A stretch of DNA of 64,000 nt. Source: an uncultured Bacteroidota bacterium. Lineage in GTDB: Bacteria > Bacteroidota > Bacteroidia > B-17B0 > Aurantibacillaceae. A program made the position numbers and the translations under genes. How positions within the stretch are numbered: position 1 is the first letter of the stretch; each line of letters starts with the position of its first letter. The notes beneath the pieces were generated by a model. The model saw nothing but the letters and a program-made list of their open reading frames with translations. It searched no databases and was not told the origin of the DNA. This document shows positions 1-64,000 of this stretch, in pieces. The stretch is taken from positions 1 through 64,000 of the forward strand of contig CALMVZ010000008.1 of NCBI GenBank assembly GCA_937873155.1, in the 5' to 3' direction.

Positions 1-123
1 CTTATCATTAAATCCGTACCTATACTGACTGCCAGTAGTTTGCCTTCCAGGCATTGGACTACCGAATGAATAGTAATTAATTCTTAAAATCAAGTAGTTG
101 AGATCATTTTTTGAAGGAAAATC
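1..123 (-). CDS. RHS repeat-associated core fragment (partial, leaves the window)
   Basis: The minus-strand frame is open from a TAA at 124-126 to the window edge. It reads YSFGSPMPGRQTTGSQYRYG followed by FNDK. This is the hallmark of the RHS core (YxFGxxMPGR...YRYGFNxKE) that precedes the variable C-terminal toxin region in RHS/YD-repeat proteins of Bacteroidota. Only about 41 codons are open upstream, so the large YD-repeat body is missing. This is a displaced C-terminal cassette or a truncated remnant. It lies 24 bases beyond the stop of the tyrosine recombinase, on the same strand. Possible starts are the TTG at 93 or the ATG at 54; neither is convincing. Confidence 0.6.
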
Positions 124-147
124 TTATAAAAATGACGTTTTTTGATC

Positions 148-1242
148 TTAGTTCATGATGGGTTTGGAAGCTTCTATCTGGCTTATTTTTTCAAAAACTT
201 TATCTGTATGTTCATCAACATAGGCCTGTGCAAATTCAACGTAACGGTAAAATTCCTTGCTACCTGCTGCATGCCCCGAAATTTTTCTTACAACTTGGTC
301 TGGCATACCCAAACGTAACATGGTAGTGATAGCAGTGCGACGCATTGTGTGTGTAGTTATGTGATCAGCTAATGTGTAATGTAATTTTTTAGCTGCGTTC
401 TTATAAACGATATATTTCACACCGCGTTTCGAACGATATTTGGTGAGCGGCTCTTTAAAATCAAGATATTTAGCCAATTGTTTCAAGCAAGTATTCAACC
501 AAGCGTTACTGTGTTGCGGGAGTAGTGTGTCTTTTTTTATAATGTATTTTTTTAATATTTCTACTGCATAATCCGGTAATTTAATACTTGTATTGGTTCC
601 GGTTTTAAGAGAAGTTACTTTTAAATAATAAGTGTTATTGTAAAATTGAAGGTTCTCCTTCTTCAGTTTCATGAGGTCCGAAAAACGAAGCGCTACTGTA
701 CAGCCAAAAATAAAGATGTCCTTTACTTTCACAAGATGTTCCGGTAATTTAGAATTCAGATCTTTATCATAGATCAAATAATTCAATTGTTCAGGCGTTA
801 GTACTACAATCGGAACTTCTTCTGAAGGCGCATAGAAACTTTTATGAAAATCACCAACCTGTATACTAAGTTCCGAATTAAGGTAATTATAATAAGTACG
901 CAATCCTTTAACAACTAAACCAACATAGTTATCATAAAGATCTTTTTTTGTGTAGAGATAATCAGTGAATTCAGTAATAAATTTCTTGTTGTATTTTTTT
1001 GCAATTTCTTTTTCCTTGGCTGTTAAATTATTTACGAGGTAAAGCCTTGGCTCAAAACCTGTATCACGCACAAAATCATTCACGAGATTACGTATATAAA
1101 TGTAATTTTCAATGGTGGAGTGCCTGATACGTTTTCCGTCTTTTTTTATTCGTCTTCCTTTAGAAGTATCCTTTATAAGTCTATCGTAGAATCCAAAAAA
1201 AGAATCGGCCTCAAGGTATTTTGTCTTTTTAGTGATACGCAT
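148..1242 (-). CDS. Tyrosine recombinase / phage-type integrase
   Basis: A 364-residue site-specific recombinase. Residues about 1-140 are an Arg/Lys-rich N-terminal region with a SAM-like core-binding fold; the rest is the catalytic domain. Visible catalytic elements are Arg186 (ALRFSDL), Lys213 (SLKTG), His298-x-x-Arg301 (HTMR), His324 (SGHA) and a Tyr nucleophile at 332 or 334 (FYRYVEF). It matches the integrases of Bacteroidota mobile elements, with a divergent N-terminus. The start is 15 bases after the stop of the upstream SBBP-repeat gene, and the RHS fragment follows directly. No other mobility gene is visible, so it may be an isolated integrase, a remnant, or a locus-specific invertase. 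Confidence 0.9.
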   Translation of the reverse strand: MRITKKTKYLEADSFFGFYDRLIKDTSKGRRIKKDGKRIRHSTIENYIYIRNLVNDFVRDTGFEPRLYLVNNLTAKEKEIAKKYNKKFITEFTDYLYTKKDLYDNYVGLVVKGLRTYYNYLNSELSIQVGDFHKSFYAPSEEVPIVVLTPEQLNYLIYDKDLNSKLPEHLVKVKDIFIFGCTVALRFSDLMKLKKENLQFYNNTYYLKVTSLKTGTNTSIKLPDYAVEILKKYIIKKDTLLPQHSNAWLNTCLKQLAKYLDFKEPLTKYRSKRGVKYIVYKNAAKKLHYTLADHITTHTMRRTAITTMLRLGMPDQVVRKISGHAAGSKEFYRYVEFAQAYVDEHTDKVFEKISQIEASKPIMN

Positions 1243-1257
1243 AAATAAAGTAGCTTG

Positions 1258-4200
1258 TCAATTCTTTAATAATTTAATGGATAAAGAGTTATCTTCACTC
1301 TTAATTTTAAGAATATATATGCCTGATAAAAGTCTGTCGGTATCAATGAACGTTATTCGCTGATTTAAGGTATGTTTTTGAATTACCTGACCCAATAAAT
1401 TCCTGATCTCCATTTCACTGTTAGCGCTTACTTCATTTAATTCAATAGTTACATGTTGATCAAACGGATTAGGGTATATTTTAAATTTCGTCGGAGTAGT
1501 GAGCGTTTCTAAACTTGTACAAAGAGATACCTGTTGAAGTATGCTAGCGCCTGATGAACAACCGTTGACATCAGTTCCGAGTACTGTATAGGTCGTGGTA
1601 GTGCTTGGTGAAACAACGGTGACCGAACCTGTAGCGCTGGTATTCCAAGTATAAGTCATTGCACCTGTCGAACTAAGTGTTGCGGTTTGTCCTAAACAAA
1701 TTAGTGTATTGGAGGTAAAAACGGTCACTGTCGGATTAGGGTTTGCACTTATACATACAGTGGCTGAATTTGAACAGCCATTTGCATCAGTGCCATTAAC
1801 AGAGAAGGTACACAAACAAGCTGAGCTAAAAGTAAAACATGGGGATTGTTGCGTTGATGTAAACGCACAAGGGCCTGTCCACGTATAAGTATTGGCTCCC
1901 GAACTGAATAAACAACCCGTACTTCCTGAACAAACGGATGATGAACTTGCAGTCAATACAGGTAATGGATTTACAGTAATAGTAATGGCTGATCTTGTTG
2001 GACTTAATGTGCATGTTTGCGCTTCGGCATAATATGTATAAGTGCCCGGACTTAAAGTCGGGGTTGTGTAAACACTGCCAGTGTTTATAGCTGTAGTTGA
2101 ACTCACTGAAGCATACCAGCTGATGGTTCCAAAGCCCTGAACATTTAATGTTGTAGAATTTCCGGCACATATATTAAGTGCTGTACTTGCAGTTATATTC
2201 ATTGGAACTGGAGGGGAAGAGCAGTCATGGAATCTTACAAGAAAACCTTCCTGCGCTCCACTGGGCGATTGCTGGAAGCTACCGGGACTTGCCAATACAT
2301 TATTTGTAGTTGTGCTTACTCCACACATATAAATATTATGAGCTTTGTCGGCAGCACAGCAAAATGCATTCTCAACACCGGTCCCACCATAATATGTCCC
2401 GGATTTGCGTGTACCAGTAGCGTCAAATTTTACAAGGAAACCGTCTGCTCCTCCGCCGGCGTAAGAGGGTTGATAACCGTTAGCTGTAGCAATAATTGTC
2501 CCTGTAGCGGTAGGAGTGTAACCACATATGAATACGTTACCAAAAATATCAGTAGTACATTCTTCGGCATATTCATCACTTATACCTCCATAAAAGGTAG
2601 CCCATTGCCGTATCCCCGAGGAATTGAATTTGGCAAGATAAGTATCATATGTACCTCCGCCATAAATGCTTTGATGACTACCAGGAGTTGCTACTATAGT
2701 GCCAGTGCTATTCTGGCAAGTACCCAACAAATAAATGTTATTGTATAGATCAACTGCGCAGGAATACCCTGTTTCTACTGTGTTGCTACCATAATAAGTT
2801 CCCCATTGCCTGACCCCACTACTATTTAGTTTTACAAGAAAAGCATCAAAACCGCCACCGCCATAAGTGCTTTGGTGGCTACCAGTAGTTGCAATTCCTG
2901 TTCCTGTGTTTGTATCTGTATAACCACCAAATATAATATTACCGGCTCCATCTGTTTTGCATGAGTAAATACTCTCTCCACCAGGCCCCCCATAATAAGT
3001 AGACCATAATCTAGAACCGGATGCATCGAATTTTGTAACGAAGCCATCTATAGATCCTGCATAAACGGATTGATGGCTACCAGTAGTCGCTATAATTGTA
3101 CTTGTACTGGTTCCTGTCGATCCAGTTAAATAGATATTTCCCAAAAGGTCAGTAGCACATGAAGCGTAACCCGATTCATTACCTGTCCCGCCATAATAAG
3201 TACCCCACTGGCGGAAGCCTGCTGAGTCGAATTTAACGAGAAACTCATCTGATGCACCACCATATGTTAGCTGATGACCACCTGAAGCAATAGCTGCGGT
3301 TGTACTGGAACTGGTAACTCCACAAAGAAAAATGTTTTTGTTGAGATCAGTCGCGCAGGAATGGCCCTGTTCTCCTCCTGATCCACCATAATAAGTAGCC
3401 CATAACCTGTTACCCAACGAATCGAATTTGACAAGAAAACTGTCATCAGCGCCTCCAAGTATTGTTTGATGAGCTCCGCTTGTTGCTATTAATGTACTTG
3501 TGCTGGTTGTCTGACCACATATATATATATTGCCGGATTCATCAGTAGTCGTATGTCTGACAAAATCTCCTCCGCTACCTCCGTAATAAGTTCCCCAAAC
3601 GCGAACCGATGGATCGATGATCAGAGCTTTTTCTGGATTTGCATTTGATATATCGAAACTAACGACTCCATTTTTTACGACCCATTTGGCAGGAATTGTT
3701 TTTTCATCCTGAAAAACTAAAGGCGCCGCTTCCTGTATTTCACCGAATGGTGTTTCAATAATTAATTCACCTTTTTTATTTACGATTATCTGCTTCGCCC
3801 CTTTAATCTGTAATTTAATTTGGCTGTAGTCTGCCTTGGGGGCCACAATGTAATCATATTTCAAAGTTTTATTCTTACCATAAAAATGGACATCTATTCC
3901 ATTATAAACATTTTTATAAGTTACGTCAGAATACGACCTGACCTCTTTGGCACCATTGGGACAAGATTCCAAGTAAAAATTAGTATACCCTTTCAACGGG
4001 ACACTCTTTTCAATAAGTAAGTTATTTTGATTGTCCAGCCAAGAGAGATCTATACGATAGCAGGTGATTTTTTTGGAATCGGGATTTTTTTTAAATATTT
4101 GATAAGAAATACCCCTTTTGCGAAGGTGAAAATTCAGATTATCGCTTAGTCCGCTAAAAAGCACATCTCCTACTGGTTGATAATGTTGATTGCTGATTTG

Positions 4201-4305
4201 ACCTTTATTCTCAATAAAGCAGAGAGATTCGGATACCTGAGATAGAAATCTTAGGTTCAATCCTGATAAAATAAAAACAAGAAGGTATTTAAAGTAGTTA
4301 TTCAT
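1258..4305 (-). CDS. Secreted SBBP-repeat protein with T9SS sorting domain
   Basis: The likely start is the ATG at 4305 (MNNYFKYLLVFILSG, a signal peptide). The frame runs further upstream to 4428, but that would overlap the glycosyltransferase gene. About 1015 residues. After an N-terminal beta-rich domain of about 230 residues come seven copies of a 55-60 residue SBBP (beta-propeller-like) repeat, each starting W(G/A/S)TYYGG and ending DGFLVKFD. Two cysteine-containing PKD/Ig-like domains follow. The last ~75 residues are a type A sorting domain (KIYPNPFD ... GIYILKI), so the protein should be exported by T9SS and attached to or released from the surface. An adhesive or scaffolding role is inference. 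Confidence 0.9.
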   Translation of the reverse strand: MNNYFKYLLVFILSGLNLRFLSQVSESLCFIENKGQISNQHYQPVGDVLFSGLSDNLNFHLRKRGISYQIFKKNPDSKKITCYRIDLSWLDNQNNLLIEKSVPLKGYTNFYLESCPNGAKEVRSYSDVTYKNVYNGIDVHFYGKNKTLKYDYIVAPKADYSQIKLQIKGAKQIIVNKKGELIIETPFGEIQEAAPLVFQDEKTIPAKWVVKNGVVSFDISNANPEKALIIDPSVRVWGTYYGGSGGDFVRHTTTDESGNIYICGQTTSTSTLIATSGAHQTILGGADDSFLVKFDSLGNRLWATYYGGSGGEQGHSCATDLNKNIFLCGVTSSSTTAAIASGGHQLTYGGASDEFLVKFDSAGFRQWGTYYGGTGNESGYASCATDLLGNIYLTGSTGTSTSTIIATTGSHQSVYAGSIDGFVTKFDASGSRLWSTYYGGPGGESIYSCKTDGAGNIIFGGYTDTNTGTGIATTGSHQSTYGGGGFDAFLVKLNSSGVRQWGTYYGSNTVETGYSCAVDLYNNIYLLGTCQNSTGTIVATPGSHQSIYGGGTYDTYLAKFNSSGIRQWATFYGGISDEYAEECTTDIFGNVFICGYTPTATGTIIATANGYQPSYAGGGADGFLVKFDATGTRKSGTYYGGTGVENAFCCAADKAHNIYMCGVSTTTNNVLASPGSFQQSPSGAQEGFLVRFHDCSSPPVPMNITASTALNICAGNSTTLNVQGFGTISWYASVSSTTAINTGSVYTTPTLSPGTYTYYAEAQTCTLSPTRSAITITVNPLPVLTASSSSVCSGSTGCLFSSGANTYTWTGPCAFTSTQQSPCFTFSSACLCTFSVNGTDANGCSNSATVCISANPNPTVTVFTSNTLICLGQTATLSSTGAMTYTWNTSATGSVTVVSPSTTTTYTVLGTDVNGCSSGASILQQVSLCTSLETLTTPTKFKIYPNPFDQHVTIELNEVSANSEMEIRNLLGQVIQKHTLNQRITFIDTDRLLSGIYILKIKSEDNSLSIKLLKN

Positions 4306-4348
4306 TGTTTCCAATATTAAACTTACAAAAAAAATGTGAAGGTTCAAA

Positions 4349-5041
4349 CTAGTATTTGAGAAGGCACCATAGAGCGCGTATCCCATCAGTAAAACCAATT
4401 TTTTTTCCTGAATTGTAACTTCTTGCATTATACAATATTGGAATCGAATCGATTTTTATGCCTTCGATCTTATCAAGTTGCCTCGACAATTCTATTTCTA
4501 TTCCAAAATTATCCTCTGATAAGGATAGATTTTTTAAAAATTTCGTTTTTATCAATTTATGACAGGTTTCAACATCCGGTAATTTAGTGGATGCTTTTAT
4601 ATTATATAAAAAGCTAATTAATTTATTTGCAAATAAAAACAACTTAGTTTGATGAACTTCCTTTTGTCCATAACGATTACCGTAAACGGCGTCCAGCTGT
4701 TTTGTTATTAAGAATTCAAGAAGTTTATTAATATTATTTGTGTCATATTCAAGATCGGCATCATGAAAAATTACAAGATCACCAATTACGTGTTCCAATC
4801 CCAGCCTAAGGCAAAATCCTTTTCCCTTGTTTTCATTATTTCTTATATGAAGTATATTTTCTTTAGAAAAAAAAGTAATAAAATCTTTAATTATCTTATC
4901 ACTAAGATCGGTTGAGTTGTCGTCTACGACAATTATTTGCTTTGAAAAACCATGGTATAATTTTAACGACACCAGTTGTTCAAGAACACTTTGTAGATGC
5001 CTTTCTTCATTGAATACAGGTACAATAATTGATAAAATCAT
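4349..5041 (-). CDS. Dpm1-like family 2 glycosyltransferase
   Basis: A 230-residue GT-A enzyme resembling dolichyl/polyprenyl-phosphate mannose synthases. It starts SIIVPVFNEE, has the nucleotide-binding VVDDNSTD segment at about 37-45 and the metal-binding FHDADLEYD (DxD-like) at about 92-100, and lacks C-terminal membrane helices. Members move a sugar from a nucleotide donor to a lipid phosphate at the inner face of the membrane. Its ATG overlaps the stop of the upstream TMTC-like gene by four bases (ATGA), implying translational coupling. It may therefore charge the lipid carrier used by that membrane enzyme. Donor sugar unknown. Confidence 0.85.
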   Translation of the reverse strand: MILSIIVPVFNEERHLQSVLEQLVSLKLYHGFSKQIIVVDDNSTDLSDKIIKDFITFFSKENILHIRNNENKGKGFCLRLGLEHVIGDLVIFHDADLEYDTNNINKLLEFLITKQLDAVYGNRYGQKEVHQTKLFLFANKLISFLYNIKASTKLPDVETCHKLIKTKFLKNLSLSEDNFGIEIELSRQLDKIEGIKIDSIPILYNARSYNSGKKIGFTDGIRALWCLLKY

Positions 5042-6675
5042 AAATTGTATTTCCTTATCAAATTAGCCGCGCCGTTATGCCCCCTGGTTTTAGCCTTTAT
5101 TAAATAATCTTTTGCTATTTCATTGTTGTTTTCTTTTAAATAGTAAGCTCCTATATTATATAACACTTCTGGATGGGAATTGTTTATTTTTTCAGCCATT
5201 TTGAACTCGCGAAGGGCTTCTTGACTTTTTCCAATTGTATAATAGCAAATACCTAAATTGTTATGCGCCTCCATGTAATTTTTTTTGCGAAATATAGCTT
5301 TATTGAAATAGATGATGCTTGAATCGGTTTTCCCGGAACCTGCAAGACTCCAGGCATAATTATTTAAATAATATGCATTTGAGGAATCTGAAGCAACAGC
5401 TTTTTTCAGGAATTGATTTGCGATTTTGAATTTTGCAAGACTATTGTAATAATAACCGATGTTATTATTTGCCATGCCGTTATTCGGGTTAAGGTTTAAT
5501 TCATACTTGAACATTGTCTCTGAATTTTTCCAATTTTTTACGTGCGAAAAAGTCAAATAGGAAAAGCAAAGAAGAAGAGCTATACTTATATTTTGAAGAG
5601 TTTTGATGCTCATAGCTTTTTCAAAAATAGAAAAAAGAATAAGCGGTGGGAAAACGCACGATAAATAGAAATATCTATCACTGACATAGGAGTGCGTATT
5701 GGGTACAATTTGTAAAATCGGCAGTAATAAAATTAACCATATGAGGATTAAACTTAATACTAGTTTTTTCTTTCTTAAAAGATAGAGGGAAGTTAGCACA
5801 CTCATCCCAATAAAAAAAAACAATATTAGAGGACCTGTTGTAAATAGATCTGTGGCCTTGGGAAAAAAGTGAAATAAAGACAATTTTATAGGAACAAAGG
5901 TTTTAGAAAAATAGTACCCGACCTCGCTAATAAATAAATATCCTTTCTGAAAAAAGGAATAATCACTGATATTTAACTTTCCGGTTGAATTATTTTTAAT
6001 ACAGAAATATGAGATGACAGAAGTAATGAATGAAATAAGGAAGAAGGGAACTAGTTTAATAATTGTTGCCATTTTAATTTTCCGTTCTGAGAAATATGTA
6101 TAGATCAGCAAAATGACAGGCAAAGTAATTGCCATTGGTTTTGCGAGGCAAGAAAAAATAAAGAATACAAAGCTTACAAAATAAAATTTAAAAAATTTGT
6201 TTTGTAGATATTTAATGTAATAAATTGCGGAGAATAAAAAGAAAAACATATAGAGTACGTCTTTTCTTTCTGTGATCCAACAGACACTCTCAGTATTAAG
6301 AGGATTTAGCCCGAAAAAAATCAGTATTAAAAAGATTAATTCATTTCGGACCTTAAGAAGATCAAGTAACTTGAATATTAAAATTATGTTCAGCAGATGG
6401 ATTATTAAATTCGTCAAATGAAATCCTGTTGCCCTGCCGCTAAATAAAAATTGATCAATATAATAACTGCATATTGTAAGTGGTACATAAAGGATAGTCG
6501 CTTTTGCCTTAAATATATCTATAACGTTCTCTAAAGTGAATTTCTTTATATAAGGATTATTGATAACGTATTCAGGATCGTCATAGTAAATAAAGTCTGC
6601 CTGTAGTATGGGTGAATAGGCTATTATTGTAATAATTAAAATTATCAAAAGTCCCCATTTTGATTTCGCAAACAT
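5038..6675 (-). CDS. TMTC-like multi-spanning membrane protein with C-terminal TPRs
   Basis: 545 residues. About ten hydrophobic helices (residues 8-370) are followed by four or five tetratricopeptide repeats (about 385-540). The first periplasmic loop has FIYYDDPEYVINNPYI and the next helix begins GFHLTNLIIHLLN, the pattern of the TMTC/DUF1736 family. Eukaryotic TMTC proteins are GT-C O-mannosyltransferases using polyprenyl-phosphate mannose. The overlapping Dpm1-like gene supports a comparable lipid-linked glycosyl transfer onto exported proteins, but the acceptor and sugar are inference. The DNA is visibly more AT-rich than the core genes to the right, which suggests acquisition. Confidence 0.75.
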   Translation of the reverse strand: MFAKSKWGLLIILIITIIAYSPILQADFIYYDDPEYVINNPYIKKFTLENVIDIFKAKATILYVPLTICSYYIDQFLFSGRATGFHLTNLIIHLLNIILIFKLLDLLKVRNELIFLILIFFGLNPLNTESVCWITERKDVLYMFFFLFSAIYYIKYLQNKFFKFYFVSFVFFIFSCLAKPMAITLPVILLIYTYFSERKIKMATIIKLVPFFLISFITSVISYFCIKNNSTGKLNISDYSFFQKGYLFISEVGYYFSKTFVPIKLSLFHFFPKATDLFTTGPLILFFFIGMSVLTSLYLLRKKKLVLSLILIWLILLLPILQIVPNTHSYVSDRYFYLSCVFPPLILFSIFEKAMSIKTLQNISIALLLCFSYLTFSHVKNWKNSETMFKYELNLNPNNGMANNNIGYYYNSLAKFKIANQFLKKAVASDSSNAYYLNNYAWSLAGSGKTDSSIIYFNKAIFRKKNYMEAHNNLGICYYTIGKSQEALREFKMAEKINNSHPEVLYNIGAYYLKENNNEIAKDYLIKAKTRGHNGAANLIRKYNL

Positions 6676-7020
6676 AGGTTTAAATATAAAGAAATTTGCT
6701 ATATCAAAAACTGCAACTTGATATTGTAAACTCCCCTCTAATTAGACTATCATAAAAACACTAAACTAAACCCAATTATCAAATTGATTGACTTCCCTTA
6801 CAAAAAGCATATGAGTTAATGGGAACCAATAAACGCAAATAGCTAAGACATTGCAAAGCACTTTTTAGAAGAAGAAAAAATAAAATAGAAGCCTGGATTT
6901 ATAAACCAGATTTGTAAAATGGTTGATGGAAAATTCTTTTAAAATGAATCCTAAGAATAGAAAAACTCAAATGATAGTTTGAAATAGTTTAGAATTTGTT
7001 CCCCCAATCGTTTCCCACTA
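6676..7020. other. Intergenic stretch with no gene recognised
   Basis: About 350 AT-rich bases between the TMTC-like gene and the tRNA-Asp terminator. All frames are broken by stops. A short imperfect palindrome (CTGG...CCAG at about 6892-6908) and two CCC-containing motifs near 7001-7018 are the only patterns seen. It may be the scar of an insertion near the tRNA, but no duplicated tRNA end is visible. Confidence 0.4.
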
Positions 7021-7057
7021 AAAATAAAAAACCTGTAAGTTATTTACTTACAGGTTT
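7021..7057 (-). terminator. Rho-independent terminator of tRNA-Asp
   Basis: A perfect 12-bp stem (AAACCTGTAAGT / ACTTACAGGTTT, 7029-7040 with 7046-7057) and 5-base loop. On the minus strand it is followed by a T-rich tract. It sits 16 bases past the 3' end of the tRNA. Confidence 0.9.
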
Positions 7058-7073
7058 ATGTGATTTTAAGCTG

Positions 7074-7147
7074 CGGTCCGGACGGGACTCGAACCCGCGA
7101 CCTCCGCCGTGACAGGGCGGCATTCTAACCAGCTGAACTACCGGACC
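7074..7147 (-). tRNA. tRNA-Asp (GTC)
   Basis: A 74-base cloverleaf on the minus strand. The acceptor stem is GGTCCGG/CCGGACC with discriminator G. The D arm is GTTC...GAAT. The anticodon stem CCGCC/GGCGG encloses CTGTCAC, giving anticodon GTC (aspartate). The T arm is GCGGG-TTCGAGT-CCCGT. The 3' CCA is not encoded. A good promoter lies about 60 bases upstream and a strong terminator directly downstream. Confidence 0.97.
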
Positions 7148-7207
7148 GTTTACCCTACCAGAAAGTGTAAAATCGCTAAATCTTTCTACTTTATGGTTTT
7201 GGGACTG

Positions 7208-7238
7208 CAAATGTAACACATTTACTAATCTATCCAAA
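7208..7238 (-). promoter_or_regulatory. Bacteroidota-type promoter for tRNA-Asp
   Basis: On the minus strand, TTTG (7238-7235) is separated by exactly 19 bases from TACATTTG (7215-7208). This matches the primary sigma consensus of Bacteroidota (-33 TTTG, -7 TAnnTTTG). Transcription would start about 55 bases before the mature tRNA. Confidence 0.75.
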
Positions 7239-7273
7239 ATTTTTTTACCTAAGAAAAGGGAGGAATATTAATT

Positions 7274-7312
7274 AAAAACCCTGAAGCAGAACAAGCGTGC
7301 TTCAGGGTTTTT
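7274..7312. terminator. Hairpin terminator downstream of the peroxiredoxin gene
   Basis: A 15-bp perfect stem (AAAAACCCTGAAGCA / TGCTTCAGGGTTTTT; 7274-7288 with 7298-7312) with a 9-base loop. A and T tracts on either side let it work in both directions. It lies 18 bases past the peroxiredoxin stop and insulates the tRNA promoter. Confidence 0.9.
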
Positions 7313-7330
7313 ATTTATTGAGAATCCTAT

Positions 7331-8140
7331 TTATGCATTTGTGATCTGGCGGGCATGATCAACAGCATTTACTTCTGTGATCACATTCTTAATTGTACCC
7401 TCAAAACCGATTACAAAAGTGGTCCTTACAAGGCCGTCATAAATACGTCCGAATAATTGTTTTGGCCCCCACACATCATATGCTTTAATGATCGCTTTAT
7501 CCGTATCAGCAATAAGAGGATACGGCAAACTGTATTTACTTGCAAAACGTTCGTGCGAATCAACACCATCCGGACTCACACCAATTACGGCGTAATTATT
7601 ATCGTTCAGGTATTGGTATTCATCACGGAGATTGCAGGCTTCTATTGTACATGTTTCAGTATCGTCTTCCGGATAAAAGAAAAGAACAATGTTCTTACCC
7701 GGAAAATCCAATGAAGTGATACGGTTACCATTTTGATCTATACCTTCAAAGAATGGAGCAGGATCACCGGGTTTTAAATGGGTCACATGTTTTTTAAATG
7801 TTTCCCGGGTAGAAGTCTCATTCGAATCAACATGATTTGCTGCAGGTTTTGTATCGAGAACTTCTGTTTTAATAGTTTTCGGTTTAGAAACTTTTGCAAC
7901 CGGTTTTTTTGGTGCAGCTTTTTTTGTTTTTTTCGGAGCGGATTTTTTCTTGGCTACTTTCTTAACTGTTTTTTTCTTCGCTACTTTTTTAGCGATTTTC
8001 TTTTTTACCTTTTTTGGTGCAGTTTTTTTCTTCGCGACTTTCTTTTTAGTCTTTTTTGCCCCTTTTGTCTTTTTACTCCCTTTAGTCTTCTTAGAAGCTT
8101 TTTTCGGAGCGGCTTTTTTCTTTTTTGCTTTCTTTGCCAT
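7331..8140 (-). CDS. Peroxiredoxin (Bcp type) with histone H1-like lysine-rich N-terminus
   Basis: 269 residues. Residues 1-82 are almost entirely Lys, Ala, Pro, Thr and Val in KKAAPKK/VAKKK-type repeats, like the C-terminal tail of histone H1 or bacterial AlgP/Hc1-like proteins. After a linker (about 83-118), residues 119-269 form an AhpC/TSA thioredoxin-fold domain of the Bcp/PrxQ family. The peroxidatic Cys164 and resolving Cys169 are in TETCTIEAC, the usual five-residue spacing. Bcp enzymes reduce peroxides with thioredoxin. The tail probably binds DNA, which would place peroxide removal at the nucleoid; that is inference. Bcp proteins are normally about 150 residues. The start overlaps the 3' end of nth by 50 bases. 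Confidence 0.9.
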   Translation of the reverse strand: MAKKAKKKKAAPKKASKKTKGSKKTKGAKKTKKKVAKKKTAPKKVKKKIAKKVAKKKTVKKVAKKKSAPKKTKKAAPKKPVAKVSKPKTIKTEVLDTKPAANHVDSNETSTRETFKKHVTHLKPGDPAPFFEGIDQNGNRITSLDFPGKNIVLFFYPEDDTETCTIEACNLRDEYQYLNDNNYAVIGVSPDGVDSHERFASKYSLPYPLIADTDKAIIKAYDVWGPKQLFGRIYDGLVRTTFVIGFEGTIKNVITEVNAVDHARQITNA

Positions 8141-8789
8141 ATTTTTTAGTTTTAAATGTTGAAGAATAATATTTACACCATTGCTTTAATTCGCATTCCG
8201 GACATTTAGGATTCCTTGCAACACAAATATACCGCCCGTGTAAGATCAGCCAATGATGGGCGCGCGGTACAAGGTCTTCAGGGATAAATGTAATAAGTTG
8301 TTTCTCTGTTTGCAAGGGATTTTTAGCATTCACTGTTAATCCCAAACGCGCTGAAACCCTGAAAACATGGGTGTCGACAGCCATTGCCGGCTTATTATAT
8401 ACAACTGAGGCTATTACGTTTGCAGTTTTCCTTCCCACGCCGGGCAGTTTCACCAATTCTTCAATTTCTCCGGGAACTATTCCTTTAAAATCCGAGACCA
8501 GCATCTTTGCCATACCTACCAGGTGTTTCGCTTTATTGTTCGGGTACGAAATACTCTTTATATACTGAAAAACAGAATCACTATTTGAAGCAGCAAGGAC
8601 TTCCGCATCAGGAAAAGCTTCAAATAAAGCCGGTGTTATCATGTTCACCCGTTTATCTGTACATTGGGCTGATAGGATAACAGCAACCAGCAATTGATAC
8701 GGGTTTTCATATTGCAATTCCGTTTCAGCAACGGGCTGATGGGTCACAAAATAATTTAAAATATGTGCGTAACGTTCCTGCCTGGTCAT
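8091..8789 (-). CDS. nth: Endonuclease III (DNA glycosylase/AP lyase)
   Basis: 232 residues. A helix-hairpin-helix (LPGVGRKTAN, 115-124) carries the catalytic Lys121, and Asp139 follows in VDTH. The [4Fe-4S] loop has Cys189, Cys196, Cys199 and Cys205 (C-x6-C-x2-C-x5-C). The enzyme removes oxidised pyrimidines and nicks abasic sites. Beyond Cys205 there is a basic tail of about 27 residues. Its last 16 codons are read from the lysine-rich start of the peroxiredoxin gene in another frame, so the tail sequence is partly forced by that overlap. The two genes are probably co-transcribed, pairing oxidative damage repair with peroxide removal. Confidence 0.96.
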   Translation of the reverse strand: MTRQERYAHILNYFVTHQPVAETELQYENPYQLLVAVILSAQCTDKRVNMITPALFEAFPDAEVLAASNSDSVFQYIKSISYPNNKAKHLVGMAKMLVSDFKGIVPGEIEELVKLPGVGRKTANVIASVVYNKPAMAVDTHVFRVSARLGLTVNAKNPLQTEKQLITFIPEDLVPRAHHWLILHGRYICVARNPKCPECELKQWCKYYSSTFKTKKYGKESKKEKSRSEKSF

Positions 8790-8850
8790 ACTTATCTGAT
8801 AAGAGCTAAAGTAAATGTAAAAATATGATTAATTTTAGGGTGAATTAAAA

Positions 8851-9372
8851 ATGAAAGTAAAAGTCCTGCATATTCTCATCTTTTCCGGCATTTTGTTTTC
8901 ATGTCAGCCTCCTGAAAAGAAAGAAGAGGTCAGGATAGATAAAGAAGCAGTTAAGAAACAATTCATTGAAGCCAATAAGCTTTTGGCGAAGAAAGAACTG
9001 GATGATATGGACGCGTACGCCCGTCGGCATAAAATGAGTTTTGTAAATACAGACCTGGGCCTCCGGTATTATGTTTATGAACCATCCGCCAAAGGGGACA
9101 GTATCAAAGATAACAGCGAGATCACCATGGATTTTACGGTCTCTTTATTGGACGGAACTGAATGTTATACTTCAGCAGAAAAAGGCCCTAAAACCTTTAT
9201 AGTAGGAAAAGAGGACACGGAAAGCGGTATTCAAAAAGGCGTAAAATTCCTGAAAAAAGGGGATAAAGCCATCATTTTAATCCCCTCGCATCTGGCACAT
9301 GGCTTGCTTGGTGATATGAATAAGATCCCGCCCCAAATGCCTATAGTTTACGATATTCAGATCCATAATTGA
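8851..9372 (+). CDS. FKBP-type prolyl isomerase lipoprotein (GldI-like)
   Basis: 173 residues. A lipoprotein signal (ILIFSGILFSC, lipid-anchored Cys18) is followed by a charged stretch and an FKBP domain from about residue 65 to the end (GLRYYVYE ... PSHLAHGLLGD ... VYDIQI). Such proteins sit on the outer membrane and act as prolyl isomerases or chaperones on exported proteins. The size and layout resemble GldI of gliding Bacteroidota, but several aromatic active-site residues of classical FKBPs are changed and I cannot separate GldI from its paralogs. First of four consecutive isomerase genes; its stop overlaps the start of the next. Confidence 0.85.
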   Translation: MKVKVLHILIFSGILFSCQPPEKKEEVRIDKEAVKKQFIEANKLLAKKELDDMDAYARRHKMSFVNTDLGLRYYVYEPSAKGDSIKDNSEITMDFTVSLLDGTECYTSAEKGPKTFIVGKEDTESGIQKGVKFLKKGDKAIILIPSHLAHGLLGDMNKIPPQMPIVYDIQIHN

Positions 9373-10214
9373 TCCTTTTGAAACGCTTTATTTCAATCAT
9401 AATCCTTATTACGGTTTTTGTGACGGCTTGTCGGAATAAACCTCCTTTATATTTCGATGGTTTTTCGAGAAATGATTCAGGATTGTACTACAAGATCATA
9501 CGGATCGGTGATGGGGATTATAAAATAAACGCCTGGGATGATGTGACATTCACCTGCAATTTCAAGAAACAGAATGATTCTGTTTTCTTTTCTTCATCGA
9601 GGGAAACACTCTATTTTGACCCTTCCGATTCGCTAAATAAAGCACTATTCACAGGACACTTTATCAATTTAGTTAAAGGAGATAGCGTCATTTATTACCT
9701 CACCCCAAAAGAATTGTTCAGTAATTATTTTCAAACCGCGGTGCCTGATTATTGTAAAAATGATTCGCTTATAAAAGTGGAAGTTGGTATTAAAGAGCTT
9801 GTAAAAGAGATAAAAATAACGGATAAAGAACTGAAGCAAATTAAAGATTTCATTAAGGAAAACGACTATAAGATCGTAGCCGAATTACCAAATAAGATAT
9901 TTATTTTAGACCATAAACAAGGTTCGGGAACTGACATTGTCAGCAAGGGAAGATCGGTAAGTGTTGATTATAAAGGCCGTTTTTTAAATGATAGTTTATT
10001 TGATGATCCGGCCTATCCGCTACAGTTCAATTATGGCACCCCTGACCAGCTTTTAAAAGGCCTAAATTTTGTTATAAAGGGCTTGCATAAAGGTGAATAT
10101 ATTAAAATAATATTACCTTCGTACCTCGCTTATGGCGAAGGCGGAAACACCAACGGCACCGTTGCCCCGTTCACGCCTTTGGTGTACGAAATAACAATAA
10201 CTGACATAAAATAA
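9369..10214 (+). CDS. FKBP-type prolyl isomerase lipoprotein
   Basis: 281 residues. Start TTG at 9369 overlaps the preceding stop by four bases (TTGA); no ATG fits. The signal peptide ends at a lipobox (ITVFVTAC). A degenerate FKBP-like first half (DDVTFTCNFK ...) precedes a recognisable C-terminal FKBP domain (about 185-281; VSVDYKGRFLNDSLFD ... LPSYLAYGEGG). Likely anchored in the outer membrane facing the periplasm. The degenerate half probably serves for dimerisation or chaperone contact; that is inference. Coupled with the genes on both sides. Confidence 0.85.
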   Translation: MILLKRFISIIILITVFVTACRNKPPLYFDGFSRNDSGLYYKIIRIGDGDYKINAWDDVTFTCNFKKQNDSVFFSSSRETLYFDPSDSLNKALFTGHFINLVKGDSVIYYLTPKELFSNYFQTAVPDYCKNDSLIKVEVGIKELVKEIKITDKELKQIKDFIKENDYKIVAELPNKIFILDHKQGSGTDIVSKGRSVSVDYKGRFLNDSLFDDPAYPLQFNYGTPDQLLKGLNFVIKGLHKGEYIKIILPSYLAYGEGGNTNGTVAPFTPLVYEITITDIK

Positions 10215-10221
10215 ACCAAAC

Positions 10222-11148
10222 ATGAACAAAATCACTTTACTTACAGCTTCTGTTGCCGCACTGGCATTAGTTTCCTGTAAAAACTCCGAATTCGAAGGTT
10301 ATACAACTGCTGAGAACGGGTTGAATTACAAATTCTATAATCACGATGAGGCCGGTGTTAAACCTAAAGAAGGAGACGGTGTTGCTTTTTCTTTTATCAT
10401 CAAACAATATTCAAAAGATTCAGTTTTAGTGGATTCGAAAAACATCACCGGCGACGGATCAGGTGTTTTTAAATACAGGTTGCCAAAATCATCATTCGCG
10501 GGAAGTATCGAGGATGGACTAGCAATGATGAGTAAAGGCGACAGCGCTTCATTCATTATCAATGCAGATTCATTCTTCTTAAAAACACAACGTGCTAAAG
10601 AATTACCAGCTCACATTAAACCGGGCGATCATTTATTGGTTATTGTTAAAGTTAAAGATATAAAGAATGCACAGGAGTTAGAAGCTGAACAAAAGCAACA
10701 ACAAGCCGAGAGAGAAAAGCAAATGATGGAAATGCAGGCAGCTGAAGCGCCGGCATGGGAAAAATATTTAGCCGAGAACAAGATCACTACTAAACCAACA
10801 GCAAGTGGTTTGATCTATATCGAACTTAAAAAAGGTTCAGGGCCTCGTCCTGCTGCAACCGACCAGGTTGTTGTTCACTATACGGGAACAATGCTGAATG
10901 GGGAGAAATTTGATAGTTCAGTTGATAAAGGACAGCCCGCAACATTTGGTTTGAACCAGGTGATCCCGGGCTGGACAGAAGGTTTACAGTTAATGCAAAA
11001 GGGCGGTAAAGCAAAATTAGTTATTCCATCAGCTTTAGGTTGGGGTGCACAAGGGTTCCAGGGAATCCCTCCGTTCGCACCGGTAACTTTTACTGTTGAA
11101 TTAATTGATGTACTTGGCCCGCAAGCCACAGTAGAACCGGGAAAATAG
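10222..11148 (+). CDS. FKBP-type prolyl isomerase lipoprotein
   Basis: 308 residues. The lipobox (ALALVSC) gives a mature N-terminal Cys19. A first degenerate FKBP-like domain (about 30-150) is followed by a Gln/Glu-rich coiled segment (about 153-175). The classical C-terminal FKBP domain (about 195-300) has conserved VVVHYTGTMLNG, FDSS, VIPGW, GGKAKLVIP and GWG. It starts 7 bases after the previous gene. Of the three lipoprotein isomerases here, this is the one whose active site looks intact, so it is probably the main catalytic enzyme of the cluster. Confidence 0.92.
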   Translation: MNKITLLTASVAALALVSCKNSEFEGYTTAENGLNYKFYNHDEAGVKPKEGDGVAFSFIIKQYSKDSVLVDSKNITGDGSGVFKYRLPKSSFAGSIEDGLAMMSKGDSASFIINADSFFLKTQRAKELPAHIKPGDHLLVIVKVKDIKNAQELEAEQKQQQAEREKQMMEMQAAEAPAWEKYLAENKITTKPTASGLIYIELKKGSGPRPAATDQVVVHYTGTMLNGEKFDSSVDKGQPATFGLNQVIPGWTEGLQLMQKGGKAKLVIPSALGWGAQGFQGIPPFAPVTFTVELIDVLGPQATVEPGK

Positions 11149-11205
11149 TGAAGTAGAGCATAGCACACTTTACTATGAAAATTTAAAATACATAAATTAA
11201 GAAAT

Positions 11206-12276
11206 ATGAAAAATTTAGTAGTATTAGCAGCGTTAGTTTTAGTAAGCAATGTTGCGTTCTCACAAAAAGCGAAAAAAACAGAAAAACCAAAGATCGATAA
11301 AATGGACAAAGAATTTTTAGAAAAACAACCTGAAGGCTTGTACGCCAAATTTGAAACATCAAAAGGAAACATCTATTGCTTCCTTGAAAGTAAAAAAACA
11401 CCAATGACAGTAGGTAACTTCGTTGGTTTAGCTGAAGGAAAAATGAAGAACACGGCGAAAGCAGAAGGTACTCCGTATTACGATGGATTAAAATTCCACC
11501 GTGTTATTCCTAGTTTCATGATCCAGGGCGGTTGTCCTTTAGGAACAGGAAGCGGTGATCCGGGTTATAAATTCCCTGATGAGATTGATGCTTCTTTAAT
11601 TCACGATAAGCCGGGTAAATTATCAATGGCAAACGCTGGTCCTGGTACAAACGGCAGCCAGTTCTTCATTACTCACGTTCCAACACCATGGTTAGATGGT
11701 AAACATACTGTATTCGGAAATGTAGTGCAGGGACAAGATGTAGTTGATAAAATTGTAGGGAACGATACTATCAAACGTGTAGTCATCTTGCGTAAAGGAA
11801 AAGATGCTGAAGCATTTGATGGCGCTAAAACATTTGAAACTGCAAAAGTTGACCAGGTGAGGAAAGCTGAAGAAAAAGTGAAAGCTGAACACATGGAAAT
11901 GGAACGTATCATGAAAGAAAAATATTCAGGTGCACAAACTACAGGTTCAGGATTAAAAGTAATGATCGAGAAACCCGGTGATGGCCCTGCCATGAAAACA
12001 GGTGATAATGTAACTTTCCATTGCACAGGAACATTATTGAACGGAACTAAATTCTGGTCATCTTACGATGGAGCCGCTCAGCCATTATCAATGCCTATCG
12101 GAATGGGAAAACTGATCCCGGGCATGGAAGAAGGTATCATGATGTTAAAGCAGGGCGGGAAATCAAAATTGGTTATTCCTCCGAACTTAGGTTATGGTGC
12201 TGCAGGTTCTCCTCCGGTAATTCCACCGAATGCATGGTTAGTATTTGATGTTGAAGTTATAAAAGTAGGACAGTAA
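11206..12276 (+). CDS. Secreted cyclophilin-FKBP fusion (dual-family prolyl isomerase)
   Basis: 356 residues with a signal peptide ([17 protein letters not shown]). Residues about 45-210 are a cyclophilin domain ([35 protein letters not shown]), with the catalytic Arg, Phe, Met and Gln visible. After a charged helix (about 215-240), residues about 248-356 are an FKBP domain ([32 protein letters not shown]). Proteins joining both immunophilin families are known but uncommon. The absence of a lipobox suggests a soluble periplasmic enzyme beside three lipid-anchored ones. It ends the isomerase cluster. The spacers before and after it share a 25-base repeat. Confidence 0.93.
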
Positions 12277-12354
12277 TAATGAAGCAGGGCATTATAGAAG
12301 TAGAGCAAAAGCACACTTCATACTAATGCACGTTTCATTACCAAATAAAACAAA

Positions 12355-12834
12355 ATGAGCGAAGAAACAAAAGAAGCTGTTGCAAAGATTCTGACCGATT
12401 ATCTTGAAGAGAATGGTCATAGGAAAACAGCTGAACGCTTCGCGATTTTGAATGAGATCTATTCACACGACGGGCATTTTGATATTGAAGGTCTTTATTT
12501 AATGATGAAAAATAAAAGGTACCGTGTCAGCCGAGCTACCCTTTATAACAACATAGAATTGCTGCTGGAAGCAGGGTTGGTTATCAAACATCAGTTCGGG
12601 AAGAACCTGGCGCAGTTTGAAAAAGCTTACAAGTACAAGCAGCACGATCATTTGATCTGCAGTGATTGTGAGAAGGTGCATGAGTTCTGTGATCCGCGCA
12701 TCATGCAGATCCAGAAAATGACAGAGGATATTTTGAACTTTGATATTTTTCACCATTCACTTAACTTTTTCGCCAAGTGCAGAGTATTGAAAGAAAAAGG
12801 AAAGTGCGAACATTATACAGCACGTAAGAATTAA
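12355..12834 (+). CDS. Fur-family transcriptional regulator
   Basis: 159 residues. The winged helix (about 20-85) has the recognition helix RVSRATLYNNIELLLEAGLV. The regulatory half has the HDHLICSDCEKVHEF motif (His97, His99, Cys102, Cys105, Glu110) and a second cysteine pair at Cys142 and Cys151, the layout of the structural zinc and sensory metal sites. Fur, Zur and PerR cannot be told apart by eye. It follows the isomerase cluster with a 78-base gap and is probably expressed separately. A palindromic Fur box was not recognised in the spacer. Confidence 0.92.
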   Translation: MSEETKEAVAKILTDYLEENGHRKTAERFAILNEIYSHDGHFDIEGLYLMMKNKRYRVSRATLYNNIELLLEAGLVIKHQFGKNLAQFEKAYKYKQHDHLICSDCEKVHEFCDPRIMQIQKMTEDILNFDIFHHSLNFFAKCRVLKEKGKCEHYTARKN

Positions 12835-12936
12835 ACTCGTAGAACTAAAACAAAAACATTTAAATAAAAGCTGAAGGAACCGGATCATTTTAAAAGAATT
12901 ACTGATAAGGCCCAACGGGTTAAAAAAAATAAGACA

Positions 12937-13284
12937 ATGCTATTTAATTTTTCTATTTCAGAACAACCGGGTTGCATCATTATTTCATTGGAAGGTGAAC
13001 TGATCGAAAAGAACCAGGCTATAGATCTGTTGAAGAAAACAGATGAATTGATAGCTGCCGGTAAAACTAAGATTGGCATCAATCTTGCTAATTTAAAGTA
13101 CATGAACAGCAGCGGACTCAATACTATGATCCAATTGCTTACTAAGGCAAGAAATGACGGGGGAGAAGTAGTGATCTGTAATATGAATAAAAAGATAAAC
13201 GAATTGTTACTGATCACTAAACTGAACACGCTTTTTAAAGTTGTTGAGACGGAACAGGCCGCTGTTAGTTTATTAACGAAGTAA
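12937..13284 (+). CDS. STAS-domain protein (anti-sigma factor antagonist)
   Basis: 115 residues, a single STAS domain as in SpoIIAA/RsbV. The phosphorylation loop reads NLKYMNSSGLNTM. Ser58 or Ser59 lies where SpoIIAA is phosphorylated, although the usual Asp before the serines is Asn here. Such proteins release a partner regulator when dephosphorylated by a PP2C-type phosphatase. A SpoIIE-family phosphatase is 1 kb away, which suggests one partner-switching unit; no anti-sigma kinase gene is nearby. The start ATG is preceded by an A-rich tract rather than a Shine-Dalgarno motif. Confidence 0.9.
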   Translation: MLFNFSISEQPGCIIISLEGELIEKNQAIDLLKKTDELIAAGKTKIGINLANLKYMNSSGLNTMIQLLTKARNDGGEVVICNMNKKINELLLITKLNTLFKVVETEQAAVSLLTK

Positions 13285-13560
13285 CGTCAGGGCTAAAGCC
13301 CGTAAGTGATACTATTTATGAACCCTGGCCTGAAGTCCGGGGTTATTTATAATAGAAAATAAGCATAAATAAAATAGTTCAAGTCGCACTTTACCCTGGT
13401 GTGATTTAAAGCGGTGAAATGCGATCCGCTACATTGAAAGGTATAGATAAAATAGTAAAATTAACCCCGGGCTTTAGTCTGGGTTAAAGGAACCAGCAGA
13501 AATGGGTTTTAACCCTGATAGAAGGAAGCAGGAATTTTTAAATTAATTAAGAGATAAAGC
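13285..13560. repeat. Intergenic palindromic repeats (AACCC..GGGTT family)
   Basis: The gap holds related imperfect palindromes: GGGCTAAAGCCC at 13290-13301, AACCCTGGCCTGAAGTCCGG at about 13321-13340, and TTAACCCCGGGCTTTAGTCT running into GGGTTAA at about 13460-13486. All vary a theme of CCCGG(G)CTT(T)AG(T)CTGGG. They look like copies of one degenerate short interspersed element, perhaps able to fold as RNA between the STAS and EI24 genes. No open frame is present. Confidence 0.6.
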
Positions 13561-14325
13561 ATGAACTTCTTCACCGGATTTTTCAAAGGATTTGGTAATT
13601 GCTTCAAAGCATTCGAATTAATTTTCAATAAAGGCCTTTGGCCTTTTTTACTTTATCCTCTGGCCATCTGGTTAATTACATGGGTGCTGACCTTATTTGG
13701 GATCACATTACTTGCAACGTATCTCACAGGTTTAATTAAAGACCTTTTTCACATTGAGGACAGTTCAGGTTTTTTCGGAGCTATCATCGCCATCTTGATC
13801 AAGATCTCTTTGTTCTTAATATCAGGAACGTTCTCGCGTTATATTTTATTGATCGTGCTTTCTCCTTTGTTTGCTTTGTTATCTGAGAAAGCGGAGGAGA
13901 ATTTAACAGGTGCTAATTTCCCTTTTTCGTTCAGGCAATTAAGTAAAGATATTTTAAGGGGAATATTGATCACACTCCGGAATCTCGGTATAGAATTCGG
14001 AATCATAATTATCTGTACGATCCTTTCTTTTTTCTTCGCTCCCGTTGCAATTATAACGATTCCATTTCTTTTATTCGTTTCCTGGTACTTCACCGGTTTT
14101 ACAATGTTGGATTATAGTGCAGAGCGCCACAAATTAAAAGCAGGCGAGAGTACAGATCTTATCCGGCTAAATAAAGGTTACGCTTGTGGTATTGGCTGCG
14201 TGTATTGGTTATTTATGATCCTTCCTTTTTTTATTGGTGATATCATTGGCGTCATGTTCGGGCCGGCTCTCGCTGTTGTTGGGGCAACCATTTCTTTCTT
14301 GGAGATTAAAAACATTAAAGCTTAA
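13561..14325 (+). CDS. EI24/CysZ-like integral membrane protein
   Basis: 254 residues with about six hydrophobic helices. It begins FFKGFGNCFKAFELIFNKGLW and has LPFFIGDIIGVMFGPALAVVGA near the end, as in the EI24 (CysZ) family. Escherichia coli CysZ carries sulfate; the substrate of the Bacteroidota members is not established and no sulfate assimilation genes are adjacent. Its last 11 bases overlap the convergent SpoIIE phosphatase gene. Confidence 0.8.
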   Translation: MNFFTGFFKGFGNCFKAFELIFNKGLWPFLLYPLAIWLITWVLTLFGITLLATYLTGLIKDLFHIEDSSGFFGAIIAILIKISLFLISGTFSRYILLIVLSPLFALLSEKAEENLTGANFPFSFRQLSKDILRGILITLRNLGIEFGIIIICTILSFFFAPVAIITIPFLLFVSWYFTGFTMLDYSAERHKLKAGESTDLIRLNKGYACGIGCVYWLFMILPFFIGDIIGVMFGPALAVVGATISFLEIKNIKA

Positions 14326-16648
14326 TCCCTATCAGCAACACATCATCCACCTGGTCTAAGTTCCCCTTCCAGTCAGTGAAAGTCGTTTCTAAAACCATTC
14401 TTTGTGCGTTTAGATTCAAACCTGAGTTTTGTTTCAGTGTTTCGCACAGACGACGATATTTGAATTTTTTACCATCAGTTCCTCCGAATTGATCTACATA
14501 ACCATCGGTACCTAAATACAGAATATCGCCTTTTTTGTAATTTACAGAATGTAATGCGAATGAATTCATCCGCTCGCCTTGTCCAACCGGCATTTTATCA
14601 TAAGGTAATTCTGATAATTCTCCGTTACTGATAATGATCGGACTTGTATTTGCGGCAGAGTAGGTGATCTTATCTCCGTCGAAACAAACTAATACGCCAT
14701 CGAAACCATCTTTCTGTTCCTCGCGGGAGATACTTTCTATTAAACGCTTTCTTACGTAATTTAAAACTTCGTGCGGTTCAAGAATTCTTTTTTCGTTGAT
14801 AGCCTCATTCAAAAAAGAGATATTCAGCAAACTCATAAATGCTCCCGGGACCCCATGTCCTGTGCTATCACACACAGCTAAATAAAATAGTTCGGAGTTT
14901 TTAGTTCGTAGTTCGGAGATGGCAGATTCTTTCGCTTTTTCACTCCGAACTCCGAACTCTGAACTACGAACTGAAGTTGCCCAATAAAAATCACCGCTCA
15001 CAATATCTTTTGGTTTGAATAAAATGAAATTATCTTTTAAATGTTTATTCAGGAAATCAGTATGCGCTAATAATGTATATTGAATACGTTTAGCATAATT
15101 GATGGAGTCGAGGATCTCTTTTTGTTTTTCTTCAATGATGTGTTTTTGCTGCGTGATCTCTTTATTAGCTTGCTGTTTATTTTTGAATGCCCTGAAAGAA
15201 ATAAATGCGATCACTAACATCAGTAAAAATCCAAATACACCGCCATAAGTGAATAAACGCTGCTTTGCTATCTCTGCATCATGTTTACTTTGTTCTACTA
15301 AACGGATATTAGCTTGCGAAACACTGTCAGCCGCCGCTTTTTTATCGTACTCGGATTTAAATTGTTGACGAAGGATAGCCTTTTTATTTTCAACGCGCGA
15401 AAGACTATCACGCATTTTTACATGAAGCTCAAACATTTCAAGAGCATCATTGGTCCGGTTGTTACTCCTATAGATCTTGTACAAAGTATATGCAGGATGT
15501 TTAATGAGGTAAGGATAACCTAATTCATTTCCTAATTGTAAGGCTTTTTTTGCATTTTCTTCAGCCTTCGCTAAATTTTTACTGGCTAAATAAATGTCAG
15601 CTACTAATTCGTAAGCTTCAGATAATGAACTTTTGCTTTGAATAGAACTTAAAAGGTCGACCGCCCGGTTCGCATTGAACAAAGCGCTGTCGTGAGATCC
15701 CTTCAAAGAGTAAGCTGAAGAAATAAATATATGGGCTGCAGCCATTCCGCCTTTATCATCAATATTCTCTCTTAACTTTTTAGAATCGTAATAATAAACA
15801 AGGGCTTTATCAGGATCACCTTTCTTAAAATAGATCTGCCCGATATTAGTCAATGAAAGAGCGCAGGATTGTTTTTCGCCTACGATCTCAAATAAGATCT
15901 TGGCTTTATTAAAATTTTGTAAAGCTTTCTCATAATCGCCTTCGCTTTCGTAAATATGTCCAAGGTTATTTAACGTTGCCGCCTGATGACGTTTCTCTCC
16001 CCTTGTTTCAAATATTTTCAGCGCTTTTGAAAAGCAATTTACAGCTGCGGCAAGATCTCCCTGGTTCCTGTAAATGGAACCTAAATTCAGATAAGTGATC
16101 CCGACGCCTGTCTTATCATTGTTCTTTTCTTTTACGTTCAGGGATTTGATATGATATTCTATCGACTTATTAGCATCACCTTGCTTCTTATAAATATCTG
16201 CAAGATTGTTGAGGGAAGCAGATATGCCTGTAAGATCGTTTAATTTCGTTTGTACTTTCAAAGCCTCTTCGTAGTATTTAAGCGCTCCGCTCAGATCTCC
16301 TTTCAGGTTGGCCATTTCAAAACCAATATTACTAAGAGCGTAAGACTTATACATTAAGAATACATTTTCATTTCCGCCTTTTTCAGCGAGTTTAAGTCCA
16401 AGAACATTGTAACGTGTCCAAAGATGTTCATCCCCTAACGAATTCGCTAAATTCATAACGCATCTCACTCTTATTGAGTCATGATTTGCCCTGTGATACA
16501 TTGGTAAAATTGAGTCGAGAATATACTTATCCTGGATGGAAAATTCTTTTGGATCAAGACTATCAAGCAAATACCATTCCTTCCCTTTTTTCTGAGCAGA
16601 AATGAAGGTGCTTAAAAGAACGAGGAATATAAAAATGCTCTTTTTCAA
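14315..16648 (-). CDS. TPR-containing SpoIIE-family serine phosphatase
   Basis: About 777 residues from the TTG at 16648, which gives the signal-like MKKSIFIFLVLLSTFISA; the frame reaches another TTG at 16678. Layout: periplasmic TPRs (about 60-400), a coiled coil, one membrane helix (GVFGFLLMLVIAFISF), a second coiled coil (QQANKEITQQKHIIEEKQ), then a cytoplasmic PP2C/SpoIIE domain (KPKDIVSGDFYWA, VCDSTGHGVPGAFMS, LYLGTDGYVDQFGG). It should dephosphorylate a STAS protein, possibly the nearby one, in response to an external signal. Between FYWA and FYLAVCD, 28 codons (14889-14972) are formed by a heptamer-palindrome element that the family does not normally have. Confidence 0.93.
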   Translation of the reverse strand: MKKSIFIFLVLLSTFISAQKKGKEWYLLDSLDPKEFSIQDKYILDSILPMYHRANHDSIRVRCVMNLANSLGDEHLWTRYNVLGLKLAEKGGNENVFLMYKSYALSNIGFEMANLKGDLSGALKYYEEALKVQTKLNDLTGISASLNNLADIYKKQGDANKSIEYHIKSLNVKEKNNDKTGVGITYLNLGSIYRNQGDLAAAVNCFSKALKIFETRGEKRHQAATLNNLGHIYESEGDYEKALQNFNKAKILFEIVGEKQSCALSLTNIGQIYFKKGDPDKALVYYYDSKKLRENIDDKGGMAAAHIFISSAYSLKGSHDSALFNANRAVDLLSSIQSKSSLSEAYELVADIYLASKNLAKAEENAKKALQLGNELGYPYLIKHPAYTLYKIYRSNNRTNDALEMFELHVKMRDSLSRVENKKAILRQQFKSEYDKKAAADSVSQANIRLVEQSKHDAEIAKQRLFTYGGVFGFLLMLVIAFISFRAFKNKQQANKEITQQKHIIEEKQKEILDSINYAKRIQYTLLAHTDFLNKHLKDNFILFKPKDIVSGDFYWATSVRSSEFGVRSEKAKESAISELRTKNSELFYLAVCDSTGHGVPGAFMSLLNISFLNEAINEKRILEPHEVLNYVRKRLIESISREEQKDGFDGVLVCFDGDKITYSAANTSPIIISNGELSELPYDKMPVGQGERMNSFALHSVNYKKGDILYLGTDGYVDQFGGTDGKKFKYRRLCETLKQNSGLNLNAQRMVLETTFTDWKGNLDQVDDVLLIGIKL
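14889..14972. repeat. Heptamer palindrome, copy A (in frame in the SpoIIE phosphatase gene)
   Basis: The left arm (14889-14918) is AG followed by TTCGGAG, TTTTTAG, TTCGTAG, TTCGGAG. The right arm (14943-14972) is its inverted counterpart: on the other strand AG then TTCGTAG, TTCAGAG, TTCGGAG, TTCGGAG. The arms match at 25 of 30 positions around a 24-base centre. Total 84 bases, exactly 28 codons. It is translated as SVRSSEFGVRSE ... SELRTKNSEL. Confidence 0.9.
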
Positions 16649-16743
16649 TCGGAGAGTAAATATAAGAAAAAGGGACAAAGGAGACTTAAGGGGACAAAAG
16701 AGATTTAAGGGATAATTGTAACTTTAAACAATGTTTGAAAAAC

Positions 16744-16778
16744 AAAAAAGCCTTTACAAATACTGCAAAGGCTCTTTT
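16744..16778 (-). terminator. Terminator downstream of lpdA
   Basis: A hairpin AGCCTTT / AAAGGCT (16749-16755 with 16767-16773). On the minus strand it is followed by a run of T. It lies just past the lpdA stop. Confidence 0.75.
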
Positions 16779-16794
16779 AATACAATTGAATTTT

Positions 16795-18183
16795 TTAAAT
16801 ATGGATCACTTCCCCATATGCAGCCGCAGCAGCTTCCATAATGGCCTCGCTCATGGTAGGGTGAGGGTGGATGGTTTTAATGATCTCATGGCCTGTGGTC
16901 TCCAGTTTACGGATCGCAACAGCTTCAGCTATCATTTCAGTTACATTGGCACCAATGAAATGCGCGCCTAACAACTCACCGTATTTAGCATCAAAGATCA
17001 GTTTTACGAAACCATCAGCAGCACCGGCAGCTTTTGCTTTACCTGATGCCATGAAAGGGAATTTACCAACTTTTAGAGTATATCCCGCTTCTTTTGCTTT
17101 TTTCTCAGTGAAACCGACTGATGCTATTTCAGGCTGACAATAAGTACAACCCGGTACGTTGTTATAATCGATAGCTTCGACGTGCATGCCTTTTATTTTC
17201 TCAACACAAGTTATACCTTCCGCACTCGCTACGTGAGCTAATGCCTGTCCACCTACAACATCACCAATGGCATAATATCCCGCAACGTTAGTCGCATAGA
17301 ATTTATCAGTAAGGATTTTTCCTTTATCCGTTTTGATTCCTGTTTCTTCCAATCCGATTCCTTCGATATTAGAAGCGATACCAACTGCAGAAAGAACAAC
17401 TTCAGCATCGAGAACGATCTCACCAACTTTTGTTTTTACTTTCACTTTACAATCAGTTCCTTTTGTATCCACACTTTCAACAGATGCTTCTGTCATGATA
17501 TCGATACCAACTTTCTTGAATGATTTCTCTAATTGTTTTGATACTTCTTCATCTTCAACCGGAACAATGTTCGGCATGAATTCAACAATAGTAACTTTTG
17601 TTCCCATCGTCGCATAAAAATAAGCGAACTCAACACCAATAGCACCTGAACCAACAACGACCATTGTTTTTGGTTGCTTTGGTAAACTCATTGCTTCACG
17701 GTAACCGATGATCTTTTTACCATCCTGTGGTAAATTTGGTAACTGACGCGAACGTGCTCCTGTTGCGATGATAATATGTTTTCCATCGTAAGTCGTTACT
17801 TTTCCGTCGGCGCCTTTTACTTCAACTTTTTTTCCGGGCTTAACTTTCGCTGTGCCCATGATCACGTCAATTTTATTTTTCTTCATTAAAAACTGAATGC
17901 CTTTGCTCATGCCGTCAGCAACATCGCGGCTGCGTTTAATAACAGCATTAAAATCCGCTTTAATATTATCTGCACTGATGCCGTAATCTTTCGCGTGATT
18001 TAAATATTCGAATACCTGGGCGCTTTTTAATAAAGCTTTGGTTGGGATACAACCCCAGTTCAAACAGATCCCACCTAAATTTTCTTTTTCAATAATTGCG
18101 GTCTTAAAACCTAATTGAGAAGCACGGATGGCAGTCACATAACCGCCGGGACCACTTCCAATAACAATAACGTCGTAACTCAT
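16795..18183 (-). CDS. lpdA: Dihydrolipoyl dehydrogenase (E3)
   Basis: 462 residues, a full-length flavoprotein disulfide reductase. The N-terminal FAD motif is VIGSGPGGYVTAIRA. The redox-active disulfide lies in GGICLNWGCIPTK. The NAD motif is VVGSGAIGVEFAYF, the second FAD motif is YAIGDVVGGQALAH, and the dimer-interface catalytic pair is HPHPTMSE. It reoxidises lipoamide in pyruvate and 2-oxoglutarate dehydrogenase complexes or in glycine cleavage. No E1 or E2 genes are adjacent, as is usual for a shared E3. It has its own terminator. Confidence 0.97.
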   Translation of the reverse strand: MSYDVIVIGSGPGGYVTAIRASQLGFKTAIIEKENLGGICLNWGCIPTKALLKSAQVFEYLNHAKDYGISADNIKADFNAVIKRSRDVADGMSKGIQFLMKKNKIDVIMGTAKVKPGKKVEVKGADGKVTTYDGKHIIIATGARSRQLPNLPQDGKKIIGYREAMSLPKQPKTMVVVGSGAIGVEFAYFYATMGTKVTIVEFMPNIVPVEDEEVSKQLEKSFKKVGIDIMTEASVESVDTKGTDCKVKVKTKVGEIVLDAEVVLSAVGIASNIEGIGLEETGIKTDKGKILTDKFYATNVAGYYAIGDVVGGQALAHVASAEGITCVEKIKGMHVEAIDYNNVPGCTYCQPEIASVGFTEKKAKEAGYTLKVGKFPFMASGKAKAAGAADGFVKLIFDAKYGELLGAHFIGANVTEMIAEAVAIRKLETTGHEIIKTIHPHPTMSEAIMEAAAAAYGEVIHI

Positions 18184-18271
18184 AAATTTGAAATATAGAA
18201 TGCTAATTTAAGATTTAATATGAATCCAAGCTTGGAAACTACCTAATTAATTTAGGTTGAAATTCAAGCTA

Positions 18272-19348
18272 TTATAGGCTATATCTTGCCTCAGGAACCG
18301 CAGATAATTCGCAAAAGTCTTGTTTCAGGAATTTGTAGTAACCTGTAATGGCGATCATGGCGGCGTTATCTGTACAGAACTCGAAAGAAGGAATGAAAAC
18401 ATCCCATTTTTGTTTAATTCCGGTCTCTTTCAGTTGTTTTCTTAATTCGCTGTTAGCAGAAACTCCTCCTGCAATAGCAATGTGTTTTATGTTATGGATT
18501 TTAGAGGCTTCAATAACATTCTGTAAAAGAATATTTATTAAATGATGCTGATACGAAGCGCAAATGTCATTCAGATTCTTTTCAATGAATTTCGGATCTT
18601 CCTTCGTTCCGTTCTGAATAAAATAAAGAAATGCAGTCTTTATACCACTGAAACTATAATCAAGTCCCGGCACTTTTGACTTAGGGAATTGGAATTTTTT
18701 AGGATCACCCGATTGCGCATGTTTATCAATTAAAGGTCCGCCCGGATAAGGCAAGCCCAAAATTTTAGCAGCTTTATCAAAGGCTTCCCCCACAGCGTCA
18801 TCTTGTGTTTGTCCGATCAATTCAAAACTCAAATGATCGTTTACTTTTACGATTTGGGTGTGTCCGCCGCTAACAGTTAAACACAGGAATGGAAAATTGG
18901 GAGTTCGGATTTCGGAGTTCGTTGACCGTGTGCCTGATTTTTCCTCAGCCAACTCCGAACTCCGAACTCCGAACTGAATAAAATGCGCGAGGATGTGCGC
19001 ATGCATATGGTTCACTTCTATAAGCGGAATACTTAATGCAAGAGCTAAAGATTTGGCAAAACTGGTTCCTACCAGTAAGCTTCCCATTAAACCTGGCCCA
19101 CGTGTAAAAGCTATAGCTGAAATTTGTGATAAATTAACACCCGCTTTTTCCAATGCAGCATGTGCGGTTGGAACAATGTTTTTCTGATGGTCTCTGCTTG
19201 CTAATTCAGGAATTACCCCTCCGTATTGCTCATGAATGGTTTGATTCGCTGTAATATTTGCAAGCAGAACCTCATTCTCAAGAATAGCACATGAAGTATC
19301 GTCGCAGCTCGATTCTATTGCGAGGATGTAAACTTTTTCACTCTTCAT
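18272..19348 (-). CDS. tsaD: tRNA N6-threonylcarbamoyladenosine transferase TsaD
   Basis: 358 residues. An ASKHA-fold protein starting ILAIESSCDDTSCA, with metal ligands in NHMHAHILAH (about 112-121), SGGHTQI and the C-terminal CTDNAAMIA. TsaD transfers threonylcarbamoyl to A37 of ANN-decoding tRNAs and is nearly always essential. Between HILAHFI and FPFLCLTVSGGH, about 26 extra residues (about 125-150) are encoded by a heptamer palindrome; most homologs have a much shorter loop there. It is transcribed divergently from tamB. Confidence 0.96.
   Translation of the reverse strand: MKSEKVYILAIESSCDDTSCAILENEVLLANITANQTIHEQYGGVIPELASRDHQKNIVPTAHAALEKAGVNLSQISAIAFTRGPGLMGSLLVGTSFAKSLALALSIPLIEVNHMHAHILAHFIQFGVRSSELAEEKSGTRSTNSEIRTPNFPFLCLTVSGGHTQIVKVNDHLSFELIGQTQDDAVGEAFDKAAKILGLPYPGGPLIDKHAQSGDPKKFQFPKSKVPGLDYSFSGIKTAFLYFIQNGTKEDPKFIEKNLNDICASYQHHLINILLQNVIEASKIHNIKHIAIAGGVSANSELRKQLKETGIKQKWDVFIPSFEFCTDNAAMIAITGYYKFLKQDFCELSAVPEARYSL
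18897..18975. repeat. Heptamer palindrome, copy B (in frame in tsaD)
   Basis: The left arm is TTGGGAG, TTCGGAT, TTCGGAG, TTCG (18897-18921). The right arm (18949-18975), on the other strand, reads AG then three TTCGGAG units and TTGG. The 27-base centre is unrelated to that of copy A. It is translated as FGVRSSELAEEK ... NSEIRTPN, the same reading register as copy A. Confidence 0.88.
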
Positions 19349-19378
19349 GCGTCTAAATTTTATTAACTTTATAGGCTT

Positions 19379-22300
19379 ATGGCCATTGGGCGTAAAATTA
19401 CAAGAATATTGCTTAAAACATTCAAGTATCTGTTTGTTTTAGTGGTGCTTTTGTGTGTTTTCGCGGTTATTGCCATAAACTCTGAAAGCTTTCAAACCTG
19501 GCTGGCCCATAAAGCGGCTGCTTACTTATCGAAAGGTCTTGGAACTAGAGTAGAGATCGAAAAGGTGAACCTGCGTTTCATAAAAAGTGCCGATCTTGAA
19601 GGTGTGTTTATTGAAGGAAAGGACCATGATACGTTATTGTATAGTAAAGCAATTTCTGTAAAGCTCGAGAATTTCGATTACAATAAGCAAACACTTAAAA
19701 TTTCGGAAGTAAAATTAACCGGAACAAAAGCATTTCTTGTAAAACATAAAGACCAGGAAGATTTTAATTTTCAACATCTCGTTAATTATTTTTCTTCTGT
19801 CGATACCGTGAAAAGTTCTTCAAGCTGGAAGATCACTTATGGAAAACTGGTATTGGAGAATATAGATTTCGTCTATATCAATGAGAATAAAGATACTTCA
19901 GCCACTGAAAATATCAATTACAATAACATAAATCTTAAGGGTGTTTATGGTGAAGTTGATAAAGTTTCTATCGCTGATAAAAACATCTATGCTTCAGTAA
20001 CAGGATTAAAGTGTAAAGAACAATGTGGGTTAACATTAACGAATTTCAACGGAGATCTGAAAGTATCGCCAACTAAACTGGAATGTCTGAACCTTGACAT
20101 GAAGACAGCTAACAGTTCGGTAAAAGGAGGTTTTTCGTTCAGTTATTCAGATTGGGATTCTTATAACGATTTCATCAATAAAGTAATGATAAGAGCTTTG
20201 TTAATTGATACGACAAAGATAAACTTTAAGGATATCGCTTATTTTGTAAAGGAATTGAATGGAATTGACAACTTTGTTTATTTGACAGGGAATGTGAAAG
20301 GTTATGTGAATGACCTGAAAGGTGAAAGGATCAAATTATTATTCGGAGAGCACACAAAATTCTACGGTGATCTAGCATTAAAAGGTTTACCGGATATAAG
20401 ATCCACTTATTTGCATTTTGACGTTCATAATTTAAGTACGAGCAGAGCCGATCTTGAAAAGATCCCGAGTTATCCTTTCTCTGAAAAGAAACATTTGCAA
20501 TTGCCGGCAGATCTCTCAAAATTGGGTATTGTAAATTATAAAGGGAAATTCGATGGTTACACTAATGATTTTGCCTCTAAAGGAAGTTTTAATACAGCGC
20601 TAGGTTCTTTGTATACTGATGTTAAGATGAAGATCGATACGGCGACTGATGTGATCAGTTATAATGGAAAATTGGCGACAGACCATTTTAATTTAGGAAA
20701 ACTGGCCGGTCTCCCGAATCTTGGAGCGTTGTCTATCAATTCAACTATTAAGGGAAAAGGGATCACTCTAAAAGAAGTAGATGCTGAACTGAATGGTGTG
20801 ATCAGGAGCATCTCGTTTAAAAATTATGCTTATCAGAATATCACTCTAAATGGAAACGTAAAGAACAAGATCTTTAAAGGGAAGTTCGTGGTGAAAGATA
20901 ATAACGCAGATCTCGATTTTGACGGGAAGATCGACATGAGTCAAAAGATCCCGGAAATGGATTTCATCTCTACCATCAACAAATTAAACCTGAAACGTCT
21001 CGGTTTATTAGAAACAAAAACTGATGGAACGGTCTCGGCCCAACTCCTCATCAACCTGACAGGAAATAATATTGATGATGTTTCGGGGCTGATCAATATT
21101 GACAACATCATTTACAAAACAGAAGAAAAAGATTATAAAATAAGTACATTCAATCTCGAGTTAGAACAAAGCACGGTTCAGAAGGATATAAAGTTAACTT
21201 CTAATATCTTTAATTTTTCGATGAATGGCCCGTTCAAAATTTCAAATCTGGGACCTTCGTTCAATCATTTCCTTTATACTTATTATCCGGCGTTCTTTCC
21301 TGACAGTAAAAGTAAAACGGTTTATACTGATAATTTTAAGTACAAATTAACTATTAAGAAATTCAATACGGTGCGTGAACTTTTTGTAAAGGATCTGGCT
21401 GTTAGTCCGGGTTCAATCTTCGAAGGGGATTTTGATGCGACGAAGAATATTTTAAATCTTAATATGCAATCGGATTCCATCCGTTACAAAACACTTAAAT
21501 TCAATATAAATAAAATTGAATCTTATTCGCAGAACAATAAGATCAACCTTGTATTTAAATCAAATTACATCGATCTTACAGATAGTATCCGCTTGTATAA
21601 TTATTTCATGTATTTCGTTTCGAAGGATAAGAATACAAAGTATAATGCTGAATGGAATAATAAAACTACTCCGCAGAATGCAGGAAAAATAGCAGGTAAA
21701 GCTTTATTCGAAAATAGTTCGGCAATTTTAACTTTCGATAATATATTCCTGACTGCGCATGACAGTACATGGAAAATGGTTTCTGCCGACACCACAACAA
21801 TTGATTCTTCGGGCGTTGTAAGAGTAAAACCTCTTATCTTTGCTAATAATAATCAGGGACTTTCGATCTATGGAGGCCTTTCGAATAAACCGGGGGAGAA
21901 ATTAGCATTCGATATAAAGAATTTTGAATTAGGACAATTGAGTCCCTTTTTCGGAAGTTCATTAAAAATCGAAGGAACGCTTAACGGACAATTTGCGTTA
22001 CATAACACAATGAAGAATCTTGCTTTTAGCAGTGATCTCTCTTTCGAAAAACTGAAGTTAAATAATAAGAGCCTTGGTCATGGTGAATTGAAAGCGGAGT
22101 ATAATAACCATGATAAATACTTATACCTTGATGGATTTACTTCTATAGGGTTACCGGATATTACAGGTGAGCGGATAAAGAATATCGCATTTTCCGGTTA
22201 TTACTATCTAAATAAGAAAGAAGAAAGCCTGGATATAAATCTATCAGCGCAGCCTGCTAATCTTACTTTACTGAACCCATATCTGACGGGGATCCTTACT

Positions 22301-23869
22301 TTAAACACCGGACTTGTAACCGGAGAGGGTAAAATTACGGGTACACCTGAAAAGCCTATGATCAATGGAAAATTCAAGATCGTGAAATGTGACCTGAAAG
22401 TTGATTACCTGAATGTAACATATGGTTTGGCAGGAACGATAGAAGTGTATCCTGACCAGATCAGTTTCCAGGATATGAAATTGACAGATGACGTGAATAA
22501 AAAGAACTGGCCCGGAACTTTGAGCGGAAATATCTTTCACAACAATTTCAAGAACATGCAGATCGATTATGATATTAACTTTAACAATATGCTTGTCCTG
22601 AATAAAACAAATGATGGTAAAGAACCATTCTATGGAAAAGCATATGCAACCGGGAGATTTGGTATCTATGGTTTCCTTAACAACATTGCAATGGAAATAA
22701 AGGCAAAAACTGAAAAAGGAACGGTTTTTACAATTCCGTTGGATGGTCCTGCTGAAGTTTCTGAGAATAGTTTTATAAGATTCGTAAAACGGGATACAAC
22801 AAAAAAGATAAATGAAGTGCATAAATCAGGATTTAAATTAGATATGACCGTGGAAGCCACACCTGAAGCCGAAGTTCAAATTGTATTGGATGCGAAAAGC
22901 GGGGACGTGATCAAAGCAAGAGGTAGAGGGAACATTGATCTTAGAATTAGTAACCTTGGTAAGTTTGATATGTTCGGTGAATATGTTTTAAATAGTGGTG
23001 AATATTTATTTACACTCGCAAATGCGATCACTAAAAAATTCGAGATCGAGAAAGGAAGTACTATTAATTGGAGCGGTAGTCCTTATGCTGCAGAAATTGA
23101 TATCACTGCTAACTACAAACAACGCGCATCTATTGCACCATTGTTCCCGTATGATACAACAGGAACATATAAACGTCGCTTGCCTGTAGATTGTAAATTG
23201 TTGATGCATGATAAATTAATGTCGCCGAATATTTCATTTGCTATTGATATGCCAACTTTAGATGAGAATACCTCTTCTAAAATTCAAAGTATTTTGAATG
23301 ATGAAACTGAATTGAACAGGCAGGTATTTTCATTGTTGTTGTTAAAGACTTTTTTGACCCCATTACAATATTCTCAGGGTGGCGGGATCTCTGCAGGTTC
23401 TGCCGTTGCGGCTAATAGCACGGAGATGTTATCAAACAGGGTGAGCGGTTGGTTAAGTGGTTTGACCAAGGAAGTGGATATTGGTGTGAATTACCGGCCG
23501 GGAAATGAAATGAGTAGTGACGAATTGGATATCGCCCTCTCGAAACAATTGTTGAATAACCGCTTGTCTATTGATGGGAATTTTGGTTTCAATAATAATC
23601 AAACAACAAGTACAACTGGTTTGATCGGTGATGTGAACCTCGAGTACAAACTAACTGAAGACGGACGTTATCGTGTGAGAGGATTCAACCGCACGAATGA
23701 TAATACACAATTGACCACGCAAGGAGGTCCGTACACGCAAGGTGTTGGTGTTTTCTATCGTGAAGAGTATGAAACATGGGCTGAATTATACAGACGTTAC
23801 ATTAAGAAAATCAAAAAGGAACCAAAACCGGAGATAAAACCTGAAACAGATCCTGCCGCTACACCTTAA
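19379..23869 (+). CDS. tamB: TamB/DUF490-family translocation and assembly protein
   Basis: 1496 residues. One N-terminal membrane helix (YLFVLVVLLCVFAVIAI) is followed by a very long beta-rich periplasmic region of repeating AsmA/TamB type and the conserved C-terminal TamB domain (about 1150-1450; NSGEYLFTLANAITKKFEIEKG, SPYAAEIDITANY). TamB-like proteins bridge the periplasm and are implicated in outer membrane protein assembly or lipid transport. Here the partner would be an Omp85 protein encoded elsewhere, although the beta-barrel gene downstream may be related. The start is 30 bases from the divergent tsaD start, so the promoters overlap. Confidence 0.9.
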   Translation: MAIGRKITRILLKTFKYLFVLVVLLCVFAVIAINSESFQTWLAHKAAAYLSKGLGTRVEIEKVNLRFIKSADLEGVFIEGKDHDTLLYSKAISVKLENFDYNKQTLKISEVKLTGTKAFLVKHKDQEDFNFQHLVNYFSSVDTVKSSSSWKITYGKLVLENIDFVYINENKDTSATENINYNNINLKGVYGEVDKVSIADKNIYASVTGLKCKEQCGLTLTNFNGDLKVSPTKLECLNLDMKTANSSVKGGFSFSYSDWDSYNDFINKVMIRALLIDTTKINFKDIAYFVKELNGIDNFVYLTGNVKGYVNDLKGERIKLLFGEHTKFYGDLALKGLPDIRSTYLHFDVHNLSTSRADLEKIPSYPFSEKKHLQLPADLSKLGIVNYKGKFDGYTNDFASKGSFNTALGSLYTDVKMKIDTATDVISYNGKLATDHFNLGKLAGLPNLGALSINSTIKGKGITLKEVDAELNGVIRSISFKNYAYQNITLNGNVKNKIFKGKFVVKDNNADLDFDGKIDMSQKIPEMDFISTINKLNLKRLGLLETKTDGTVSAQLLINLTGNNIDDVSGLINIDNIIYKTEEKDYKISTFNLELEQSTVQKDIKLTSNIFNFSMNGPFKISNLGPSFNHFLYTYYPAFFPDSKSKTVYTDNFKYKLTIKKFNTVRELFVKDLAVSPGSIFEGDFDATKNILNLNMQSDSIRYKTLKFNINKIESYSQNNKINLVFKSNYIDLTDSIRLYNYFMYFVSKDKNTKYNAEWNNKTTPQNAGKIAGKALFENSSAILTFDNIFLTAHDSTWKMVSADTTTIDSSGVVRVKPLIFANNNQGLSIYGGLSNKPGEKLAFDIKNFELGQLSPFFGSSLKIEGTLNGQFALHNTMKNLAFSSDLSFEKLKLNNKSLGHGELKAEYNNHDKYLYLDGFTSIGLPDITGERIKNIAFSGYYYLNKKEESLDINLSAQPANLTLLNPYLTGILTLNTGLVTGEGKITGTPEKPMINGKFKIVKCDLKVDYLNVTYGLAGTIEVYPDQISFQDMKLTDDVNKKNWPGTLSGNIFHNNFKNMQIDYDINFNNMLVLNKTNDGKEPFYGKAYATGRFGIYGFLNNIAMEIKAKTEKGTVFTIPLDGPAEVSENSFIRFVKRDTTKKINEVHKSGFKLDMTVEATPEAEVQIVLDAKSGDVIKARGRGNIDLRISNLGKFDMFGEYVLNSGEYLFTLANAITKKFEIEKGSTINWSGSPYAAEIDITANYKQRASIAPLFPYDTTGTYKRRLPVDCKLLMHDKLMSPNISFAIDMPTLDENTSSKIQSILNDETELNRQVFSLLLLKTFLTPLQYSQGGGISAGSAVAANSTEMLSNRVSGWLSGLTKEVDIGVNYRPGNEMSSDELDIALSKQLLNNRLSIDGNFGFNNNQTTSTTGLIGDVNLEYKLTEDGRYRVRGFNRTNDNTQLTTQGGPYTQGVGVFYREEYETWAELYRRYIKKIKKEPKPEIKPETDPAATP

Positions 23870-23916
23870 AAACCTATAATTGGTTTTAATAATTCGAAAT
23901 TGTACATTTACTATAC

Positions 23917-24618
23917 ATGAAAGTAAAGAGTTTCATAATCATCTTTGTGTTTATTTCTTGCTTTTCTTTTTCCCAGGAGAAGGTTAAGGATCCTTATAAA
24001 GGTTGGTATTTTGGTCCTGGTATTTCTTACAGTACAATTGATGGTTTTTATTCTAAAAAGCAAGGTTTTGATCCAACTTTTCGCAACAACCGAATTTCCT
24101 ACTCAATAGGTCTTGATGCTCTGTATACTTTTGGAAGGAAACATTCCTTGAGCTTTGGGATTAACTATCAGGAAGCACGATCTTCGTATAAATATTATTG
24201 GCCGGTGGATTCATTGTCGAATTCCGCTGAAATAAATACTACTTATAACAGATGGATCAGTAAAAAACTCATTTTTCCCGTTTCCATGAACTTTTGTTTA
24301 TTTAAGGGTAATGTTTCTCCGTATATAATAACAGGATTGATACCTTCAATTTCTTTGTCCGATAATCATCTTGAAAGAACCACATATGTTAATGGAGTAA
24401 AGAAAGAAAACCGTAATTATTATTCGCACCCGGAACTAAGTCTCGATTGGCAATTTGGTATTGGGATTGATGTGAACTTGACTAAGAGCAGATTCAGGGT
24501 ATTTGTATACGATAGTAGTCCAACCGGCCCTGTCTTGTATACCCTGTTAGTCGATGGGTTCTGGGGTTATTCAATTCACACTGGAATTTCTTACTACCTT
24601 AAAACTTCACACCGTTAA
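23917..24618 (+). CDS. Predicted outer membrane beta-barrel protein
   Basis: 233 residues. A signal peptide (FIIIFVFISCFSFSQ) is followed by alternating amphipathic strands (GWYFGPGISYS, SYSIGLDALYTFG, SLSFGINYQEA, LDWQFGIGIDVNL) ending in GISYYLK, typical of small PorT-like or OmpW-like barrels of Bacteroidota. No specific function is recognised. It follows tamB by 47 bases and may be expressed with it. The last 20 bases overlap the convergent hutI gene. Confidence 0.7.
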   Translation: MKVKSFIIIFVFISCFSFSQEKVKDPYKGWYFGPGISYSTIDGFYSKKQGFDPTFRNNRISYSIGLDALYTFGRKHSLSFGINYQEARSSYKYYWPVDSLSNSAEINTTYNRWISKKLIFPVSMNFCLFKGNVSPYIITGLIPSISLSDNHLERTTYVNGVKKENRNYYSHPELSLDWQFGIGIDVNLTKSRFRVFVYDSSPTGPVLYTLLVDGFWGYSIHTGISYYLKTSHR

Positions 24619-25846
24619 TTATAACCGTTTCAATTAAACTGCTGCCGAAAGCGTAGGGGATATAACCATAACTGGCAATTGGTTTTGTGATAAATACATT
24701 TCCTTTTTTTCCCGGTGTGATGCTCCCGACTTCGTTACTAAGTCCCATTGCATAAGCTGAATTTATTGTAACTGCATTAATAACTTCTTCGGGATTTAAT
24801 TTGTAATTGATACAGCCTAAACTCATCATGAAGTTCATATTGCCGCTCGGAGAGCTCCCGGGATTGTAATCACTCGCAAAAGCAACTGCTAAACCTGCAT
24901 CGATCATTTTTCTAGCAGGTGGCAACTGTAAATTCAAAAAGAAAGCCGCACCGGGTAAAATTGTGGGCATGGTGTCACTCTTCTTTAAAAGGGCAATGTC
25001 CTCATCAGAACAAAATTCCAAATGATCAACGCTAACAGCCTTGCATTCAACTGCGGTTTTAATTCCGTTACTATGACTCAATTGTTCAGCGTGTAATTTT
25101 GGTTTCAGTCCGTGTTTTATACCGGCTTCAAAAATTTGTTTTGTTTCTTCTGAAGTGAAATAGTTCTTCTCACAAAATGCATCAATATAATCAGCTAGTT
25201 TTTCGTTAGTGATCGCAGGGAGCATTTTGTTTATGATCAGGTCGATATATCCTTTCTTGTTATCCTTGAATTCAGCAGGGACAGCATGCGCCCCTAAAAA
25301 AGTAGCTTTAACCGGAATTAAATTCAATTCTTTGAAACGTTTGATAACACGTAGCATTTTTAATTCTGATTCAAGATCCAAGCCATATCCGCTTTTTATT
25401 TCGATCGAACCCGTTCCTTGCGAAATAACTTCACTGAATCTGGCAAAAGATTGTTCGAATAGATCATCTTCAGAGGTCTCACGTAATTTTTTAGCTGAAT
25501 TTAAAATTCCACCGCCGCGTTTAGCAATTTCTTCGTATGATAAACCGTTTATTCTGTCAACAAATTCACTTTCACGGTTACCTGCGTAAACAATATGTGT
25601 ATGACTGTCGGCATAACAGGGCATAACTATCTTACCTGTCGCATCAATCACTTTAAGGTCTTTCCAGTCTGTAATTCCCGGGAAATCCTGCATTTTTCCA
25701 AAGTCAGCAATTAAACCATTATCAATAGCTAACCATGCATCCTCAATACAAGGCAAAATTTTCATATCAGTACCCGAAACTTTAATAACATTTGTTTCGC
25801 GCACCTGTACAAGGGACTTTATATTCTTTATTAAGAGCTTGCTCAT
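24599..25846 (-). CDS. hutI: Imidazolonepropionase
   Basis: 415 residues of the amidohydrolase superfamily. Motifs: ADSHTHIVYAGNRE (metal His pair), GYGLD, LGAHAVP, KLHAEQLSH, DHLEFCSDED, and ASDYNPGSSPSGNMNF, which is diagnostic for HutI. It hydrolyses 4-imidazolone-5-propanoate to N-formimidoyl-L-glutamate in histidine breakdown. Other hut genes are not in the window. Length and motifs are normal. Confidence 0.96.
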   Translation of the reverse strand: MSKLLIKNIKSLVQVRETNVIKVSGTDMKILPCIEDAWLAIDNGLIADFGKMQDFPGITDWKDLKVIDATGKIVMPCYADSHTHIVYAGNRESEFVDRINGLSYEEIAKRGGGILNSAKKLRETSEDDLFEQSFARFSEVISQGTGSIEIKSGYGLDLESELKMLRVIKRFKELNLIPVKATFLGAHAVPAEFKDNKKGYIDLIINKMLPAITNEKLADYIDAFCEKNYFTSEETKQIFEAGIKHGLKPKLHAEQLSHSNGIKTAVECKAVSVDHLEFCSDEDIALLKKSDTMPTILPGAAFFLNLQLPPARKMIDAGLAVAFASDYNPGSSPSGNMNFMMSLGCINYKLNPEEVINAVTINSAYAMGLSNEVGSITPGKKGNVFITKPIASYGYIPYAFGSSLIETVIINGVKF

Positions 25847-25893
25847 AATCGATCATAAATGTAATAAATTCTTCATTCTTAACTCTAATTTCT

Positions 25894-25901
25894 TAAATTT
25901 G
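25894..25901 (+). promoter_or_regulatory. Putative -7 element for aroC
   Basis: TAAATTTG matches TAnnTTTG and ends 5 bases before the aroC ATG, so the transcript would be leaderless or nearly so. No good -33 TTTG is seen at the expected distance, so this is weak. Confidence 0.35.
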
Positions 25902-25906
25902 TCTCT

Positions 25907-26983
25907 ATGTCAGGCAATTCATTCGGACAAGTATTTAAACTAACAACCTTTGGCGAGAGTCATGGCGAAGCTATTGGCGGTATTATCGATGGTTGTCCTG
26001 CCGGATTGAATATTGATCTTGAATTTATCCAGAATGAATTAGACCGCCGTAAGCCGGGACAATCCCATATTACTACACAACGGAAAGAAAGCGATAAAGT
26101 TCAGTTCCTGTCAGGTGTTTTTGAAGGAAAGACGACAGGAACTCCAATTGGTTTTATCATTCCAAATGAAAATCAGAAAAGCAAGGATTATGATCATTTA
26201 AAAGAAGTTTACCGTCCGAGCCATGCTGACTTTACTTATGAGGCGAAATATGGCATCCGTGATCATAAAGGAGGAGGAAGAAGCAGTGCACGTGAAACAG
26301 CTTGCCGTATTGTTGGTGGCGCTATTGCTAAATTGATCTTAAAACAAAATAAAGTTTCAATTCAAGCTTATGTGAGTTGCGTGAAAGATGTTAAAGTGAA
26401 AGATCATTATTCAAAACTAGATCTTTCAAAAACCGAATCTAATATTATCCGTTGTCCGGATGAAGCGACTGCCAATAAAATGATTGCATTGATCGAAGAA
26501 ACAAGAAAAGCAGGCGATACAGTAGGTGGAATTATTTCCTGTGTGATAAAAGGAATACCTGTCGGATTAGGGGAACCGGTTTTTGATAAACTGCATGCTG
26601 ATCTTGGAAAAGCCATGTTAAGTATAAATGCTGTAAAAGGTTTTGAATACGGTGCAGGTTTTGATGCGGTGAAGTCGAACGGTTCTGAGCTGAATGATAT
26701 CTTCGAAGGTGGAAAGGAAATTTCTACTAAAACAAATAATAGCGGAGGCGTGCAGGGAGGAATCAGTAACGGACAAGATATTTATTTTAATGTAGCATTC
26801 AAACCCGTTGCAACTGTCATGCAAAAACAAAAGAGTGTGAATGCGAAAGGTGAAGAAGTTGATCTGGAAGCAAAGGGTAGACATGATCCTTGTGTTTTAC
26901 CGAGGGCTGTTCCTATTGTTGAGAGTATGGCGGCTTTGGTTTTAGCTGATCATTTATTACGTGCACGTTCTTCAAAACTGTGA
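25907..26983 (+). CDS. aroC: Chorismate synthase
   Basis: 358 residues with the three family signatures: [18 protein letters not shown] near the start, [19 protein letters not shown] at about 123-141, and [17 protein letters not shown] near the end. It converts 5-enolpyruvylshikimate 3-phosphate to chorismate with reduced FMN, the last shared step to aromatic amino acids. The next gene starts 6 bases after its stop, which implies an operon. Confidence 0.97.
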
Positions 26984-26989
26984 TCTGCT

Positions 26990-28447
26990 TTGACGAAGGT
27001 GAAAAAAAACAATTCCATATACATTATTAGTTTTTGTGAAGGTGCCGCTGTTATGGCAACAGAATTGTGCGGCTCTAAATTAATTTCTCCTTATTTCGGA
27101 AGCAGTCTTTATGTTTGGGCATCTGTGATCGCAGTCACACTCGGAAGTTTAGCGGCAGGTTATTTTTACGGCGGGAGATTGAGCCTTAAAGAAGACCGAA
27201 AAAGTAAACTGGCAGGGATTCTTTTATTGGCAGCAATTTATATGGGTTTCATGCCTCTCTTAACGTTTGCTCTTCCCTCCCTGGCAATAGGTATGTCATT
27301 AAAACCTGCAGTTCTTCTAACCAGTTTATTATTACTGGCAGTACCAATGTTCTTAATGGGGGCGGCATCACCACTAATTATTTCTATTCAGACAAATGAA
27401 AAAGAAAATGCCGGCAAGATCAGCGGAACGGTTTATTCTGTTTCTACTCTAGGTGGAATAATCTCAACTTTTCTTTGTGGTTTTTGGCTGATCCCTACTA
27501 TAGGATTAAATCCAACCTTAATTGTGTTCGCAGTCATATTAGCTGCATCTTTATTCTTACTCCTTCAAAAAAAAAATAATTCCGTAATCTTTCTTTCTTT
27601 AATTCTTCTTGTAGTATTCGGATTTACTTCAAAAGTTCCGAAAAAGAACTGTATTTGGGAAAAAGACGGGATCCTTGGAAAAATAAATGTGATCGATGAT
27701 ACTTTAGAAGAAAGTGTCGTAAGAAAATTATTGGTGAACAATATTGTTCAGACTGAAATTAGAATAAAAGAAAGCGAAAGTAATTATATATCTGATTACA
27801 TTCAGATCCTCGATTCCAATATTAGGGAAGGAAATACAGCAAAAGCGCTTGTTCTGGGGCTTGGCGGAGGTGCCACATCTAATTTACTGGTTAAAAAGAA
27901 TTACGTTGTACGTGGCGTAGAGTTTGATCAGAATATCATTGATGCTGCTAAAGAATATTTTTTTCTTGATAAAAAAGTAAGTACTGTTTGTGATGATGCC
28001 AGGCATTTTATAAATGCTTGTTATGAGAGGTATGGTGTGATACTTGTCGATCTGTTCAAAGCTGAAGAACAACCGGCTCATGTTATAACTCATGAAAGCC
28101 TGACTAAAATAGTTGAATTAATCGACCCGAAAAACGGGCAGCTGATCATTAACTGGCACGGGTATTCAAAAGGCGATAGAGGATTAGGTACAGCAATTCT
28201 TCTTAATACTTTAAAGCTTTCAGGATTTAAATATGAGTTAACTGCACTGAATGAAGATGAAGATCACAGGAACATCGTGATATTTGCGACACTTACTGAT
28301 CTTTCGGCAAAAAAATATAGGATAAAAGACAATACAAATACTACTACTCTCGTTAATAAGGACGGGCAGCCGGTACTTGAAAAATATAATGCCCTCGCCA
28401 ATCAGTGCTGGCGCGAGAATTATATTAAATATTATTACTCTAATTAA
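26990..28447 (+). CDS. Membrane-fused spermidine-synthase-like protein
   Basis: 485 residues, starting at a TTG 6 bases after the aroC stop; no ATG is near. Residues about 10-215 form six or seven membrane helices of the fused-MFS type (CEGAAVMATELCGSKLISPY at the start). Residues about 225-450 are a Rossmann methyltransferase-like domain similar to spermidine synthase (ALVLGLGGGATSNLLVKKN, GVEFDQNIIDAAKEYF, DDARHFI). Such fusions are widespread but their substrate is not established, and the usual polyamine-binding residues are not clear. Coupling to aroC is probably organisational. Confidence 0.8.
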   Translation: MTKVKKNNSIYIISFCEGAAVMATELCGSKLISPYFGSSLYVWASVIAVTLGSLAAGYFYGGRLSLKEDRKSKLAGILLLAAIYMGFMPLLTFALPSLAIGMSLKPAVLLTSLLLLAVPMFLMGAASPLIISIQTNEKENAGKISGTVYSVSTLGGIISTFLCGFWLIPTIGLNPTLIVFAVILAASLFLLLQKKNNSVIFLSLILLVVFGFTSKVPKKNCIWEKDGILGKINVIDDTLEESVVRKLLVNNIVQTEIRIKESESNYISDYIQILDSNIREGNTAKALVLGLGGGATSNLLVKKNYVVRGVEFDQNIIDAAKEYFFLDKKVSTVCDDARHFINACYERYGVILVDLFKAEEQPAHVITHESLTKIVELIDPKNGQLIINWHGYSKGDRGLGTAILLNTLKLSGFKYELTALNEDEDHRNIVIFATLTDLSAKKYRIKDNTNTTTLVNKDGQPVLEKYNALANQCWRENYIKYYYSN

Positions 28448-28850
28448 ATATTTCAAAAAGATCATTTTCACTGGTTTATTGGTGAATATTTTAGCTGTTA
28501 CTTATAATTGTTATTACGATAAGGTTTGGTATAGTTATTACCAGAATGTTTTAATGGACGATCCATATGTTGAATATGACATTAAAACAGGCGAACCGGC
28601 AGATGCAGAGTACGCCAAATACTATTACAACAAACAAAACTCACTTCCATATTTTCATACACAAGCTAAGCAGGCTTTCGATCTGTCGCGCTCGCCCTTT
28701 TGGTTTCTCCTTTCAGCAATAAACCTCGGATTGATCCTGGTACTTGGATTTTTGTTCCGATTTAATATTAAAGAAATTTATCCTTACCTGGTTCTCTTTG
28801 TTATTCTTCTGGGTTGTTGGAGCTTTTATTTCATTTACGTATTTGATTGA
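28389..28850 (+). CDS. Small membrane protein of unknown function
   Basis: About 153 residues from the ATG at 28389, which lies inside the previous gene; a TTG at 28377 is an alternative and a later non-ATG start cannot be excluded. It has a first helix (IIFTGLLVNILAVTYNCYY), a soluble loop rich in Tyr and acidic residues (DDPYVEYDIKTGEPADAEYA), then two more helices. The loop may face the periplasm. I do not recognise a family. Overlap with the spermidine-synthase-like gene suggests co-expression and perhaps interaction. Confidence 0.65.
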   Translation: MPSPISAGARIILNIITLIKYFKKIIFTGLLVNILAVTYNCYYDKVWYSYYQNVLMDDPYVEYDIKTGEPADAEYAKYYYNKQNSLPYFHTQAKQAFDLSRSPFWFLLSAINLGLILVLGFLFRFNIKEIYPYLVLFVILLGCWSFYFIYVFD

Positions 28851-28944
28851 ATCCTACTGGTTTACCCACGTGCAGATTCCATTATAATTAGCCAAATTCT
28901 TCTTAACTTTATGTTTTAATTTTTAAAGAATAAGAGCCTGTTTT

Positions 28945-29550
28945 ATGTCGACCTTAATTATTTTCCGCCACGGACAAAGTGTTTGGAACTTAGAGAATAA
29001 ATTCACCGGATGGGTGGATGTGGAATTAACACCTAAAGGAATTGAAGAAGCAAAAGCTGCGGGAGAAAAATTGAAGGGATTTAATTTTGATTACGCTTAT
29101 GCATCGGATCTGAAACGCGCACAAAATACTTTAAAAATTTCTTTGGAAGCAGCGGGTCATAAACCTCTGACTCCAATTTACAACAAAGCTTTGAACGAAC
29201 GCATGTATGGTGATCTTCAAGGTTTGAATAAAGCAGATACAGCTGCAAAGTATGGAGATGAACAAGTGAAGATCTGGAGAAGAAGTTATGATATCGCTCC
29301 CCCGAACGGAGAAAGTTTAAAAGATACAGCTGCGCGAGTGATCCCGTATTTTGAAAGTGAGATCATTCCGAAGTTAAAAGCAGGAAAAAATGTTGTGATC
29401 GCAGCCCATGGAAATAGTTTACGTGCTTTGATCATGTATCTTGAAAAAATGACGCCGGCACAGATATTAGAGTTTGAAATTGGAACAGCAGTTCCGCGCA
29501 TGTACGAATTAGACCAGGACCTGAAAGTATTATCAGCAAAAAACCTATAG
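28945..29550 (+). CDS. gpmA: 2,3-bisphosphoglycerate-dependent phosphoglycerate mutase
   Basis: 201 residues. A histidine phosphatase fold with the phospho-histidine in FRHGQSVWN (His9), the GpmA-type segment NKFTGWVDVELTPKG, the NERMYGDLQGLNK loop, and the second catalytic His in AAHGNSLRAL (about 155). It interconverts 3- and 2-phosphoglycerate. It is slightly shorter than the E. coli enzyme (250), as in many Bacteroidota. The next gene begins 1 base after its stop. Confidence 0.95.
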   Translation: MSTLIIFRHGQSVWNLENKFTGWVDVELTPKGIEEAKAAGEKLKGFNFDYAYASDLKRAQNTLKISLEAAGHKPLTPIYNKALNERMYGDLQGLNKADTAAKYGDEQVKIWRRSYDIAPPNGESLKDTAARVIPYFESEIIPKLKAGKNVVIAAHGNSLRALIMYLEKMTPAQILEFEIGTAVPRMYELDQDLKVLSAKNL

Positions 29551-29551
29551 T

Positions 29552-30013
29552 ATGTCGAGTAATTTTATAAGCGCAGACAGTAAAGTAATAGCCGTTGATT
29601 TCGATGGCACTATTGTAACGCATGCTTACCCGGCGATCGGGAAAGAAATGTTGTTCGCTTTTGCCACCTTAAAAGAATTGCAGGGCAGGGGACATAAATT
29701 AATTTTGTGGACCTTCAGAAGCGGAGAGTTATTGGATGAAGCCGTTGAGTATTGTAGGAAGAATGGCGTTGAATTTTATGCGGTGAATAAGAATTATCCG
29801 GAAGAAGTTTTTTCTGATAAGATCTCACGCAAAGTAAATGCTGATATTTTTATTGATGACAGGAACGTTGGAGGATTCAGGGGATGGAGTGAAACATGGC
29901 AGATGTTGCATCCGGATGGCGGTAACTTCTTTCATACAGTAGTTAATCCAGACGCGCATAATAATTACACAAAAGAAGAAAAGAGCTTCTTTAAGAGATT
30001 TTTAGGAAAATAA
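29552..30013 (+). CDS. HAD-superfamily hydrolase (BT0820-like)
   Basis: 153 residues. The first HAD motif is AVDFDGTIV (nucleophile Asp); then KLILWTFRSGELL (motif II-like) and DIFIDDRNVGG (acidic motif). This matches the small Bacteroidota phosphatase family typified by BT0820, whose physiological substrate is not established. The stop overlaps the map start by one base (TAATG), so gpmA, this gene and map form one tightly coupled unit. Confidence 0.85.
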   Translation: MSSNFISADSKVIAVDFDGTIVTHAYPAIGKEMLFAFATLKELQGRGHKLILWTFRSGELLDEAVEYCRKNGVEFYAVNKNYPEEVFSDKISRKVNADIFIDDRNVGGFRGWSETWQMLHPDGGNFFHTVVNPDAHNNYTKEEKSFFKRFLGK

Positions 30014-30792
30014 TGATCTATATAAAAACAAGAGAAGAGATCGAATTGATGCGGGAATCAGCATTGACCGTATCGCGTACCTTAGGTATTGTGGCGAAAG
30101 AAGTGCGTCCGGGTGTTACACCAAAATTTTTGGATAAGATCGCTGAAGAATACATCCGTGATAATGGCGGCGTGCCTGCTTTCAAGGGTTACCGTGGTTT
30201 TCCTGCTACTTTATGTATCTCTGTCAATGAAGCGGTTGTTCATGGAATTCCGCATGATAAACCATTAAACGAAGGCGATATCATTTCTGTGGATTGTGGT
30301 GTGAAGAAGAATGGTTTTTATGGCGATCACGCTTATTCTTTCGCAGTTGGAGTTGTAAAACCGGAGATCCGAAAATTATTAGACGTTACAAAAGAATGTT
30401 TATACAAAGGCATTGAACAATGCGTGGCGGGTAATCGTATCGGAGACATTAGCTATGCCATTCAACAACATGCCGAAAAACACGGTTATGGCGTGGTTCG
30501 TGAGTTAGTGGGACATGGTTTAGGAAAAAGCCTGCACGAAGATCCTGAAGTTCCTAATTACGGTAAACGCGGTGATGGCCCTAAATTGAAAGATGGGATG
30601 GTGTTCGCTATTGAACCAATGATCAATCTTGGGAAGAAGAACGTTAAACAATTGAATGACGGTTGGACAATAGTTACGGCTGATGGATTGCCAAGCGCGC
30701 ATTTTGAACATGATGTAGCGATCATTGACGGCAAGCCGGAGATCTTATCAACTTTTGCATTCGTTGAAGAGGCCCTTAAATTAAAAGTATAA
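30013..30792 (+). CDS. map: Methionine aminopeptidase, type I
   Basis: 259 residues of the pita-bread fold. Metal ligands lie in SVDCGVKKNGFYGDHAYSF (two Asp), VGHGLGKSLHEDPEVPNYG (His), FAIEPMIN (Glu) and FEHDVAI (Glu). It removes the initiator methionine from nascent proteins and is usually essential. There is no N-terminal extension. It is translationally coupled to the HAD gene. Confidence 0.96.
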   Translation: MIYIKTREEIELMRESALTVSRTLGIVAKEVRPGVTPKFLDKIAEEYIRDNGGVPAFKGYRGFPATLCISVNEAVVHGIPHDKPLNEGDIISVDCGVKKNGFYGDHAYSFAVGVVKPEIRKLLDVTKECLYKGIEQCVAGNRIGDISYAIQQHAEKHGYGVVRELVGHGLGKSLHEDPEVPNYGKRGDGPKLKDGMVFAIEPMINLGKKNVKQLNDGWTIVTADGLPSAHFEHDVAIIDGKPEILSTFAFVEEALKLKV

Positions 30793-30835
30793 GATCTCGA
30801 TCTTTAAAAACATATCAGGGTCGGAGCTCCGGCAA

Positions 30836-31954
30836 ATGGTAAAAGTTCGCCAATCACGCGAGCTTTCTTTATTTAACCGCATTCTGTTGTGGTTGAACTA
30901 CCTGTTTGTTGTTTCGCTTTTAGTTTCTGTCAGCGCTAAATATATTTCGCCGCATTTGTTCTGGTTGATCGCTTTTTTTGGTTTGGGATTTCCTTACCTG
31001 ATCCTTGTGAACCTGTTATTTGTGATCTATTGGATCAGTCAGTTCCGTCGGGAAGCTTTGTTCTCTCTCGTTACAATTTTGTTTTGTTTCTTTACACTGA
31101 GAGGATATTTCCAGGTCAGTTTAAAAAATAAAGGTTCAAATAGCGATATAAAGGTCACGTCTTATAATTGCATGTTGTTCGACCTTTATAATTGGAGCAA
31201 GAACGCGCAATCGAGACAAAATATTTTAAATCAACTGCAAGAAATTAATCCGGATGTATTGTGCCTGCAGGAATTTTATAATTCCAATAAAATGAAAGAG
31301 TATTTTAATATTGATACGGTTGTCAGCACTTTAAATACAAAATATTATCATGTAGAATATACTTCCGTCGCTCACAAGCATAATCACTTCGGTATCGCCA
31401 CTTTTTCTAAATATCCGATCATTAATAAAGGGAAGATCATTTTTAATACGCGTTCAAATAATATTTGTATCTATACAGATGTGTTAATTGAAAAGGATAC
31501 AGTTCGTATTTATAACATGCATTTACAATCCATCAGTTTCAGTAAAAAGGATTATACATTCATTGGCGACCTGCAGGATGATGATGATGCTAAAGATGAA
31601 TTGGAGAATTCGAAAAGCATCTTACGCCGTTTAAAACGGGCATTTGTAAAAAGGGCAGAGCAGGCTGAGTTAGTTAATGCAAGTATAAAGGATTGCAAAT
31701 ATAAAGTTATCTTATGTGGTGATTTTAACGATACACCTGCTTCATATACTTACCATAAGATCTTTGAAAATTTAAAAGATGCGTTCATTGAAAAGGGGAA
31801 CGGCTTCGGGAGAACTTACGCAGGAAAATTCCCTCAATTCAGAATTGATTATATTTTCCATAGTAAAGACCTAAAGTGTACACAATTCATCCGAAGTGAA
31901 GAAACTTTTACAGATCATTTCCCTATTACGGCTTATTTTAAACTGATACCTTAA
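30836..31954 (+). CDS. Membrane-anchored endonuclease/exonuclease/phosphatase family protein
   Basis: 372 residues. Two or three N-terminal helices (about 15-85) are followed by an EEP domain (about 100-372): KVTSYNCMLFD, DVLCLQEFY (metal Glu), RIYNMHLQS, VILCGDFNDTP and RIDYIFHS with TDHFPITA. The motifs needed for Mg-dependent phosphodiester cleavage are all present. Substrates of this membrane-tethered group are not known and may be nucleic acid or phospholipid. It lies 43 bases after map. Confidence 0.85.
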   Translation: MVKVRQSRELSLFNRILLWLNYLFVVSLLVSVSAKYISPHLFWLIAFFGLGFPYLILVNLLFVIYWISQFRREALFSLVTILFCFFTLRGYFQVSLKNKGSNSDIKVTSYNCMLFDLYNWSKNAQSRQNILNQLQEINPDVLCLQEFYNSNKMKEYFNIDTVVSTLNTKYYHVEYTSVAHKHNHFGIATFSKYPIINKGKIIFNTRSNNICIYTDVLIEKDTVRIYNMHLQSISFSKKDYTFIGDLQDDDDAKDELENSKSILRRLKRAFVKRAEQAELVNASIKDCKYKVILCGDFNDTPASYTYHKIFENLKDAFIEKGNGFGRTYAGKFPQFRIDYIFHSKDLKCTQFIRSEETFTDHFPITAYFKLIP

Positions 31955-32373
31955 GGGGTTTGCCAAAGCCTGTATAAAGTTACTGAACGGCCGGAGAATA
32001 ACCCCGTAGTTTGAAGAACCATTTTCATGTCGATCTTGTAAATAGTATCCTTTCCGGTGTTTCTCACAGTTGTCCTTAGTGTATCAATACCATCTGTTCT
32101 TCCGGTTAACCATTTCGATACTTTAAATTTTCTTTTTCCGATAAATAATTTTTTTTCAAACAAGCTGTATTTTACTTCACCGCTAACGTCACCTTCATCG
32201 CCCGTTGTATAATAATACCCCTGCCCATCGGTGTTAATGGTAAGCCAGGTTTTAACGCCTTCCTCATTACTTACCCATTCACCTACCAATTTAGGATCGT
32301 ATTTTAAAGCAGCTTTTTTAATACACGAATACGTGCCTAATAAAACTAAACTGAGAATAATAATTTTTTTCAT
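31951..32373 (-). CDS. Lipoprotein of unknown function
   Basis: 140 residues. The lipobox (VLLGTYSC) gives a lipid-anchored Cys17. The rest is beta-rich (LVGEWVSNEEGVKTWLTINTDGQ ... FSGRSVTLYRLW) and resembles lipocalin-like domains of Bacteroidota without a firm match. Convergent with the EEP gene; the last four bases overlap. Confidence 0.7.
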   Translation of the reverse strand: MKKIIILSLVLLGTYSCIKKAALKYDPKLVGEWVSNEEGVKTWLTINTDGQGYYYTTGDEGDVSGEVKYSLFEKKLFIGKRKFKVSKWLTGRTDGIDTLRTTVRNTGKDTIYKIDMKMVLQTTGLFSGRSVTLYRLWQTP

Positions 32374-32408
32374 TTATATCTTTTTAAGAGGATTAATTTT
32401 TTGTGAAT

Positions 32409-33131
32409 TTAATTAGTGACATTATACATGTCGATCAACTTATCATACATGCCATCACTTTTCTTCTTTAGTATTTTATTAGTAATTGGCAAAGTTAATG
32501 TCCCTACAAGGCTCATTCCGAAATTAACGTAAGTTTTTGAGTTATCTCTTCCGCGTCTGACGTCATTATAAAGGTCAATAACGCTTACCAAAGTTGCGAA
32601 TCCGCCACCGATACTGGTTGGGATAGAAGTGAATTTGACAATTTTTTGAGCCGTTTTGGTCATCTTAGCTACTTTTAAAGGAACGAGTATTGCCGGATTT
32701 TTAGACTTTCCCAAAAGTTTATCGACCTCTTTTGATTTTGCCTTTTTTCCATTGATAAGATACTTTTTTCCGTCCCTTTCAATTTTATTTTTTCCATCAT
32801 CCGGTTGCTGGGCAGTAGCAGTAGTATTACTTGTTGCGGAACTTGTGTTCGTATTGGCTGAATTTGTACTTGTGCCAACCCCGGCTACATTCGCTTTCGT
32901 GAATTGCTGAACTTCCCCGTTACTATATTTAACGAATTGTATATCAGACTTGCTTTCAACAAAAGTAGGACCATTCTGATTATTCCATTTTTTGTAAGAA
33001 ATCGCGTTGGTACCGACTTCTGTGATCTTGGCTTTAATAGTATCGCCTGTTGTTTTAATGATCAGGTCCTGGGCTTTTAAATGAAAACTAAGAACCAGGA
33101 ACAAGATTAAAATTGAATTGATTTTTTTCAT
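32409..33131 (-). CDS. Secreted protein with a GDTIKAKITEVG-type beta domain
   Basis: 240 residues. A signal peptide (SILILFLVLSFHLKAQ) is followed by a beta domain (IIKTTGDTIKAKITEVG, SYKKWNNQNGPTF, SDIQFVKYSNGE) seen in many uncharacterised Bacteroidota proteins. Then come an Asn/Thr/Ser linker (about 83-110), a KIERDGKKYLINGKKAK segment, and a C-terminal half with two hydrophobic stretches. Function unknown. It lies 35 bases upstream of the lipoprotein gene on the same strand. Confidence 0.7.
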   Translation of the reverse strand: MKKINSILILFLVLSFHLKAQDLIIKTTGDTIKAKITEVGTNAISYKKWNNQNGPTFVESKSDIQFVKYSNGEVQQFTKANVAGVGTSTNSANTNTSSATSNTTATAQQPDDGKNKIERDGKKYLINGKKAKSKEVDKLLGKSKNPAILVPLKVAKMTKTAQKIVKFTSIPTSIGGGFATLVSVIDLYNDVRRGRDNSKTYVNFGMSLVGTLTLPITNKILKKKSDGMYDKLIDMYNVTN

Positions 33132-33529
33132 ATGGTTGGTTTAGAAGTAAAAACGTTTGTAAAAATAACAGTTGGACATATTCATTTAAATGTAAGAGTG
33201 GGAAATATTGTGAACATGAGATTTTCTCTTTTTGAGAAAAATTCTCTCGTTTTAGGAAATAAAATATACTCCGAATGGAGGAATAAATTCAACTTAAATA
33301 TGCGATCTAACCTTTGTTTCATTCGGAAATTTAATTTTCATTAACTAATCCACTAAATTTTATCTCCCATCTGATTAACCTAAAACAGGCTTTTGGATAT
33401 TAACAATTAATTATTGTTTTTATCCAAAATTTAAAGATGTGATGATTTTTTTCATGGTTTGTTTTTATTAAGACAAAGGTGAAGTATAAAGTCAGAGGAT
33501 ACCTCACCGTTAGGGGGTATATTTAAAAA
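33132..33529. other. Intergenic region without a supported gene
   Basis: About 400 bases between the secreted-protein start and the response-regulator terminator. A 70-codon plus-strand frame at 33132-33344 lacks family features or biased composition and is probably chance. A hairpin ATTTTCTC / GAGAAAAT is at 33221-33242. A second, GGGGTAT / ATACCCC at 33514-33535, merges with the terminator. Confidence 0.5.
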
Positions 33530-33545
33530 TACCCCTTTGGGGGTA
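33530..33545 (-). terminator. Terminator downstream of the response regulator gene
   Basis: On the minus strand TACCCC-CAAA-GGGGTA forms a tight hairpin followed by five T, 13 bases past the response-regulator stop. Confidence 0.8.
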
Positions 33546-33558
33546 GAAAGCCCTGATA

Positions 33559-34185
33559 TCAGGAGATAAGTTTGTTCTCTAAAGCAAAACGGGTAAGTTC
33601 CACTTTGTTCTTTAACCCAAGTTTACTTAAAATATTCTTACGGTGGGTTGTGGCGGTAAGCGGACTTAAAAAAACTTTTTCGGCAATTTCTTTATCGGTT
33701 AATCCTTGCGCGATCAGGGAGAGGATCTCTTTTTCACGTTTCGTCAGAACATCAAGCGGGCCTTTCTGTGAAAAATTATTCATTAGTTGAGCGGTAACTT
33801 CAGCGCTGAAATGTTTTTCTCCGCCCGCAACTTTTCTGACCACATTGATCAACTCTTCCTTATCAATTGTTTTCAGAACATATCCTGACGCACCGGCTTC
33901 GAGCATTTTTTTAATGAACATACTTTCGTTCAGCATTGTGAGAGCTATGATCTTTATTTCAGGATATAATTTGTGGATCTCTTTCGTAGCTTCAATGCCA
34001 TCCTTATGCGGCATTTGGATATCAGTGAGAATAATATCCGGCTTATGAAGGGCAGCTTGTTCTATCAATTGATTCCCGTTCTCTGCATCTGCAATAACTT
34101 CAAGTCCGTTTATTTCCTTAAGCATGGCCCTCATGCCGTCAATAAAAACGCGGTGATCATCAGCTATCAATATCCTTATACTCAT
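33559..34185 (-). CDS. NarL/LuxR-family response regulator
   Basis: 208 residues. The receiver domain (1-125) has acidic Asp9 and Asp10, phosphoacceptor Asp55 (LTDIQMPHKDG) and a Thr/Lys pair further on. The LuxR-type helix-turn-helix (about 142-205) reads LTKREKEILSLIAQGLTDKE ... TTHRKNILSKLG. The ATG overlaps the end of the histidine kinase gene by four bases, so the two form a classical cognate pair. Confidence 0.95.
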   Translation of the reverse strand: MSIRILIADDHRVFIDGMRAMLKEINGLEVIADAENGNQLIEQAALHKPDIILTDIQMPHKDGIEATKEIHKLYPEIKIIALTMLNESMFIKKMLEAGASGYVLKTIDKEELINVVRKVAGGEKHFSAEVTAQLMNNFSQKGPLDVLTKREKEILSLIAQGLTDKEIAEKVFLSPLTATTHRKNILSKLGLKNKVELTRFALENKLIS

Positions 34186-35969
34186 ATTGGAAATTCAGTT
34201 GTTATAGTGGTGCCTTTTCCAGGAGTTGAATCTATATTAATATTTCCTTTTAACCAAAGGGAACGGGTTACAATATTCTTTAACCCACGCCCTCCTTTGC
34301 TCGTTTCCGGGTTAAATCCTTTTCCGTCGTCTTCGATCATGATAGTGATGTGATCATCCAGTCCGAGCACCTGAATATTAATTTCAGTTGCTGATGCATG
34401 TTTCAGGATGTTATTTACAGCCTCCTGAACAATACGGTAAATATTGAACTGGGATTGTTTTTCTAGAACAAATTTTTCCATATCATGAACATGCAGTAAT
34501 ACTTTCACTGTACCTGTATTCGTTATTTTAGAGGCTAATTCATTCAGTGCCGGGATCAAACCTCCTTCTTCCAGGGTACGAGGCATTAAATTGAAAGTGA
34601 TATTACGTATCTCTTCAGAAGCCTGGTTTAATAAACTTAAAGAACCATCCACTTGTGTTTGTTGCACAGGCTGCGTTTGCAGATTTAATTTTACAGTTGA
34701 TAGTAAATGTCCTAAACTATCATGGAGATCTTCAGCGATCCGTTTACGTTCGGATTCCTGTGTTTCCATAACAGCATTGGCTTGTTCCTTCTGTTGTTGA
34801 TTTAATTGTTCCTGGAACCTGTTTTTTTCCTTTAATCGTTTCCGGTTAAATAGCAGAAGTACAGAGACCAATCCTAATGCGATAGCTCCGCTAATTGAAA
34901 TATAGATCAGTTTTTGACGTTTTATTTCTTCAATATGAACAGCTTCTTTAATTTGTGCTTCCTGTTTAGCGGCTTCTTCTTTTTTCTCAAACTGGTACTG
35001 AAGGTCTTTTTTTATAGAACTGTTCCTGGTATTTTCATTCAGTATACTGTCGCTCATCAATTTATAAAGTTCATGCATTTTGAAAGCTTCTTTATAGTTT
35101 CCGGTAGCATTATAAATAAAACTGAGGTGTTTGCTTGCAGACTCAACACTCTCAGGAAAGCCGATCTCCTGTGCAGTTTCGAGCGCCAGTTTACAATACT
35201 TTTCTGCTTCTGCATATTTCTTTTGTTTAAAATAGAGGGCGCCTATATTGTTTGCAGCATTAGAGATACCGTGTTTTTCTCCTGAAACTTGTCTTATCTC
35301 TAAAGCCTTATGAAAATATTCCAATGCCTTTTCGATCTGCCCCATCTTATGATAGGTCACTCCAAAATAACTATAGGATGCATCCAGCCCTTTTTTACCT
35401 TCCGATCCTTCTCTTAATTTAAGCGCACGCTCATGATAAGATAAAGCTTTGGTGAATTCGTTTTTTATAGAATAGATCTCACCGATATTATCGAGAAAGA
35501 AAGGGAGCCACTTTTTATTATCAGTTTTTTCAAGAAGATGAAGCGCTTCGAGGTAATAGTCTAACGCCCTGTCATTCTCGCCCTGGCTTTTTAAAATGTA
35601 ACCGATATTATTATAAGCGGAGGCCATCTCTTTATGATCATTAAGTTCTTTAAGCATTTTTAGTGAAGCCAGGAAATATTCCAGTGCCCTGTCTATTTGT
35701 CCTTGGTTAAAATAACCATAAGCCATATTGCCGGCTGATTTGGCAATGCCAAGCTTAAAATTCAGTTTTTGGGAAAGATGATAAGCTTGCTCAGAATACT
35801 TCAGGATATCTTCTTCAGCACAGTTATCAATTATGCTTAATAGGGTATTTACTTTATTTGTATCATCAAGATGTGTTGCTTTCAGAACTGCCAGCAGGGA
35901 GTCCATTTTATTTTGAGCATGGCCGCATAAAATGAAGCAACAGAAAAAGTATAGAAGTGCTTTTTTCAA
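34182..35969 (-). CDS. TPR-containing HisKA_3 sensor histidine kinase
   Basis: About 595 residues from the TTG at 35969 (LKKALLYFFCCFILCGHAQ signal); the open frame extends to 36029 inside the neighbour. Six or seven TPRs (about 60-315) would lie in the periplasm. Then come one membrane helix (LIYISISGAIALGLVSVLLL), a coiled coil, a NarX/LiaS-type dimerisation domain with the phospho-His in RKRIAEDLHDSLGHLL (about 416), and an ATPase domain (EAVNNILKHA, DDGKGFNPE, GRGLKNI). It pairs with the overlapping response regulator. The signal is unknown. Confidence 0.93.
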   Translation of the reverse strand: MKKALLYFFCCFILCGHAQNKMDSLLAVLKATHLDDTNKVNTLLSIIDNCAEEDILKYSEQAYHLSQKLNFKLGIAKSAGNMAYGYFNQGQIDRALEYFLASLKMLKELNDHKEMASAYNNIGYILKSQGENDRALDYYLEALHLLEKTDNKKWLPFFLDNIGEIYSIKNEFTKALSYHERALKLREGSEGKKGLDASYSYFGVTYHKMGQIEKALEYFHKALEIRQVSGEKHGISNAANNIGALYFKQKKYAEAEKYCKLALETAQEIGFPESVESASKHLSFIYNATGNYKEAFKMHELYKLMSDSILNENTRNSSIKKDLQYQFEKKEEAAKQEAQIKEAVHIEEIKRQKLIYISISGAIALGLVSVLLLFNRKRLKEKNRFQEQLNQQQKEQANAVMETQESERKRIAEDLHDSLGHLLSTVKLNLQTQPVQQTQVDGSLSLLNQASEEIRNITFNLMPRTLEEGGLIPALNELASKITNTGTVKVLLHVHDMEKFVLEKQSQFNIYRIVQEAVNNILKHASATEINIQVLGLDDHITIMIEDDGKGFNPETSKGGRGLKNIVTRSLWLKGNINIDSTPGKGTTITTEFPI

Positions 35970-35994
35970 TTTGTAACTAAAGTAAGGAAATTTT

Positions 35995-37413
35995 CTAAAT
36001 GAATTTACATTTACGGGACGCAAATGCACACATTCTTAAGAGAATAACACCATGTTTGAAGCGTGAGATATTGGTTGTACCGTAGGTTCTTTCGCGGTAA
36101 CGGATTGGCACTTCCACAATTTTCAAATTCAATTTATGGGCACCGAATAAAAGGTCGAAATCGCCGAATGGATCGAACTCACCAAAGTATTTTCTGTTCT
36201 TGGTGAGCTTAATATAGTCTGTCCTGAACATTACTTTGGTTCCACACAATGTATCTTTAAAACGTTGTTCCAATAACCAGGTAAAGGCCCAGGAAAAGAA
36301 ATGGTTTCCTAAATAATTTAAAAAACGCATCGCTTCTTTGTCCATCGGGTAAACCAAACGTGTGCCGTTAATGAAATCACCTTTACTGCTGGCAATGGCA
36401 TTATAAAATTTAGGAATATCTTCAGGGGGAACAGTTAAGTCGGCATCAAGGATCATTAGGATATCTCCGGTTGCAATTTTATAACCTTCACGAACAGCAT
36501 CAGCTTTTCCTTTTCCTTTTTGCTGACCAATTTTTATATCGTGAGTAGCTGAATATTTCTTTTGGATCTCCTGTATCTTTTCCCAGGTATCATCCGTACT
36601 GTTGCCTTCGATGAAAATAATCTCAACATGCTTCCCGAATTTTGGTAAACGCGCGATAGCATTCTCAATATTACCGCTTTCATTACGGGCAGGGATCACA
36701 ACGGTTGTAGAATATTTTGTTGCGTACTCAGCTTCATTATTCTCAGGTAATGGCTTTGCGAAACTATACAGATTCAAACTAAAGAATCTGAAAAAAGGAA
36801 ATTTCGCTAAGTAACGGTTCAGGATGAACGATAGAATAGGGATCCACAATGGAAAGATCAATCGTTTGGTATTCCTGTAAACATCAAATCCTGATACAAA
36901 AAGTAAATTATTGATGTCGCGGGAGTTTAACCAGTTCTGTAAAGGTGTTTTTTTCTTTAAGCCAATTAACTCGGCGAACTTAATGATAGGTTCCCAAAGT
37001 GAATTGTAGTATTGAACGATCACTTTAGTATTCGGATGCGAAACTTTTTTTACTTGCTCAAATACATTTTGGATATCGTCAACAAACCCAATTAAGTTAC
37101 TGATGATGATGAGATCGAATTTTTCGTTCAGCTGAATTGAATTCGCGTCCATTTGAAAGAATTCTATGTTCTTTCCCTGGTGTTTTTCTTTAGCCCACTT
37201 GATATATTCTTCACTGAAATCAATTCCGACTTTGCGTGAACCATCAATTGTTGCTAACAGATCACCGCTCCCGCAACCAACTTCTAATACGGATGAATCT
37301 TCGTGAGAGAAATATTTACAATACTGACTGATCTCATTCCAGTAGTAAGAACTTACCGCTCGCTTCTTGCGTTTTTGGGCTATAGAGTTGAAATATGTTC
37401 TTTTATCAGACAC
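35995..37413 (-). CDS. Fused SAM methyltransferase / family 2 glycosyltransferase
   Basis: 472 residues. Residues about 40-150 form a class I methyltransferase (VLEVGCGSGDLLATIDGS, DLIIISNLIGFVDD). Residues about 235-450 form a GT-A glycosyltransferase (TTVVIPARNESGNIENAI, IFIEGNSTDDTW, LMILDADLTVPPED, DTLCGTKVMFR, RTYGTTNISR). The GT half resembles polyprenyl-phosphate sugar transferases but lacks C-terminal membrane helices. It probably modifies a glycan or glycolipid; acceptor unknown. The start overlaps the upstream methyltransferase stop by one base, giving a three-gene run. Confidence 0.9.
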   Translation of the reverse strand: MSDKRTYFNSIAQKRKKRAVSSYYWNEISQYCKYFSHEDSSVLEVGCGSGDLLATIDGSRKVGIDFSEEYIKWAKEKHQGKNIEFFQMDANSIQLNEKFDLIIISNLIGFVDDIQNVFEQVKKVSHPNTKVIVQYYNSLWEPIIKFAELIGLKKKTPLQNWLNSRDINNLLFVSGFDVYRNTKRLIFPLWIPILSFILNRYLAKFPFFRFFSLNLYSFAKPLPENNEAEYATKYSTTVVIPARNESGNIENAIARLPKFGKHVEIIFIEGNSTDDTWEKIQEIQKKYSATHDIKIGQQKGKGKADAVREGYKIATGDILMILDADLTVPPEDIPKFYNAIASSKGDFINGTRLVYPMDKEAMRFLNYLGNHFFSWAFTWLLEQRFKDTLCGTKVMFRTDYIKLTKNRKYFGEFDPFGDFDLLFGAHKLNLKIVEVPIRYRERTYGTTNISRFKHGVILLRMCAFASRKCKFI

Positions 37414-38165
37414 TAAACTTTCTCAATTATGACGGTACAAAACAGGCCTAATTGTCGTTGTAAAGGTGACAATAATTTCTCAATTCCCTTAAAAAAACCG
37501 TACATAAAATAGGGGAACATAGCACTTCTGGATACTCCTCCGCTTAAAACGTACATAAAAGGGGTGTGATACTGTATTTTTTTGATCTTCAGAGAGGGAT
37601 AATCTTTTTTGAATTGCCCGGTATCTCTTTCAAAATAGATAAAAGGCAAGGCTTGATTGGAGTTACTCAACGGATTTCCCGCCTCAATTTCCCGTCCGCC
37701 TTTTTCGTCGAATGGTTCGTGATGAAAGCGTTTATAAATAAAACGTCCTAATGCAGAATTAGCCGGTTCAACCATGATGATCTTTCCGCCTTTTACTAAA
37801 CAACGTTCTGCTTCTTTTAAAAACAAATAAGGTTTGGGAATGTGATGAAAAACATTCAGCATCATTATGCTTCCTAATTCATTTTCTTTATAAGGTAATT
37901 GTTCAGCGCTGAAAACTTTATCTACAACAGGGAGATCTAAAATATCAGAAGTAACAACTTCCGGAAAAACATCTTTCAGAAATCCGCCGCCTGAACCTAT
38001 CTCTAAATAAATACCTTTTCCAACTGCTCTTGATTCTTTAATGAATACATCATACCAATCCTGGTACAAACGTTTTAAAAATGGTTTATTCAAAATAATA
38101 TCCCTGTGCGCCAAAGTTGTTTTCGGATCATCGAGCGAAAAAGGTATAGTGTATTTAGTGAACAT
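37413..38165 (-). CDS. Class I SAM-dependent methyltransferase
   Basis: 250 residues. The SAM-binding loop is YLEIGSGGGFLKDVFP (about 53-68). The post-II region SIMMLNVFHHIPKPYLFLKE is typical of methyltransferase type 11. The C-terminal part is hydrophobic (MFPYFMYGFFKG) and may touch the membrane. Substrate unknown. It overlaps the FkbM gene by 11 bases and the fused methyltransferase-glycosyltransferase by one base, so all three are probably expressed and act together. Confidence 0.85.
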   Translation of the reverse strand: MFTKYTIPFSLDDPKTTLAHRDIILNKPFLKRLYQDWYDVFIKESRAVGKGIYLEIGSGGGFLKDVFPEVVTSDILDLPVVDKVFSAEQLPYKENELGSIMMLNVFHHIPKPYLFLKEAERCLVKGGKIIMVEPANSALGRFIYKRFHHEPFDEKGGREIEAGNPLSNSNQALPFIYFERDTGQFKKDYPSLKIKKIQYHTPFMYVLSGGVSRSAMFPYFMYGFFKGIEKLLSPLQRQLGLFCTVIIEKV

Positions 38166-38901
38166 TTGGGGTGACCAGGATATTGAAATAGTGTTCTTCG
38201 TCCAAAGGTTCTAATTGTAAAACCTTTTCAAGAGTAAGAACTTCTAATTTATTTTCTTTTAAGATCTCAATTTTGAAATCCAGTTCTTTCAACAAAGTAA
38301 AGTAATCACGAACTGAACTTCCCGCTTTTTTTAATCCGTAAGGCCAAAACTCAGAGATCATTTTTACATTCGGATTCTTCTTTAAAGTTTCTTTCATGCC
38401 CTTCATGGCTTCCATTTCAAATCCCTGGATATCCATTTTAATAAAATCAACTCTTGTCCCGGCCATGTATTCATCAATACTTACCGCGTCAATTTCAATT
38501 TCCTTATCGTATTGATCAGGTTTGTAAGTGCGGTGATCCACATTTAATTCTTTTGAAGTATAAATTTTAATTTTTTCTGTTTTCGGACCAACAGCTTTGT
38601 TATTGATGATAATGTTGGTGTAAGAAGAGGTTTCTTTTTTTAAATGAACGAAATTGGTTGCATCCGGTTCAAAGCAATGGATCTTTCCGTTTTCGCCGAC
38701 AATATCTGATAAAATAGTTGCGTAAAAACCAATGTTTGCGCCTATATCCAGGACAGTGTTGCCTTTTTTAATATGCTTCTTCAATAATTCAATTTCAAAA
38801 GCATCCTGTTTGTTCTTAAAAACAGAATACATCTTTTTGTACAAAGGAAATGAAGTCTTGTACAGGAAATTACCCAACTTTATGCTGAATGAAGATGTCA
38901 T
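38155..38901 (-). CDS. FkbM-family methyltransferase
   Basis: 248 residues. The family core is NTVLDIGANIGFYATILSD (about 49-67), then KIHCFEPDATNFVHLKKE, and VDFIKMDIQGFEMEAMKGM (about 150-168), the FkbM hallmark. FkbM enzymes O-methylate sugars and polyketides. In Bacteroidota they often sit among glycan genes, as here with a glycosyltransferase and a second methyltransferase. First gene of the three-gene run. Confidence 0.9.
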   Translation of the reverse strand: MTSSFSIKLGNFLYKTSFPLYKKMYSVFKNKQDAFEIELLKKHIKKGNTVLDIGANIGFYATILSDIVGENGKIHCFEPDATNFVHLKKETSSYTNIIINNKAVGPKTEKIKIYTSKELNVDHRTYKPDQYDKEIEIDAVSIDEYMAGTRVDFIKMDIQGFEMEAMKGMKETLKKNPNVKMISEFWPYGLKKAGSSVRDYFTLLKELDFKIEILKENKLEVLTLEKVLQLEPLDEEHYFNILVTPNVH

Positions 38902-39036
38902 TTTTGAAAGCCTGAATTTACAAGAAATTATCGAGATTTTGACTCATAACGATGCAAAAGCACACTTAACCGAAATTAAGGTTCGGCGAAGGCGGGCTGG
39001 TTTATTTTTGTCAGGGGCAGATACAGCTTCTTATCA

Positions 39037-39861
39037 ATGAAAACTATAAAGCCAAAAGGAATACTTGTCCCGATAGGTGGGGGAAACGATGACCCTATCA
39101 TAGAGCGCATTATTAAGGAAACAGGAAAAGCACATCCTAAGATCTGCTATATAACTTTAGCGGATTCTGATGAAGAGGATGCAAAAAGTAAGCACAGAAG
39201 TTTCGCCAAACATTACGGCTCAAAAAACGTCTCGTTCATTCATTTCAATGTTCGTTCTGAAGCAGATTCGGAGGAAAATATCAAGAAGATAAAAGTTTGT
39301 GAAGTGGTTTTGATAGGTGGGGGAAATCAATTGCGGTTAAGTAGTTTGCTGGGCGGCACACTTCTGATGGCCGAAATAAAAAAGAGATATTATGAAGAAA
39401 GTAAATTCATAGTATCCGGAAGCAGCGCCGGAGCAGCAGCTATGTCGAACACTATGATAATTTCAGGTAGCAGCAAGGATGCATTGATAAAGGGTGAATT
39501 GCAATTGACTAACGGGCTCAATCTTATTAATAATGTTTTTATAGACACCCATTTTACGGAGCGCGGACGCTTTGGTCGGGTTATTCAAACTGTAGCATAT
39601 AACCCGGGTGTACTTGGATTGGGAATCAGCGCGAATACAGCTGTCATCATTTACGAAGGAGAACGCCTTGAAGTAATAGGAACAGGTTTGGTTGTAATTG
39701 TTGATGGTACTTCAATAGAATACACTGATCTTACTAACGTAAAGGATGGTGATCCCTTAACGATCATTGGATTGAAAATGCATATTATCGGTCCGGGAAA
39801 ATGTTTTTCTATTGGATCAAGAAAAGTCGACCTGGCCAGGGGTTCCAAACCAAAAAAATAA
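39037..39861 (+). CDS. Cyanophycinase
   Basis: 274 residues of peptidase family S51. It begins KGILVPIGGGNDDP. The nucleophile Ser130 is in SGSSAGAAAMS. DTHFTERGRFGRV is the cyanophycinase-specific segment after the nucleophile. It cuts cyanophycin (multi-Arg-poly-Asp) into Asp-Arg dipeptides. Bacterial members may be cytoplasmic or secreted; no signal peptide is seen. No cyanophycin synthetase is in the window. Convergent with uvrA, two bases apart. Confidence 0.9.
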   Translation: MKTIKPKGILVPIGGGNDDPIIERIIKETGKAHPKICYITLADSDEEDAKSKHRSFAKHYGSKNVSFIHFNVRSEADSEENIKKIKVCEVVLIGGGNQLRLSSLLGGTLLMAEIKKRYYEESKFIVSGSSAGAAAMSNTMIISGSSKDALIKGELQLTNGLNLINNVFIDTHFTERGRFGRVIQTVAYNPGVLGLGISANTAVIIYEGERLEVIGTGLVVIVDGTSIEYTDLTNVKDGDPLTIIGLKMHIIGPGKCFSIGSRKVDLARGSKPKK

Positions 39862-39863
39862 GG

Positions 39864-42680
39864 TTAAAGTTTTTCTTTAAGATAAGGAGCGGTTTTCGAT
39901 TCTTTATTTTTAACAATATCTTCCGGTGTCCCTTCAAAAACTATGTTGCCGCCATTTTCTCCTCCTTCAGGACCAAGATCGATGATCCAGTCGGCGCATT
40001 TTATCACTTCAAGATTATGTTCTATAACAACAATTGAATGTCCTTTTTCCAATAGGGCATTGAATGATTTCAAAAGCTTAGCCACATCATGGAAATGTAA
40101 TCCTGTAGTCGGTTCATCAAAAACGAAAAGAGTAGGAGAGGTGTTATTTATTTGAATTAAGAATGAAGCTAATTTGATCCGTTGTGCTTCGCCGCCGCTC
40201 AACGTGCTACTGCTTTGTCCGAGTTGTACGTAACCCAAACCAACTTCTTCGAGCGCTTTTAATTTTTCGATTATTTTTTTTGCAGTACGGTCTTCTTTGT
40301 CTTGCGAGAAGAACTGAACCGCGTCACTAACGGTCATGTCCAACACATCAGATACACTTTTTCCTTTGTAAAGAATTTCTAAGATCTCGGCTTTAAAACG
40401 TTTTCCGCCGCAGGCATCGCATGGCAACTGAATATCGGCCATGAACTGCATTTCCACTGTAATTTGTCCCTCACCTTCACAAACCTCGCAACGGCCGCCA
40501 TCAACGTTAAAAGAAAAATGAGACGGTTTTAATCCGCGTTGTTTTGCTAAGCCTTGGTCTGAAAATAAATTCCTGATCTCATCGTAAGCTTTTATATATG
40601 TTACCGGGTTACTTCTGGATGATTTACCAATAGGATTCTGGTCAACATACTCCAGTTGTTTTATTTGTTTTAAACTACCGCCGATCAAATGTTTGTGGTC
40701 TACGCTTTCGTAATATCCTTCCAGGTAGCGTTGCATGATCGGGATCAATGCTTTTTTAATTAAAGTTGATTTTCCGGAACCACTTACACCTGTAACACAG
40801 CATAATGTATTCAGCGGGAATTTTACGGTGACGTTCTTCAGATTATTATCACTTACATTCTTAACTTCTAAAAATTCTTTCCACTTACGTCTCAATTTTG
40901 GCGTTTCAATCCTTAACTTATCAGTTAAATATTTTGCAGTGAAACTATCGCTGTCTTTCAATAATTCTTTATGTGTTCCCTGGAAAACCAAATGTCCGCC
41001 CTGTGAACCTGCTTCCGGACCGATATCAATTAATTCGTCAGCGGCGAGCATGATATCTTCATCATGTTCAACAATGATAACCGTGTTACCTTGTTTTTGT
41101 AATGATTTCAGAACTTTTATTAAGCGCTCCGTATCTCTTGGATGTAAACCAATACTTGGTTCATCTAAAATGTATAAACTCCCAACTAAACTGCTTCCTA
41201 ATGATGTAGCTAAATTAATGCGCTGACTTTCTCCGCCACTTAATGTATTTGCAACACGATTCAGGGTTAAATAACCTAAACCTACATCCATTAAATATTG
41301 TAAGCGGTTGGTGATCTCGGTTAATAAACGTTTTGCAATTTTAGTGTCATGTTCGTTCAGTTCAAGCGATCTGAAGAATGGTAAAAGATCAGAAACAGGA
41401 GTTAAAACTAATTCTGTGATATTTTTTCCTTCTATCTTAACGTAATTCGCGTCTTTACGAAGACGTGTTCCCAGGCAATCCGGACAAACCGTTTTCCCCC
41501 TGTAGCGGGCTAACATCACACGGTATTGAATTTTGTAGCTTTCTTTCTCCAACATTTTAAAGAACGAATTGATGCCGTCAAAATGTTCGTTACCGTTCCA
41601 TAATAAAGCATATTGTGTTTTAGTTAACTCGGCAATTGGTTTATGAACCGGGAAACTGAATTTATGTGCGTTTTTAATTAATTCTTTTTTATACCAGCTC
41701 ATGCTCTCGCCATTCCAGCAGGCTACAGCATTATCATAAACGCTTAAACTCCTGTTCGGAATAACCAGATCAGGATCGATCCCAATTATACTTCCGAACC
41801 CTTCACACATTTTACAAGCGCCGATAGGATTATTGAACGTGAAAAAGTTGGCGTTTGGTTCTTCGAAAGTAATTCCGTCTGCTTCAAATAAGTTAGAGAA
41901 TAAATGTTTTTCGTATTTCGTTTCACCAATCCAAATCAGGCATTCACCTTTTCCTTCGAAGAAAGCAGTCTGGACACTGTCAGCAACACGGCTTGAAAAA
42001 TCTTCATCTTCTTTATTTACCACCAAACGGTCGATCAATAAAAAAACTTCATCTGTATTTTTTATCTTTTTAATTGGAGCTTCAGTAATTTTCGCGATCT
42101 CGCCATTCAAAACAATTCTCGAAAATCCTTGTTGTGCTAAAAGATCCAAACTCTGCGCTAAAGTCCTTCCTTTAGGAACATGAATTTTTGAAAGCACTAA
42201 ACATTTGGTGTCGTTCTTTAATGAAGTAACGAATTCAACTACATCCGTAACGTTATGTCGCTTTACAATTTTTCCTGTAACAGGACTATAAGTTTTCCCA
42301 ACGCGGGCGAATAATAATTTAAAGTAATCGTAGATCTCAGTAATAGTCCCAACTGTACTTCTCGGATTTCGTGAAATAACTTTTTGTTCGATCGCGATGG
42401 CCGGAGAAATCCCTTTGATATAATCAACCTGCGGTTTTTCTAAGCGCCCTAAGAATTGCCGCGCATAAGCAGATAAACTTTCTACATAACGGCGCTGGCC
42501 TTCTGCATATAAAGTATCAAAGGCTAAAGACGATTTTCCCGAGCCTGAAAGTCCTGTTATAACCACGAATTTATTACGGGGAATGGCCACATCCACATTT
42601 TTAAGATTGTGCATGCGGGCGCCTTTAATAATGATGTATTCTTTAGGGCTAAGTACTGAAATGTCTCTTTCTTTGCTCAC
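39864..42680 (-). CDS. uvrA: Excinuclease ABC subunit A
   Basis: 938 residues, full length. Two ABC ATPase modules with Walker A at about 44 ([14 protein letters not shown]) and about 635 ([15 protein letters not shown]), each followed by a signature ([18 protein letters not shown]). Zinc-binding CxxC pairs occur in [21 protein letters not shown] and CDACGG. UvrA finds DNA lesions and loads UvrB in nucleotide excision repair. Transcribed on its own. Confidence 0.98.
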
Positions 42681-42844
42681 GGACTGTAAAATTACGCTTT
42701 GTAAGAGGCTTTTCTATGGCTTGTTATTAAGTATTTAACTTACAGATAATCAATAAAATATGTTTTATTGTGTAAGTTAAAAACTATATTTTTAGCCATT
42801 CACTCATCCAAACTTGCTTTTTACTCATTACAAAGACTTTCATT

Positions 42845-42875
42845 TTTGTTTTTTTAAGGATTAGGGATATATTTG
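42845..42875 (+). promoter_or_regulatory. Bacteroidota-type promoter for the ECF sigma gene
   Basis: TTTG (42845-42848), a 19-base spacer, then TATATTTG (42868-42875): an exact fit to -33 TTTG / -7 TAnnTTTG. The predicted 5' leader of about 70 bases precedes the ATG at 42953. Confidence 0.8.
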
Positions 42876-42952
42876 TGTTATAACAATTAAAAAGCAATTG
42901 CCATAGAATAGACATTTACACCCGATATCTTATTATTTAAAAGGGAAAATGC

Positions 42953-43552
42953 ATGTCTGTTCGAATTCAAGAAGATAATGAGTTAGTACAACTCTACATC
43001 AATGGCAACGAAGAAGCTCTCGCAACTTTACTGCAACGCCATAAGAGAAGGATCTTCTCCAGCATCTATATTATTGTACGAGATAGGGCTTTAGCTGAAG
43101 ATCTGTTCCAGGACACATTCTTTAAAGTGATCCAGACTTTAAAACGTAACCAATATTCAGAAGAAGGTAAATTCCTTCCATGGGTGTTACGTATCGCGCG
43201 TAACCTGATCATCGATCATTTCCGTAAGAATAAGAAATTACCTACAGTTCCGGTTTATGTGACTGAAGATGGTGAGGAAGTAGATGTGTTTGCTACTATT
43301 CCCAGCAATGACGACGGATTTAAAGATAATAAAGAGCAAATTCAGTTCCGTAAAAAGATCCGCAGTATGATAGGATCACTTCCTGATGAACAAAAGGAAG
43401 TGGTGATCATGCGTATGTATTACGATATGAGTTTTAAAGAAATTGCAGATTTCTGCAATGTATCCATCAATACTTCGTTAGGTCGGATGCGCTATGCTTT
43501 GATCAACCTTAAAAAGATGATCGAGGAAAGCAAGACCGAAGTATTTATTTAA
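42953..43552 (+). CDS. RNA polymerase sigma factor, ECF/sigma-70 family
   Basis: 199 residues. Region 2 (about 25-95; LFQDTFFKVIQTLKRNQYSE, FLPWVLRIARNLIIDHFRKN) and region 4 (about 135-190; LPDEQKEVVIMRMYYDMSFKEIADF, TSLGRMRYALINLKKM) are both complete. An acidic linker (TEDGEEVDVF) joins them. No anti-sigma gene is adjacent, so control may be transcriptional or by an unlinked partner. It has a strong vegetative promoter and its own terminator. Confidence 0.95.
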   Translation: MSVRIQEDNELVQLYINGNEEALATLLQRHKRRIFSSIYIIVRDRALAEDLFQDTFFKVIQTLKRNQYSEEGKFLPWVLRIARNLIIDHFRKNKKLPTVPVYVTEDGEEVDVFATIPSNDDGFKDNKEQIQFRKKIRSMIGSLPDEQKEVVIMRMYYDMSFKEIADFCNVSINTSLGRMRYALINLKKMIEESKTEVFI

Positions 43553-43583
43553 TTTCAATTGTTGTTTAGTTTTTTGTTCTTTG

Positions 43584-43612
43584 AGTCCGGGTTGAGCGCC
43601 CGGACTTTTAAT
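43584..43612 (+). terminator. Terminator downstream of the sigma factor gene
   Basis: An 8-bp stem AGTCCGGG / CCCGGACT (43584-43591 with 43599-43606) followed by TTTAATTT. It abuts the stop of the convergent GNAT gene. Confidence 0.88.
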
Positions 43613-44045
43613 TTAGATTTTTCTCCATCAAATAATGCTGAATAATTCCCCACAGCAAAAATGATTTTTCTTTTACAGTATAACCGCAACTTTTGTAGAA
43701 TTCAACGGCGTTTTCACGGGCTTGCAATTCGATGGTGTTTAATTTTAATTTTTTGCCTTCCATTTCTAAGGCATTGACGATCATTTTTCCTAAACCTTTT
43801 CCCTGCTGGGAATCATCAACGGCCATGAAGCGGATCTGGCCGACCTTATTTTCGTTCTCTTGTAATCGTCCGCAGGCAACAACTTCTTTTTTTTCATTCT
43901 CGATGTAGCAGTTGATGCTGATCACTTCTAAATTATCAGTCGCTGTTTCGGCCGGCTGGTTCCAGGGTTTACGTAATATTTTCACGCGGAGATCGATGAT
44001 GCGGTCAACTTCTGCGGGACTATGAGCTATCTTTATTTTAAACAT
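43608..44045 (-). CDS. GNAT-family N-acetyltransferase
   Basis: 145 residues. The acetyl-CoA site is IRFMAVDDSQQGKGLGKMIVNALE (about 72-95; the Q-x-x-G-x-G/A loop), followed by the ARENAVEFYKSCGY motif. Small single-domain acetyltransferase; the substrate cannot be predicted. Gene order and strand suggest it is read independently after the CoA-transferase gene. Confidence 0.9.
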   Translation of the reverse strand: MFKIKIAHSPAEVDRIIDLRVKILRKPWNQPAETATDNLEVISINCYIENEKKEVVACGRLQENENKVGQIRFMAVDDSQQGKGLGKMIVNALEMEGKKLKLNTIELQARENAVEFYKSCGYTVKEKSFLLWGIIQHYLMEKNLN

Positions 44046-44126
44046 ACTTTTCTAAAATCATTTATCTACTTCAAAACACTTCTTTCTAAAAGATCCAGAG
44101 TAAACTCTCAGGATTATTCGACCGCA

Positions 44127-45203
44127 TTACGGTCTCATAACTTTGAAAGCTACTGAATTTACAGCAGTTTTACTTACACCGTTCACGAAAAAGTGTTTCA
44201 GCATGGCTTGGGCTTCCGGTAATTCGAATACTTCTTTTAGATTTCTTAATTTACCAATGGGAATTTCATTCTTTAAACATTGATCGTAAAGATCATTGAA
44301 ATTCATTTTTTCAACTTCAATATTTATTAATTCAAATAATTCTTCACGGTTCTTCACCCGGTTTTGGTTAGAACTGAATTTTTCATCAATGAGTAATTCT
44401 TTCAGGTCCAATAATTCACACAACGCTTTAAATTGTTTATCGCTGCCGATAGCAAATGTTACGGTGTGATAATCTTTGGTAGAGAATAATTCCCCATAAG
44501 GAGCAATATTGGGATGTAAAGAACCGATCGCTTCAGGAAGATGTCCGCCAATTAACCAATTCGTCGCTTGATTTACTAATGAAGCAACAGCACTATCAAA
44601 TAATGAGACAGAAACATGACAACCTTTTTTAGATCTTTCCCGTTCCAACAAAGCAATCAGTATCGCTTCTTTTAATTGGTGTCCAGCTAAAAGATCGATT
44701 AAAGCTACCGGCATTTTCACTGGTTTTGAATCCGGTTCACCGTTGATCAACATAAAACCTGCTTCAGCTTGTAAGATCAGATCGTAAGCGGTACGGGTGC
44801 TTTCATTTCCGAAACCATTTATAGAAGCGTAGATGAGTTGGGAGTTGAGAGTTCGGAGTTCGGAGTACGAGACTTTGAGTTTTAAATCATCACCTTTTTT
44901 GAAATTAGTAATGAGAATATCTGCTTCTTTTATTAGCGTATAGAATTTCTGAAGATCGTTTTCCTGAGTGATATCTAAAAACAAAATTTCTTTTCCTGTG
45001 TTCACACTCCAGTAATAAGCACTTTCTTTATCTGAAGCATTTTCTTTCTCGCATTTCCAGCTGCGAGTAACATCTCCGCCGGTTTTTGGATTTTCAATTT
45101 TAATGACCTTTGCACCTAATTCAGAAAAAAATACTCCAACTGATGGTCCGGCTAAAACACCTGCCAATTCAATTACTTTTAAGTCGGAGAAAAATTGTTT
45201 CAT
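44127..45203 (-). CDS. CaiB/BaiF family CoA transferase
   Basis: 358 residues, slightly shorter than usual. It begins LKVIELAGVLAGPSVGVFFSEL, followed by GAKVIKIENP, and has YASINGFG and a catalytic Asp in AYDLILQAEAGFM. Members move CoA between carboxylic acids. Residues about 112-122 (YSELRTLNSQL), just before IYASINGFG, are encoded by a heptamer array (44836-44865) where relatives have unrelated residues of the same length. Substrate unknown; no CoA-linked genes adjoin. Confidence 0.92.
   Translation of the reverse strand: MKQFFSDLKVIELAGVLAGPSVGVFFSELGAKVIKIENPKTGGDVTRSWKCEKENASDKESAYYWSVNTGKEILFLDITQENDLQKFYTLIKEADILITNFKKGDDLKLKVSYSELRTLNSQLIYASINGFGNESTRTAYDLILQAEAGFMLINGEPDSKPVKMPVALIDLLAGHQLKEAILIALLERERSKKGCHVSVSLFDSAVASLVNQATNWLIGGHLPEAIGSLHPNIAPYGELFSTKDYHTVTFAIGSDKQFKALCELLDLKELLIDEKFSSNQNRVKNREELFELINIEVEKMNFNDLYDQCLKNEIPIGKLRNLKEVFELPEAQAMLKHFFVNGVSKTAVNSVAFKVMRP
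44836..44865. repeat. Heptamer array, copy C (single arm inside the CoA-transferase gene)
   Basis: AG followed by TTGGGAG, TTGAGAG, TTCGGAG, TTCGGAG: one complete four-heptamer arm with no inverted partner nearby. On the coding strand it reads SELRTLNSQL, in the same register as the second arms of copies A and B (SELRT-x-NS, SEIRTPN). Confidence 0.8.
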
Positions 45204-45229
45204 TTAAAATTTCGTCATCTGGTCAGCCG

Positions 45230-45302
45230 TATTAATTCTTCGACCCCAAAGGGGTCGAAGGTTTATAAAAATGGCTTATTTCTATAAATCTAGGACTCCT
45301 TC
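45230..45302. repeat. Paired palindromic (BIME-like) intergenic element
   Basis: Two hairpins: TTCGACCCCAAAGGGGTCGAA at 45238-45258, and GGACTCCTTCGGAGTCC at 45293-45309 or within a base or two. Between them are two inverted AT motifs (GTTTATAAA and TCTATAAAT). The element fills the spacer between the aldo/keto reductase and CoA-transferase genes and resembles the hairpin pairs of REP/BIME elements. Confidence 0.65.
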
Positions 45303-45312
45303 GGAGTCCAAC

Positions 45313-46299
45313 TTAGTACTGAGCGAGCACCGGTTTATTATTTAGGATCTTTTCGATCTTCGTCATCACTTCTTCAGTCAGCAAAGGAACAACATCCAAA
45401 GAAGTGATCGTTTCTTTCAACTGTTCAACCTTACTTGCTCCTAAAATAGTTGTACTTACGTTTGGATTTTTTACTGTCCAGGCAATTGCAAGTTTTGGCA
45501 GTGTAGTGCCTAATTCTTTTGCCAACACATCCAGCTTCTTTGTTTTTTCGATGCGTGATTGATCGCCTAAAGTTCTTTCTTTCAGCCAATCCATTCCTTC
45601 AATATGTAAACGGGTATCTTTCGGATCTCCGTTATTATATTTTCCGGTCAATAAACCACTTCCTAACGGACTCCAAATAGTGGTTCCTAAACCATGATCC
45701 CTGAATAATAATAAATAATCTTTTTCCAACTTAGTTCTTTCGAACATATTGTATTGAGGCTGCTCCATGGTCGGGCCAATTAATTTATAATCTTTCGCCA
45801 CAGTAATTGCGGCCATGATCTCATCATTTGCCCATTCGCTGGTTCCCCAATATAAAATTTTACCTTGCTGAATTAGAGTATTCATGGCAAGAACAGTTTC
45901 TTCAATTGGCGTATTCTTATCCGGACGGTGAGCAAAGAACAGATCGATATATTCAACCTGTAAACGTTTTAAAGCGGCATGACAGCCTTCGATAACGTGT
46001 TTGCGCGATAAACCGGTTTGGTTCGGTAATTTATCTTCATAGCCAAAAAAAACTTTACTGGAAACACAATACGTACTCCGTGCCCAGCTTTTCTTTTTCA
46101 GTAGATTGCCCATTACAATTTCTGATTGTCCGGATGCGTAAACTTCTGCGTTATCAAAAAAGTTAACGCCTTCATCATACGCAAGGCTCATTAAACCATC
46201 TGCAACTTTATCATCAATTTGTTTTCCGAAAGTGAGCCACGATCCGAATGAAAGCGTGCTAACCTGTAATCCTGATTTTCCTAATCTTCTGTATTCCAT
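45313..46299 (-). CDS. Aldo/keto reductase (potassium-channel beta-subunit-like)
   Basis: 328 residues. The catalytic tetrad is Asp49 and Tyr54 (FFDNAEVYASGQSE), Lys82 (SSKVFF) and His124 (FFAHRPD). The NADPH-binding end has TTILGASKVEQLKE. Sequence features (SEWANDEI, QPQYNMFERTKLEKDY) place it with the Kv-beta/YghZ group, which reduces aldehydes with NADPH. Physiological substrate unknown. pckA is upstream on the same strand but separated by a terminator. Confidence 0.94.
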   Translation of the reverse strand: MEYRRLGKSGLQVSTLSFGSWLTFGKQIDDKVADGLMSLAYDEGVNFFDNAEVYASGQSEIVMGNLLKKKSWARSTYCVSSKVFFGYEDKLPNQTGLSRKHVIEGCHAALKRLQVEYIDLFFAHRPDKNTPIEETVLAMNTLIQQGKILYWGTSEWANDEIMAAITVAKDYKLIGPTMEQPQYNMFERTKLEKDYLLLFRDHGLGTTIWSPLGSGLLTGKYNNGDPKDTRLHIEGMDWLKERTLGDQSRIEKTKKLDVLAKELGTTLPKLAIAWTVKNPNVSTTILGASKVEQLKETITSLDVVPLLTEEVMTKIEKILNNKPVLAQY

Positions 46300-46324
46300 A
46301 ACTTAAATATACATCTTATAAACA

Positions 46325-46355
46325 AAAAAGCCATCCGTATTAATGAATGGCTTTT
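46325..46355 (-). terminator. Terminator downstream of pckA
   Basis: A 9-10 bp stem AAAAAGCCAT / ATGGCTTTT (46325-46334 with 46347-46355) with a 12-base loop. It gives a T run on the minus strand, 20 bases past the pckA stop. Confidence 0.82.
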
Positions 46356-46375
46356 ATAAATACTATTAATTCTGA

Positions 46376-47989
46376 TCAAACAGTTACTTCCGCTTTTGGA
46401 GCTGCTGCTAAGATCTCGGCATTTGCGGCTGAAGCATATTGCTCGAAATTCTTCACGAACGAATTTGCAAGGTTTGCTGCAGTTTTTGAGAACTCTTCTT
46501 TATCTTTCCATGCATTCTTCGGTTCTAAGATCTCAGAAGGAACACCCGGACAAGATTTAGGGAAATTCAATTTGAAGTATGGAGTTGAACCGTATTCTAC
46601 TTTATCTAAGTCGCCATTTAAAGCTGCTGTAATTAAAGCACGTGTATAAGATAATTTAATGCGGCTTCCCACACCATATTTTCCGCCAACCCATCCGGTG
46701 TTCAATAACCAAACGTTAACGTTACTCTTTTTCAATTTCTCACCTAATAACTCAGCGTATTGGGTTGGGTGTAACGGTAAAAATACTTTTCCGAAACATG
46801 CCGAGAAAGTCAATGTAGGTTCAGTGATACCCATTTCAGTTCCTGCAACTTTTGCTGTGTAACCGCTGATGAAGTGATACATCGCTTGTGCAGGTGTTAA
46901 TTTTGAAATGGGAGGTAATACACCGAATGCATCACAAGTTAAGAAGAAGATATTCTTTGGAACATCTCCAACAGCCGGATCAACTGCATTCTGAATAAAA
47001 TGTGAAGGATAACTTACACGGGTGTTCTCGGTTTTCTTGATATTAGAATAATCAACAGTGTTGGTTCCCGGATAAAAATTAATGTTCTCTAATAATGAAC
47101 CTGCTTTAATTGCGCTGAAAATTTGAGGTTCTTTCTCTGCAGAAAGATCAACGCATTTTGCATAACAACCACCTTCGAAGTTAAATACGCCTGTATCTGA
47201 CCAGCCATGCTCATCATCACCAATTAATTTACGGTTAGGGTCAGCTGATAAAGTTGTTTTACCTGTTCCTGACAAACCGAAGAAAATAGCAGTATCACCC
47301 GCTTTGCCAATGTTAGCAGAGCAGTGCATGGATAATACTTTTTTATCGTGTGGCAAGATGTAATTCAATACAGCGAAAATTCCTTTTTTAATTTCACCAG
47401 TGTAAGCTGTTCCGCCGATAAGGATCATTTTACGGGTGAAATCAATGATGGCAAAGTTATGCTGACGGGTTCCGTCGATGGCAGGATCTGCTTTGTAACC
47501 AGGAGCGTTTAAAATTAACCAGTCGTGTTTGAAGTTCTTGATCTCAGCTTCAGTCGGACGTAAGAATAAGTTATTTGCGAATAAATTACTCCATGGCGTT
47601 TCAGTTACCACGCGGATATTGATTCTGTATTTCGGATCTGCACAAGCATAAGAATCGCGAACCCAAACTTTTTTACCTTCAAAATACTTCAGCATGCGTT
47701 TGTGAAGCACCTCAAATTTATCTTTATCAAATCGGTTGTTCACATCACCCCACCAAACTGAATCTTTGGTATTATCGTCAACCACAACAAATTTATCTTT
47801 AGGAGAACGGCCGGTGAATTCGCCTGTATCAACTGCAAGGGCCCCAACATCAGTTAAAACACCTTGTTTAAGATTTAAAGTTTCTTGTACTAAGTCACTT
47901 GGGGACAAGTTCCAGTAAGCAGTATCAACATTTGAAAGCCCCAGATCAGCTACGCTTACATTAGTAGCTTTTAAACCAATTTCATTCAT
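46376..47989 (-). CDS. pckA: Phosphoenolpyruvate carboxykinase (ATP)
   Basis: 537 residues. Kinase-1a P-loop FFGLSGTGKTTLSADP (about 238-253), kinase-2 LIGDDEHGW, and substrate-binding GRSPKDKF near residue 60 with YTGEIKKG. It converts oxaloacetate and ATP to PEP and CO2 in gluconeogenesis, or the reverse for CO2 fixation during fermentation. Full length and single gene. A TAAATTTG -7-like element lies 25 bases upstream of the ATG. Confidence 0.97.
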   Translation of the reverse strand: MNEIGLKATNVSVADLGLSNVDTAYWNLSPSDLVQETLNLKQGVLTDVGALAVDTGEFTGRSPKDKFVVVDDNTKDSVWWGDVNNRFDKDKFEVLHKRMLKYFEGKKVWVRDSYACADPKYRINIRVVTETPWSNLFANNLFLRPTEAEIKNFKHDWLILNAPGYKADPAIDGTRQHNFAIIDFTRKMILIGGTAYTGEIKKGIFAVLNYILPHDKKVLSMHCSANIGKAGDTAIFFGLSGTGKTTLSADPNRKLIGDDEHGWSDTGVFNFEGGCYAKCVDLSAEKEPQIFSAIKAGSLLENINFYPGTNTVDYSNIKKTENTRVSYPSHFIQNAVDPAVGDVPKNIFFLTCDAFGVLPPISKLTPAQAMYHFISGYTAKVAGTEMGITEPTLTFSACFGKVFLPLHPTQYAELLGEKLKKSNVNVWLLNTGWVGGKYGVGSRIKLSYTRALITAALNGDLDKVEYGSTPYFKLNFPKSCPGVPSEILEPKNAWKDKEEFSKTAANLANSFVKNFEQYASAANAEILAAAPKAEVTV

Positions 47990-48013
47990 TTTTTAAGTAG
48001 ATTTTAGTTGGCG

Positions 48014-48021
48014 CAAATTTA
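48014..48021 (-). promoter_or_regulatory. Putative -7 element for pckA
   Basis: On the minus strand TAAATTTG fits TAnnTTTG, 24 bases upstream of the pckA ATG. No clear -33 TTTG is at 18-19 bases, so confidence is modest. Confidence 0.4.
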
Positions 48022-48027
48022 CAAAAA

Positions 48028-48051
48028 AAAAGGGCTTTTTACAGCCCTTTT
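48028..48051 (-). terminator. Terminator downstream of the small lipoprotein gene
   Basis: A stem AAAAGGGCT / AGCCCTTTT (48028-48036 with 48043-48051) followed by a long T run on the minus strand, 15 bases past the stop. Confidence 0.85.
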
Positions 48052-48065
48052 ATTCACAAATTCAG

Positions 48066-48467
48066 TTAGCGTTTCGTTCGCTCCTGATTTTCCATAACTT
48101 TCACTCTGTCAGCACCTTCTACTAGTTTGTTTAACTCTTTTATAAATGCATTTTGTTCGTCTTTGTTCATTTCTTTTAAACTCATGCAAATATCCCTTTC
48201 GCCTTCACGTCCCATTGGTATAATTTCGTACGATGGCTTTTTAGGATGGTTTTTAATGTAGGTCTCAATTTCATCGTATTTAGGGCCATTTATACCGGCA
48301 GCAATGCTCCAGAAAGAAACAACCAACCGGCATTTGATCTTGGTACCATCATCGCCGACTGTTTTGTTAGGTTTACTATCGTTTGAATTAGTTGCTTTAG
48401 ATTTGGTTTTGCAATCCGTGAACAGAACTGATACGGCTGCTAATATGATCAGGGTTAATTTTTTCAT
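48066..48467 (-). CDS. Small lipoprotein of unknown function
   Basis: 133 residues. Lipobox VSVLFTDC (Cys19), a polar linker (KTKSKATNSNDSKPNKT), then a compact domain with KCRLVVSFWSIAAGI, DEIETYIKNHPKKPSYEI and GREGERDICMSL. It has two cysteines in the mature domain. I do not recognise a family. It is flanked by its own terminator and lies about 70 bases downstream of the DUF423 gene. Confidence 0.7.
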   Translation of the reverse strand: MKKLTLIILAAVSVLFTDCKTKSKATNSNDSKPNKTVGDDGTKIKCRLVVSFWSIAAGINGPKYDEIETYIKNHPKKPSYEIIPMGREGERDICMSLKEMNKDEQNAFIKELNKLVEGADRVKVMENQERTKR

Positions 48468-48536
48468 AAGATTAATTTTTAATAATGTAAAGATGGTAAT
48501 ATTTTATAATAAGGCAAGTGCTGTGCCAAAGGCTTA

Positions 48537-48965
48537 TCACCAGTCTTTTTTATCAGTTTTTAACATGGCGAGGCATAGGCACAGCCAACCTAAAACGAAA
48601 CAAATCCCGCCAAGCGGTGTAATTGGTCCTAAGAACTTCAGCCATTCCATTCCTAATAAATGACGTGTACATAAAAAATAAAGAGAGCCTGAGAATAAAA
48701 TAATGCCCCAGAAGAATAAGGCATAGGCCCATCCGAAGAATTTATTGGGATTTAGTTTTGTAAGAATGACCAAAAGTAACATTCCAAGAACATGATACAT
48801 CTGGTATTTCACCCCTGTATCAAAACCGTTGAGAAGATCCGGGGTGATTAATCCTGTTTCTAATTTTGATTTTAAAAAATGAGCGCCTAATGCACCAAGT
48901 GATACCGCAATTGCTCCTAATAAGCCAATAACGATCAATTTGTATTTGGGAATAGTATTTTCCAT
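48537..48965 (-). CDS. DUF423 family membrane protein
   Basis: 142 residues with four hydrophobic helices. LLGAIAVSLGALGAHFLKSK and TGVKYQMYHVLGMLLL are characteristic of DUF423 (YgdD-like) inner membrane proteins. Function unknown in the family. It begins one base after the upstream DUF4476-like gene ends, so the two are co-transcribed. Confidence 0.9.
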   Translation of the reverse strand: MENTIPKYKLIVIGLLGAIAVSLGALGAHFLKSKLETGLITPDLLNGFDTGVKYQMYHVLGMLLLVILTKLNPNKFFGWAYALFFWGIILFSGSLYFLCTRHLLGMEWLKFLGPITPLGGICFVLGWLCLCLAMLKTDKKDW

Positions 48966-48966
48966 G

Positions 48967-50067
48967 TTATTTCTGAAGGAATTGTAAAAATTCTTTTTTG
49001 TTCTCGCTGAACTGAAAGTTCTCGACTAAGATCTTGTAATTCTCTTTGTCAATTGTAATAGCATACGCGTTCTTTACAAGTTCCATTTTTTCACGGTCGT
49101 GGGTAAAAATTTCCATTAGCTGCTGAACCTGCTGGGTATTCATGCAGTTATTCACTAATTTTTCTTTTGCCACTTTAATACGGTCATTTTCATACTGCGT
49201 TTTCTTAATTGCGGTAGCGATCTCCCGGAAAGTTTCAGGGTTTATGGCTACAGCACAATACATGTTCTTCTGATGTTCTGCATTCGCCATTTCTTTCAGG
49301 AAGAGGTGATAATCTTCTTTTATACCTTTGAACTTATAGATCTCCTCTAATTTTATGGCATTGTTCTTATCTTTTAAATGCGAATAAGCGCGTTTTGCTA
49401 ATGTCAATTTATCAAGTTCTACTTCCAGTAAATTCAATATCGGAATTACCTGGGCAACTGTATAACAATTCTTCTGCACCGTTGCTTCAATATAATTATA
49501 CTTATTTTGAATGTCGTTCGATTTGGTGATAAGATTGATACCGTGTTTAATATCAGTATCGGTCAGATCAACCGTACATGTCTTTGAAGAATCATTGTAA
49601 TTCTTAAAAAAAACAGGCTTATTATCTTTTGCCTTGTACAAATTTCCATAAATGGTATTATCGATTACAGGACCTTTATCAATCGGAGCTTCTGCAACTT
49701 TTGGAATTTCAGGCGCTGATAATTCGCCGATGGAAACAAAACGGAATTTCCGCGGTTCTCCCTGCCGCTGTTTAATAGAGTAGGTGATCTCTTTATTATT
49801 GTTCTTATCGAAGGCTTTGATGTGTATTGAATCTGATAATACCATATTATCTTTTTCGAATTCTACTTTTAATCGGCAACAGCCTTCATCTACCTTGAAC
49901 GCTTTTACATTCGCTTGTGGCTCGTTATTTACTTTTTCACCGTTCACATATAAAATAAAACGGTCGCCATTTTCACTTATAACGACAAGGTTGTTATTCA
50001 GGACTTGAGAGTAAGAGGTGAAGACAGAAACAACAAGAAAGAGATATGTGAAAAGTGACCCGGACAT
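48967..50067 (-). CDS. Secreted DUF4476-like protein
   Basis: About 366 residues from the ATG at 50067, which starts a signal peptide (SLFTYLFLVVSVFTSYSQ); the frame also reaches 50121 but that collides with the divergent gene. An N-terminal beta domain (NNLVVISENGDRFILYVNGE) is followed by two helical DUF4476-type repeats (about 200-275 and 290-366; CYTVAQVIPILNLLEVELDK and CMNTQQVQQLMEIFTHDREK). These helical units are common in secreted Bacteroidota proteins of unknown function. Confidence 0.85.
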   Translation of the reverse strand: MSGSLFTYLFLVVSVFTSYSQVLNNNLVVISENGDRFILYVNGEKVNNEPQANVKAFKVDEGCCRLKVEFEKDNMVLSDSIHIKAFDKNNNKEITYSIKQRQGEPRKFRFVSIGELSAPEIPKVAEAPIDKGPVIDNTIYGNLYKAKDNKPVFFKNYNDSSKTCTVDLTDTDIKHGINLITKSNDIQNKYNYIEATVQKNCYTVAQVIPILNLLEVELDKLTLAKRAYSHLKDKNNAIKLEEIYKFKGIKEDYHLFLKEMANAEHQKNMYCAVAINPETFREIATAIKKTQYENDRIKVAKEKLVNNCMNTQQVQQLMEIFTHDREKMELVKNAYAITIDKENYKILVENFQFSENKKEFLQFLQK

Positions 50068-50075
50068 TATTTTTA

Positions 50076-50105
50076 TTTGATATAGCAAATTTAAGCTTAA
50101 TTTTG
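50076..50105 (+). promoter_or_regulatory. Bacteroidota-type promoter for saccharopine dehydrogenase
   Basis: TTTG (50076-50079), an 18-base spacer and TAATTTTG (50098-50105), 17 bases before the ATG at 50123. On the opposite strand TAAATTTG (50093-50086) lies within the same stretch and may serve the divergent DUF4476-like gene, so the two promoters interleave. Confidence 0.72.
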
Positions 50106-50122
50106 CCCTTACCTTAGGCATT

Positions 50123-51445
50123 ATGAATAAAATATTAATAATAGGAGCTGGAAGGTCAACCTCCAGCCTTATTTCTTACCTTTTAAAACGATCCGCTGAA
50201 TACAATTGGCAGATCACAGTTGCTGATACCGATCTTAATTTAGCGCAAACTAAAATTAAAGGGTTCGCGAATGCAAAAGCGATTGAATTTGATGTGAATA
50301 ATGTAACGGAGCGTGAAAATATAATAAAAACAAATGATCTTGTGATCTCAATGCTGCCGGCATTCATGCATGGTGATGTTGCTCGCGATTGTGTGAAGTT
50401 CGGCAAGCATATTGCAACTGCGAGTTATGTAAGTGCAGAAATGAAAGAATTGAATGCTGAAGCCAAACAAAAAGGATTATTGATATTGAATGAATGTGGC
50501 TTGGATCCCGGGATCGATCATGCTTCGGCGATGAAGATCATTCACGAATTACAGGATAAAGGCGCAGAAATAACTTCTTTTAAATCGTATTGCGGCGGAT
50601 TGGTTGCTCCGGAGAGTAATGATAATCCATGGGGTTATAAGTTCAGCTGGAATCCGCGTAATGTTATTTTAGCAGGACAAGGTACAGCACAATTCTTAGA
50701 GGGCGGACAACTGAAATTCATTCCATACAATAGATTGTTCACTCAGATAGATTCTATAAAAGTCGATGGTTATGGTTCGTTCGATGCTTATGCGAACCGT
50801 GATAGTATCGGGTACAAAGATCCTTACGGATTACAGAATGTTAAAACGTTATTACGCGGTACGTTGCGACAAACAGGTTATTGTAAAGCTTGGAATGTGT
50901 TTGTGAAATTGGGATTGACGGATGACGGCTACAAGATAAGGGAAGCAAATAAATTAACTTACACTCAATTACTCGATTCGTTTTTACCGGATGGAAAAGG
51001 AACAATAAAAGAAAAACTGAAAGTTTTCATGAAAGAAGAGTGGAGCGCCGATGTTGAAACAAAATTAAATTATCTTGAGTTATTCGATAACAAGAAAATA
51101 AAAATGGCGGAAGGTTCTCCTGCCCAATTATTACAGGAACTTTTAGAAGAGAAATGGAAATTGAAGCATGGCGATAAAGATATGATCGTGATGCAGCATC
51201 TATTCGAGTATAAATTAAACGGCAAAGATCATAAGCTAACATCGTCACTTGTTGTTATTGGAGATGATGAAGAACATACTGCCATGGCAAAAACTGTTGG
51301 TCTGCCTTTAGCTATTACTGTCAAAAATTTCTTGACCGGGAAATTCAAATTAAGCGGCGTTCAAATTCCGATCGTAAAAGAAATTTATGAGCCATTATTG
51401 AAAGAGCTGGAAGAACTCGGTGTTATTTTCAAAGAAAGTCATTAA
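50123..51445 (+). CDS. Saccharopine dehydrogenase family protein
   Basis: 440 residues. The N-terminal Rossmann motif is KILIIGAGRSTSSLISYLL. ECGLDPGIDHASAMKIIHEL (about 128-147) and the substrate-binding KSYCGGLVAPESNDNPWGYKF are conserved in Lys9-type saccharopine reductases. The family interconverts saccharopine with lysine or glutamate and 2-aminoadipate semialdehyde; direction and role (lysine breakdown or another reductive step) are not decided by context. Monocistronic, with a good promoter and a strong terminator. Confidence 0.92.
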   Translation: MNKILIIGAGRSTSSLISYLLKRSAEYNWQITVADTDLNLAQTKIKGFANAKAIEFDVNNVTERENIIKTNDLVISMLPAFMHGDVARDCVKFGKHIATASYVSAEMKELNAEAKQKGLLILNECGLDPGIDHASAMKIIHELQDKGAEITSFKSYCGGLVAPESNDNPWGYKFSWNPRNVILAGQGTAQFLEGGQLKFIPYNRLFTQIDSIKVDGYGSFDAYANRDSIGYKDPYGLQNVKTLLRGTLRQTGYCKAWNVFVKLGLTDDGYKIREANKLTYTQLLDSFLPDGKGTIKEKLKVFMKEEWSADVETKLNYLELFDNKKIKMAEGSPAQLLQELLEEKWKLKHGDKDMIVMQHLFEYKLNGKDHKLTSSLVVIGDDEEHTAMAKTVGLPLAITVKNFLTGKFKLSGVQIPIVKEIYEPLLKELEELGVIFKESH

Positions 51446-51447
51446 AC

Positions 51448-51480
51448 AAAAAGCCCTGAAGTAAAACTTCAGGGCTTTTT
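51448..51480. terminator. Bidirectional terminator
   Basis: A 15-bp perfect stem AAAAAGCCCTGAAGT / ACTTCAGGGCTTTTT (51448-51462 with 51466-51480) between convergent genes, with T runs in both directions. Confidence 0.93.
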
Positions 51481-51496
51481 AATTTTTTAAGGGATC

Positions 51497-52426
51497 TTAT
51501 TCAACGATCAGTTTTGTGTAAGAATCGTTCCCGAATTCATCGTGGTACTTCACAATATAAATCCCTGATGGGTAAGAGCTGATATCCACTTTCGTGATCT
51601 CATTCTGACCCAACAATTCTTTTTCTTTAACAGGTTTTCCTAAAAGATCGTAGATCTCAAATTGAACTTTAACGAAACTTGTGTTCTCAATATTCAATTG
51701 ATCGTTCGCAGGATTTGGAAATACTTTCATGTGATCAACAATATAATTCTCAGTCACACCAACTACTGCGTTAGACTCGATCAAAGTCGAATAAGGACTG
51801 CTGGTCGGACTTGAATCGTAAGCGAAAATAGAAAGGATAGGATTAGTTGAGTAGTAATTATAATAAGGTGTACCAAATGTATTTACAACACGCGCCACAT
51901 TGTTATAGGTCTTACCATTAACGATCAAGGTTCCCCATGCGTCATAATTTACAGTAAAGCTACTTGCAGAACAAGAGACGCATTGATAAGTATCAGTGTG
52001 ACTATTACCAAAACTCATTGGAAAAACTAAATGCCGTTTTGGGTCCGGTGTATAAGTTGATCCGCCTGTTGCAGATATTCCGTCGCCCAATTGATCTTTA
52101 TAGCCTGGCTGTACATTATCATAATTGTAAACTGTACCGGTTGGTAAAGCAACAATAGCAGCGCTTGTAGCAGATGGAAAAGAAGCTGAAAATGGGGTAG
52201 AAGCCGGTAATACGATAGAAGCACTTCCTGCGGCAGTAAAAGTTAATGAAGAAAAATTCCAGGTAACGCCCGCGCCTGATGGGCCGGGACCTGTTGGTTT
52301 ACTTCCAATTAGTACTGTAGCTGTCAGGCCGGCGGTAGGGCTTGGCCAGTTGGTATACTGAAATACCGGTTGTGCAGAACAAAATAAAGTAGCAAATAAA
52401 GAAAACAGAGTAAATATTCTTTTCAT
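51497..52426 (-). CDS. Secreted protein with T9SS sorting domain
   Basis: 309 residues. Signal peptide (IFTLFSLFATLFCSAQ), then a beta-sandwich-like domain rich in Thr, Ser and Gly (SGAGVTWNFSSLTFT, GTVYNYDNVQPGYKDQLGDG) with one CVSC pair. The C-terminal type A sorting domain (about 235-309; KVFPNPANDQLNIEN ... YPSGIYIVKY) directs T9SS export. The substrate or ligand is not recognised. Preceded by a consensus promoter and followed by a strong terminator. Confidence 0.88.
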   Translation of the reverse strand: MKRIFTLFSLFATLFCSAQPVFQYTNWPSPTAGLTATVLIGSKPTGPGPSGAGVTWNFSSLTFTAAGSASIVLPASTPFSASFPSATSAAIVALPTGTVYNYDNVQPGYKDQLGDGISATGGSTYTPDPKRHLVFPMSFGNSHTDTYQCVSCSASSFTVNYDAWGTLIVNGKTYNNVARVVNTFGTPYYNYYSTNPILSIFAYDSSPTSSPYSTLIESNAVVGVTENYIVDHMKVFPNPANDQLNIENTSFVKVQFEIYDLLGKPVKEKELLGQNEITKVDISSYPSGIYIVKYHDEFGNDSYTKLIVE

Positions 52427-52449
52427 AGGATTGGGTTTAAAAGTTTTCC

Positions 52450-52479
52450 CAAAATTAGAAAAAACAAAAAAAGGTCAAA
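52450..52479 (-). promoter_or_regulatory. Bacteroidota-type promoter for the T9SS cargo gene
   Basis: On the minus strand TTTG (52479-52476), an 18-base spacer, then TAATTTTG (52457-52450), 23 bases upstream of the ATG at 52426. Confidence 0.72.
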
Positions 52480-52500
52480 AATATTTGTTTGGGGATCTGA

Positions 52501-53136
52501 CTATTTTTTTGAGAATTTAGCTTTAGCAAATGAAATAATGATAGGTAAAACCGATAGGCCGATGATACCTAAACAAACTAAATCGATATGTTTGCGAATG
52601 AATTCTACTTCTCCTAAAAGATACCCGGCTGTCAATAAACTACCGATCCATAAAGCACCGCCAAGAATATCGAACACTAAATATTTTTTATAACTCATTT
52701 CACTTACACCTGCTGCAAAAGGAGCAAAGGTGCGGACAAACGGAACGAAACGCGCCATGATGATAGCTTTGGTACCGTGCTTCTCAAAAAACGCATGAGC
52801 TGCATCTAAATGTTTTTGTTTTACGATAGGGCTGCCTTTAAATTTTAGATGAAAAACTTTTAATCCTATGGTTCTTCCTATCCAATAATTGCAATTATCG
52901 CCAACTACAGCAGCAATAAATAACAAGAAAAGCAAATAAGCCATGTTCAGATGTCCTGAGCGTGCAAACAGACCTGCCATGAATAATAGTGAATCGCCGG
53001 GTAAGAAAGGCATTGCTACAAGGCCGGTTTCAACAAAAATGATCATGAAAAGAATGACGTAAATAGTAGTGCCGTAATTAGCAAAGATCCATTCAAGGTC
53101 AAGATGAGGGAAAATGTGATTAAATAATTCAACCAT
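52501..53136 (-). CDS. DedA-family membrane protein
   Basis: 211 residues with four or five membrane segments. The DedA/SNARE-assoc signature is visible as FVETGLVAMPFLPGDSLLF, DNCNYWIGRTIG and FARFVPFVRTFAPFAAGVSE. DedA proteins recycle lipid carriers and phospholipids (undecaprenyl phosphate or phosphatidylethanolamine flipping) and affect membrane homeostasis. Which lipid applies here is unknown. Its start lies three bases from a heptamer palindrome that fills the gap to the rhodanese gene. Confidence 0.93.
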   Translation of the reverse strand: MVELFNHIFPHLDLEWIFANYGTTIYVILFMIIFVETGLVAMPFLPGDSLLFMAGLFARSGHLNMAYLLFLLFIAAVVGDNCNYWIGRTIGLKVFHLKFKGSPIVKQKHLDAAHAFFEKHGTKAIIMARFVPFVRTFAPFAAGVSEMSYKKYLVFDILGGALWIGSLLTAGYLLGEVEFIRKHIDLVCLGIIGLSVLPIIISFAKAKFSKK

Positions 53137-53139
53137 TTC

Positions 53140-53233
53140 AGTTCGTAGTTTTTAGTTCGTAGTTCGTAGATATTTTGGCTCGTTGTTGCTGTAAATTTAA
53201 ATTCTACGAACTACCAACTACGAACTCCCAACT
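53140..53233. repeat. Heptamer palindrome, copy D (intergenic)
   Basis: Left arm (53140-53169): AG, TTCGTAG, TTTTTAG, TTCGTAG, TTCGTAG. Right arm (53204-53233), on the other strand: AG, TTGGGAG, TTCGTAG, TTGGTAG, TTCGTAG. The centre is 34 bases of AT-rich DNA unrelated to the other copies. It occupies almost the entire spacer between the rhodanese stop and the DedA start. The total of 94 bases is not a multiple of three, and most heptamers carry TAG, unlike the coding copies. Confidence 0.92.
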
Positions 53234-53234
53234 T

Positions 53235-53537
53235 TTATAGTCCTACGTCCTCTATATAAGCGAGAATTCCTCCTTTAAGATTATACAAATTCTTATAGCC
53301 CATTTGGGTTTCGAGGGCTTGTATAACTGCAGCGCTGCGTTTGCCGCTTCTGCAATGTATGATAACCTGCTTGTCCTTCGAGATCTTATCCGCGTTATCC
53401 ATTACATCGCCCATAGGGATCAATTCCCCTTTAAGGTTCATGTCGTCAAACTCATGCGGTTCGCGAACGTCAATTAACTGAAAATCGACTTTTTTGTCGA
53501 TCAGTTCTTTCAATTCTTTGGCTGTTATCTCAAGCAT
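53235..53537 (-). CDS. Single-domain rhodanese-like protein
   Basis: 100 residues. One rhodanese domain with LIDVREPHEF and the active-site Cys62 in IIHCRSGKRSAAV, so sulfur transfer is possible. Small rhodaneses of this type (GlpE/PspE-like) carry sulfane sulfur for cofactor or tRNA thiolation. The stop is one base from the heptamer palindrome. It sits 30 bases downstream of the phosphosulfolactate synthase gene and may be co-transcribed with it. Confidence 0.94.
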   Translation of the reverse strand: MLEITAKELKELIDKKVDFQLIDVREPHEFDDMNLKGELIPMGDVMDNADKISKDKQVIIHCRSGKRSAAVIQALETQMGYKNLYNLKGGILAYIEDVGL

Positions 53538-53567
53538 GTTCTTTTATTAAAATATGAAAGTACAAAT

Positions 53568-54353
53568 TTAAGTGCTTTGTTTCATATTATCGGGTAAAAA
53601 TGTGAAAAAAGTGTCGCCTCTGAGCCCTAATCTCAGGGTTTCTAAAGGAATAACATCATCCACACCTATATTCCCAACGTTAACATTACTGCCAAAAAGC
53701 TTCAGGAAGTAAACTTGCTGCGGTTTTTGAGGGGTTTCCCAGATGATATTTTCGAGTTTTATTTTGTTAACGATACGGTTTATCAAAAGGGTATGGGCAC
53801 TTCCGTTCTTATGGAAAATACCAACATTTCCGCTTTCACGGGCCTCAGCAATTACCTGGCTGGCACCGGCATCCAATTCGGCCTGCATCATTTTTATCCA
53901 GCGGGCAGGGTGAATGATGACACCTTCTTCTTTAGAACCTACTTCCGATAATACTGTAAAGTTCTTCGCAAGTGTAGAAATGAATTCACATTTTTTATCA
54001 TGATCAATATTGATACTTCCGTCAGAAACTTCAGCAGAATCAATACCTAAAGAAGAAATGAATTTAAGATAATAATCAAATTTATTACGGATAACGAATG
54101 CTTCAAATAAAGTTCCGCCCAAATAAACTTTGATATTGTTCTTTTGGTAAAGTTTTATCTTCTCTTTAACATTCTTCGAAATAACCGAAGTCCCGAAACC
54201 TAATTTCACATAATCTATATAATCGGCACCCGTTTCCATCATATCTTCCGCCTGGCGCAAACTAATGCCTTTATCCATTACCATGGTAAGGCCTGCTTTA
54301 CGGGGTTTTACAGTACGGTCGGGTAAAAATGGTAGGTCTACAGTGTAAGCCAT
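53568..54353 (-). CDS. comA: Phosphosulfolactate synthase (ComA-like)
   Basis: 261 residues, the full length of the ComA family. Recognisable segments are RKAGLTMVMDKGISLRQAED, DYVKLGFGTS, IKVYLGGTLFE, EVSDGSINI, VLSEVGSKEEG and VIAEARESGNVGI. ComA adds sulfite to PEP, giving (2R)-phospho-3-sulfolactate, a coenzyme M intermediate in methanogens. In bacteria the same reaction may feed sulfolactate or cysteate, the latter a head group precursor of Bacteroidota sulfonolipids; that link is inference. The name is unrelated to competence ComA. It begins one base after the TPR gene. Confidence 0.9.
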   Translation of the reverse strand: MAYTVDLPFLPDRTVKPRKAGLTMVMDKGISLRQAEDMMETGADYIDYVKLGFGTSVISKNVKEKIKLYQKNNIKVYLGGTLFEAFVIRNKFDYYLKFISSLGIDSAEVSDGSINIDHDKKCEFISTLAKNFTVLSEVGSKEEGVIIHPARWIKMMQAELDAGASQVIAEARESGNVGIFHKNGSAHTLLINRIVNKIKLENIIWETPQKPQQVYFLKLFGSNVNVGNIGVDDVIPLETLRLGLRGDTFFTFLPDNMKQST

Positions 54354-54354
54354 A

Positions 54355-55761
54355 TTAATTTTTAAAAGAGTTTATTAATTCGAGCACTTCAGTATCTTCT
54401 TTTAACGCGGGTGAATATTCAAATATCTCGGTGTATTTATTAAAATCCATTTCAAGGGCTTTGCTTAAATTCTCCAAGCCTTCATTACGCTTTCCGGTTT
54501 CGATCAGTATCACACCTAAACGGTAATACATTTCTGCCACATCAGGGAAATATTTTATCCCTTCGCTTAATGTTTCAATACAATCTTTATAATAACCTGC
54601 TTCGTCGAGCAATTTCGCATAATCTAACCAAACATCAAAATCAGGATATTCAAGCTCGATCACCCTCTGGAATGCCATCGCAGCTTCTTCATGGAAACCT
54701 AATTTCTGCTGTACTTCTGCAAATACATACCAATATTCCGGTTCGTTAGGATTAATCTCTAATGCTTTTTTTATGTAGTGAATGCCTTCCGTTAAACGGT
54801 TCATGGCATCCAGGCAAACACCAATACCTAACCATGAATCAGCATGTGCCGCATCGATCTTAACACAACGGTTATAATTCTTTAAAGCTTCGTCAAACTC
54901 ATTTAAGTTCTCGTAGCATTCCCCAATATAATAATAAGTGTTAGCTTCTTTATTTTCGTGTTTAAAGGTCTCTTTGTAAACTTCAATAGCTTCACGGTAT
55001 TTTTCTAATTGAGCTAATGAATTCGCTTTATTGAAATAGGCTGAGCTGAATTTATCATTGATCGCAATAGCATAATCGTAGGCTTCGATCGCTTTTTCAA
55101 ACAAACCAAAACGGTTGTAAGCTAATCCTAAATTGAACCAGGCGTAATAGCTGTACGGGAATTCATCAATGTAATCAATAAAGAATGAGATAGCTTCTTC
55201 AGCTTTATTGGTAAGATCATAACACAGAGAAAGTTCATTCAATGCAACTTCATTCCTTGGATTTATCTTGATTGCTTTCTTTAAGTAATAGATCGCATCA
55301 TCCGGTTTATCCTCATTCAAAAATTCAACACCTAAGGCCAGGTAAACTTCATCTTTGAATTCGGCAAGCGGTAAGGCTTTTTTAAAATTCTCAATAGCCT
55401 GTTCGCCTAATCCCATCTGGCTGTAAATGTAACCGCGGGCCATGAACAGGTCGAAATTCGAACTTTCAATTTGCTCGATCTCATTCAGAAGCTCAAGCGC
55501 TTCTTTGGTATAATGCTGGCTGGATAAATACTGTGCCTTTTTTATTTTGATGCCGCTCGAATAGGGGAATTGTTTCAAAGCAAAATCGATGGCCTTTTTA
55601 ACCATATCATAATTAAGCCATTGAAAATAATATTCGATGATATCTTCTAATTCATCCGCATCGAAAAAACTTGCGTTACCATTGGCAAGCATGTCTTCAA
55701 AGCGTTTTAGAACCTCTTCAAAATCCTGTCCTTCAAAATCTTCTCCGTCAAACTGACTCAT
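54355..55761 (-). CDS. TPR-repeat protein
   Basis: About 468 residues from the ATG at 55761 (MSQFDGEDFEG); an extended frame to 55785 adds eight residues with no support. It lacks a signal peptide and is probably cytoplasmic. Eleven or so tetratricopeptide repeats (about 55-440), such as AIENFKKALPLAEFKDEVYL and GIHYIKKALEINPNEPEYWY, follow an acidic N-terminus. Such proteins are common in Bacteroidota and probably act as scaffolds. The last codons adjoin the phosphosulfolactate synthase start. Confidence 0.9.
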   Translation of the reverse strand: MSQFDGEDFEGQDFEEVLKRFEDMLANGNASFFDADELEDIIEYYFQWLNYDMVKKAIDFALKQFPYSSGIKIKKAQYLSSQHYTKEALELLNEIEQIESSNFDLFMARGYIYSQMGLGEQAIENFKKALPLAEFKDEVYLALGVEFLNEDKPDDAIYYLKKAIKINPRNEVALNELSLCYDLTNKAEEAISFFIDYIDEFPYSYYAWFNLGLAYNRFGLFEKAIEAYDYAIAINDKFSSAYFNKANSLAQLEKYREAIEVYKETFKHENKEANTYYYIGECYENLNEFDEALKNYNRCVKIDAAHADSWLGIGVCLDAMNRLTEGIHYIKKALEINPNEPEYWYVFAEVQQKLGFHEEAAMAFQRVIELEYPDFDVWLDYAKLLDEAGYYKDCIETLSEGIKYFPDVAEMYYRLGVILIETGKRNEGLENLSKALEMDFNKYTEIFEYSPALKEDTEVLELINSFKN

Positions 55762-55916
55762 AAATAGGCATTCGTGTTTACACAAAGTTAGGGTAATTTT
55801 TGGTTTTGGGCTATTATGTTTTTAACAGAAAAAACGTAAATAATGTCAATAAAAAAAGGCACTTAAAAATGGCAGTCATTTACAGGATGTTAACTTTACA
55901 CCAAAATTTTTTACTC

Positions 55917-57311
55917 TTGACACTAATAAAAAGTATTTCCGGATTCAGAGGTACAATTGGAGGAAAACCCAATGACGGATTAACACCGCTGGATATTGTA
56001 AAATTTGCTTCTGCTTACGGAGCATGGATCATTAAGAATGCAAGAGGGGGGACCCCCGCTGTTGTAGTTGGCCGTGATGCCCGTCTTTCGGGTGTAATGG
56101 TGAATAATATTGTTTGCGGAACTTTGATGGGATTAGGAATTGATGTGTACGATCTTGATCTGAGCACTACGCCTACAGTTGAAATGGCGGTTGCCGAATT
56201 AAAAGCTAATGGTGGAATCATTTTAACAGCCTCTCATAATCCAAAACAATGGAATGCTTTAAAATTATTGAACAGTAAGGGAGAATTTATATCGGAAGCT
56301 GAAGGAAAACTTATCCTCGATATCGCTGCGAAAGAAGATTTCTCTTATTGCGAGGTCGGACATCTAGGAAAATACATCCGTAAAGACGATCAGTTACAAA
56401 AGCACTTCGAGAAAATTCTAAAATTGCCGTATGTTGATGTAAAAGCGATCACTGCTGCAGATTTTTCAATTAGTGTTGATGCAGTTAACTCTTGCGGTGG
56501 TTTTGCAGTGCCTATGTTATTGGAAGCTTTAGGTGTGAAGAAAATTCACAAATTATATTGCGAACCGGATGGACATTTCGCTCATAATCCTGAACCTTTA
56601 CCTGAACATTTAGCGGATCTTTCATCTGTTGTATTAAAAACAAAATCCCATTTGGGAATCAGCGTTGATCCGGATGTAGATCGTTTAGCTATGGTTTGTG
56701 AGGACGGTGAAATGTTCGGTGAAGAATATACTTTAGTAGCAGTTGCGGATTACGTTCTGAAACACCATAAAGGAGGAAATACAGTTTCGAATCTTTCGTC
56801 GACACGCGCACTTCGTGATATCACAGAAAAAAATGGCGGAAAATATTCGGCTTCAGCCGTTGGTGAAGTGAATGTAGTGACGATGATGAAAGAAACTAAG
56901 GCCGTGATAGGCGGAGAAGGTAATGGCGGAATTATTTTGCCTGAATTACATTACGGCCGTGATGCTTTAGTTGGAATTGCAATTTTCTTAACTCATCTGG
57001 CTAAATACGGTAAATCGGCTTCTACATTGCGTGCTTCGTATCCTAATTATTTCATCTCTAAGAATAAGATCGAGTTAACTCCTGAAATTAACGTCGATAA
57101 AGTTCTGGAAAGCGTTAAAAATAAATACAAAAACCAGCCTGTAAATACTGTTGACGGGGTTAAGATAGAGTTTGATAAGGAGTGGGTGCATCTCCGTAAA
57201 TCCAACACAGAACCGATCATCCGTATCTATTCTGAAAGTGAAACTTTGGCTACCGCGGATACTTTGGCTAAGAAGATCATTTCGGATATTAAGGAAATTA
57301 TCAAAAATTAA
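55917..57311 (+). CDS. glmM: Phosphoglucosamine mutase / phosphohexomutase
   Basis: About 464 residues from the TTG at 55917, which gives LTLIKSISGFRGTIGG, the usual family start; the frame extends upstream to 55800 with unrelated sequence. The phosphoserine Ser106 lies in TASHNPKQWNALK, the metal loop is DPDVDRLA, the sugar-binding loop is GGEGNGGII, and the phosphate loop is RKSNTEPIIRIY. GlmM isomerises glucosamine-6-phosphate for peptidoglycan precursors. Phosphomannomutase activity is possible. Confidence 0.9.
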   Translation: MTLIKSISGFRGTIGGKPNDGLTPLDIVKFASAYGAWIIKNARGGTPAVVVGRDARLSGVMVNNIVCGTLMGLGIDVYDLDLSTTPTVEMAVAELKANGGIILTASHNPKQWNALKLLNSKGEFISEAEGKLILDIAAKEDFSYCEVGHLGKYIRKDDQLQKHFEKILKLPYVDVKAITAADFSISVDAVNSCGGFAVPMLLEALGVKKIHKLYCEPDGHFAHNPEPLPEHLADLSSVVLKTKSHLGISVDPDVDRLAMVCEDGEMFGEEYTLVAVADYVLKHHKGGNTVSNLSSTRALRDITEKNGGKYSASAVGEVNVVTMMKETKAVIGGEGNGGIILPELHYGRDALVGIAIFLTHLAKYGKSASTLRASYPNYFISKNKIELTPEINVDKVLESVKNKYKNQPVNTVDGVKIEFDKEWVHLRKSNTEPIIRIYSESETLATADTLAKKIISDIKEIIKN

Positions 57312-57317
57312 CGGTAG

Positions 57318-57464
57318 TTACCTCACCATCGCCGACTTGTCGGCGATGTGCTCTCCTCAAGGAGAGATGTATTCGTATTCAATAAGGAGCGTTTCTTTAG
57401 AACTCCCGATTCCTCCTCTCCTTGAGGAGAGGCAAGTCTTGGTTTACCAAGACAGGTGAGGTTA
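57318..57464. repeat. Nested palindromic (MITE-like) intergenic element
   Basis: Inverted ends TTACCTCACC (57318-57327) and GGTGAGGTTA (57455-57464), 9 of 10 paired. Inside, moving inward, are hairpins ATCGCCGA-CTTG-TCGGCGAT (57328-57347) and GTCTTGG...CCAAGAC (57436-57453), then CTCTCCTCAAGGAGAG (57351-57366) and CTCTCCTTGAGGAGAG (57416-57431), around a centre of about 49 bases. A half-copy with the same order of parts is at 59518-59576. Confidence 0.78.
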
Positions 57465-57557
57465 TCGTGAGGTCACGAATCCCATAATATTGACGATTTT
57501 TGGTTTAAAACATCAAAAAATACCCCGATATTTGCAGGACTAAATTTCATTTACAAA

Positions 57558-58700
57558 ATGAGCAAGATCTACCTCGATAACGCCGCTACCACTAAACTGG
57601 ATGATGAAGTATTGAACGCTATGTTACCTTACATGCGCGAAGAATTCGGAAACCCATCTTCTATACATTCATACGGACGAAAAACACGTACCGCAATTGA
57701 AACAGCGCGTAAAAGTGTGGCAAGGTATCTTAACGTTACACCTGCAGAGATATTTTTTACTTCAGGAGGAACGGAAGCAGATAATATGGCGATCTGCAAA
57801 GCAATCGAAGCTTACGGGATCAAACATGCCGTCTCGAGCAAAATAGAACATCATGCGGTTGAACATACGTTGTGTACACTTGAGAAAGAAGGAAAGATAA
57901 AAGTTAGCTGGGTGAATATTGATGATAAAGGAAATATCGACCTAAAACATTTAGAGGAACTTCTGAAAAATAATCCAAAAAGTTTGGTCTCATTGATGCA
58001 CGCTAATAACGAGATCGGAACCCTTCTTCCAATAAAAAAAGTGTCTGAGTTGTGCGAAAAGTATGATGCTTTGTTTCACAGCGATACAGTTCAAACAATG
58101 GGGCATTTTAAATTAGACCTTCAAAATATTAAAATACATTTCACCACTTGCGCCGGACATAAATTCCACGGGCCGAAAGGAATTGGATTTATTTATATCA
58201 ATCATGCAGTTAAAATTAATCCATTCATCAGTGGTGGTGCGCAGGAACGTAACATGCGTGGCGGAACGGAGAATGTTTACGGAATTGTAGGTTTAGCTAA
58301 AGCATTTGAATTAGCTAATGAGCACATGGAAGAACATCAAAGTTATATCCGTGGTTTAAAAAATTACATGATGGAGCAATTAAAATCTAACATTGAAGGA
58401 ATGGATTTTAATGGTGAGACGGGAGAGAACTCGTTATATACTGTTTTAAATTGCCGTTTCCCTTTGCACCCGGACGCAGAGATGTTATTATTTAATTTAG
58501 ATATCGCAGGAATTGCAGCTAGTGGGGGCAGTGCTTGCAGCAGCGGTAGTAACCAAGGCTCGCATGTATTGCGTGGATTAGGTATTGATATGAATCGCCC
58601 ATCGGTTCGTTTTTCGTTCAGTAAATACACTACAAAAGAAGAAATTGATATTGTGGTGAAGAAACTGAAAGAGATGTTTGCGGTTACTGCGAAGGCATGA
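57558..58700 (+). CDS. Cysteine desulfurase
   Basis: 380 residues, class V aminotransferase fold (NifS/IscS group). It starts IYLDNAATTKLDDEV. PLP-stacking His lies in SSKIEHHAVEHT, the Schiff-base Lys202 in CAGHKFHGPKGIGF, and the catalytic Cys327 in GGSACSSGSNQGSHVL. It moves sulfur from cysteine to a persulfide for Fe-S cluster and thio-cofactor synthesis. The short catalytic loop is NifS-like. No scaffold gene is adjacent; a convergent pair of small genes follows. Confidence 0.94.
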   Translation: MSKIYLDNAATTKLDDEVLNAMLPYMREEFGNPSSIHSYGRKTRTAIETARKSVARYLNVTPAEIFFTSGGTEADNMAICKAIEAYGIKHAVSSKIEHHAVEHTLCTLEKEGKIKVSWVNIDDKGNIDLKHLEELLKNNPKSLVSLMHANNEIGTLLPIKKVSELCEKYDALFHSDTVQTMGHFKLDLQNIKIHFTTCAGHKFHGPKGIGFIYINHAVKINPFISGGAQERNMRGGTENVYGIVGLAKAFELANEHMEEHQSYIRGLKNYMMEQLKSNIEGMDFNGETGENSLYTVLNCRFPLHPDAEMLLFNLDIAGIAASGGSACSSGSNQGSHVLRGLGIDMNRPSVRFSFSKYTTKEEIDIVVKKLKEMFAVTAKA

Positions 58701-58799
58701 TCAGGAAAAAAGCCTGGCGACGATTATTCCCAGAACAAACCCGGCTAACAACCCGTAACCTAAGAATTCCCAGCGACGGCTTTTCATATAAGTTCTCAT
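58701..58799 (-). CDS. Tiny single-pass membrane protein (32 residues)
   Basis: The ATG at 58799 overlaps the stop of the upstream 92-residue gene as ATGA. The peptide begins MRTYMKSRRWEF, has one hydrophobic segment (GYGLLAGFVLGIIVARLF) and ends at TGA just after the cysteine desulfurase stop. The positive-inside N-terminus (KSRR) predicts the tail in the periplasm. A second ATG is at 58787. The overlap and membrane-like composition argue that it is real; conservation is unknown. Confidence 0.6.
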   Translation of the reverse strand: MRTYMKSRRWEFLGYGLLAGFVLGIIVARLFS

Positions 58800-59074
58800 A
58801 ACAGGAAGTATGTATTTAAAGTATTTACGATGGAATCTTTATTTTCCTTTTTCTTTTTCTGCATTACGCCGAACCTGAAATTGCTTTCATATGGAATAAC
58901 ATCCAGAATTAATTGTTCTTCTTCATCGGTAGCTACTTCAACAAAAAAATCAAAGAGATTAAAAAAGCGGATGCATTTATTTTTTTCTGAATACATATCC
59001 AACAGAACGCCTTTCTCTAAAATGAGATCATTCTTCTTTGTATCGTCCAGTTTTATGTATTCTAATAAGGTCAT
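58796..59074 (-). CDS. Small protein of unknown function
   Basis: 92 residues, no signal or membrane segment. LLEYIKLDDTKKNDLILEKG, followed by a stretch of aromatic and acidic residues (RFFNLFDFFVEVATDEEEQL), resembles short conserved hypothetical proteins of Bacteroidota. It ends with an ATGA overlap into the tiny membrane protein gene, suggesting a two-gene unit. Confidence 0.75.
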   Translation of the reverse strand: MTLLEYIKLDDTKKNDLILEKGVLLDMYSEKNKCIRFFNLFDFFVEVATDEEEQLILDVIPYESNFRFGVMQKKKKENKDSIVNTLNTYFLL

Positions 59075-59237
59075 GTCCCAAAGTTAATTTTAAAAAAACG
59101 TCTCGCTGTTACCCGGATGTTACTATTTGTTAATTGTAAATAAATTTTCCACCCTTGAAATCCCCTAAATCTATTTAAGTGTAATAAAACTTAAGGTTAT
59201 TGTAATATAAAGTCAATACTTCGGTAATTCTGTGCAC

Positions 59238-59245
59238 TACCTTTG
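59238..59245 (+). promoter_or_regulatory. Putative -7 element for the small basic protein gene
   Basis: TACCTTTG fits TAnnTTTG and ends 11 bases before the first ATG (59257). No -33 TTTG at the standard distance. The preceding 180 bases hold nothing else recognisable. Confidence 0.4.
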
Positions 59246-59256
59246 TTCTTGTAAAA

Positions 59257-59490
59257 ATGAATCGCATGGGAACAAAAAGAACAAATGCATCTGTACGTAA
59301 GACGATAAACACGTCAAAAGGTTTAATCGGAATTAAAACATTACAATTACCGGGAGCCGTTGAGTTGAAACAGAATAAGAACTGGATCGATAAATGGATG
59401 AAGCAAAATGAAAGAATGAGTAAAATGAGGACTTCAAGAATTCATTTTTCAAAAACCCCGGGCCTGATCATGAACTGGTGGGAGAATTAA
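59257..59490 (+). CDS. Small basic protein of unknown function
   Basis: 77 residues, rich in Lys, Arg, Asn and Met. It opens MNRMGTKRTNASVRKTINTS and ends SRIHFSKTPGLIMNWWEN. No signal peptide or helix. A second ATG at 59266 is possible. The net positive charge could fit nucleic acid binding, but no motif is visible. Support comes from the putative -7 element and an open frame in an otherwise gene-free gap. Confidence 0.5.
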   Translation: MNRMGTKRTNASVRKTINTSKGLIGIKTLQLPGAVELKQNKNWIDKWMKQNERMSKMRTSRIHFSKTPGLIMNWWEN

Positions 59491-59517
59491 GTCGCTTTTT
59501 TAAGTAACGCAATTTTT

Positions 59518-59576
59518 CTCCCCTTTAGGGAAGAGCGTCTGATATTCCGGTTTACCGGAATCAGGCGAGAGTTGTT
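59518..59576. repeat. Half-copy of the nested palindromic element
   Basis: CTCCCCTTTAGGGAAGAG (59518-59535), then the hairpin ATTCCGG-TTTA-CCGGAAT (about 59544-59561), then CAGGCGAGAGTT (59562-59573). The order and the shared GGTTTACC loop and CAGG(T/C)GAG end match the right half of the 57318-57464 element. Confidence 0.65.
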
Positions 59577-59579
59577 TAA

Positions 59580-60044
59580 CTATCTCGTCAGCTCTTTAAT
59601 GACATCAGCATGTTCCGGAAATTCCTTCAACAAATTTTCTCTCTCCGCCATTTCAAAATCCGCAAAATCAAATCCGGGAGCAACAGTACAGCCTACTAAA
59701 GAAAAATTTCCTCCTGCTTTAACGCGTGATCCGAACCAATTACCGGCCGGAACACAATATTGAAAATTACCCGGGCCAAGATCCGTTATCTTTAATTTTC
59801 CTTCAGATGTTATCTCAATAACTTCCAAAGTATCGCCCGAATAAAAATGCCAGAGCTCATCACTTTTTATTTTATGGAATGCTGAAAAATTATTTTTCTC
59901 CAGCAAAAAATAAATTGCAGTACTGTAATTCCGTTCACCGTGTTTTAGTGAAATTTTTTCTAAACTTCTGTAAGTTTCTTTGTAAAAACCGCCTTCAGGA
60001 TGAGGTAGCAATGACAATGTTTTAATGTAATGTTGGGCGTCCAT
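59580..60044 (-). CDS. Cupin family protein (DUF985)
   Basis: 154 residues. LLPHPEGGFYKETYRS (about 12-27), STAIYFLLEKNNFSAFHKIK, DELWHFYSGDTLEV and LVGCTVAPGFDFADFE are the DUF985 (cupin_5) signatures, a single beta-barrel. Members are proposed epimerase-like or metal-binding proteins; function unsettled. The start is 220 bases from the divergent T9SS gene and its stop abuts the half palindrome. Confidence 0.93.
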   Translation of the reverse strand: MDAQHYIKTLSLLPHPEGGFYKETYRSLEKISLKHGERNYSTAIYFLLEKNNFSAFHKIKSDELWHFYSGDTLEVIEITSEGKLKITDLGPGNFQYCVPAGNWFGSRVKAGGNFSLVGCTVAPGFDFADFEMAERENLLKEFPEHADVIKELTR

Positions 60045-60264
60045 AAAACAAATATAACTGAAAACCTACGTCTTTATACTTAGCTTCGACTATTGATAGT
60101 TTAAACAGGTTGATTTAAATTTGAAATAGCAAAAATGCAAGTGGCTGAAGCAATACCTTTAAAAGTGGATATTACTGTTCCTTTAACGGGAAATTTGTTT
60201 TTTCGAAGAATTATTCTACTTTAGTATAAAGGTTCTTATTCTATTAATCCTAAAAAATAAATTC

Positions 60265-61431
60265 ATGAAGAAATTTTTACTCATTGTATTATCTCTAACT
60301 TATATCCAGAATGCTAAAGCGCAATGGATACCTCAAACAGCTCCGAGCGCCACGAATAATCTGTTCTCGGTATTTGCCTTGAATGGAACACAGGTGGCAG
60401 CTACAGGGTTTACCGGACCTATTCGTACATTGAATGGCGGTGTATCATGGACCCAAAACATTACCCTTGGTGGTGTAAACACATTTGAAGTACATACAAA
60501 GCATCCCACAAAATGGTATATCATGTGCCAGAATTCGAACTGGTTCATGAAAATGGGATTGAGCAGTACTACATTGCAAGGAGGTAAACCCGATAGTATT
60601 CTATCGCTGAATTTTAAAGATCAGGCTTGTGTAATTGCGGTAGGAACGGGTGGAAAAATAGAGGCAAGTTGTGATACCGGTGCTACATGGCAAGTGCGTT
60701 CTTCAGGAACAATACAGAATTTAAATGCAATATGGTTTTCCGATGCAGATTCTGCCTGCGCTGTAGGAAACAGCGGCACTATTAAACGGACAAAAGACGC
60801 GGGCCTGACATGGACCAATGTTGTATCAGGAATAAGTAATAATCTTAATGCGATCCACTTTCCAAATCCAACTGTGGGATATATTGCCGGCCAGGGAGGA
60901 AGAGTTTTGAAAACAACTGATGCAGGCGCAACATGGACCAATATGCCAACCGGGGTTCTGAATGGTTTGAATGGGATTTATTTTGTGGACCAGGATTCAG
61001 GTTATGTTGTTGGAACAGGAGGCTTGATCATGAAAACATTTAACGGTGGTGTGAGCTGGAATACTATGACTTCAGGCACATCACAAGCATTGAACTCAGT
61101 GCATTTTGCATCTCCTGTTGATGGCTGGGCGGTAGGCAATGCAGGAACGATCTTAAAGTATAACGGAAACGGAACTTTAGGAGTGAATTCAGCTTCTAAT
61201 GCTATCACTGATTTTAATTTCTATCCGAATCCTGCAAAAGATCTTATCATCATTAATAGTACGGTCAATACCGCAAGTATAAAACTATTTAATGCTATTG
61301 GTGAAATGGTTTATGAAAGGTTGACCGATAACGAGATCAAGGTCGACATCAGCAATTTCGCTCCGGGTATTTATTTCGCAGAGTGGAGGACAGGCGATAA
61401 GGTTGTTGTGAAGAAATTTGTGAAGGAGTAA
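60265..61431 (+). CDS. Ycf48-like beta-propeller protein with T9SS sorting domain
   Basis: 388 residues. Signal peptide (FLLIVLSLTYIQNAKAQ), then about six blades of Ycf48/BNR-like repeats, each with GTIxxTxDAGxTW and a following SNNLNAIHFPNPTVGYIAGQ type strand (about 30-300). The C-terminal sorting domain (about 315-388; FNFYPNPAKDLIIIN ... FAPGIYFAEW) marks T9SS export. Propellers of this class bind glycans or act as scaffolds; which applies is unknown. It lies convergent to the GH9 gene across a hairpin. Confidence 0.92.
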   Translation: MKKFLLIVLSLTYIQNAKAQWIPQTAPSATNNLFSVFALNGTQVAATGFTGPIRTLNGGVSWTQNITLGGVNTFEVHTKHPTKWYIMCQNSNWFMKMGLSSTTLQGGKPDSILSLNFKDQACVIAVGTGGKIEASCDTGATWQVRSSGTIQNLNAIWFSDADSACAVGNSGTIKRTKDAGLTWTNVVSGISNNLNAIHFPNPTVGYIAGQGGRVLKTTDAGATWTNMPTGVLNGLNGIYFVDQDSGYVVGTGGLIMKTFNGGVSWNTMTSGTSQALNSVHFASPVDGWAVGNAGTILKYNGNGTLGVNSASNAITDFNFYPNPAKDLIIINSTVNTASIKLFNAIGEMVYERLTDNEIKVDISNFAPGIYFAEWRTGDKVVVKKFVKE

Positions 61432-61450
61432 TTCATTTTTATTTACTCTT

Positions 61451-61484
61451 GCATTTCCCCTCCTTTTTTAAGTAGGGGAAATGC
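61451..61484. terminator. Hairpin between convergent T9SS cargo genes
   Basis: An 11-bp perfect stem GCATTTCCCCT / AGGGGAAATGC (61451-61461 with 61474-61484), 20 bases past the Ycf48-like stop and 12 before the GH9 stop. U-tracts are weak, so it may be only a shared barrier. Confidence 0.6.
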
Positions 61485-61495
61485 ATTCGTTCCAT

Positions 61496-63655
61496 TTATT
61501 CTTTTATAAACTTCGCAACCTGCCTTCCGTTGCTGCTGTTTAATTCTACAAAATAAATCCCTGCTGCTAAATGAGAAATATTTAACTCAACGGTGTTCAT
61601 ACCTTTAGTTGAATATTCCTTCGTTTCAAGTTGTTGCCCGGTTACCGAATAAATACTGCAGTTAGAAGTTGAAACTTCATCATTGAATGAAATAAATAAT
61701 TTATTAGTTGCAGGATTTGGATATAGTTTTAAAGTGCTTGCTGAATGATCTTTTGAATTGGAAATACCCGTGGTCATTACACAACCTGTACTACAAAACT
61801 TAGAAAGCATTCTTACATAAGCTGCATTGGTGTAAATTCCTGCTTCAGTAATTTCCCAGCTATTCACAGGCCAGCTGTCATTAAAATCTTTGTATGATTT
61901 CTGAATTGGTTGCCCCATTGGGGGAGTAACATTTAAAGCGCATCCGGGCTGCGTGCTGCAAGATCCCGCACAACAAGCATCTTTTGTATAATTAGGATTT
62001 GGTCCGCCGGGAATATAGCCAGGAGCAGGGCCATATGTAGAAACACCGTTCTCATCCCAAAGCGCGCTGCCGTTATAGAACCAGCTGTGGTAAAACTGCT
62101 TCACGTAATTTTCAGCACCATACTTTTTCATATTACTTAAATACACTTTTGTAACCGGATTTACGCCATGCATATAATGAACAAATCCTGAAGCTGCATT
62201 ATGATAATTCGTTGCATTCGCCGCATTCAAGGTGTAATCATTCATCGCTAAGAACATATTTCCTTGTCGTGATTTGGTTTGATTACTGTTCCAGGTGTAA
62301 TTATTATTTGCTACATATGCCCGATAAGCATCGGTTTTATTTGTATAAGCAGGTAAATTATCCGCATTATTAGTTTGCATACTATTGCTGTACGCATTAA
62401 TAATAGCTGTACGAACGGCAGCAGTAGCGCCGGGGATCTTTGTGTAATACAATAAACCATCTTGTTCAGGTCCCTGGAAAGGATAAGCATAACTCCACAT
62501 TAATAATTGAGCATTGGTATAATTCGCATCGAAATAGGTTCTGTAAGTTGTACTTCCTGTCAGTGCATACAGATAAGCCGCCGCAGTTAATTTACGCATA
62601 TCTGTTTCATAAGCCGCGGTTTGTTGCTCACCGGCTGCTAAAACTCCTGCGTTATAAAATGTAATGTTCGGATGATTCATGGCCCACCAATAAGCTTTAA
62701 TAGCACGGGCTTGTAAATTAGCAGCATAAGTTGTTTGTCCGATAGCTGCGAACTGAATAGCACCCAGAGCAAAAACATTAGCACCGGTTAAACTCGCTGC
62801 CGTTGTAGGCGGACCGTAACGACGAAAGGCAACATCAGCGGAATTAGGACTTGCACTTCCACCTCCGATGACAGAAATTAAAGAACTATCTGTCCCCTGC
62901 ATTTTAATTAACCAATCCAATTCATATTTCACTTCATCCAGAATATCTGGAATCCCATTTCCGGATTCAGGAATATTATAATCATCGGTCCAGACTGTAG
63001 GATATTTTTCGTAAGCTAATAACAGGTCAATGAGAGCAGGATAAGCGAAATTCACATACTTATTATAATCGCCGGCATCATGCCATCCGCCTGAAAGATC
63101 TTTTGATGTGGAGATGTTTGTATTATTGTATAAACGGCAATCCAGGTCCTGTTGTGTTCCTTTATGACAAACACCATCAACATAACCTGTATCGCAATAC
63201 GGAAATGCTCTTGCGATCCCGCAGCGGTTATAATAGAACATCCGTAAAGATGCTTTCAGAACATCATTGTAAACACAATTATTTATTTCGAAGCGGTAAG
63301 AACCAACGTTATTGCTCACATCAAAAATATAATACGAACCTGTTGTTGTGAAAGTGGTGAAAGTAAAATGCCAAACTTTGTCTCCTGATTGTGTTTGGGT
63401 TGCTCCGCCATTCCAGGGAGTAATGCTTCCTGTAAAGACAACTGCGTTGGTAGCCCAGTCACGAACCTGGTAAGTAGCGCCCGGAGAGAATGTGCTTGTA
63501 TTGTTAAATCCCGTTATCGGATTGGCGATCACAGCGATTTTTTCGTCAGTCGGTTTGTAACCGAATTGATCGATCTTAATGAATTCAACGGTCGTGGTTG
63601 GTCCGCCCGCTAACAATTGGTTATAGAATAAAACAAAGAGTATTACTTTCTTCAT
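61496..63655 (-). CDS. Glycoside hydrolase family 9 enzyme with T9SS sorting domain
   Basis: 719 residues. Signal peptide (VILFVLFYNQLLA), an N-terminal Ig-like CelD domain (about 24-125), then an (alpha/alpha)6 GH9 catalytic domain (about 130-620). The metal/water-binding Asp193 and Asp196 are in GGWHDAGDYNKY. The general acid lies in SWEITEAGIYTNAAYVRML (Glu at about 603). The sorting domain (about 645-719; KLYPNPATNKLFISF ... LAAGIYFVEL) predicts surface display or secretion. GH9 enzymes cleave beta-1,4-glucans, so cellulose or mixed-linkage glucan is the likely target. Confidence 0.94.
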   Translation of the reverse strand: MKKVILFVLFYNQLLAGGPTTTVEFIKIDQFGYKPTDEKIAVIANPITGFNNTSTFSPGATYQVRDWATNAVVFTGSITPWNGGATQTQSGDKVWHFTFTTFTTTGSYYIFDVSNNVGSYRFEINNCVYNDVLKASLRMFYYNRCGIARAFPYCDTGYVDGVCHKGTQQDLDCRLYNNTNISTSKDLSGGWHDAGDYNKYVNFAYPALIDLLLAYEKYPTVWTDDYNIPESGNGIPDILDEVKYELDWLIKMQGTDSSLISVIGGGSASPNSADVAFRRYGPPTTAASLTGANVFALGAIQFAAIGQTTYAANLQARAIKAYWWAMNHPNITFYNAGVLAAGEQQTAAYETDMRKLTAAAYLYALTGSTTYRTYFDANYTNAQLLMWSYAYPFQGPEQDGLLYYTKIPGATAAVRTAIINAYSNSMQTNNADNLPAYTNKTDAYRAYVANNNYTWNSNQTKSRQGNMFLAMNDYTLNAANATNYHNAASGFVHYMHGVNPVTKVYLSNMKKYGAENYVKQFYHSWFYNGSALWDENGVSTYGPAPGYIPGGPNPNYTKDACCAGSCSTQPGCALNVTPPMGQPIQKSYKDFNDSWPVNSWEITEAGIYTNAAYVRMLSKFCSTGCVMTTGISNSKDHSASTLKLYPNPATNKLFISFNDEVSTSNCSIYSVTGQQLETKEYSTKGMNTVELNISHLAAGIYFVELNSSNGRQVAKFIKE

Positions 63656-63719
63656 AGGCTGATACTTAAAATTAAGGGAGGCAAATCGTATAACGAATAT
63701 AGTGAATTATTTGTTCTTT

Positions 63720-64000
63720 ATCCCGCAGGGATTCAATATCGGTAAAACGATGTATTCATACTCTGCTTTCTATCCCGTAGGCATTGAACAGTGGAATCCC
63801 TACGGGATTCTGGATTTTTTTTGAGTAGGTATTACCGATATTGAATCCCTAAGGGATTCTGGCTGCTTTTTTGTTCGTATTTACAGATATTTAATGCCTA
63901 AGAGATTCTTGTACACCAACGCAGTTATTTAATGCCAACATTGAATCCCTATGGGATTCTTGACCCGCATTTTGATAGTATTACCGATATTGAATCCCTA
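63720..64000. repeat. Array of GAATCCC..GGGATTC palindromic repeats
   Basis: Seven or so copies of a unit with core GAATCCCTACGGGATTC, preceded by TTACCGATATT when complete. Copies are at 63720-63744 and 63771-63790 (minus orientation), and at 63791-63813, 63831-63862, 63880-63911 (degenerate), 63924-63962 and 63980-64000 (cut by the window edge; plus orientation). Unit spacing is roughly 40-60 bases. No open frame occurs. Confidence 0.85.

Follow-up and report, generated by a model that had tools for sequence, protein, structure and literature searches.

A heptamer-armed palindrome in frame in a Bacteroidota phosphatase gene and its probable relation to S23-bearing elements

To our knowledge, S23 proteins and the intervening sequences (IVSs) of 23S rRNA have been known for decades without a function; short IVSs that carry no ORF occur in bacteria other than Coxiella burnetii. 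The C. burnetii IVS, as the available part of its description has it, is a selfish element of 428 nt situated in helix 45; it contains an S23 ORF, has a terminal stem of 28 bp, is cut by RNase III, and had earlier been suspected of mobility (PMC4990558). Its terminal inverted repeats, about 28-30 bp long, surround the S23 gene, as do the arms of the gene-bearing forms reported below; heptamer or octamer arms and a lineage-specific repeat word are not described in that part of the source.

Other small repeats lie in frame within genes. An earlier, sequence-only reading of the locus studied here pointed to the in-frame palindromic insertions of Rickettsia; these are indeed known, but so are others elsewhere, to judge from the available parts of two reports (PMC3733652, PMC2759123). 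Rickettsia palindromic elements (RPEs) and in-frame REPs are likewise in-frame palindromes tolerated by the protein; REPs have a RAYT partner, and neither four-heptamer arms nor an S23 partner is described in the available part of that account (PMC3733652). RPE copies share their whole sequence, whereas the copies described below share only an arm frame and differ in their centres. The enterobacterial RU sequences, which are MITE-like, are likewise small, mobile, and either intergenic or fused in frame with genes, but their units are longer (103-168 bp), and the part of their description available mentions no heptamer arms (PMC2759123). Heptamer arrays do occur as the TAACTGA repeats of Beggiatoaceae, Cyanobacteria and some Bacteroidetes, often near starts and in some cases inside ORFs, and neighbouring species can lack them; these are direct repeats of one word, with no fixed-length inverted pairs and no link to S23, and no mechanism was evident to their author (PMC4679880).

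In-frame heptamer palindromes in the window

We analysed a 64,000-nt stretch of DNA from an uncultured Bacteroidota bacterium (the window; assembly GCA_937873155.1, contig CALMVZ010000008.1, positions 1 to 64,000). Positions 14889-14972 hold an element, E1, made of two 30-nt arms that face inward around a 24-nt centre. The left arm (14889-14918, plus strand) reads AG followed by four heptamers, TTCGGAG TTTTTAG TTCGTAG TTCGGAG; the inverted right arm (14943-14972, minus strand) reads AG TTCGTAG TTCAGAG TTCGGAG TTCGGAG; and the sequence of the centre (14919-14942) is private to this copy. Re-reading the arms confirmed the pairing of 25 of 30 positions and the 24-base centre first noted from the sequence, and the window contains 8 arms with at most two framework mismatches, compared with 0.03 expected from Markov resamples. 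As mRNA, E1 has a folding energy of -34.6 kcal/mol (z -5.8).

E1 lies in frame in a gene for a 787-aa protein with TPR repeats and a SpoIIE-type phosphatase (14315-16678, minus strand), in a loop bounded by GDFYW and FYLAVCD. The sequence-only reading had put it in frame inside the SpoIIE catalytic domain; the frame stands, but the insert immediately precedes the Pfam SpoIIE match (residues 599-786) and lies in the loop between the first two phosphatase strands. We found that the segment is absent from the same-genus orthologs in genomes G002, which reads FYWATSANNKFYLAVCD, and G007, which reads FYWATLANDKFYLAVCD, and the same residues did not turn up in orthologs from distant genera. The span from GDFYW to TGHG is 48 residues with E1 and 24 in these two orthologs, a net gain of 24 codons and not the exact 28 supposed earlier. 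In an AlphaFold2 model built with ten sequences, the insert is a loop joining two strands, with pLDDT below 50 at fragment residues 61-77, the E1 loop. E1 is apparently translated, read through as a predicted disordered loop that adds a net 24 residues to the phosphatase. We also considered whether the centre of such elements could be left over from the native loop or from an S23 gene, and rejected this, as no resemblance was visible by eye.

The same loop holds other repeats in related sequences: a palindrome from another heptamer family, of GTTTCTG type, in G004, and a third kind of repeat, with CAGTTAG-like words, in a MAG contig (L115). A search for related loci returned only distant MAGs and one at 81%.

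Besides the two arms of E1 the window holds five further arms, where three had been counted before. Two of these are in tsaD (18272-19348, minus strand, 358 aa): a left arm with three framework mismatches (18895-18924, plus strand) and a right arm (18946-18975, minus strand), both in frame. A single arm (44836-44865, plus strand) is in frame in a CoA-transferase family III gene (44130-45203, minus strand), and the remaining two form an intergenic pair (53140-53169, plus strand; 53204-53233, minus strand).

The tsaD pair is a second in-frame element (18895-18975) in a tRNA-modification gene, immediately past the motif HMHAHILAHF. Its loop, HFI..FPFLC, holds differing repeats among related genomes, nine of which have a repeat of some kind there. 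AGTTNNN elements fill it in the genome of the window (G000) and in G004, G006 and G007; G005 and G013 have other heptamer words, and the repeats of G001, G002, G017 and G021 are unrelated. The centre of the tsaD element looks common to G000 and G004, so that to judge from the sequence this copy was probably inherited. The phosphatase loop and the tsaD loop are tolerant sites that have been hit repeatedly.

Copies across the genome and between sister genomes

The sequence-only reading had proposed a copied or mobile element instead of a private repeat, and a search for heptamer arms bears this out. In the G000 genome the heptamer pattern gave 111 matches, against 8 in a reversed control. We retained 63 arms (69 raw matches minus six judged to be chance) in 48 stretches totalling 557 kb, where reversed sequence gives 2; the stretches were chosen around matches, and the counts describe those stretches and not a genome average or an unbiased sample. 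The 63 arms comprise 25 that stand alone and 19 inverted pairs, whose arms are 6-70 nt apart, and so represent at least 44 elements. Within the arms the frame AGTT is almost invariant and the three middle bases are variable, with unit 2 varying most; the scan itself imposes the four-unit frame, and conservation in the columns directly outside it is not comparable.

The copies lie at the edges of genes or, in frame, within loops of proteins. The outer end of the arm was within 12 nt of a same-strand stop in 20 of 59 cases and within 12 nt of an opposite-strand start in 14 of 59, compared with about 1% of random positions for each; altogether 34/59 arms adjoin a stop or start in this way, and 13/59 are inside genes. 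Three pairs lie well inside genes, and their lengths (84, 81 and 75 nt) are each a multiple of three.

The arms of a pair were less alike at variable positions (identity 0.49) than random pairs (0.55; lower tail about 0.7%), and we therefore rejected the idea that one arm is copied from the other. Faster mutation of the NNN positions was likewise unsupported, orthologous arms giving 9/120 for variable and 9/180 for frame positions. Between gene-less copies the centres show no relation, nor are they related to the ends of S23 genes; these copies are thus not simple deletions of one master.

We compared two sister genomes, G006 and G007, which are about 95% identical (94-97% at most compared sites and flanks). 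A 128-bp pair element in G007 is missing from G006, where two genes nearly touch, and further copies are present in just one of the two genomes. Families are also swapped: one site has AGTTCGT words in one genome and TTTATAG/TTGATAG words in the other, and a second has a TTCGGAG arm versus a GTTTCTTG pair. One arm differs in length by two units.

Two other repeats were seen in these genomes. Pure, long tandem AGTTAGG arrays of about 11-16 units (L218, 12833-12946; L208, 9254-9332) are at the same place in G006 and G007 and are unlike the four-unit arms. Many clustered copies of a unit of about 90 bp that includes CGCGTAATCTGCGGGAAACAAAT were also seen (L221; G007:C3:554354-557240), next to a heptamer arm in G006.

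S23 genes and their arms

At one G007 locus (L194) we found a complete PF05635 gene between two AGTTNNN arms about 450 nt apart; in G006 the same flanking genes have only some 10 nt between them. PF05635 is S23, the 23S rRNA-intervening sequence protein, a four-helix bundle, and the G007 protein matches PDB 2gsc (XCC0516) at 2.6e-14. It also matches bAvd, below the curated cut-off; bAvd is an accessory protein of diversity-generating retroelements. S23 genes with AGTTNNN-type arms occupy the shared site in G059, which belongs to another genus (67% identity), and in G001 (53%; placed by its upstream flank). This same-site occurrence indicates that the S23 gene is old here, and the empty site of G006 may be a loss.

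The hypothesis drawn from this one locus was tested on other PF05635 genes. Of 31 genomes screened, 27 had one, and these Bacteroidia genomes provided a test set of 110 loci. The best repeat period of the S23 flanks was 7 nt in 77/110 and 8 nt in 21/110. Scores for inverted repetition (upstream versus reverse-complemented downstream sequence) averaged 21.1 at S23 loci and 11.5 at 543 other genes, mostly from element-rich stretches, that served as controls (Mann-Whitney p 1e-48); 91/110 S23 loci exceeded the control 95th percentile and 68/110 the 99th.

The arms also co-vary with the protein. Across genera, arms were more similar the higher the S23 identity (r 0.214, permutation sd 0.017), and remained so once pairs with related flanks had been removed (r 0.177, sd 0.018); the permutation spread is a guide and not an exact probability, S23 loci being phylogenetically non-independent. 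The comparison used opposite sides of the loci, and shared flanking genes alone therefore cannot yield the correlation. Among cross-genus pairs the share with similar arms rose from 0.06-0.07 below 40% S23 identity to 0.59 at 60-70% and 0.92 above 70%. Individual lineages keep recognisable words: GTTTCNG-like words in seven genomes for the SVMDNIAEGFERDG lineage, GCAGTNG-like words in most members of the KHFVSKL lineage, octamers in most members of the ANVREAQNAESK lineage, and AGTTNNN in the ECVVC/ECIVC lineage; AATTNGNN is an example of an octamer word. The length of the repeat unit, too, seems to follow the S23 protein. The literature searched, which did not extend to most subscription journals, yielded no account of heptamer arms beside S23 genes or of the link from lineage to word. 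Octamer-armed S23 genes were seen at L289, L281, L282, L355 and L373, mostly in one protein lineage.

The sequence-only reading had remarked that this heptamer design in a Bacteroidota chromosome looks different from the Rickettsia insertions. The design is not confined to Bacteroidota, as ten S23 loci that we examined in plasmid records (PLSDB) show. Most of the cyanobacterial loci have flanking heptamer arms, with the word AGTCAGR common to three Nostocales loci, and an S23 gene of Gemmatirosa (Gemmatimonadota) has octamer arms. On plasmid AZO_p2 of Azospirillum lipoferum 4B (L378, 13698-15424) the S23 gene is inside a 23S rRNA (RF02541, 1102 bits), with GGACGGA TGACAGA GGACGGA GGACAGA on one side and the inverted counterpart opposite, four heptamers in each arm; this locus is a classical intervening sequence. 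A search of phage records with one S23 query gave no match.

Three details of these plasmid loci may be recorded. The PLSDB gene table lists no gene at the Azospirillum locus. In a CRISPR locus of Pseudanabaena galeata (pPg_01, L370), cas6 and cas4 are separated by an S23 gene that has long heptamer arrays on either side, and in Nostoc edaphicum (pNe_5, L372) genes for two ribonucleotide reductase subunits flank another S23 gene, which also has heptamer arrays.

Origin and significance of the element

In our view E1 probably belongs to a dispersed kind of IVS-like selfish element with S23 and heptamer arms, as a copy without the gene, inserted in a permissive loop. Its 30-nt arms, with 25 pairs, are of the order of the roughly 28-bp terminal stem by which an IVS is recognised. 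It differs in that its 24-nt centre has no S23 ORF, such as is present at the G007 locus and at most of the 110 PF05635 loci, in that it sits in a protein gene and not, as the Azospirillum copy does, in 23S rRNA, and in that it is apparently translated and not cut out. Because it has no ORF and is not in rRNA, E1 is IVS-like and not an IVS. Terminal inverted repeats also recall MITEs, but no target-site duplication was visible at the few filled and empty sites examined between G006 and G007. The gene between the arms of the gene-bearing form is S23, not a known transposase.

Such an element would end in two inverted arms of four heptamers each, with a fixed AGTT frame and variable NNN, and its gene-bearing form would hold a PF05635 gene between arms of the same family. 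That repeat words tend to be particular to an S23 lineage suggests that the arms are recognised, as a hairpin of DNA or RNA, by S23 or by a complex of which it is part, and S23 might then promote insertion in trans. The insertions that survive would be those at the edges of genes and those that keep the frame in permissive loops on the protein surface. Copies with the gene may be gained and lost, leaving those without it in place, or an S23 of another lineage may act in trans; given its homology to bAvd, S23 may have a reverse transcriptase as partner.

Several observations stand against this reading. We found no S23 gene of the ECVVC/ECIVC lineage in G000, which has many AGTTNNN arms without a resident matching gene; that lineage is present in only 3/87 genomes of the order, at one shared site in G007, G001 and G059, so that no movement was seen. 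We know of no nuclease or transposase motif in S23 proteins, and the single arms (25 of the 44 elements) need explanation. The unrelated centres of gene-less copies are a further main difficulty, and the lack of a visible target-site duplication, the lower-than-random likeness of arms within pairs, and variable positions that do not clearly outpace the frame in orthologous arms also count against the reading.

A purely local origin, by heptanucleotide slippage and foldback or template switching at hairpins, would need no mobile element, S23 genes merely being at repeat-prone sites. In many bacteria the commonest of the longer microsatellites are heptanucleotide tracts (cited in PMC4679880), arrays in G019 vary in length, and the two-unit difference between G006 and G007 is of the same kind. 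We nonetheless think this origin unlikely, given the position-specific consensus of four-unit arms in some 60 G000 copies, the clean presence or absence of inserts of 128 bp and about 500 bp, and the way in which the arm word follows S23 lineage across genera, between unrelated sites. Spread by a RAYT (Y1_Tnp, TnpA_REP), as for the GTAG/CGTC REPs and BIMEs, seems to us distinctly improbable. G000 does have four Y1_Tnp genes, and REPs too occur singly or as inverted pairs, border on genes, can provide a TAG stop and are found in frame within ORFs, according to the available part of their description (PMC3733652). However, no heptamer arm was found within about 1.5 kb of the four genes, whereas arms do flank most S23 genes, and we rejected spread by RAYT on this ground. 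Y1_Tnp counts also do not track arms (G025 has seven genes and few arms), and a single E1 arm contains no inverted repeat of at least 10 nt, unlike a REP hairpin, whose repeat unit is itself palindromic and headed by GTAG or CGTC. Least credible of all is that the copies serve a function, as terminators, as hairpins for mRNA stability or as sites where proteins bind, and were both spread and kept by selection, with in-frame copies incidental: intergenic copies do adjoin stops and starts and fold well, and a regulatory role was proposed for TAACTGA heptamers that lie upstream of starts (PMC4679880), but loops of TsaD, the SpoIIE protein and a CoA-transferase contain copies in frame, sister genomes differ by presence, absence and family swaps, and the observed location is what insertion and purifying selection would leave.

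The interpretation first made from the sequence is partly supported. Beyond the reading of E1 as a gene-less, IVS-like element there is a wider proposal on which we stand evenly divided: that a large and unrecognised class of mobile elements has S23 proteins as its sequence-specific partners and ends built of 7- or 8-nt words, one word per lineage, and that the IVSs of 23S rRNA, the scattered heptamers of Bacteroidota and Cyanobacteria, and in-frame peptides such as SSEFGVRSSEF are its products. The correspondence between protein and repeat word makes binding by S23 directly testable. If the proposal is true, it would explain the heptamer repeats seen in many genomes, rRNA intervening sequences and protein-gene insertions would be one kind of element, and selfish hairpins would remodel the loops of essential proteins, such as TsaD, in frame.

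Follow-up and report, generated by a model that had tools for sequence, protein, structure and literature searches.

The window, a stretch of 64,000 nt of Bacteroidota DNA, holds on its minus strand a CoA-transferase family III (CaiB/BaiF) gene at 44127-45203, an ORF whose product matches Pfam CoA_transf_3 (E 2e-81). Inside this gene, at 44836-44865 on the plus strand, lie four heptamers that each begin with AGTT and continue with the triplets GGG, GAG, CGG, and CGG, followed by a final AG. Together they form a complete 30-nt arm of a dispersed module, (AGTTNNN)x4+AG. Translated from the minus strand, this patch is in frame and encodes residues 114-123, SELRTLNSQL, directly before IYASINGFG; the family pattern YxxLxxxNPxLIYASISGFG is present in most orthologs. 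The original prediction, made from the letters alone, described four heptamers encoding this peptide and called their codons odd. The heptamers are real, with 75 overlapping matches to AGTTNNNAGTTNNNAGTTNNNAG in the genome versus 1 with a reversed control, and the codons are rare or absent in the rest of the gene, where CGA serves none of 8 Arg residues, CTC 3 of 41 Leu, and TCC 1 of 23 Ser. Other palindromic repeats, CGACCCCAAAGGGGTCG and GGACTCCTTCGGAGTCC, lie beside the gene (45240-45320), and the window ends in a 49-nt tandem array (63794-64000) with the palindromic repeat GAATCCCTAAGGGATTC.

The dispersed module

A catalogue of 38 elements from the same genome yielded 51 well-preserved arms of a single shape, (AGTTNNN)x4 plus AG, 30 nt long and usually with T before and A after. 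CGT, CGG, and GGT dominate slots 1, 3, and 4, slot 2 varies and most often holds GAG, and the slots of the patch follow these preferences. Arms are sharply bounded and slot specific, so they appear to be copied as units rather than slipped. A slippage microsatellite was rejected because unit number is nearly constant at four, slots keep their identity, and slots within an arm show no homogeneity.

Arms stand singly or in inverted pairs with AGTT facing outward. Paired arms fold well, and their slots do not covary: paired slots match no better, and if anything worse, than slots of re-paired arms (the probability of so low a match is 0.02 in G000, the genome of the window, and 0.05 overall), which led us to reject a conserved hairpin with compensating changes, even with the fixed AGTT and AACT still allowing folding. 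In G000, the deficit relative to random re-pairing hints weakly at an avoidance of perfect palindromes. As a single arm, the patch at 44836 folds no better than its shuffles (z -0.86).

Outside ORFs, 23 of 28 elements (82%) have an outer edge no more than 10 nt from a stop codon, against 9% expected from random intergenic 80-nt segments, a figure that depends on mechanical ORF calls, in which arrays may supply stops themselves, and that needs proper annotation. Often the stop is a TAG made of T and the arm's first AG, and many of these elements fill the entire stop-to-start gap, so they also abut a start codon. One inverted pair, with its left arm at 53140-53169 (plus strand) and its right arm at 53204-53233 (minus strand), fills the gap between two genes, and the neighboring gene's stop codon lies 4 nt outside the right arm. 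Similar 30-nt arms are found in the related genome G002, several of them at stops. A three-frame stop cassette was discarded since TAG stops are not conserved, the slot-final base being G in 80% of cases in G004 and always A in G051.

In an orthologous intergenic pair from G000 and G003, 58 of 60 arm bases are identical, the loop is unalignable, and the flanks are 75 to 79% identical. This suggests that arms are kept at the DNA level, presumably by some force that holds them unchanged. The AGTT skeleton is family-wide and the triplets are lineage specific, with CGT/CGG in G000, CGG/GGG in G004, and, in AGTT arrays of other genera of the family, ATG (G050), GAA (G051), and CTT (G058). In a sample of 395 genomes from the phylum, G000 alone has the CG-rich version in quantity. 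Such lineage-specific triplets look like concerted change, as ongoing copying between arrays would produce.

The CoA-transferase site among relatives

The codon alignment of the CoA-transferase genes comprised seven genus members and 80 further loci, four of the latter from the same genomes, for a total of 87 rows. Only three of the seven genus members, G000, G004, and G005, have the full array. Of its 20 fixed bases, G002 has 18 and G001 has 16, while every other gene has 14 or fewer, and in about 185,000 windows on both strands of these genes all 20 coincide only at the patch site of carriers. None of the 80 related loci shows a change in length at the site, and neither a longer nor a shorter ortholog was seen.

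Patch identity to G000 is 97% in G005 (32 of 33 bases), 52% in G007, and 48% in G003, against a flank identity of 71% in each. Between G000 and G005, which have the same slots, fourfold sites are identical at 6 of 7 positions in the patch versus 30 of 90 in the flanks (P 0.007), where synonymous sites are saturated, and the identical tract ends where the arm ends. Within the patch, differences between G004 and G000 are confined to the slots, and G007 has a native-like DYPTLKK. Because equal length is combined with abrupt edges against diverged flanks, in-place replacement rather than simple insertion appears well supported at this site.

A feature of the array itself probably explains why the protein tolerates the patch. 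In this orientation its peptide is a heptad, N-S-E-L-R-T-x, placing N at i+4 between L residues at i and i+7, which is the spacing of the native motif LxxxNPxLIY (L-x3-N-P-x-L). Motif-spaced L, N, and L-type residues are found in 68 of 87 rows and both hydrophobic residues in all 87. As this fit is explained by selection on the protein, targeting of the site through DNA homology is unneeded, and the data did not support it: in 78 non-carrier genes, the likeness of the DNA to the AGTT skeleton does not exceed what the encoded protein dictates (observed score less expected score, +0.18; sd, 1.10).

Part of what had been proposed for this site from the letters alone agrees with the alignment. Relatives do carry unrelated sequence of equal length, the change between sister species is abrupt and limited to the 30 nt of the module, and the mimicry of the native motif is borne out in substance; the suggestion that the insertion site resembled the repeat was not, as far as any likeness beyond that imposed by the protein motif is concerned. 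Every genome sharing the patch has heptamer elements elsewhere, and the one finding named in advance as a sign of chance, a shared patch in a heptamer-free genome, did not appear. The earlier observation is right and broader than stated.

Copies in other genes and the origin of the patch

ORFs 100 aa or longer contain about a dozen of the elements. In-frame copies occur in genes for the CoA-transferase, HemL, MqnD, a multihaem/TPR protein, T9SS proteins, and TsaD-like and phosphatase-like proteins. Pfam supports an aminotransferase class III, a menaquinone biosynthesis protein, the multihaem/TPR protein, and a T9SS-signal protein; HemL and MqnD are our readings of the first two, and the TsaD-like and phosphatase-like genes are named from motifs only.

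Some of these copies resemble the patch. In the T9SS gene, G000 has an exact 30-nt arm where G001, G003, and G005 have other sequence of equal length (STNSELSTPNS in G000, STNPDINTPNS in G001, and ETNPDISLPKA in G003), and G000 and G003 are 48% identical in the element against 80% in the flanks. This would be a second equal-length replacement, and the G001 sequence (12/18) may be a relic. At the HemL site (L166, L218, L222, and L207), G000 and G007 have AACT-type units and G003 and G005 have AACATTC units, the two types differing by 6 nt in length. Here G000 and G003 are 87% identical in the flanks and 45% in the elements, and the G003 element matches that of G005 at 85%, against the gene trees, which suggests an in-place change of array type. 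A single site in the MqnD-like gene of G005 (L213) combines CG-type AGTT units with AACACCG units at its opposite end.

Other copies appear to have changed the length of their host. An inverted pair in frame in the phosphatase-like gene (VSGDFYW...DSTGHGVPGAFMS), with arms at 14889-14918 (plus) and 14943-14972 (minus), is held by G000, and the empty site in G002 and G003 codes for only 5 residues. From these orthologs the copy appears to be an insertion with length change, and no target site duplication was seen by eye at the empty site. The pair in the TsaD-like gene (SGGHTQ motif) has a partly decayed left arm at 18895-18924 (plus) and a right arm at 18946-18975 (minus); in G007 (L200) and G003 (L203), an unrelated repeat reading RHPELAEG (CGTCATCCTGAGCTTGCCGAAGG) sits in the loop that heptamer arms occupy in other species, with a change in length. 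The multihaem, TsaD-like, and phosphatase-like copies all look like length-changing insertions, and both insertion and in-place replacement seem to occur.

As the best explanation of the patch, which we judge probable by a modest degree, we propose short-tract templated overwriting of codons 114-123 by a genus-wide module, plus selection. The module, with its fixed AGTT and variable triplets, would have replaced these codons in place, likely with another array serving as the template for a short copied tract (by ectopic gene conversion or template switching) and not through insertion. Selection would have retained the patch because the L and N spacing of the array heptad matches the native motif, and its DNA would since have stayed nearly unchanged while surrounding synonymous sites became saturated. 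The match to the dispersed module, the unchanged length, the sharp edges, the fit to the protein, and the recurrence at other genes are all observed; the copying step is what we infer from them, with gene conversion its most natural reading. The original prediction of gene conversion or patching stands as far as abrupt replacement and similar copies elsewhere in the genome are concerned, and is less secure as strict gene conversion, since no donor tract sharing homology in its flanks came to light. Counting against overwriting are the length-changing insertions at other genic copies and, in the gene trees, the grouping of G005 with G007 and the partial arrays of G001 and G002 in a separate clade.

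These trees bear on whether the genus had one ancestral patch, kept by constraint on its DNA and later replaced in G007 and G003 by transferred native alleles, a history that is compatible with overwriting and that we regard as quite conceivable, if on balance not expected. The carriers were monophyletic in a first gene tree, a result we dropped when masking the patch moved G005 to the non-carrier G007 with modest support (83/78), so that carriers need not be one clade; between one and three gains of the patch fit the data. Judged by four other genes, G003 falls close to G000, and G005 to G007. The CoA-transferase gene of G003 (L012) does not follow this placement but groups with G001 and G002, and it shares just 71% identity with its counterpart in G000, where five genes taken together give about 85%, a discordance that suggests gene transfer or replacement. 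Along with the slots shared by G000 and G005 and the possible relics in G001 and G002, this discordance favors an ancestral patch, against which stands the native-like sequence retained by G007.

It is unlikely that the arm is instead a functional DNA or RNA site whose AGTT spacing was selected and which arose where it stands through point mutations, without any copying. G002 and G001 do have the look of intermediates (P 0.004 and 0.014, conditional on their proteins), arms are more conserved than flanks at two loci, and the non-genic copies mostly abut stop codons. However, the patch matches genome preferences in its slots as well (GAG in slot 2, CGG in slots 3 and 4), G000 and G005 agree fully in the variable slots, G001 resembles a decayed form of G002, since the N it has lost is the native residue, and non-carriers show no drift toward the skeleton. 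Less likely still is insertion of a 30-nt arm and then loss of some 30 bases of native sequence: the phosphatase-like gene offers a precedent for insertion, but no ortholog of altered length was seen at the CoA-transferase site, and two equal-length cases are known. Chance convergence of coding sequence on the family motif, which alone puts the site in about the top 6% of windows, is highly improbable, and simple chance is ruled out, given all 20 fixed bases with preferred slots (P no higher than about 0.002 once the protein is taken into account) and the number of matches in the genome.

A broader proposal can be offered only tentatively, and we think it more apt to fail than to hold. Templated overwriting may act genome-wide, repeatedly turning short coding or gene-end tracts into period-7 arrays that share the AGTT skeleton and carry each lineage's own triplets, with a new flavor able to replace an old one in place; arms would be kept as DNA, so that a protein or RNA would read four AGTT sites spaced by 7. 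Small dispersed repeats are usually thought to enter genes by insertion, and here a 30-nt repeat appears to replace codons exactly. With filled, relic-like, and native states in sister species, repeat copying into coding DNA becomes directly testable, and stop-codon placement with arm conservation suggests a gene-end function that could be assayed. Found at gene ends and inside other genes of the genus, the module lets one ask in a natural setting how small repeats, whether selfish or functional, come to spread into proteins.

Comparison with known repeat families

TAACTGA heptamers of Beggiatoaceae, Cyanobacteria, and some Bacteroidetes are 2 to 43 copies of one exact unit, and in the genome studied best most of them lie immediately 5' of start codons (PMC4679880); beyond that study, we found nothing in the heptanucleotide-repeat literature bearing on the module. 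Like them, the module is built of 7-base direct repeats around an AACT core and is scattered through the genome, mainly between genes and now and then in ORFs. Unlike them, it has four units in a fixed 30 nt, often in inverted pairs, and its unit is not exact, with four of seven bases fixed and three variable; its copies sit at stop codons, although many abut a start codon too. Microsatellite or slippage arrays also have short tandem units, but here the number is nearly always four and slots keep a position-specific identity. MITEs have terminal inverted repeats with target site duplication; here there are inverted arms in pairs, and inspection by eye of the empty phosphatase-like site showed no duplication.

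REP sequences of the GTAG and CGTC families are 20 to 40 nt long, dispersed, arranged as head-to-head dimers, and found downstream of genes; the repeat's TAG can end an ORF, and some copies are inside genes (PMC3733652). The module shares their short dispersed size, paired arms, gene-downstream placement, ORF-ending TAG, and genic copies, but whereas each REP unit is a stem-loop of its own, a single arm of the module is not a palindrome and folds no better than its shuffles. Nor was the link of GTAG-type REPs to RAYT (Y1_Tnp) transposases found: G051 lacks Y1_Tnp despite 72 array hits, G003 combines 3 Y1_Tnp matches with just 4 array hits, and in G000 none of 4 Y1 genes lies within 2 kb of a listed array. 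REP/RAYT mobilization was rejected on this lack of association.

Rickettsia palindromic elements (RPEs, as cited in PMC3733652) are described as insertions, in frame in many unrelated protein genes, including core genes. The module, compared by description, likewise has in-frame copies in unrelated protein genes. Against empty orthologs, insertion is seen in the phosphatase-like gene and a length change in the TsaD-like gene, and neither in the CoA-transferase or T9SS gene; unlike RPEs, the module has at least two sites of equal-length replacement. Among known kinds, it comes closest to heptamer direct repeats (PMC4679880) and to REP/RPE-like repeats (PMC3733652), from each of which it departs in a tested feature.

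Follow-up and report, generated by a model that had tools for sequence, protein, structure and literature searches.

The element at 53140-53233 of the DNA analysed here (a stretch of 64,000 nt, hereafter the window) is a copy of a small repeat dispersed in the genome. The repeat has a unit of 30 nt, made up of exactly four heptamers and AG, and occurs as a single arm or as a convergent pair. We consider it fairly probable that its copies arise by a process in which some host DNA is replaced and that they survive where they are harmless, the copy at 53140-53233 most likely having no function.

An inverted pair of heptamer arms between the rhodanese and DedA genes

The element is an inverted pair of heptamer arms with a total length of 94 nt (94 mod 3 = 1) (Table 1). 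The inverted-repeat match 53140-53170 / 53203-53233 is 84% complementary with 32 nt between its halves. The element takes up 94 nt of the 98-nt rhodanese-DedA spacer, with 1 nt to spare at the rhodanese stop and 3 nt at the DedA start. Among its eight heptamers, five are TTCGTAG and none is TTCGGAG (5/8 and 0/8), the others being TTTTTAG, TTGGGAG and TTGGTAG. The first-pass annotation was thus right in describing 94 bases, not a multiple of three, made mostly of TTCGTAG. Its remark that this heptamer reads TAG on one strand holds for each arm, but not for the element: the left arm gives TAG when read on the plus strand, the right arm when read on the minus (mRNA) strand, and each strand thus carries one stop-bearing arm only. 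Within the window, AGTTCGKAG has 17 exact matches against a shuffle mean of 0.48, which places the heptamer element beyond chance.

Table 1 Features of the rhodanese-DedA copy and further copies of the repeat in the window
Feature	Position	Strand	Remark
Left arm, 4 heptamers + AG: AGTTCGTAGTTTTTAGTTCGTAGTTCGTAG	53140..53169	+	outer end 3 nt from DedA start
Loop, 34 nt	53170..53203	.	no likeness to loops of other copies
Right arm (mRNA sense): AGTTGGGAGTTCGTAGTTGGTAGTTCGTAG	53204..53233	-	outer end 1 nt from rhodanese stop
Rhodanese-domain gene, upstream in mRNA	53235..53537	-	PF00581
DedA-type (VTT domain) membrane protein gene, downstream	52501..53136	-	PF09335
84-nt pair, in frame within TPR-SpoIIE phosphatase gene (14315-16678, -)	14889..14972	.	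site empty in G002, G007
81-nt pair, in frame within tsaD (18272-19348, -)	18895..18975	.	linker of 1-2 residues in solved TsaD
Single 30-nt arm within CoA-transferase III gene (44127-45203, -)	44836..44865	+	length-neutral vs relatives without arm

A 49-nt tandem repeat with GAATCCCTAAGGGATTC palindromes was also observed at the end of the window (63794-64000).

The repeat unit is a 30-nt arm

A search with the pattern AGTTNNKAGTTNNNAGTTCGKAGTTCGKAG, allowing up to 3 mismatches, found 71 arms genome-wide and none with the reversed pattern. Scanning 47 stretches (436 kb) with a weight matrix gave 71 arms at a score of at least 10 and 0 in reversed sequence; where stretches overlapped, L059 or L060/L302 were dropped. 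The logo of the 62 strong arms (9 of the 71, with scores below 30, were left out of the logo and distance tables, and three weak arms, with scores below 20, out of the heptamer tables) has sharp ends, with about zero information beyond positions 1-30 except for A31 in 49/62. These sharp ends at 30 nt indicate that the unit is four heptamers plus AG and no open-ended microsatellite. The second heptamer of the arm differs from the other three and is looser. A loose count of units in the 62 arms gave four in 33, five in 23 and six in 6, the counts of five and six arising because the counting rule takes the AGA(T) tail as a unit. Within the window, period 7 was found in 5 sub-windows, and other lags from 5 to 13 gave at most 2.

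The arms fall into 31 single entries and 20 convergent pair entries; the pairing rule takes convergent pairs only, and L035, L037, L039 and L050 show further partial pairs. The loops are unrelated among pairs, likeness being limited to the arms. A model of two arm classes that pair as unlike ends was rejected, as BIC spoke against a two-class mixture and mixed pairs were in no significant excess (P=0.18). At two places (L049 4035-4079 and L058 6456-6500), a second small palindrome, TCCCGATAGCTATCGGGA, is nested within a heptamer arm.

Arms lie flush against gene ends

The outer end of the arm is at most 20 nt from a gene end in 33/47 intergenic arms, and often the stop codon TAG begins with a host T and is completed by the AG of the arm. 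Relative distances were computed for the 23 spacers in which 19 nt or more remained, with negative distances counted as 0 and that of L062 taken from coordinates; 12/23 fell below 0.1, that is, in the outermost tenth, where 2.3 were expected. The 9/32 spacers excluded were those of the window copy at 53140, the second copy of L039, L040, the first copy of L042, L046 and L047 (all with less than 19 nt left), L037 and L050 (two entries each) and L188 (weak).

The first-pass annotation had also stated that the element fills its spacer almost exactly. This is true of the copy studied here, but it is no special property, since a leftover of at most 8 nt was found in 5/24 element spacers and in 55/206 ordinary operon spacers (p=0.63). 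As the leftover length is ordinary, the filling of the spacer needs no special reason, but the flush placement does.

Stop-bearing heptamers and reading frame

According to the first-pass annotation, coding copies consist mainly of TTCGGAG and the intergenic copy of TTCGTAG, as would be produced by selection for stop-free heptamers in genes. Such a contrast is indeed present in the window, where TTCGGAG:TTCGTAG is 10:2 in coding copies and 0:5 in the intergenic copy, but it vanishes outside. In the 45 elements sampled from the rest of the genome (9 coding, 36 intergenic), the ratios are 6:11 and 33:54, respectively (Fisher p=1.0, element permutation p=0.59), and the full count of intergenic exact heptamers is 33:59. 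The absence of a bias outside the window is the very finding that the annotation had named as contrary to its view. With the window included, the element permutation gave p=0.04, driven by the window elements.

Separate tests in G007, G004 and G005 gave no significant contrast in any of the three, and the stratified analysis of four species without the window gave an odds ratio of 1.7 (p=0.22). Pooled with no stratification, the four species had given p=0.003. When up to 4 mismatches were allowed, the wider skeleton set, which contains chance matches (16 in the reversed control vs 90 in G000), gave p=0.022, rising to 0.61 once the window was removed. These data indicate that the heptamer contrast is mainly a small-sample effect of the window and is unsupported as a general rule.

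At in-frame sense KAG positions, TAG was found in 0/6, a partly circular result, since genic calling would miss any ORF with a stop in frame. Where no stop arises, K=T was also rarer in coding than in intergenic copies (19/48 vs 117/193, heptamers of one element not being independent), so that stop avoidance is at most part of the cause. In the wider skeleton set without the window, the proportion of K=T was 0.28 in antisense coding and 0.58 in intergenic copies (p=0.0025). The claim that the intergenic copy is free of frame constraint is borne out by the pair lengths, which are a multiple of three in 3/17 intergenic pairs vs 3/3 in-gene pairs (Fisher p=0.018). The TAG-bearing heptamers of 53140-53233 are most likely the ordinary genome-wide mix, unfiltered, and TAG-rich junctions here are no evidence of regulation.

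Predicted hairpin of the rhodanese-DedA copy

The predicted fold of 53140-53233 has a free energy of -33.6 kcal/mol (shuffle mean -14.6), and that of the mRNA strand -30.8 kcal/mol (shuffle mean -13.1), both compared with mononucleotide shuffles. The predicted stem is much more stable than those of the shuffles and may have a structural role. The first-pass annotation had proposed that the hairpin acts in mRNA processing or in uncoupling the rhodanese and DedA genes. As the predicted stem on the mRNA strand ends 3 nt short of the DedA AUG, it might hinder initiation or be cleaved, but the arms give no sign of having been kept complementary. Identity between the arms of one element is 22.5/30, slightly less than the 23.2/30 of shuffled partners, and the within-pair identity was equalled or surpassed in 98.9% of 10000 shuffles; with 20 pairs, this test supports a lack of positive co-variation only. 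Many of the arm-arm differences are G/T or C/G changes, which break pairs. That the arms of one pair match no better than random arms argues against a maintained hairpin.

Moreover, two relatives (G006 and G007) have an 18-nt spacer at this site without any hairpin. No Rfam match was found over 53140-53233, the only terminator-like site in 52900-53600 lies at 53484-53501, outside the element, and a G+C-rich stem followed by a T run, as in an intrinsic terminator, was not found at 53140-53233. A hairpin acting in mRNA processing therefore finds no support in these data, and we regard the proposal as a whole, with its selection for stop-free heptamers in coding copies, as very unlikely.

The same sites in related genomes

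The repeat was present in 7/7 other genomes of the genus and in 1/29 other genomes of the family, the latter with 2 matches and 1 control match. At the rhodanese-DedA spacer, G006 and G007 have no repeat, G002 has TTTATAG-like heptamers in an arm-loop-arm plan like that of 53140-53233, a short remnant is left in G004, and G001 and G005 have other repeat spellings.

In-frame copies were found in genes for conserved proteins, namely tsaD, hemL, a menaquinone-biosynthesis gene and the CoA-transferase, GSCFA and SpoIIE genes. At seven coding sites, 22/40 non-G000 orthologs were 7-periodic (threshold 16 of 23) vs 36/4000 random segments. The TTCG-arm score was below 10 in 6/22 of the periodic orthologs, for example in hemL of G005 with four ATTCAAC units. 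The site in the menaquinone-biosynthesis gene was periodic in all eight genomes. The tsaD site, which was placed at its linker by alignment with solved TsaD, carries a different, non-heptamer repeat, CGTCATCCTGAGCTTGCCGAAGG, at the same codons in G001 (L206) and G002 (L201). Several sites are absent in G003, the assembly of which is fragmentary. In these comparisons, the in-gene sites are tolerant sites that are used repeatedly.

GCCAACT repeats occur in the cytochrome gene of G001 and G005, and GCCAACT is native there in G006. Such a match would be expected if heptamer tandem repeats arose in place by slippage with no copying between sites, and perfect AAACCCG arrays in G004 and G005 would fit as well. 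However, the 68 arms of G000 have one spelling, a four-unit length and a different second heptamer, and such a common spelling and length are unlike the product of independent slippage, which makes a purely local origin highly improbable.

Some further heptamer arrays were observed. In most of the genus, AACTAAT-type heptamers, one letter off the published TAACTGA unit, lie upstream of the ftsZ start (ftsA-ftsZ spacer, L288-L294). Tandem AAACCCG arrays, near-perfect and about eight units long, lie at L362 2126-2200 and L385 1490-1560 (G004, G005). In distant phyla (L098, L106, L112 and L126), inspection by eye showed TTCGGAG-type arms of four units that precede a convergent array in a different heptamer spelling.

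Net length change and the origin of the copies

At 6/6 sites with an unfilled ortholog, the net gain in length was smaller than the element. It was 0 for 30 nt in both caiB (CoA-transferase) and hemL, +21 for 30 nt in the cytochrome gene, +6 for 30 nt in the GSCFA gene (+21 against G002), +72 for 84 nt in the SpoIIE gene and +80 for 94 nt in the rhodanese-DedA spacer. In addition, hemL of G002 and G005 showed +6 for a 30-nt tract. These net gains suggest that copies replace host DNA and favour copying of this kind over simple insertion, though later in-frame deletion could contribute; insertion followed by in-frame deletion could by itself give such net lengths.

The repeat might alternatively be a REPIN- or MITE-like non-autonomous mobile element, the convergent arms of which are recognised by a transposase in trans and the single arms of which are decayed halves. 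Its discrete ends, convergent pairs and dispersal across the genus would suit such an element, as would the other small palindromes nested in arms (L049, L058), but there is no conserved interior, the loops being unrelated, and full 30-nt single arms without a partner are common. An element plus a target duplication, the MITE trait, was likewise seen at none of the six sites, where the gain is below the element length, though later deletion is possible. We consider a mobile element unlikely.

For the replacing process, we infer template switching or conversion, with other heptamer arrays as the source and with the loss of some host DNA, rather than insertion with target duplication. In spacers, copies would survive flush against stop and start codons, where they would be harmless, and in genes they would survive in frame in tolerant protein loops. 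The copy at 53140-53233 would have taken the place of a short spacer between rhodanese and DedA; it most likely serves no function itself. Generic template switching leaves the fixed four-unit length and the convergent pairing unexplained, and the flush placement by stops could reflect a targeted process.

A bolder reading would assign the four-heptamer arms to a cross-phylum 'written-over' class, in which a dedicated process writes a 28-30-nt tract in a lineage-specific spelling, replaces host DNA in frame and rewrites the same sites, the four-unit rule being a property of the writer rather than of a G-quadruplex. We regard this as distinctly unlikely. If it were true, the four-unit arrays of the AGTTCGKAG type that occur in records from Omnitrophota, Nitrospirota and Deltaproteobacteria (L098, L111, L142 and L148, among the matches listed) would belong to the same class.

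Comparison with known repeats

Small dispersed repeats and STRRs are known in cyanobacteria. According to Rehm et al. (2015, PMC4692102), Xanthomonas and Nostoc carry heptamer repeats (GGGAATC and GGGGA(C/T)T, respectively) with a preference for four units, which is tied to G-quadruplexes. They are described there as G-rich, forming quadruplexes in vitro, with 2 to 26 units, and as mostly non-coding, lying at most 50 bp from a stop (sense) or start (antisense) codon and in some cases overlapping the stop codon. The repeat described here resembles them in its 7-nt units with a preference for four, in its occurrence as 31 singles and 20 convergent pairs, in being mostly non-coding, in overlapping some stop codons, and in adjoining stops in sense or starts in antisense orientation (33/47 arms at most 20 nt from a gene end). 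In contrast to those repeats, no arm here has four GGG runs (0/68), and 15/68 arms lie in genes with open frames. Four GG runs occur in 4/68 arms, and 8/68 are without any GG. Because the arms are without G-tracts, the G-quadruplex reason cannot explain the four-unit rule here.

TAACTGA heptamer repeats, found in Beggiatoaceae, Cyanobacteria and Bacteroidetes, are proposed by MacGregor (2015, PMC4679880) to be regulator binding sites just upstream of start codons. They are likewise dispersed heptamers near gene ends, patchy across phyla and in mostly intergenic sets, but, in the same text, they are direct repeats with a single inverted case and have a uniform unit. Rickettsia palindromic elements, as described in two reviews (PMC2229807, PMC10969869), also lie in frame within conserved protein genes and are apparently tolerated, as are the in-gene copies here. 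These elements form families of 105-146 bp with a conserved sequence and peptide, whereas only the arms are alike in the present repeat and its singles are 30 nt long.

The five inverted pairs in 52900-53500 all match the left arm with the right arm, and none lies within an arm, as would the palindromic half of a REPIN. REPINs are reportedly the subject of a 2011 paper by Bertels and Rainey. According to PMC3116915, each REP is an imperfect palindrome, RAYT-linked and mostly extragenic, and two short inverted repeats form one unit beside singlets, as they do here; the arms described here are direct heptamer arrays, not palindromes.

A literature search with the literal heptamer strings found no paper, and a search on heptamer, Bacteroidetes, in-frame and inverted repeats, which took in few subscription journals, listed no description of this repeat family.

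Implications of the repeat

A repeat without G-tracts that has the same four-unit rule, pairing and placement makes the quadruplex explanation of the four-unit preference directly testable. Moreover, essential proteins in this genus carry differing in-frame heptamer peptides at a single site, and these natural replicates could show the extent of protein tolerance. The most useful outcome is a non-quadruplex four-unit family with repeated rewriting of the same in-frame sites.
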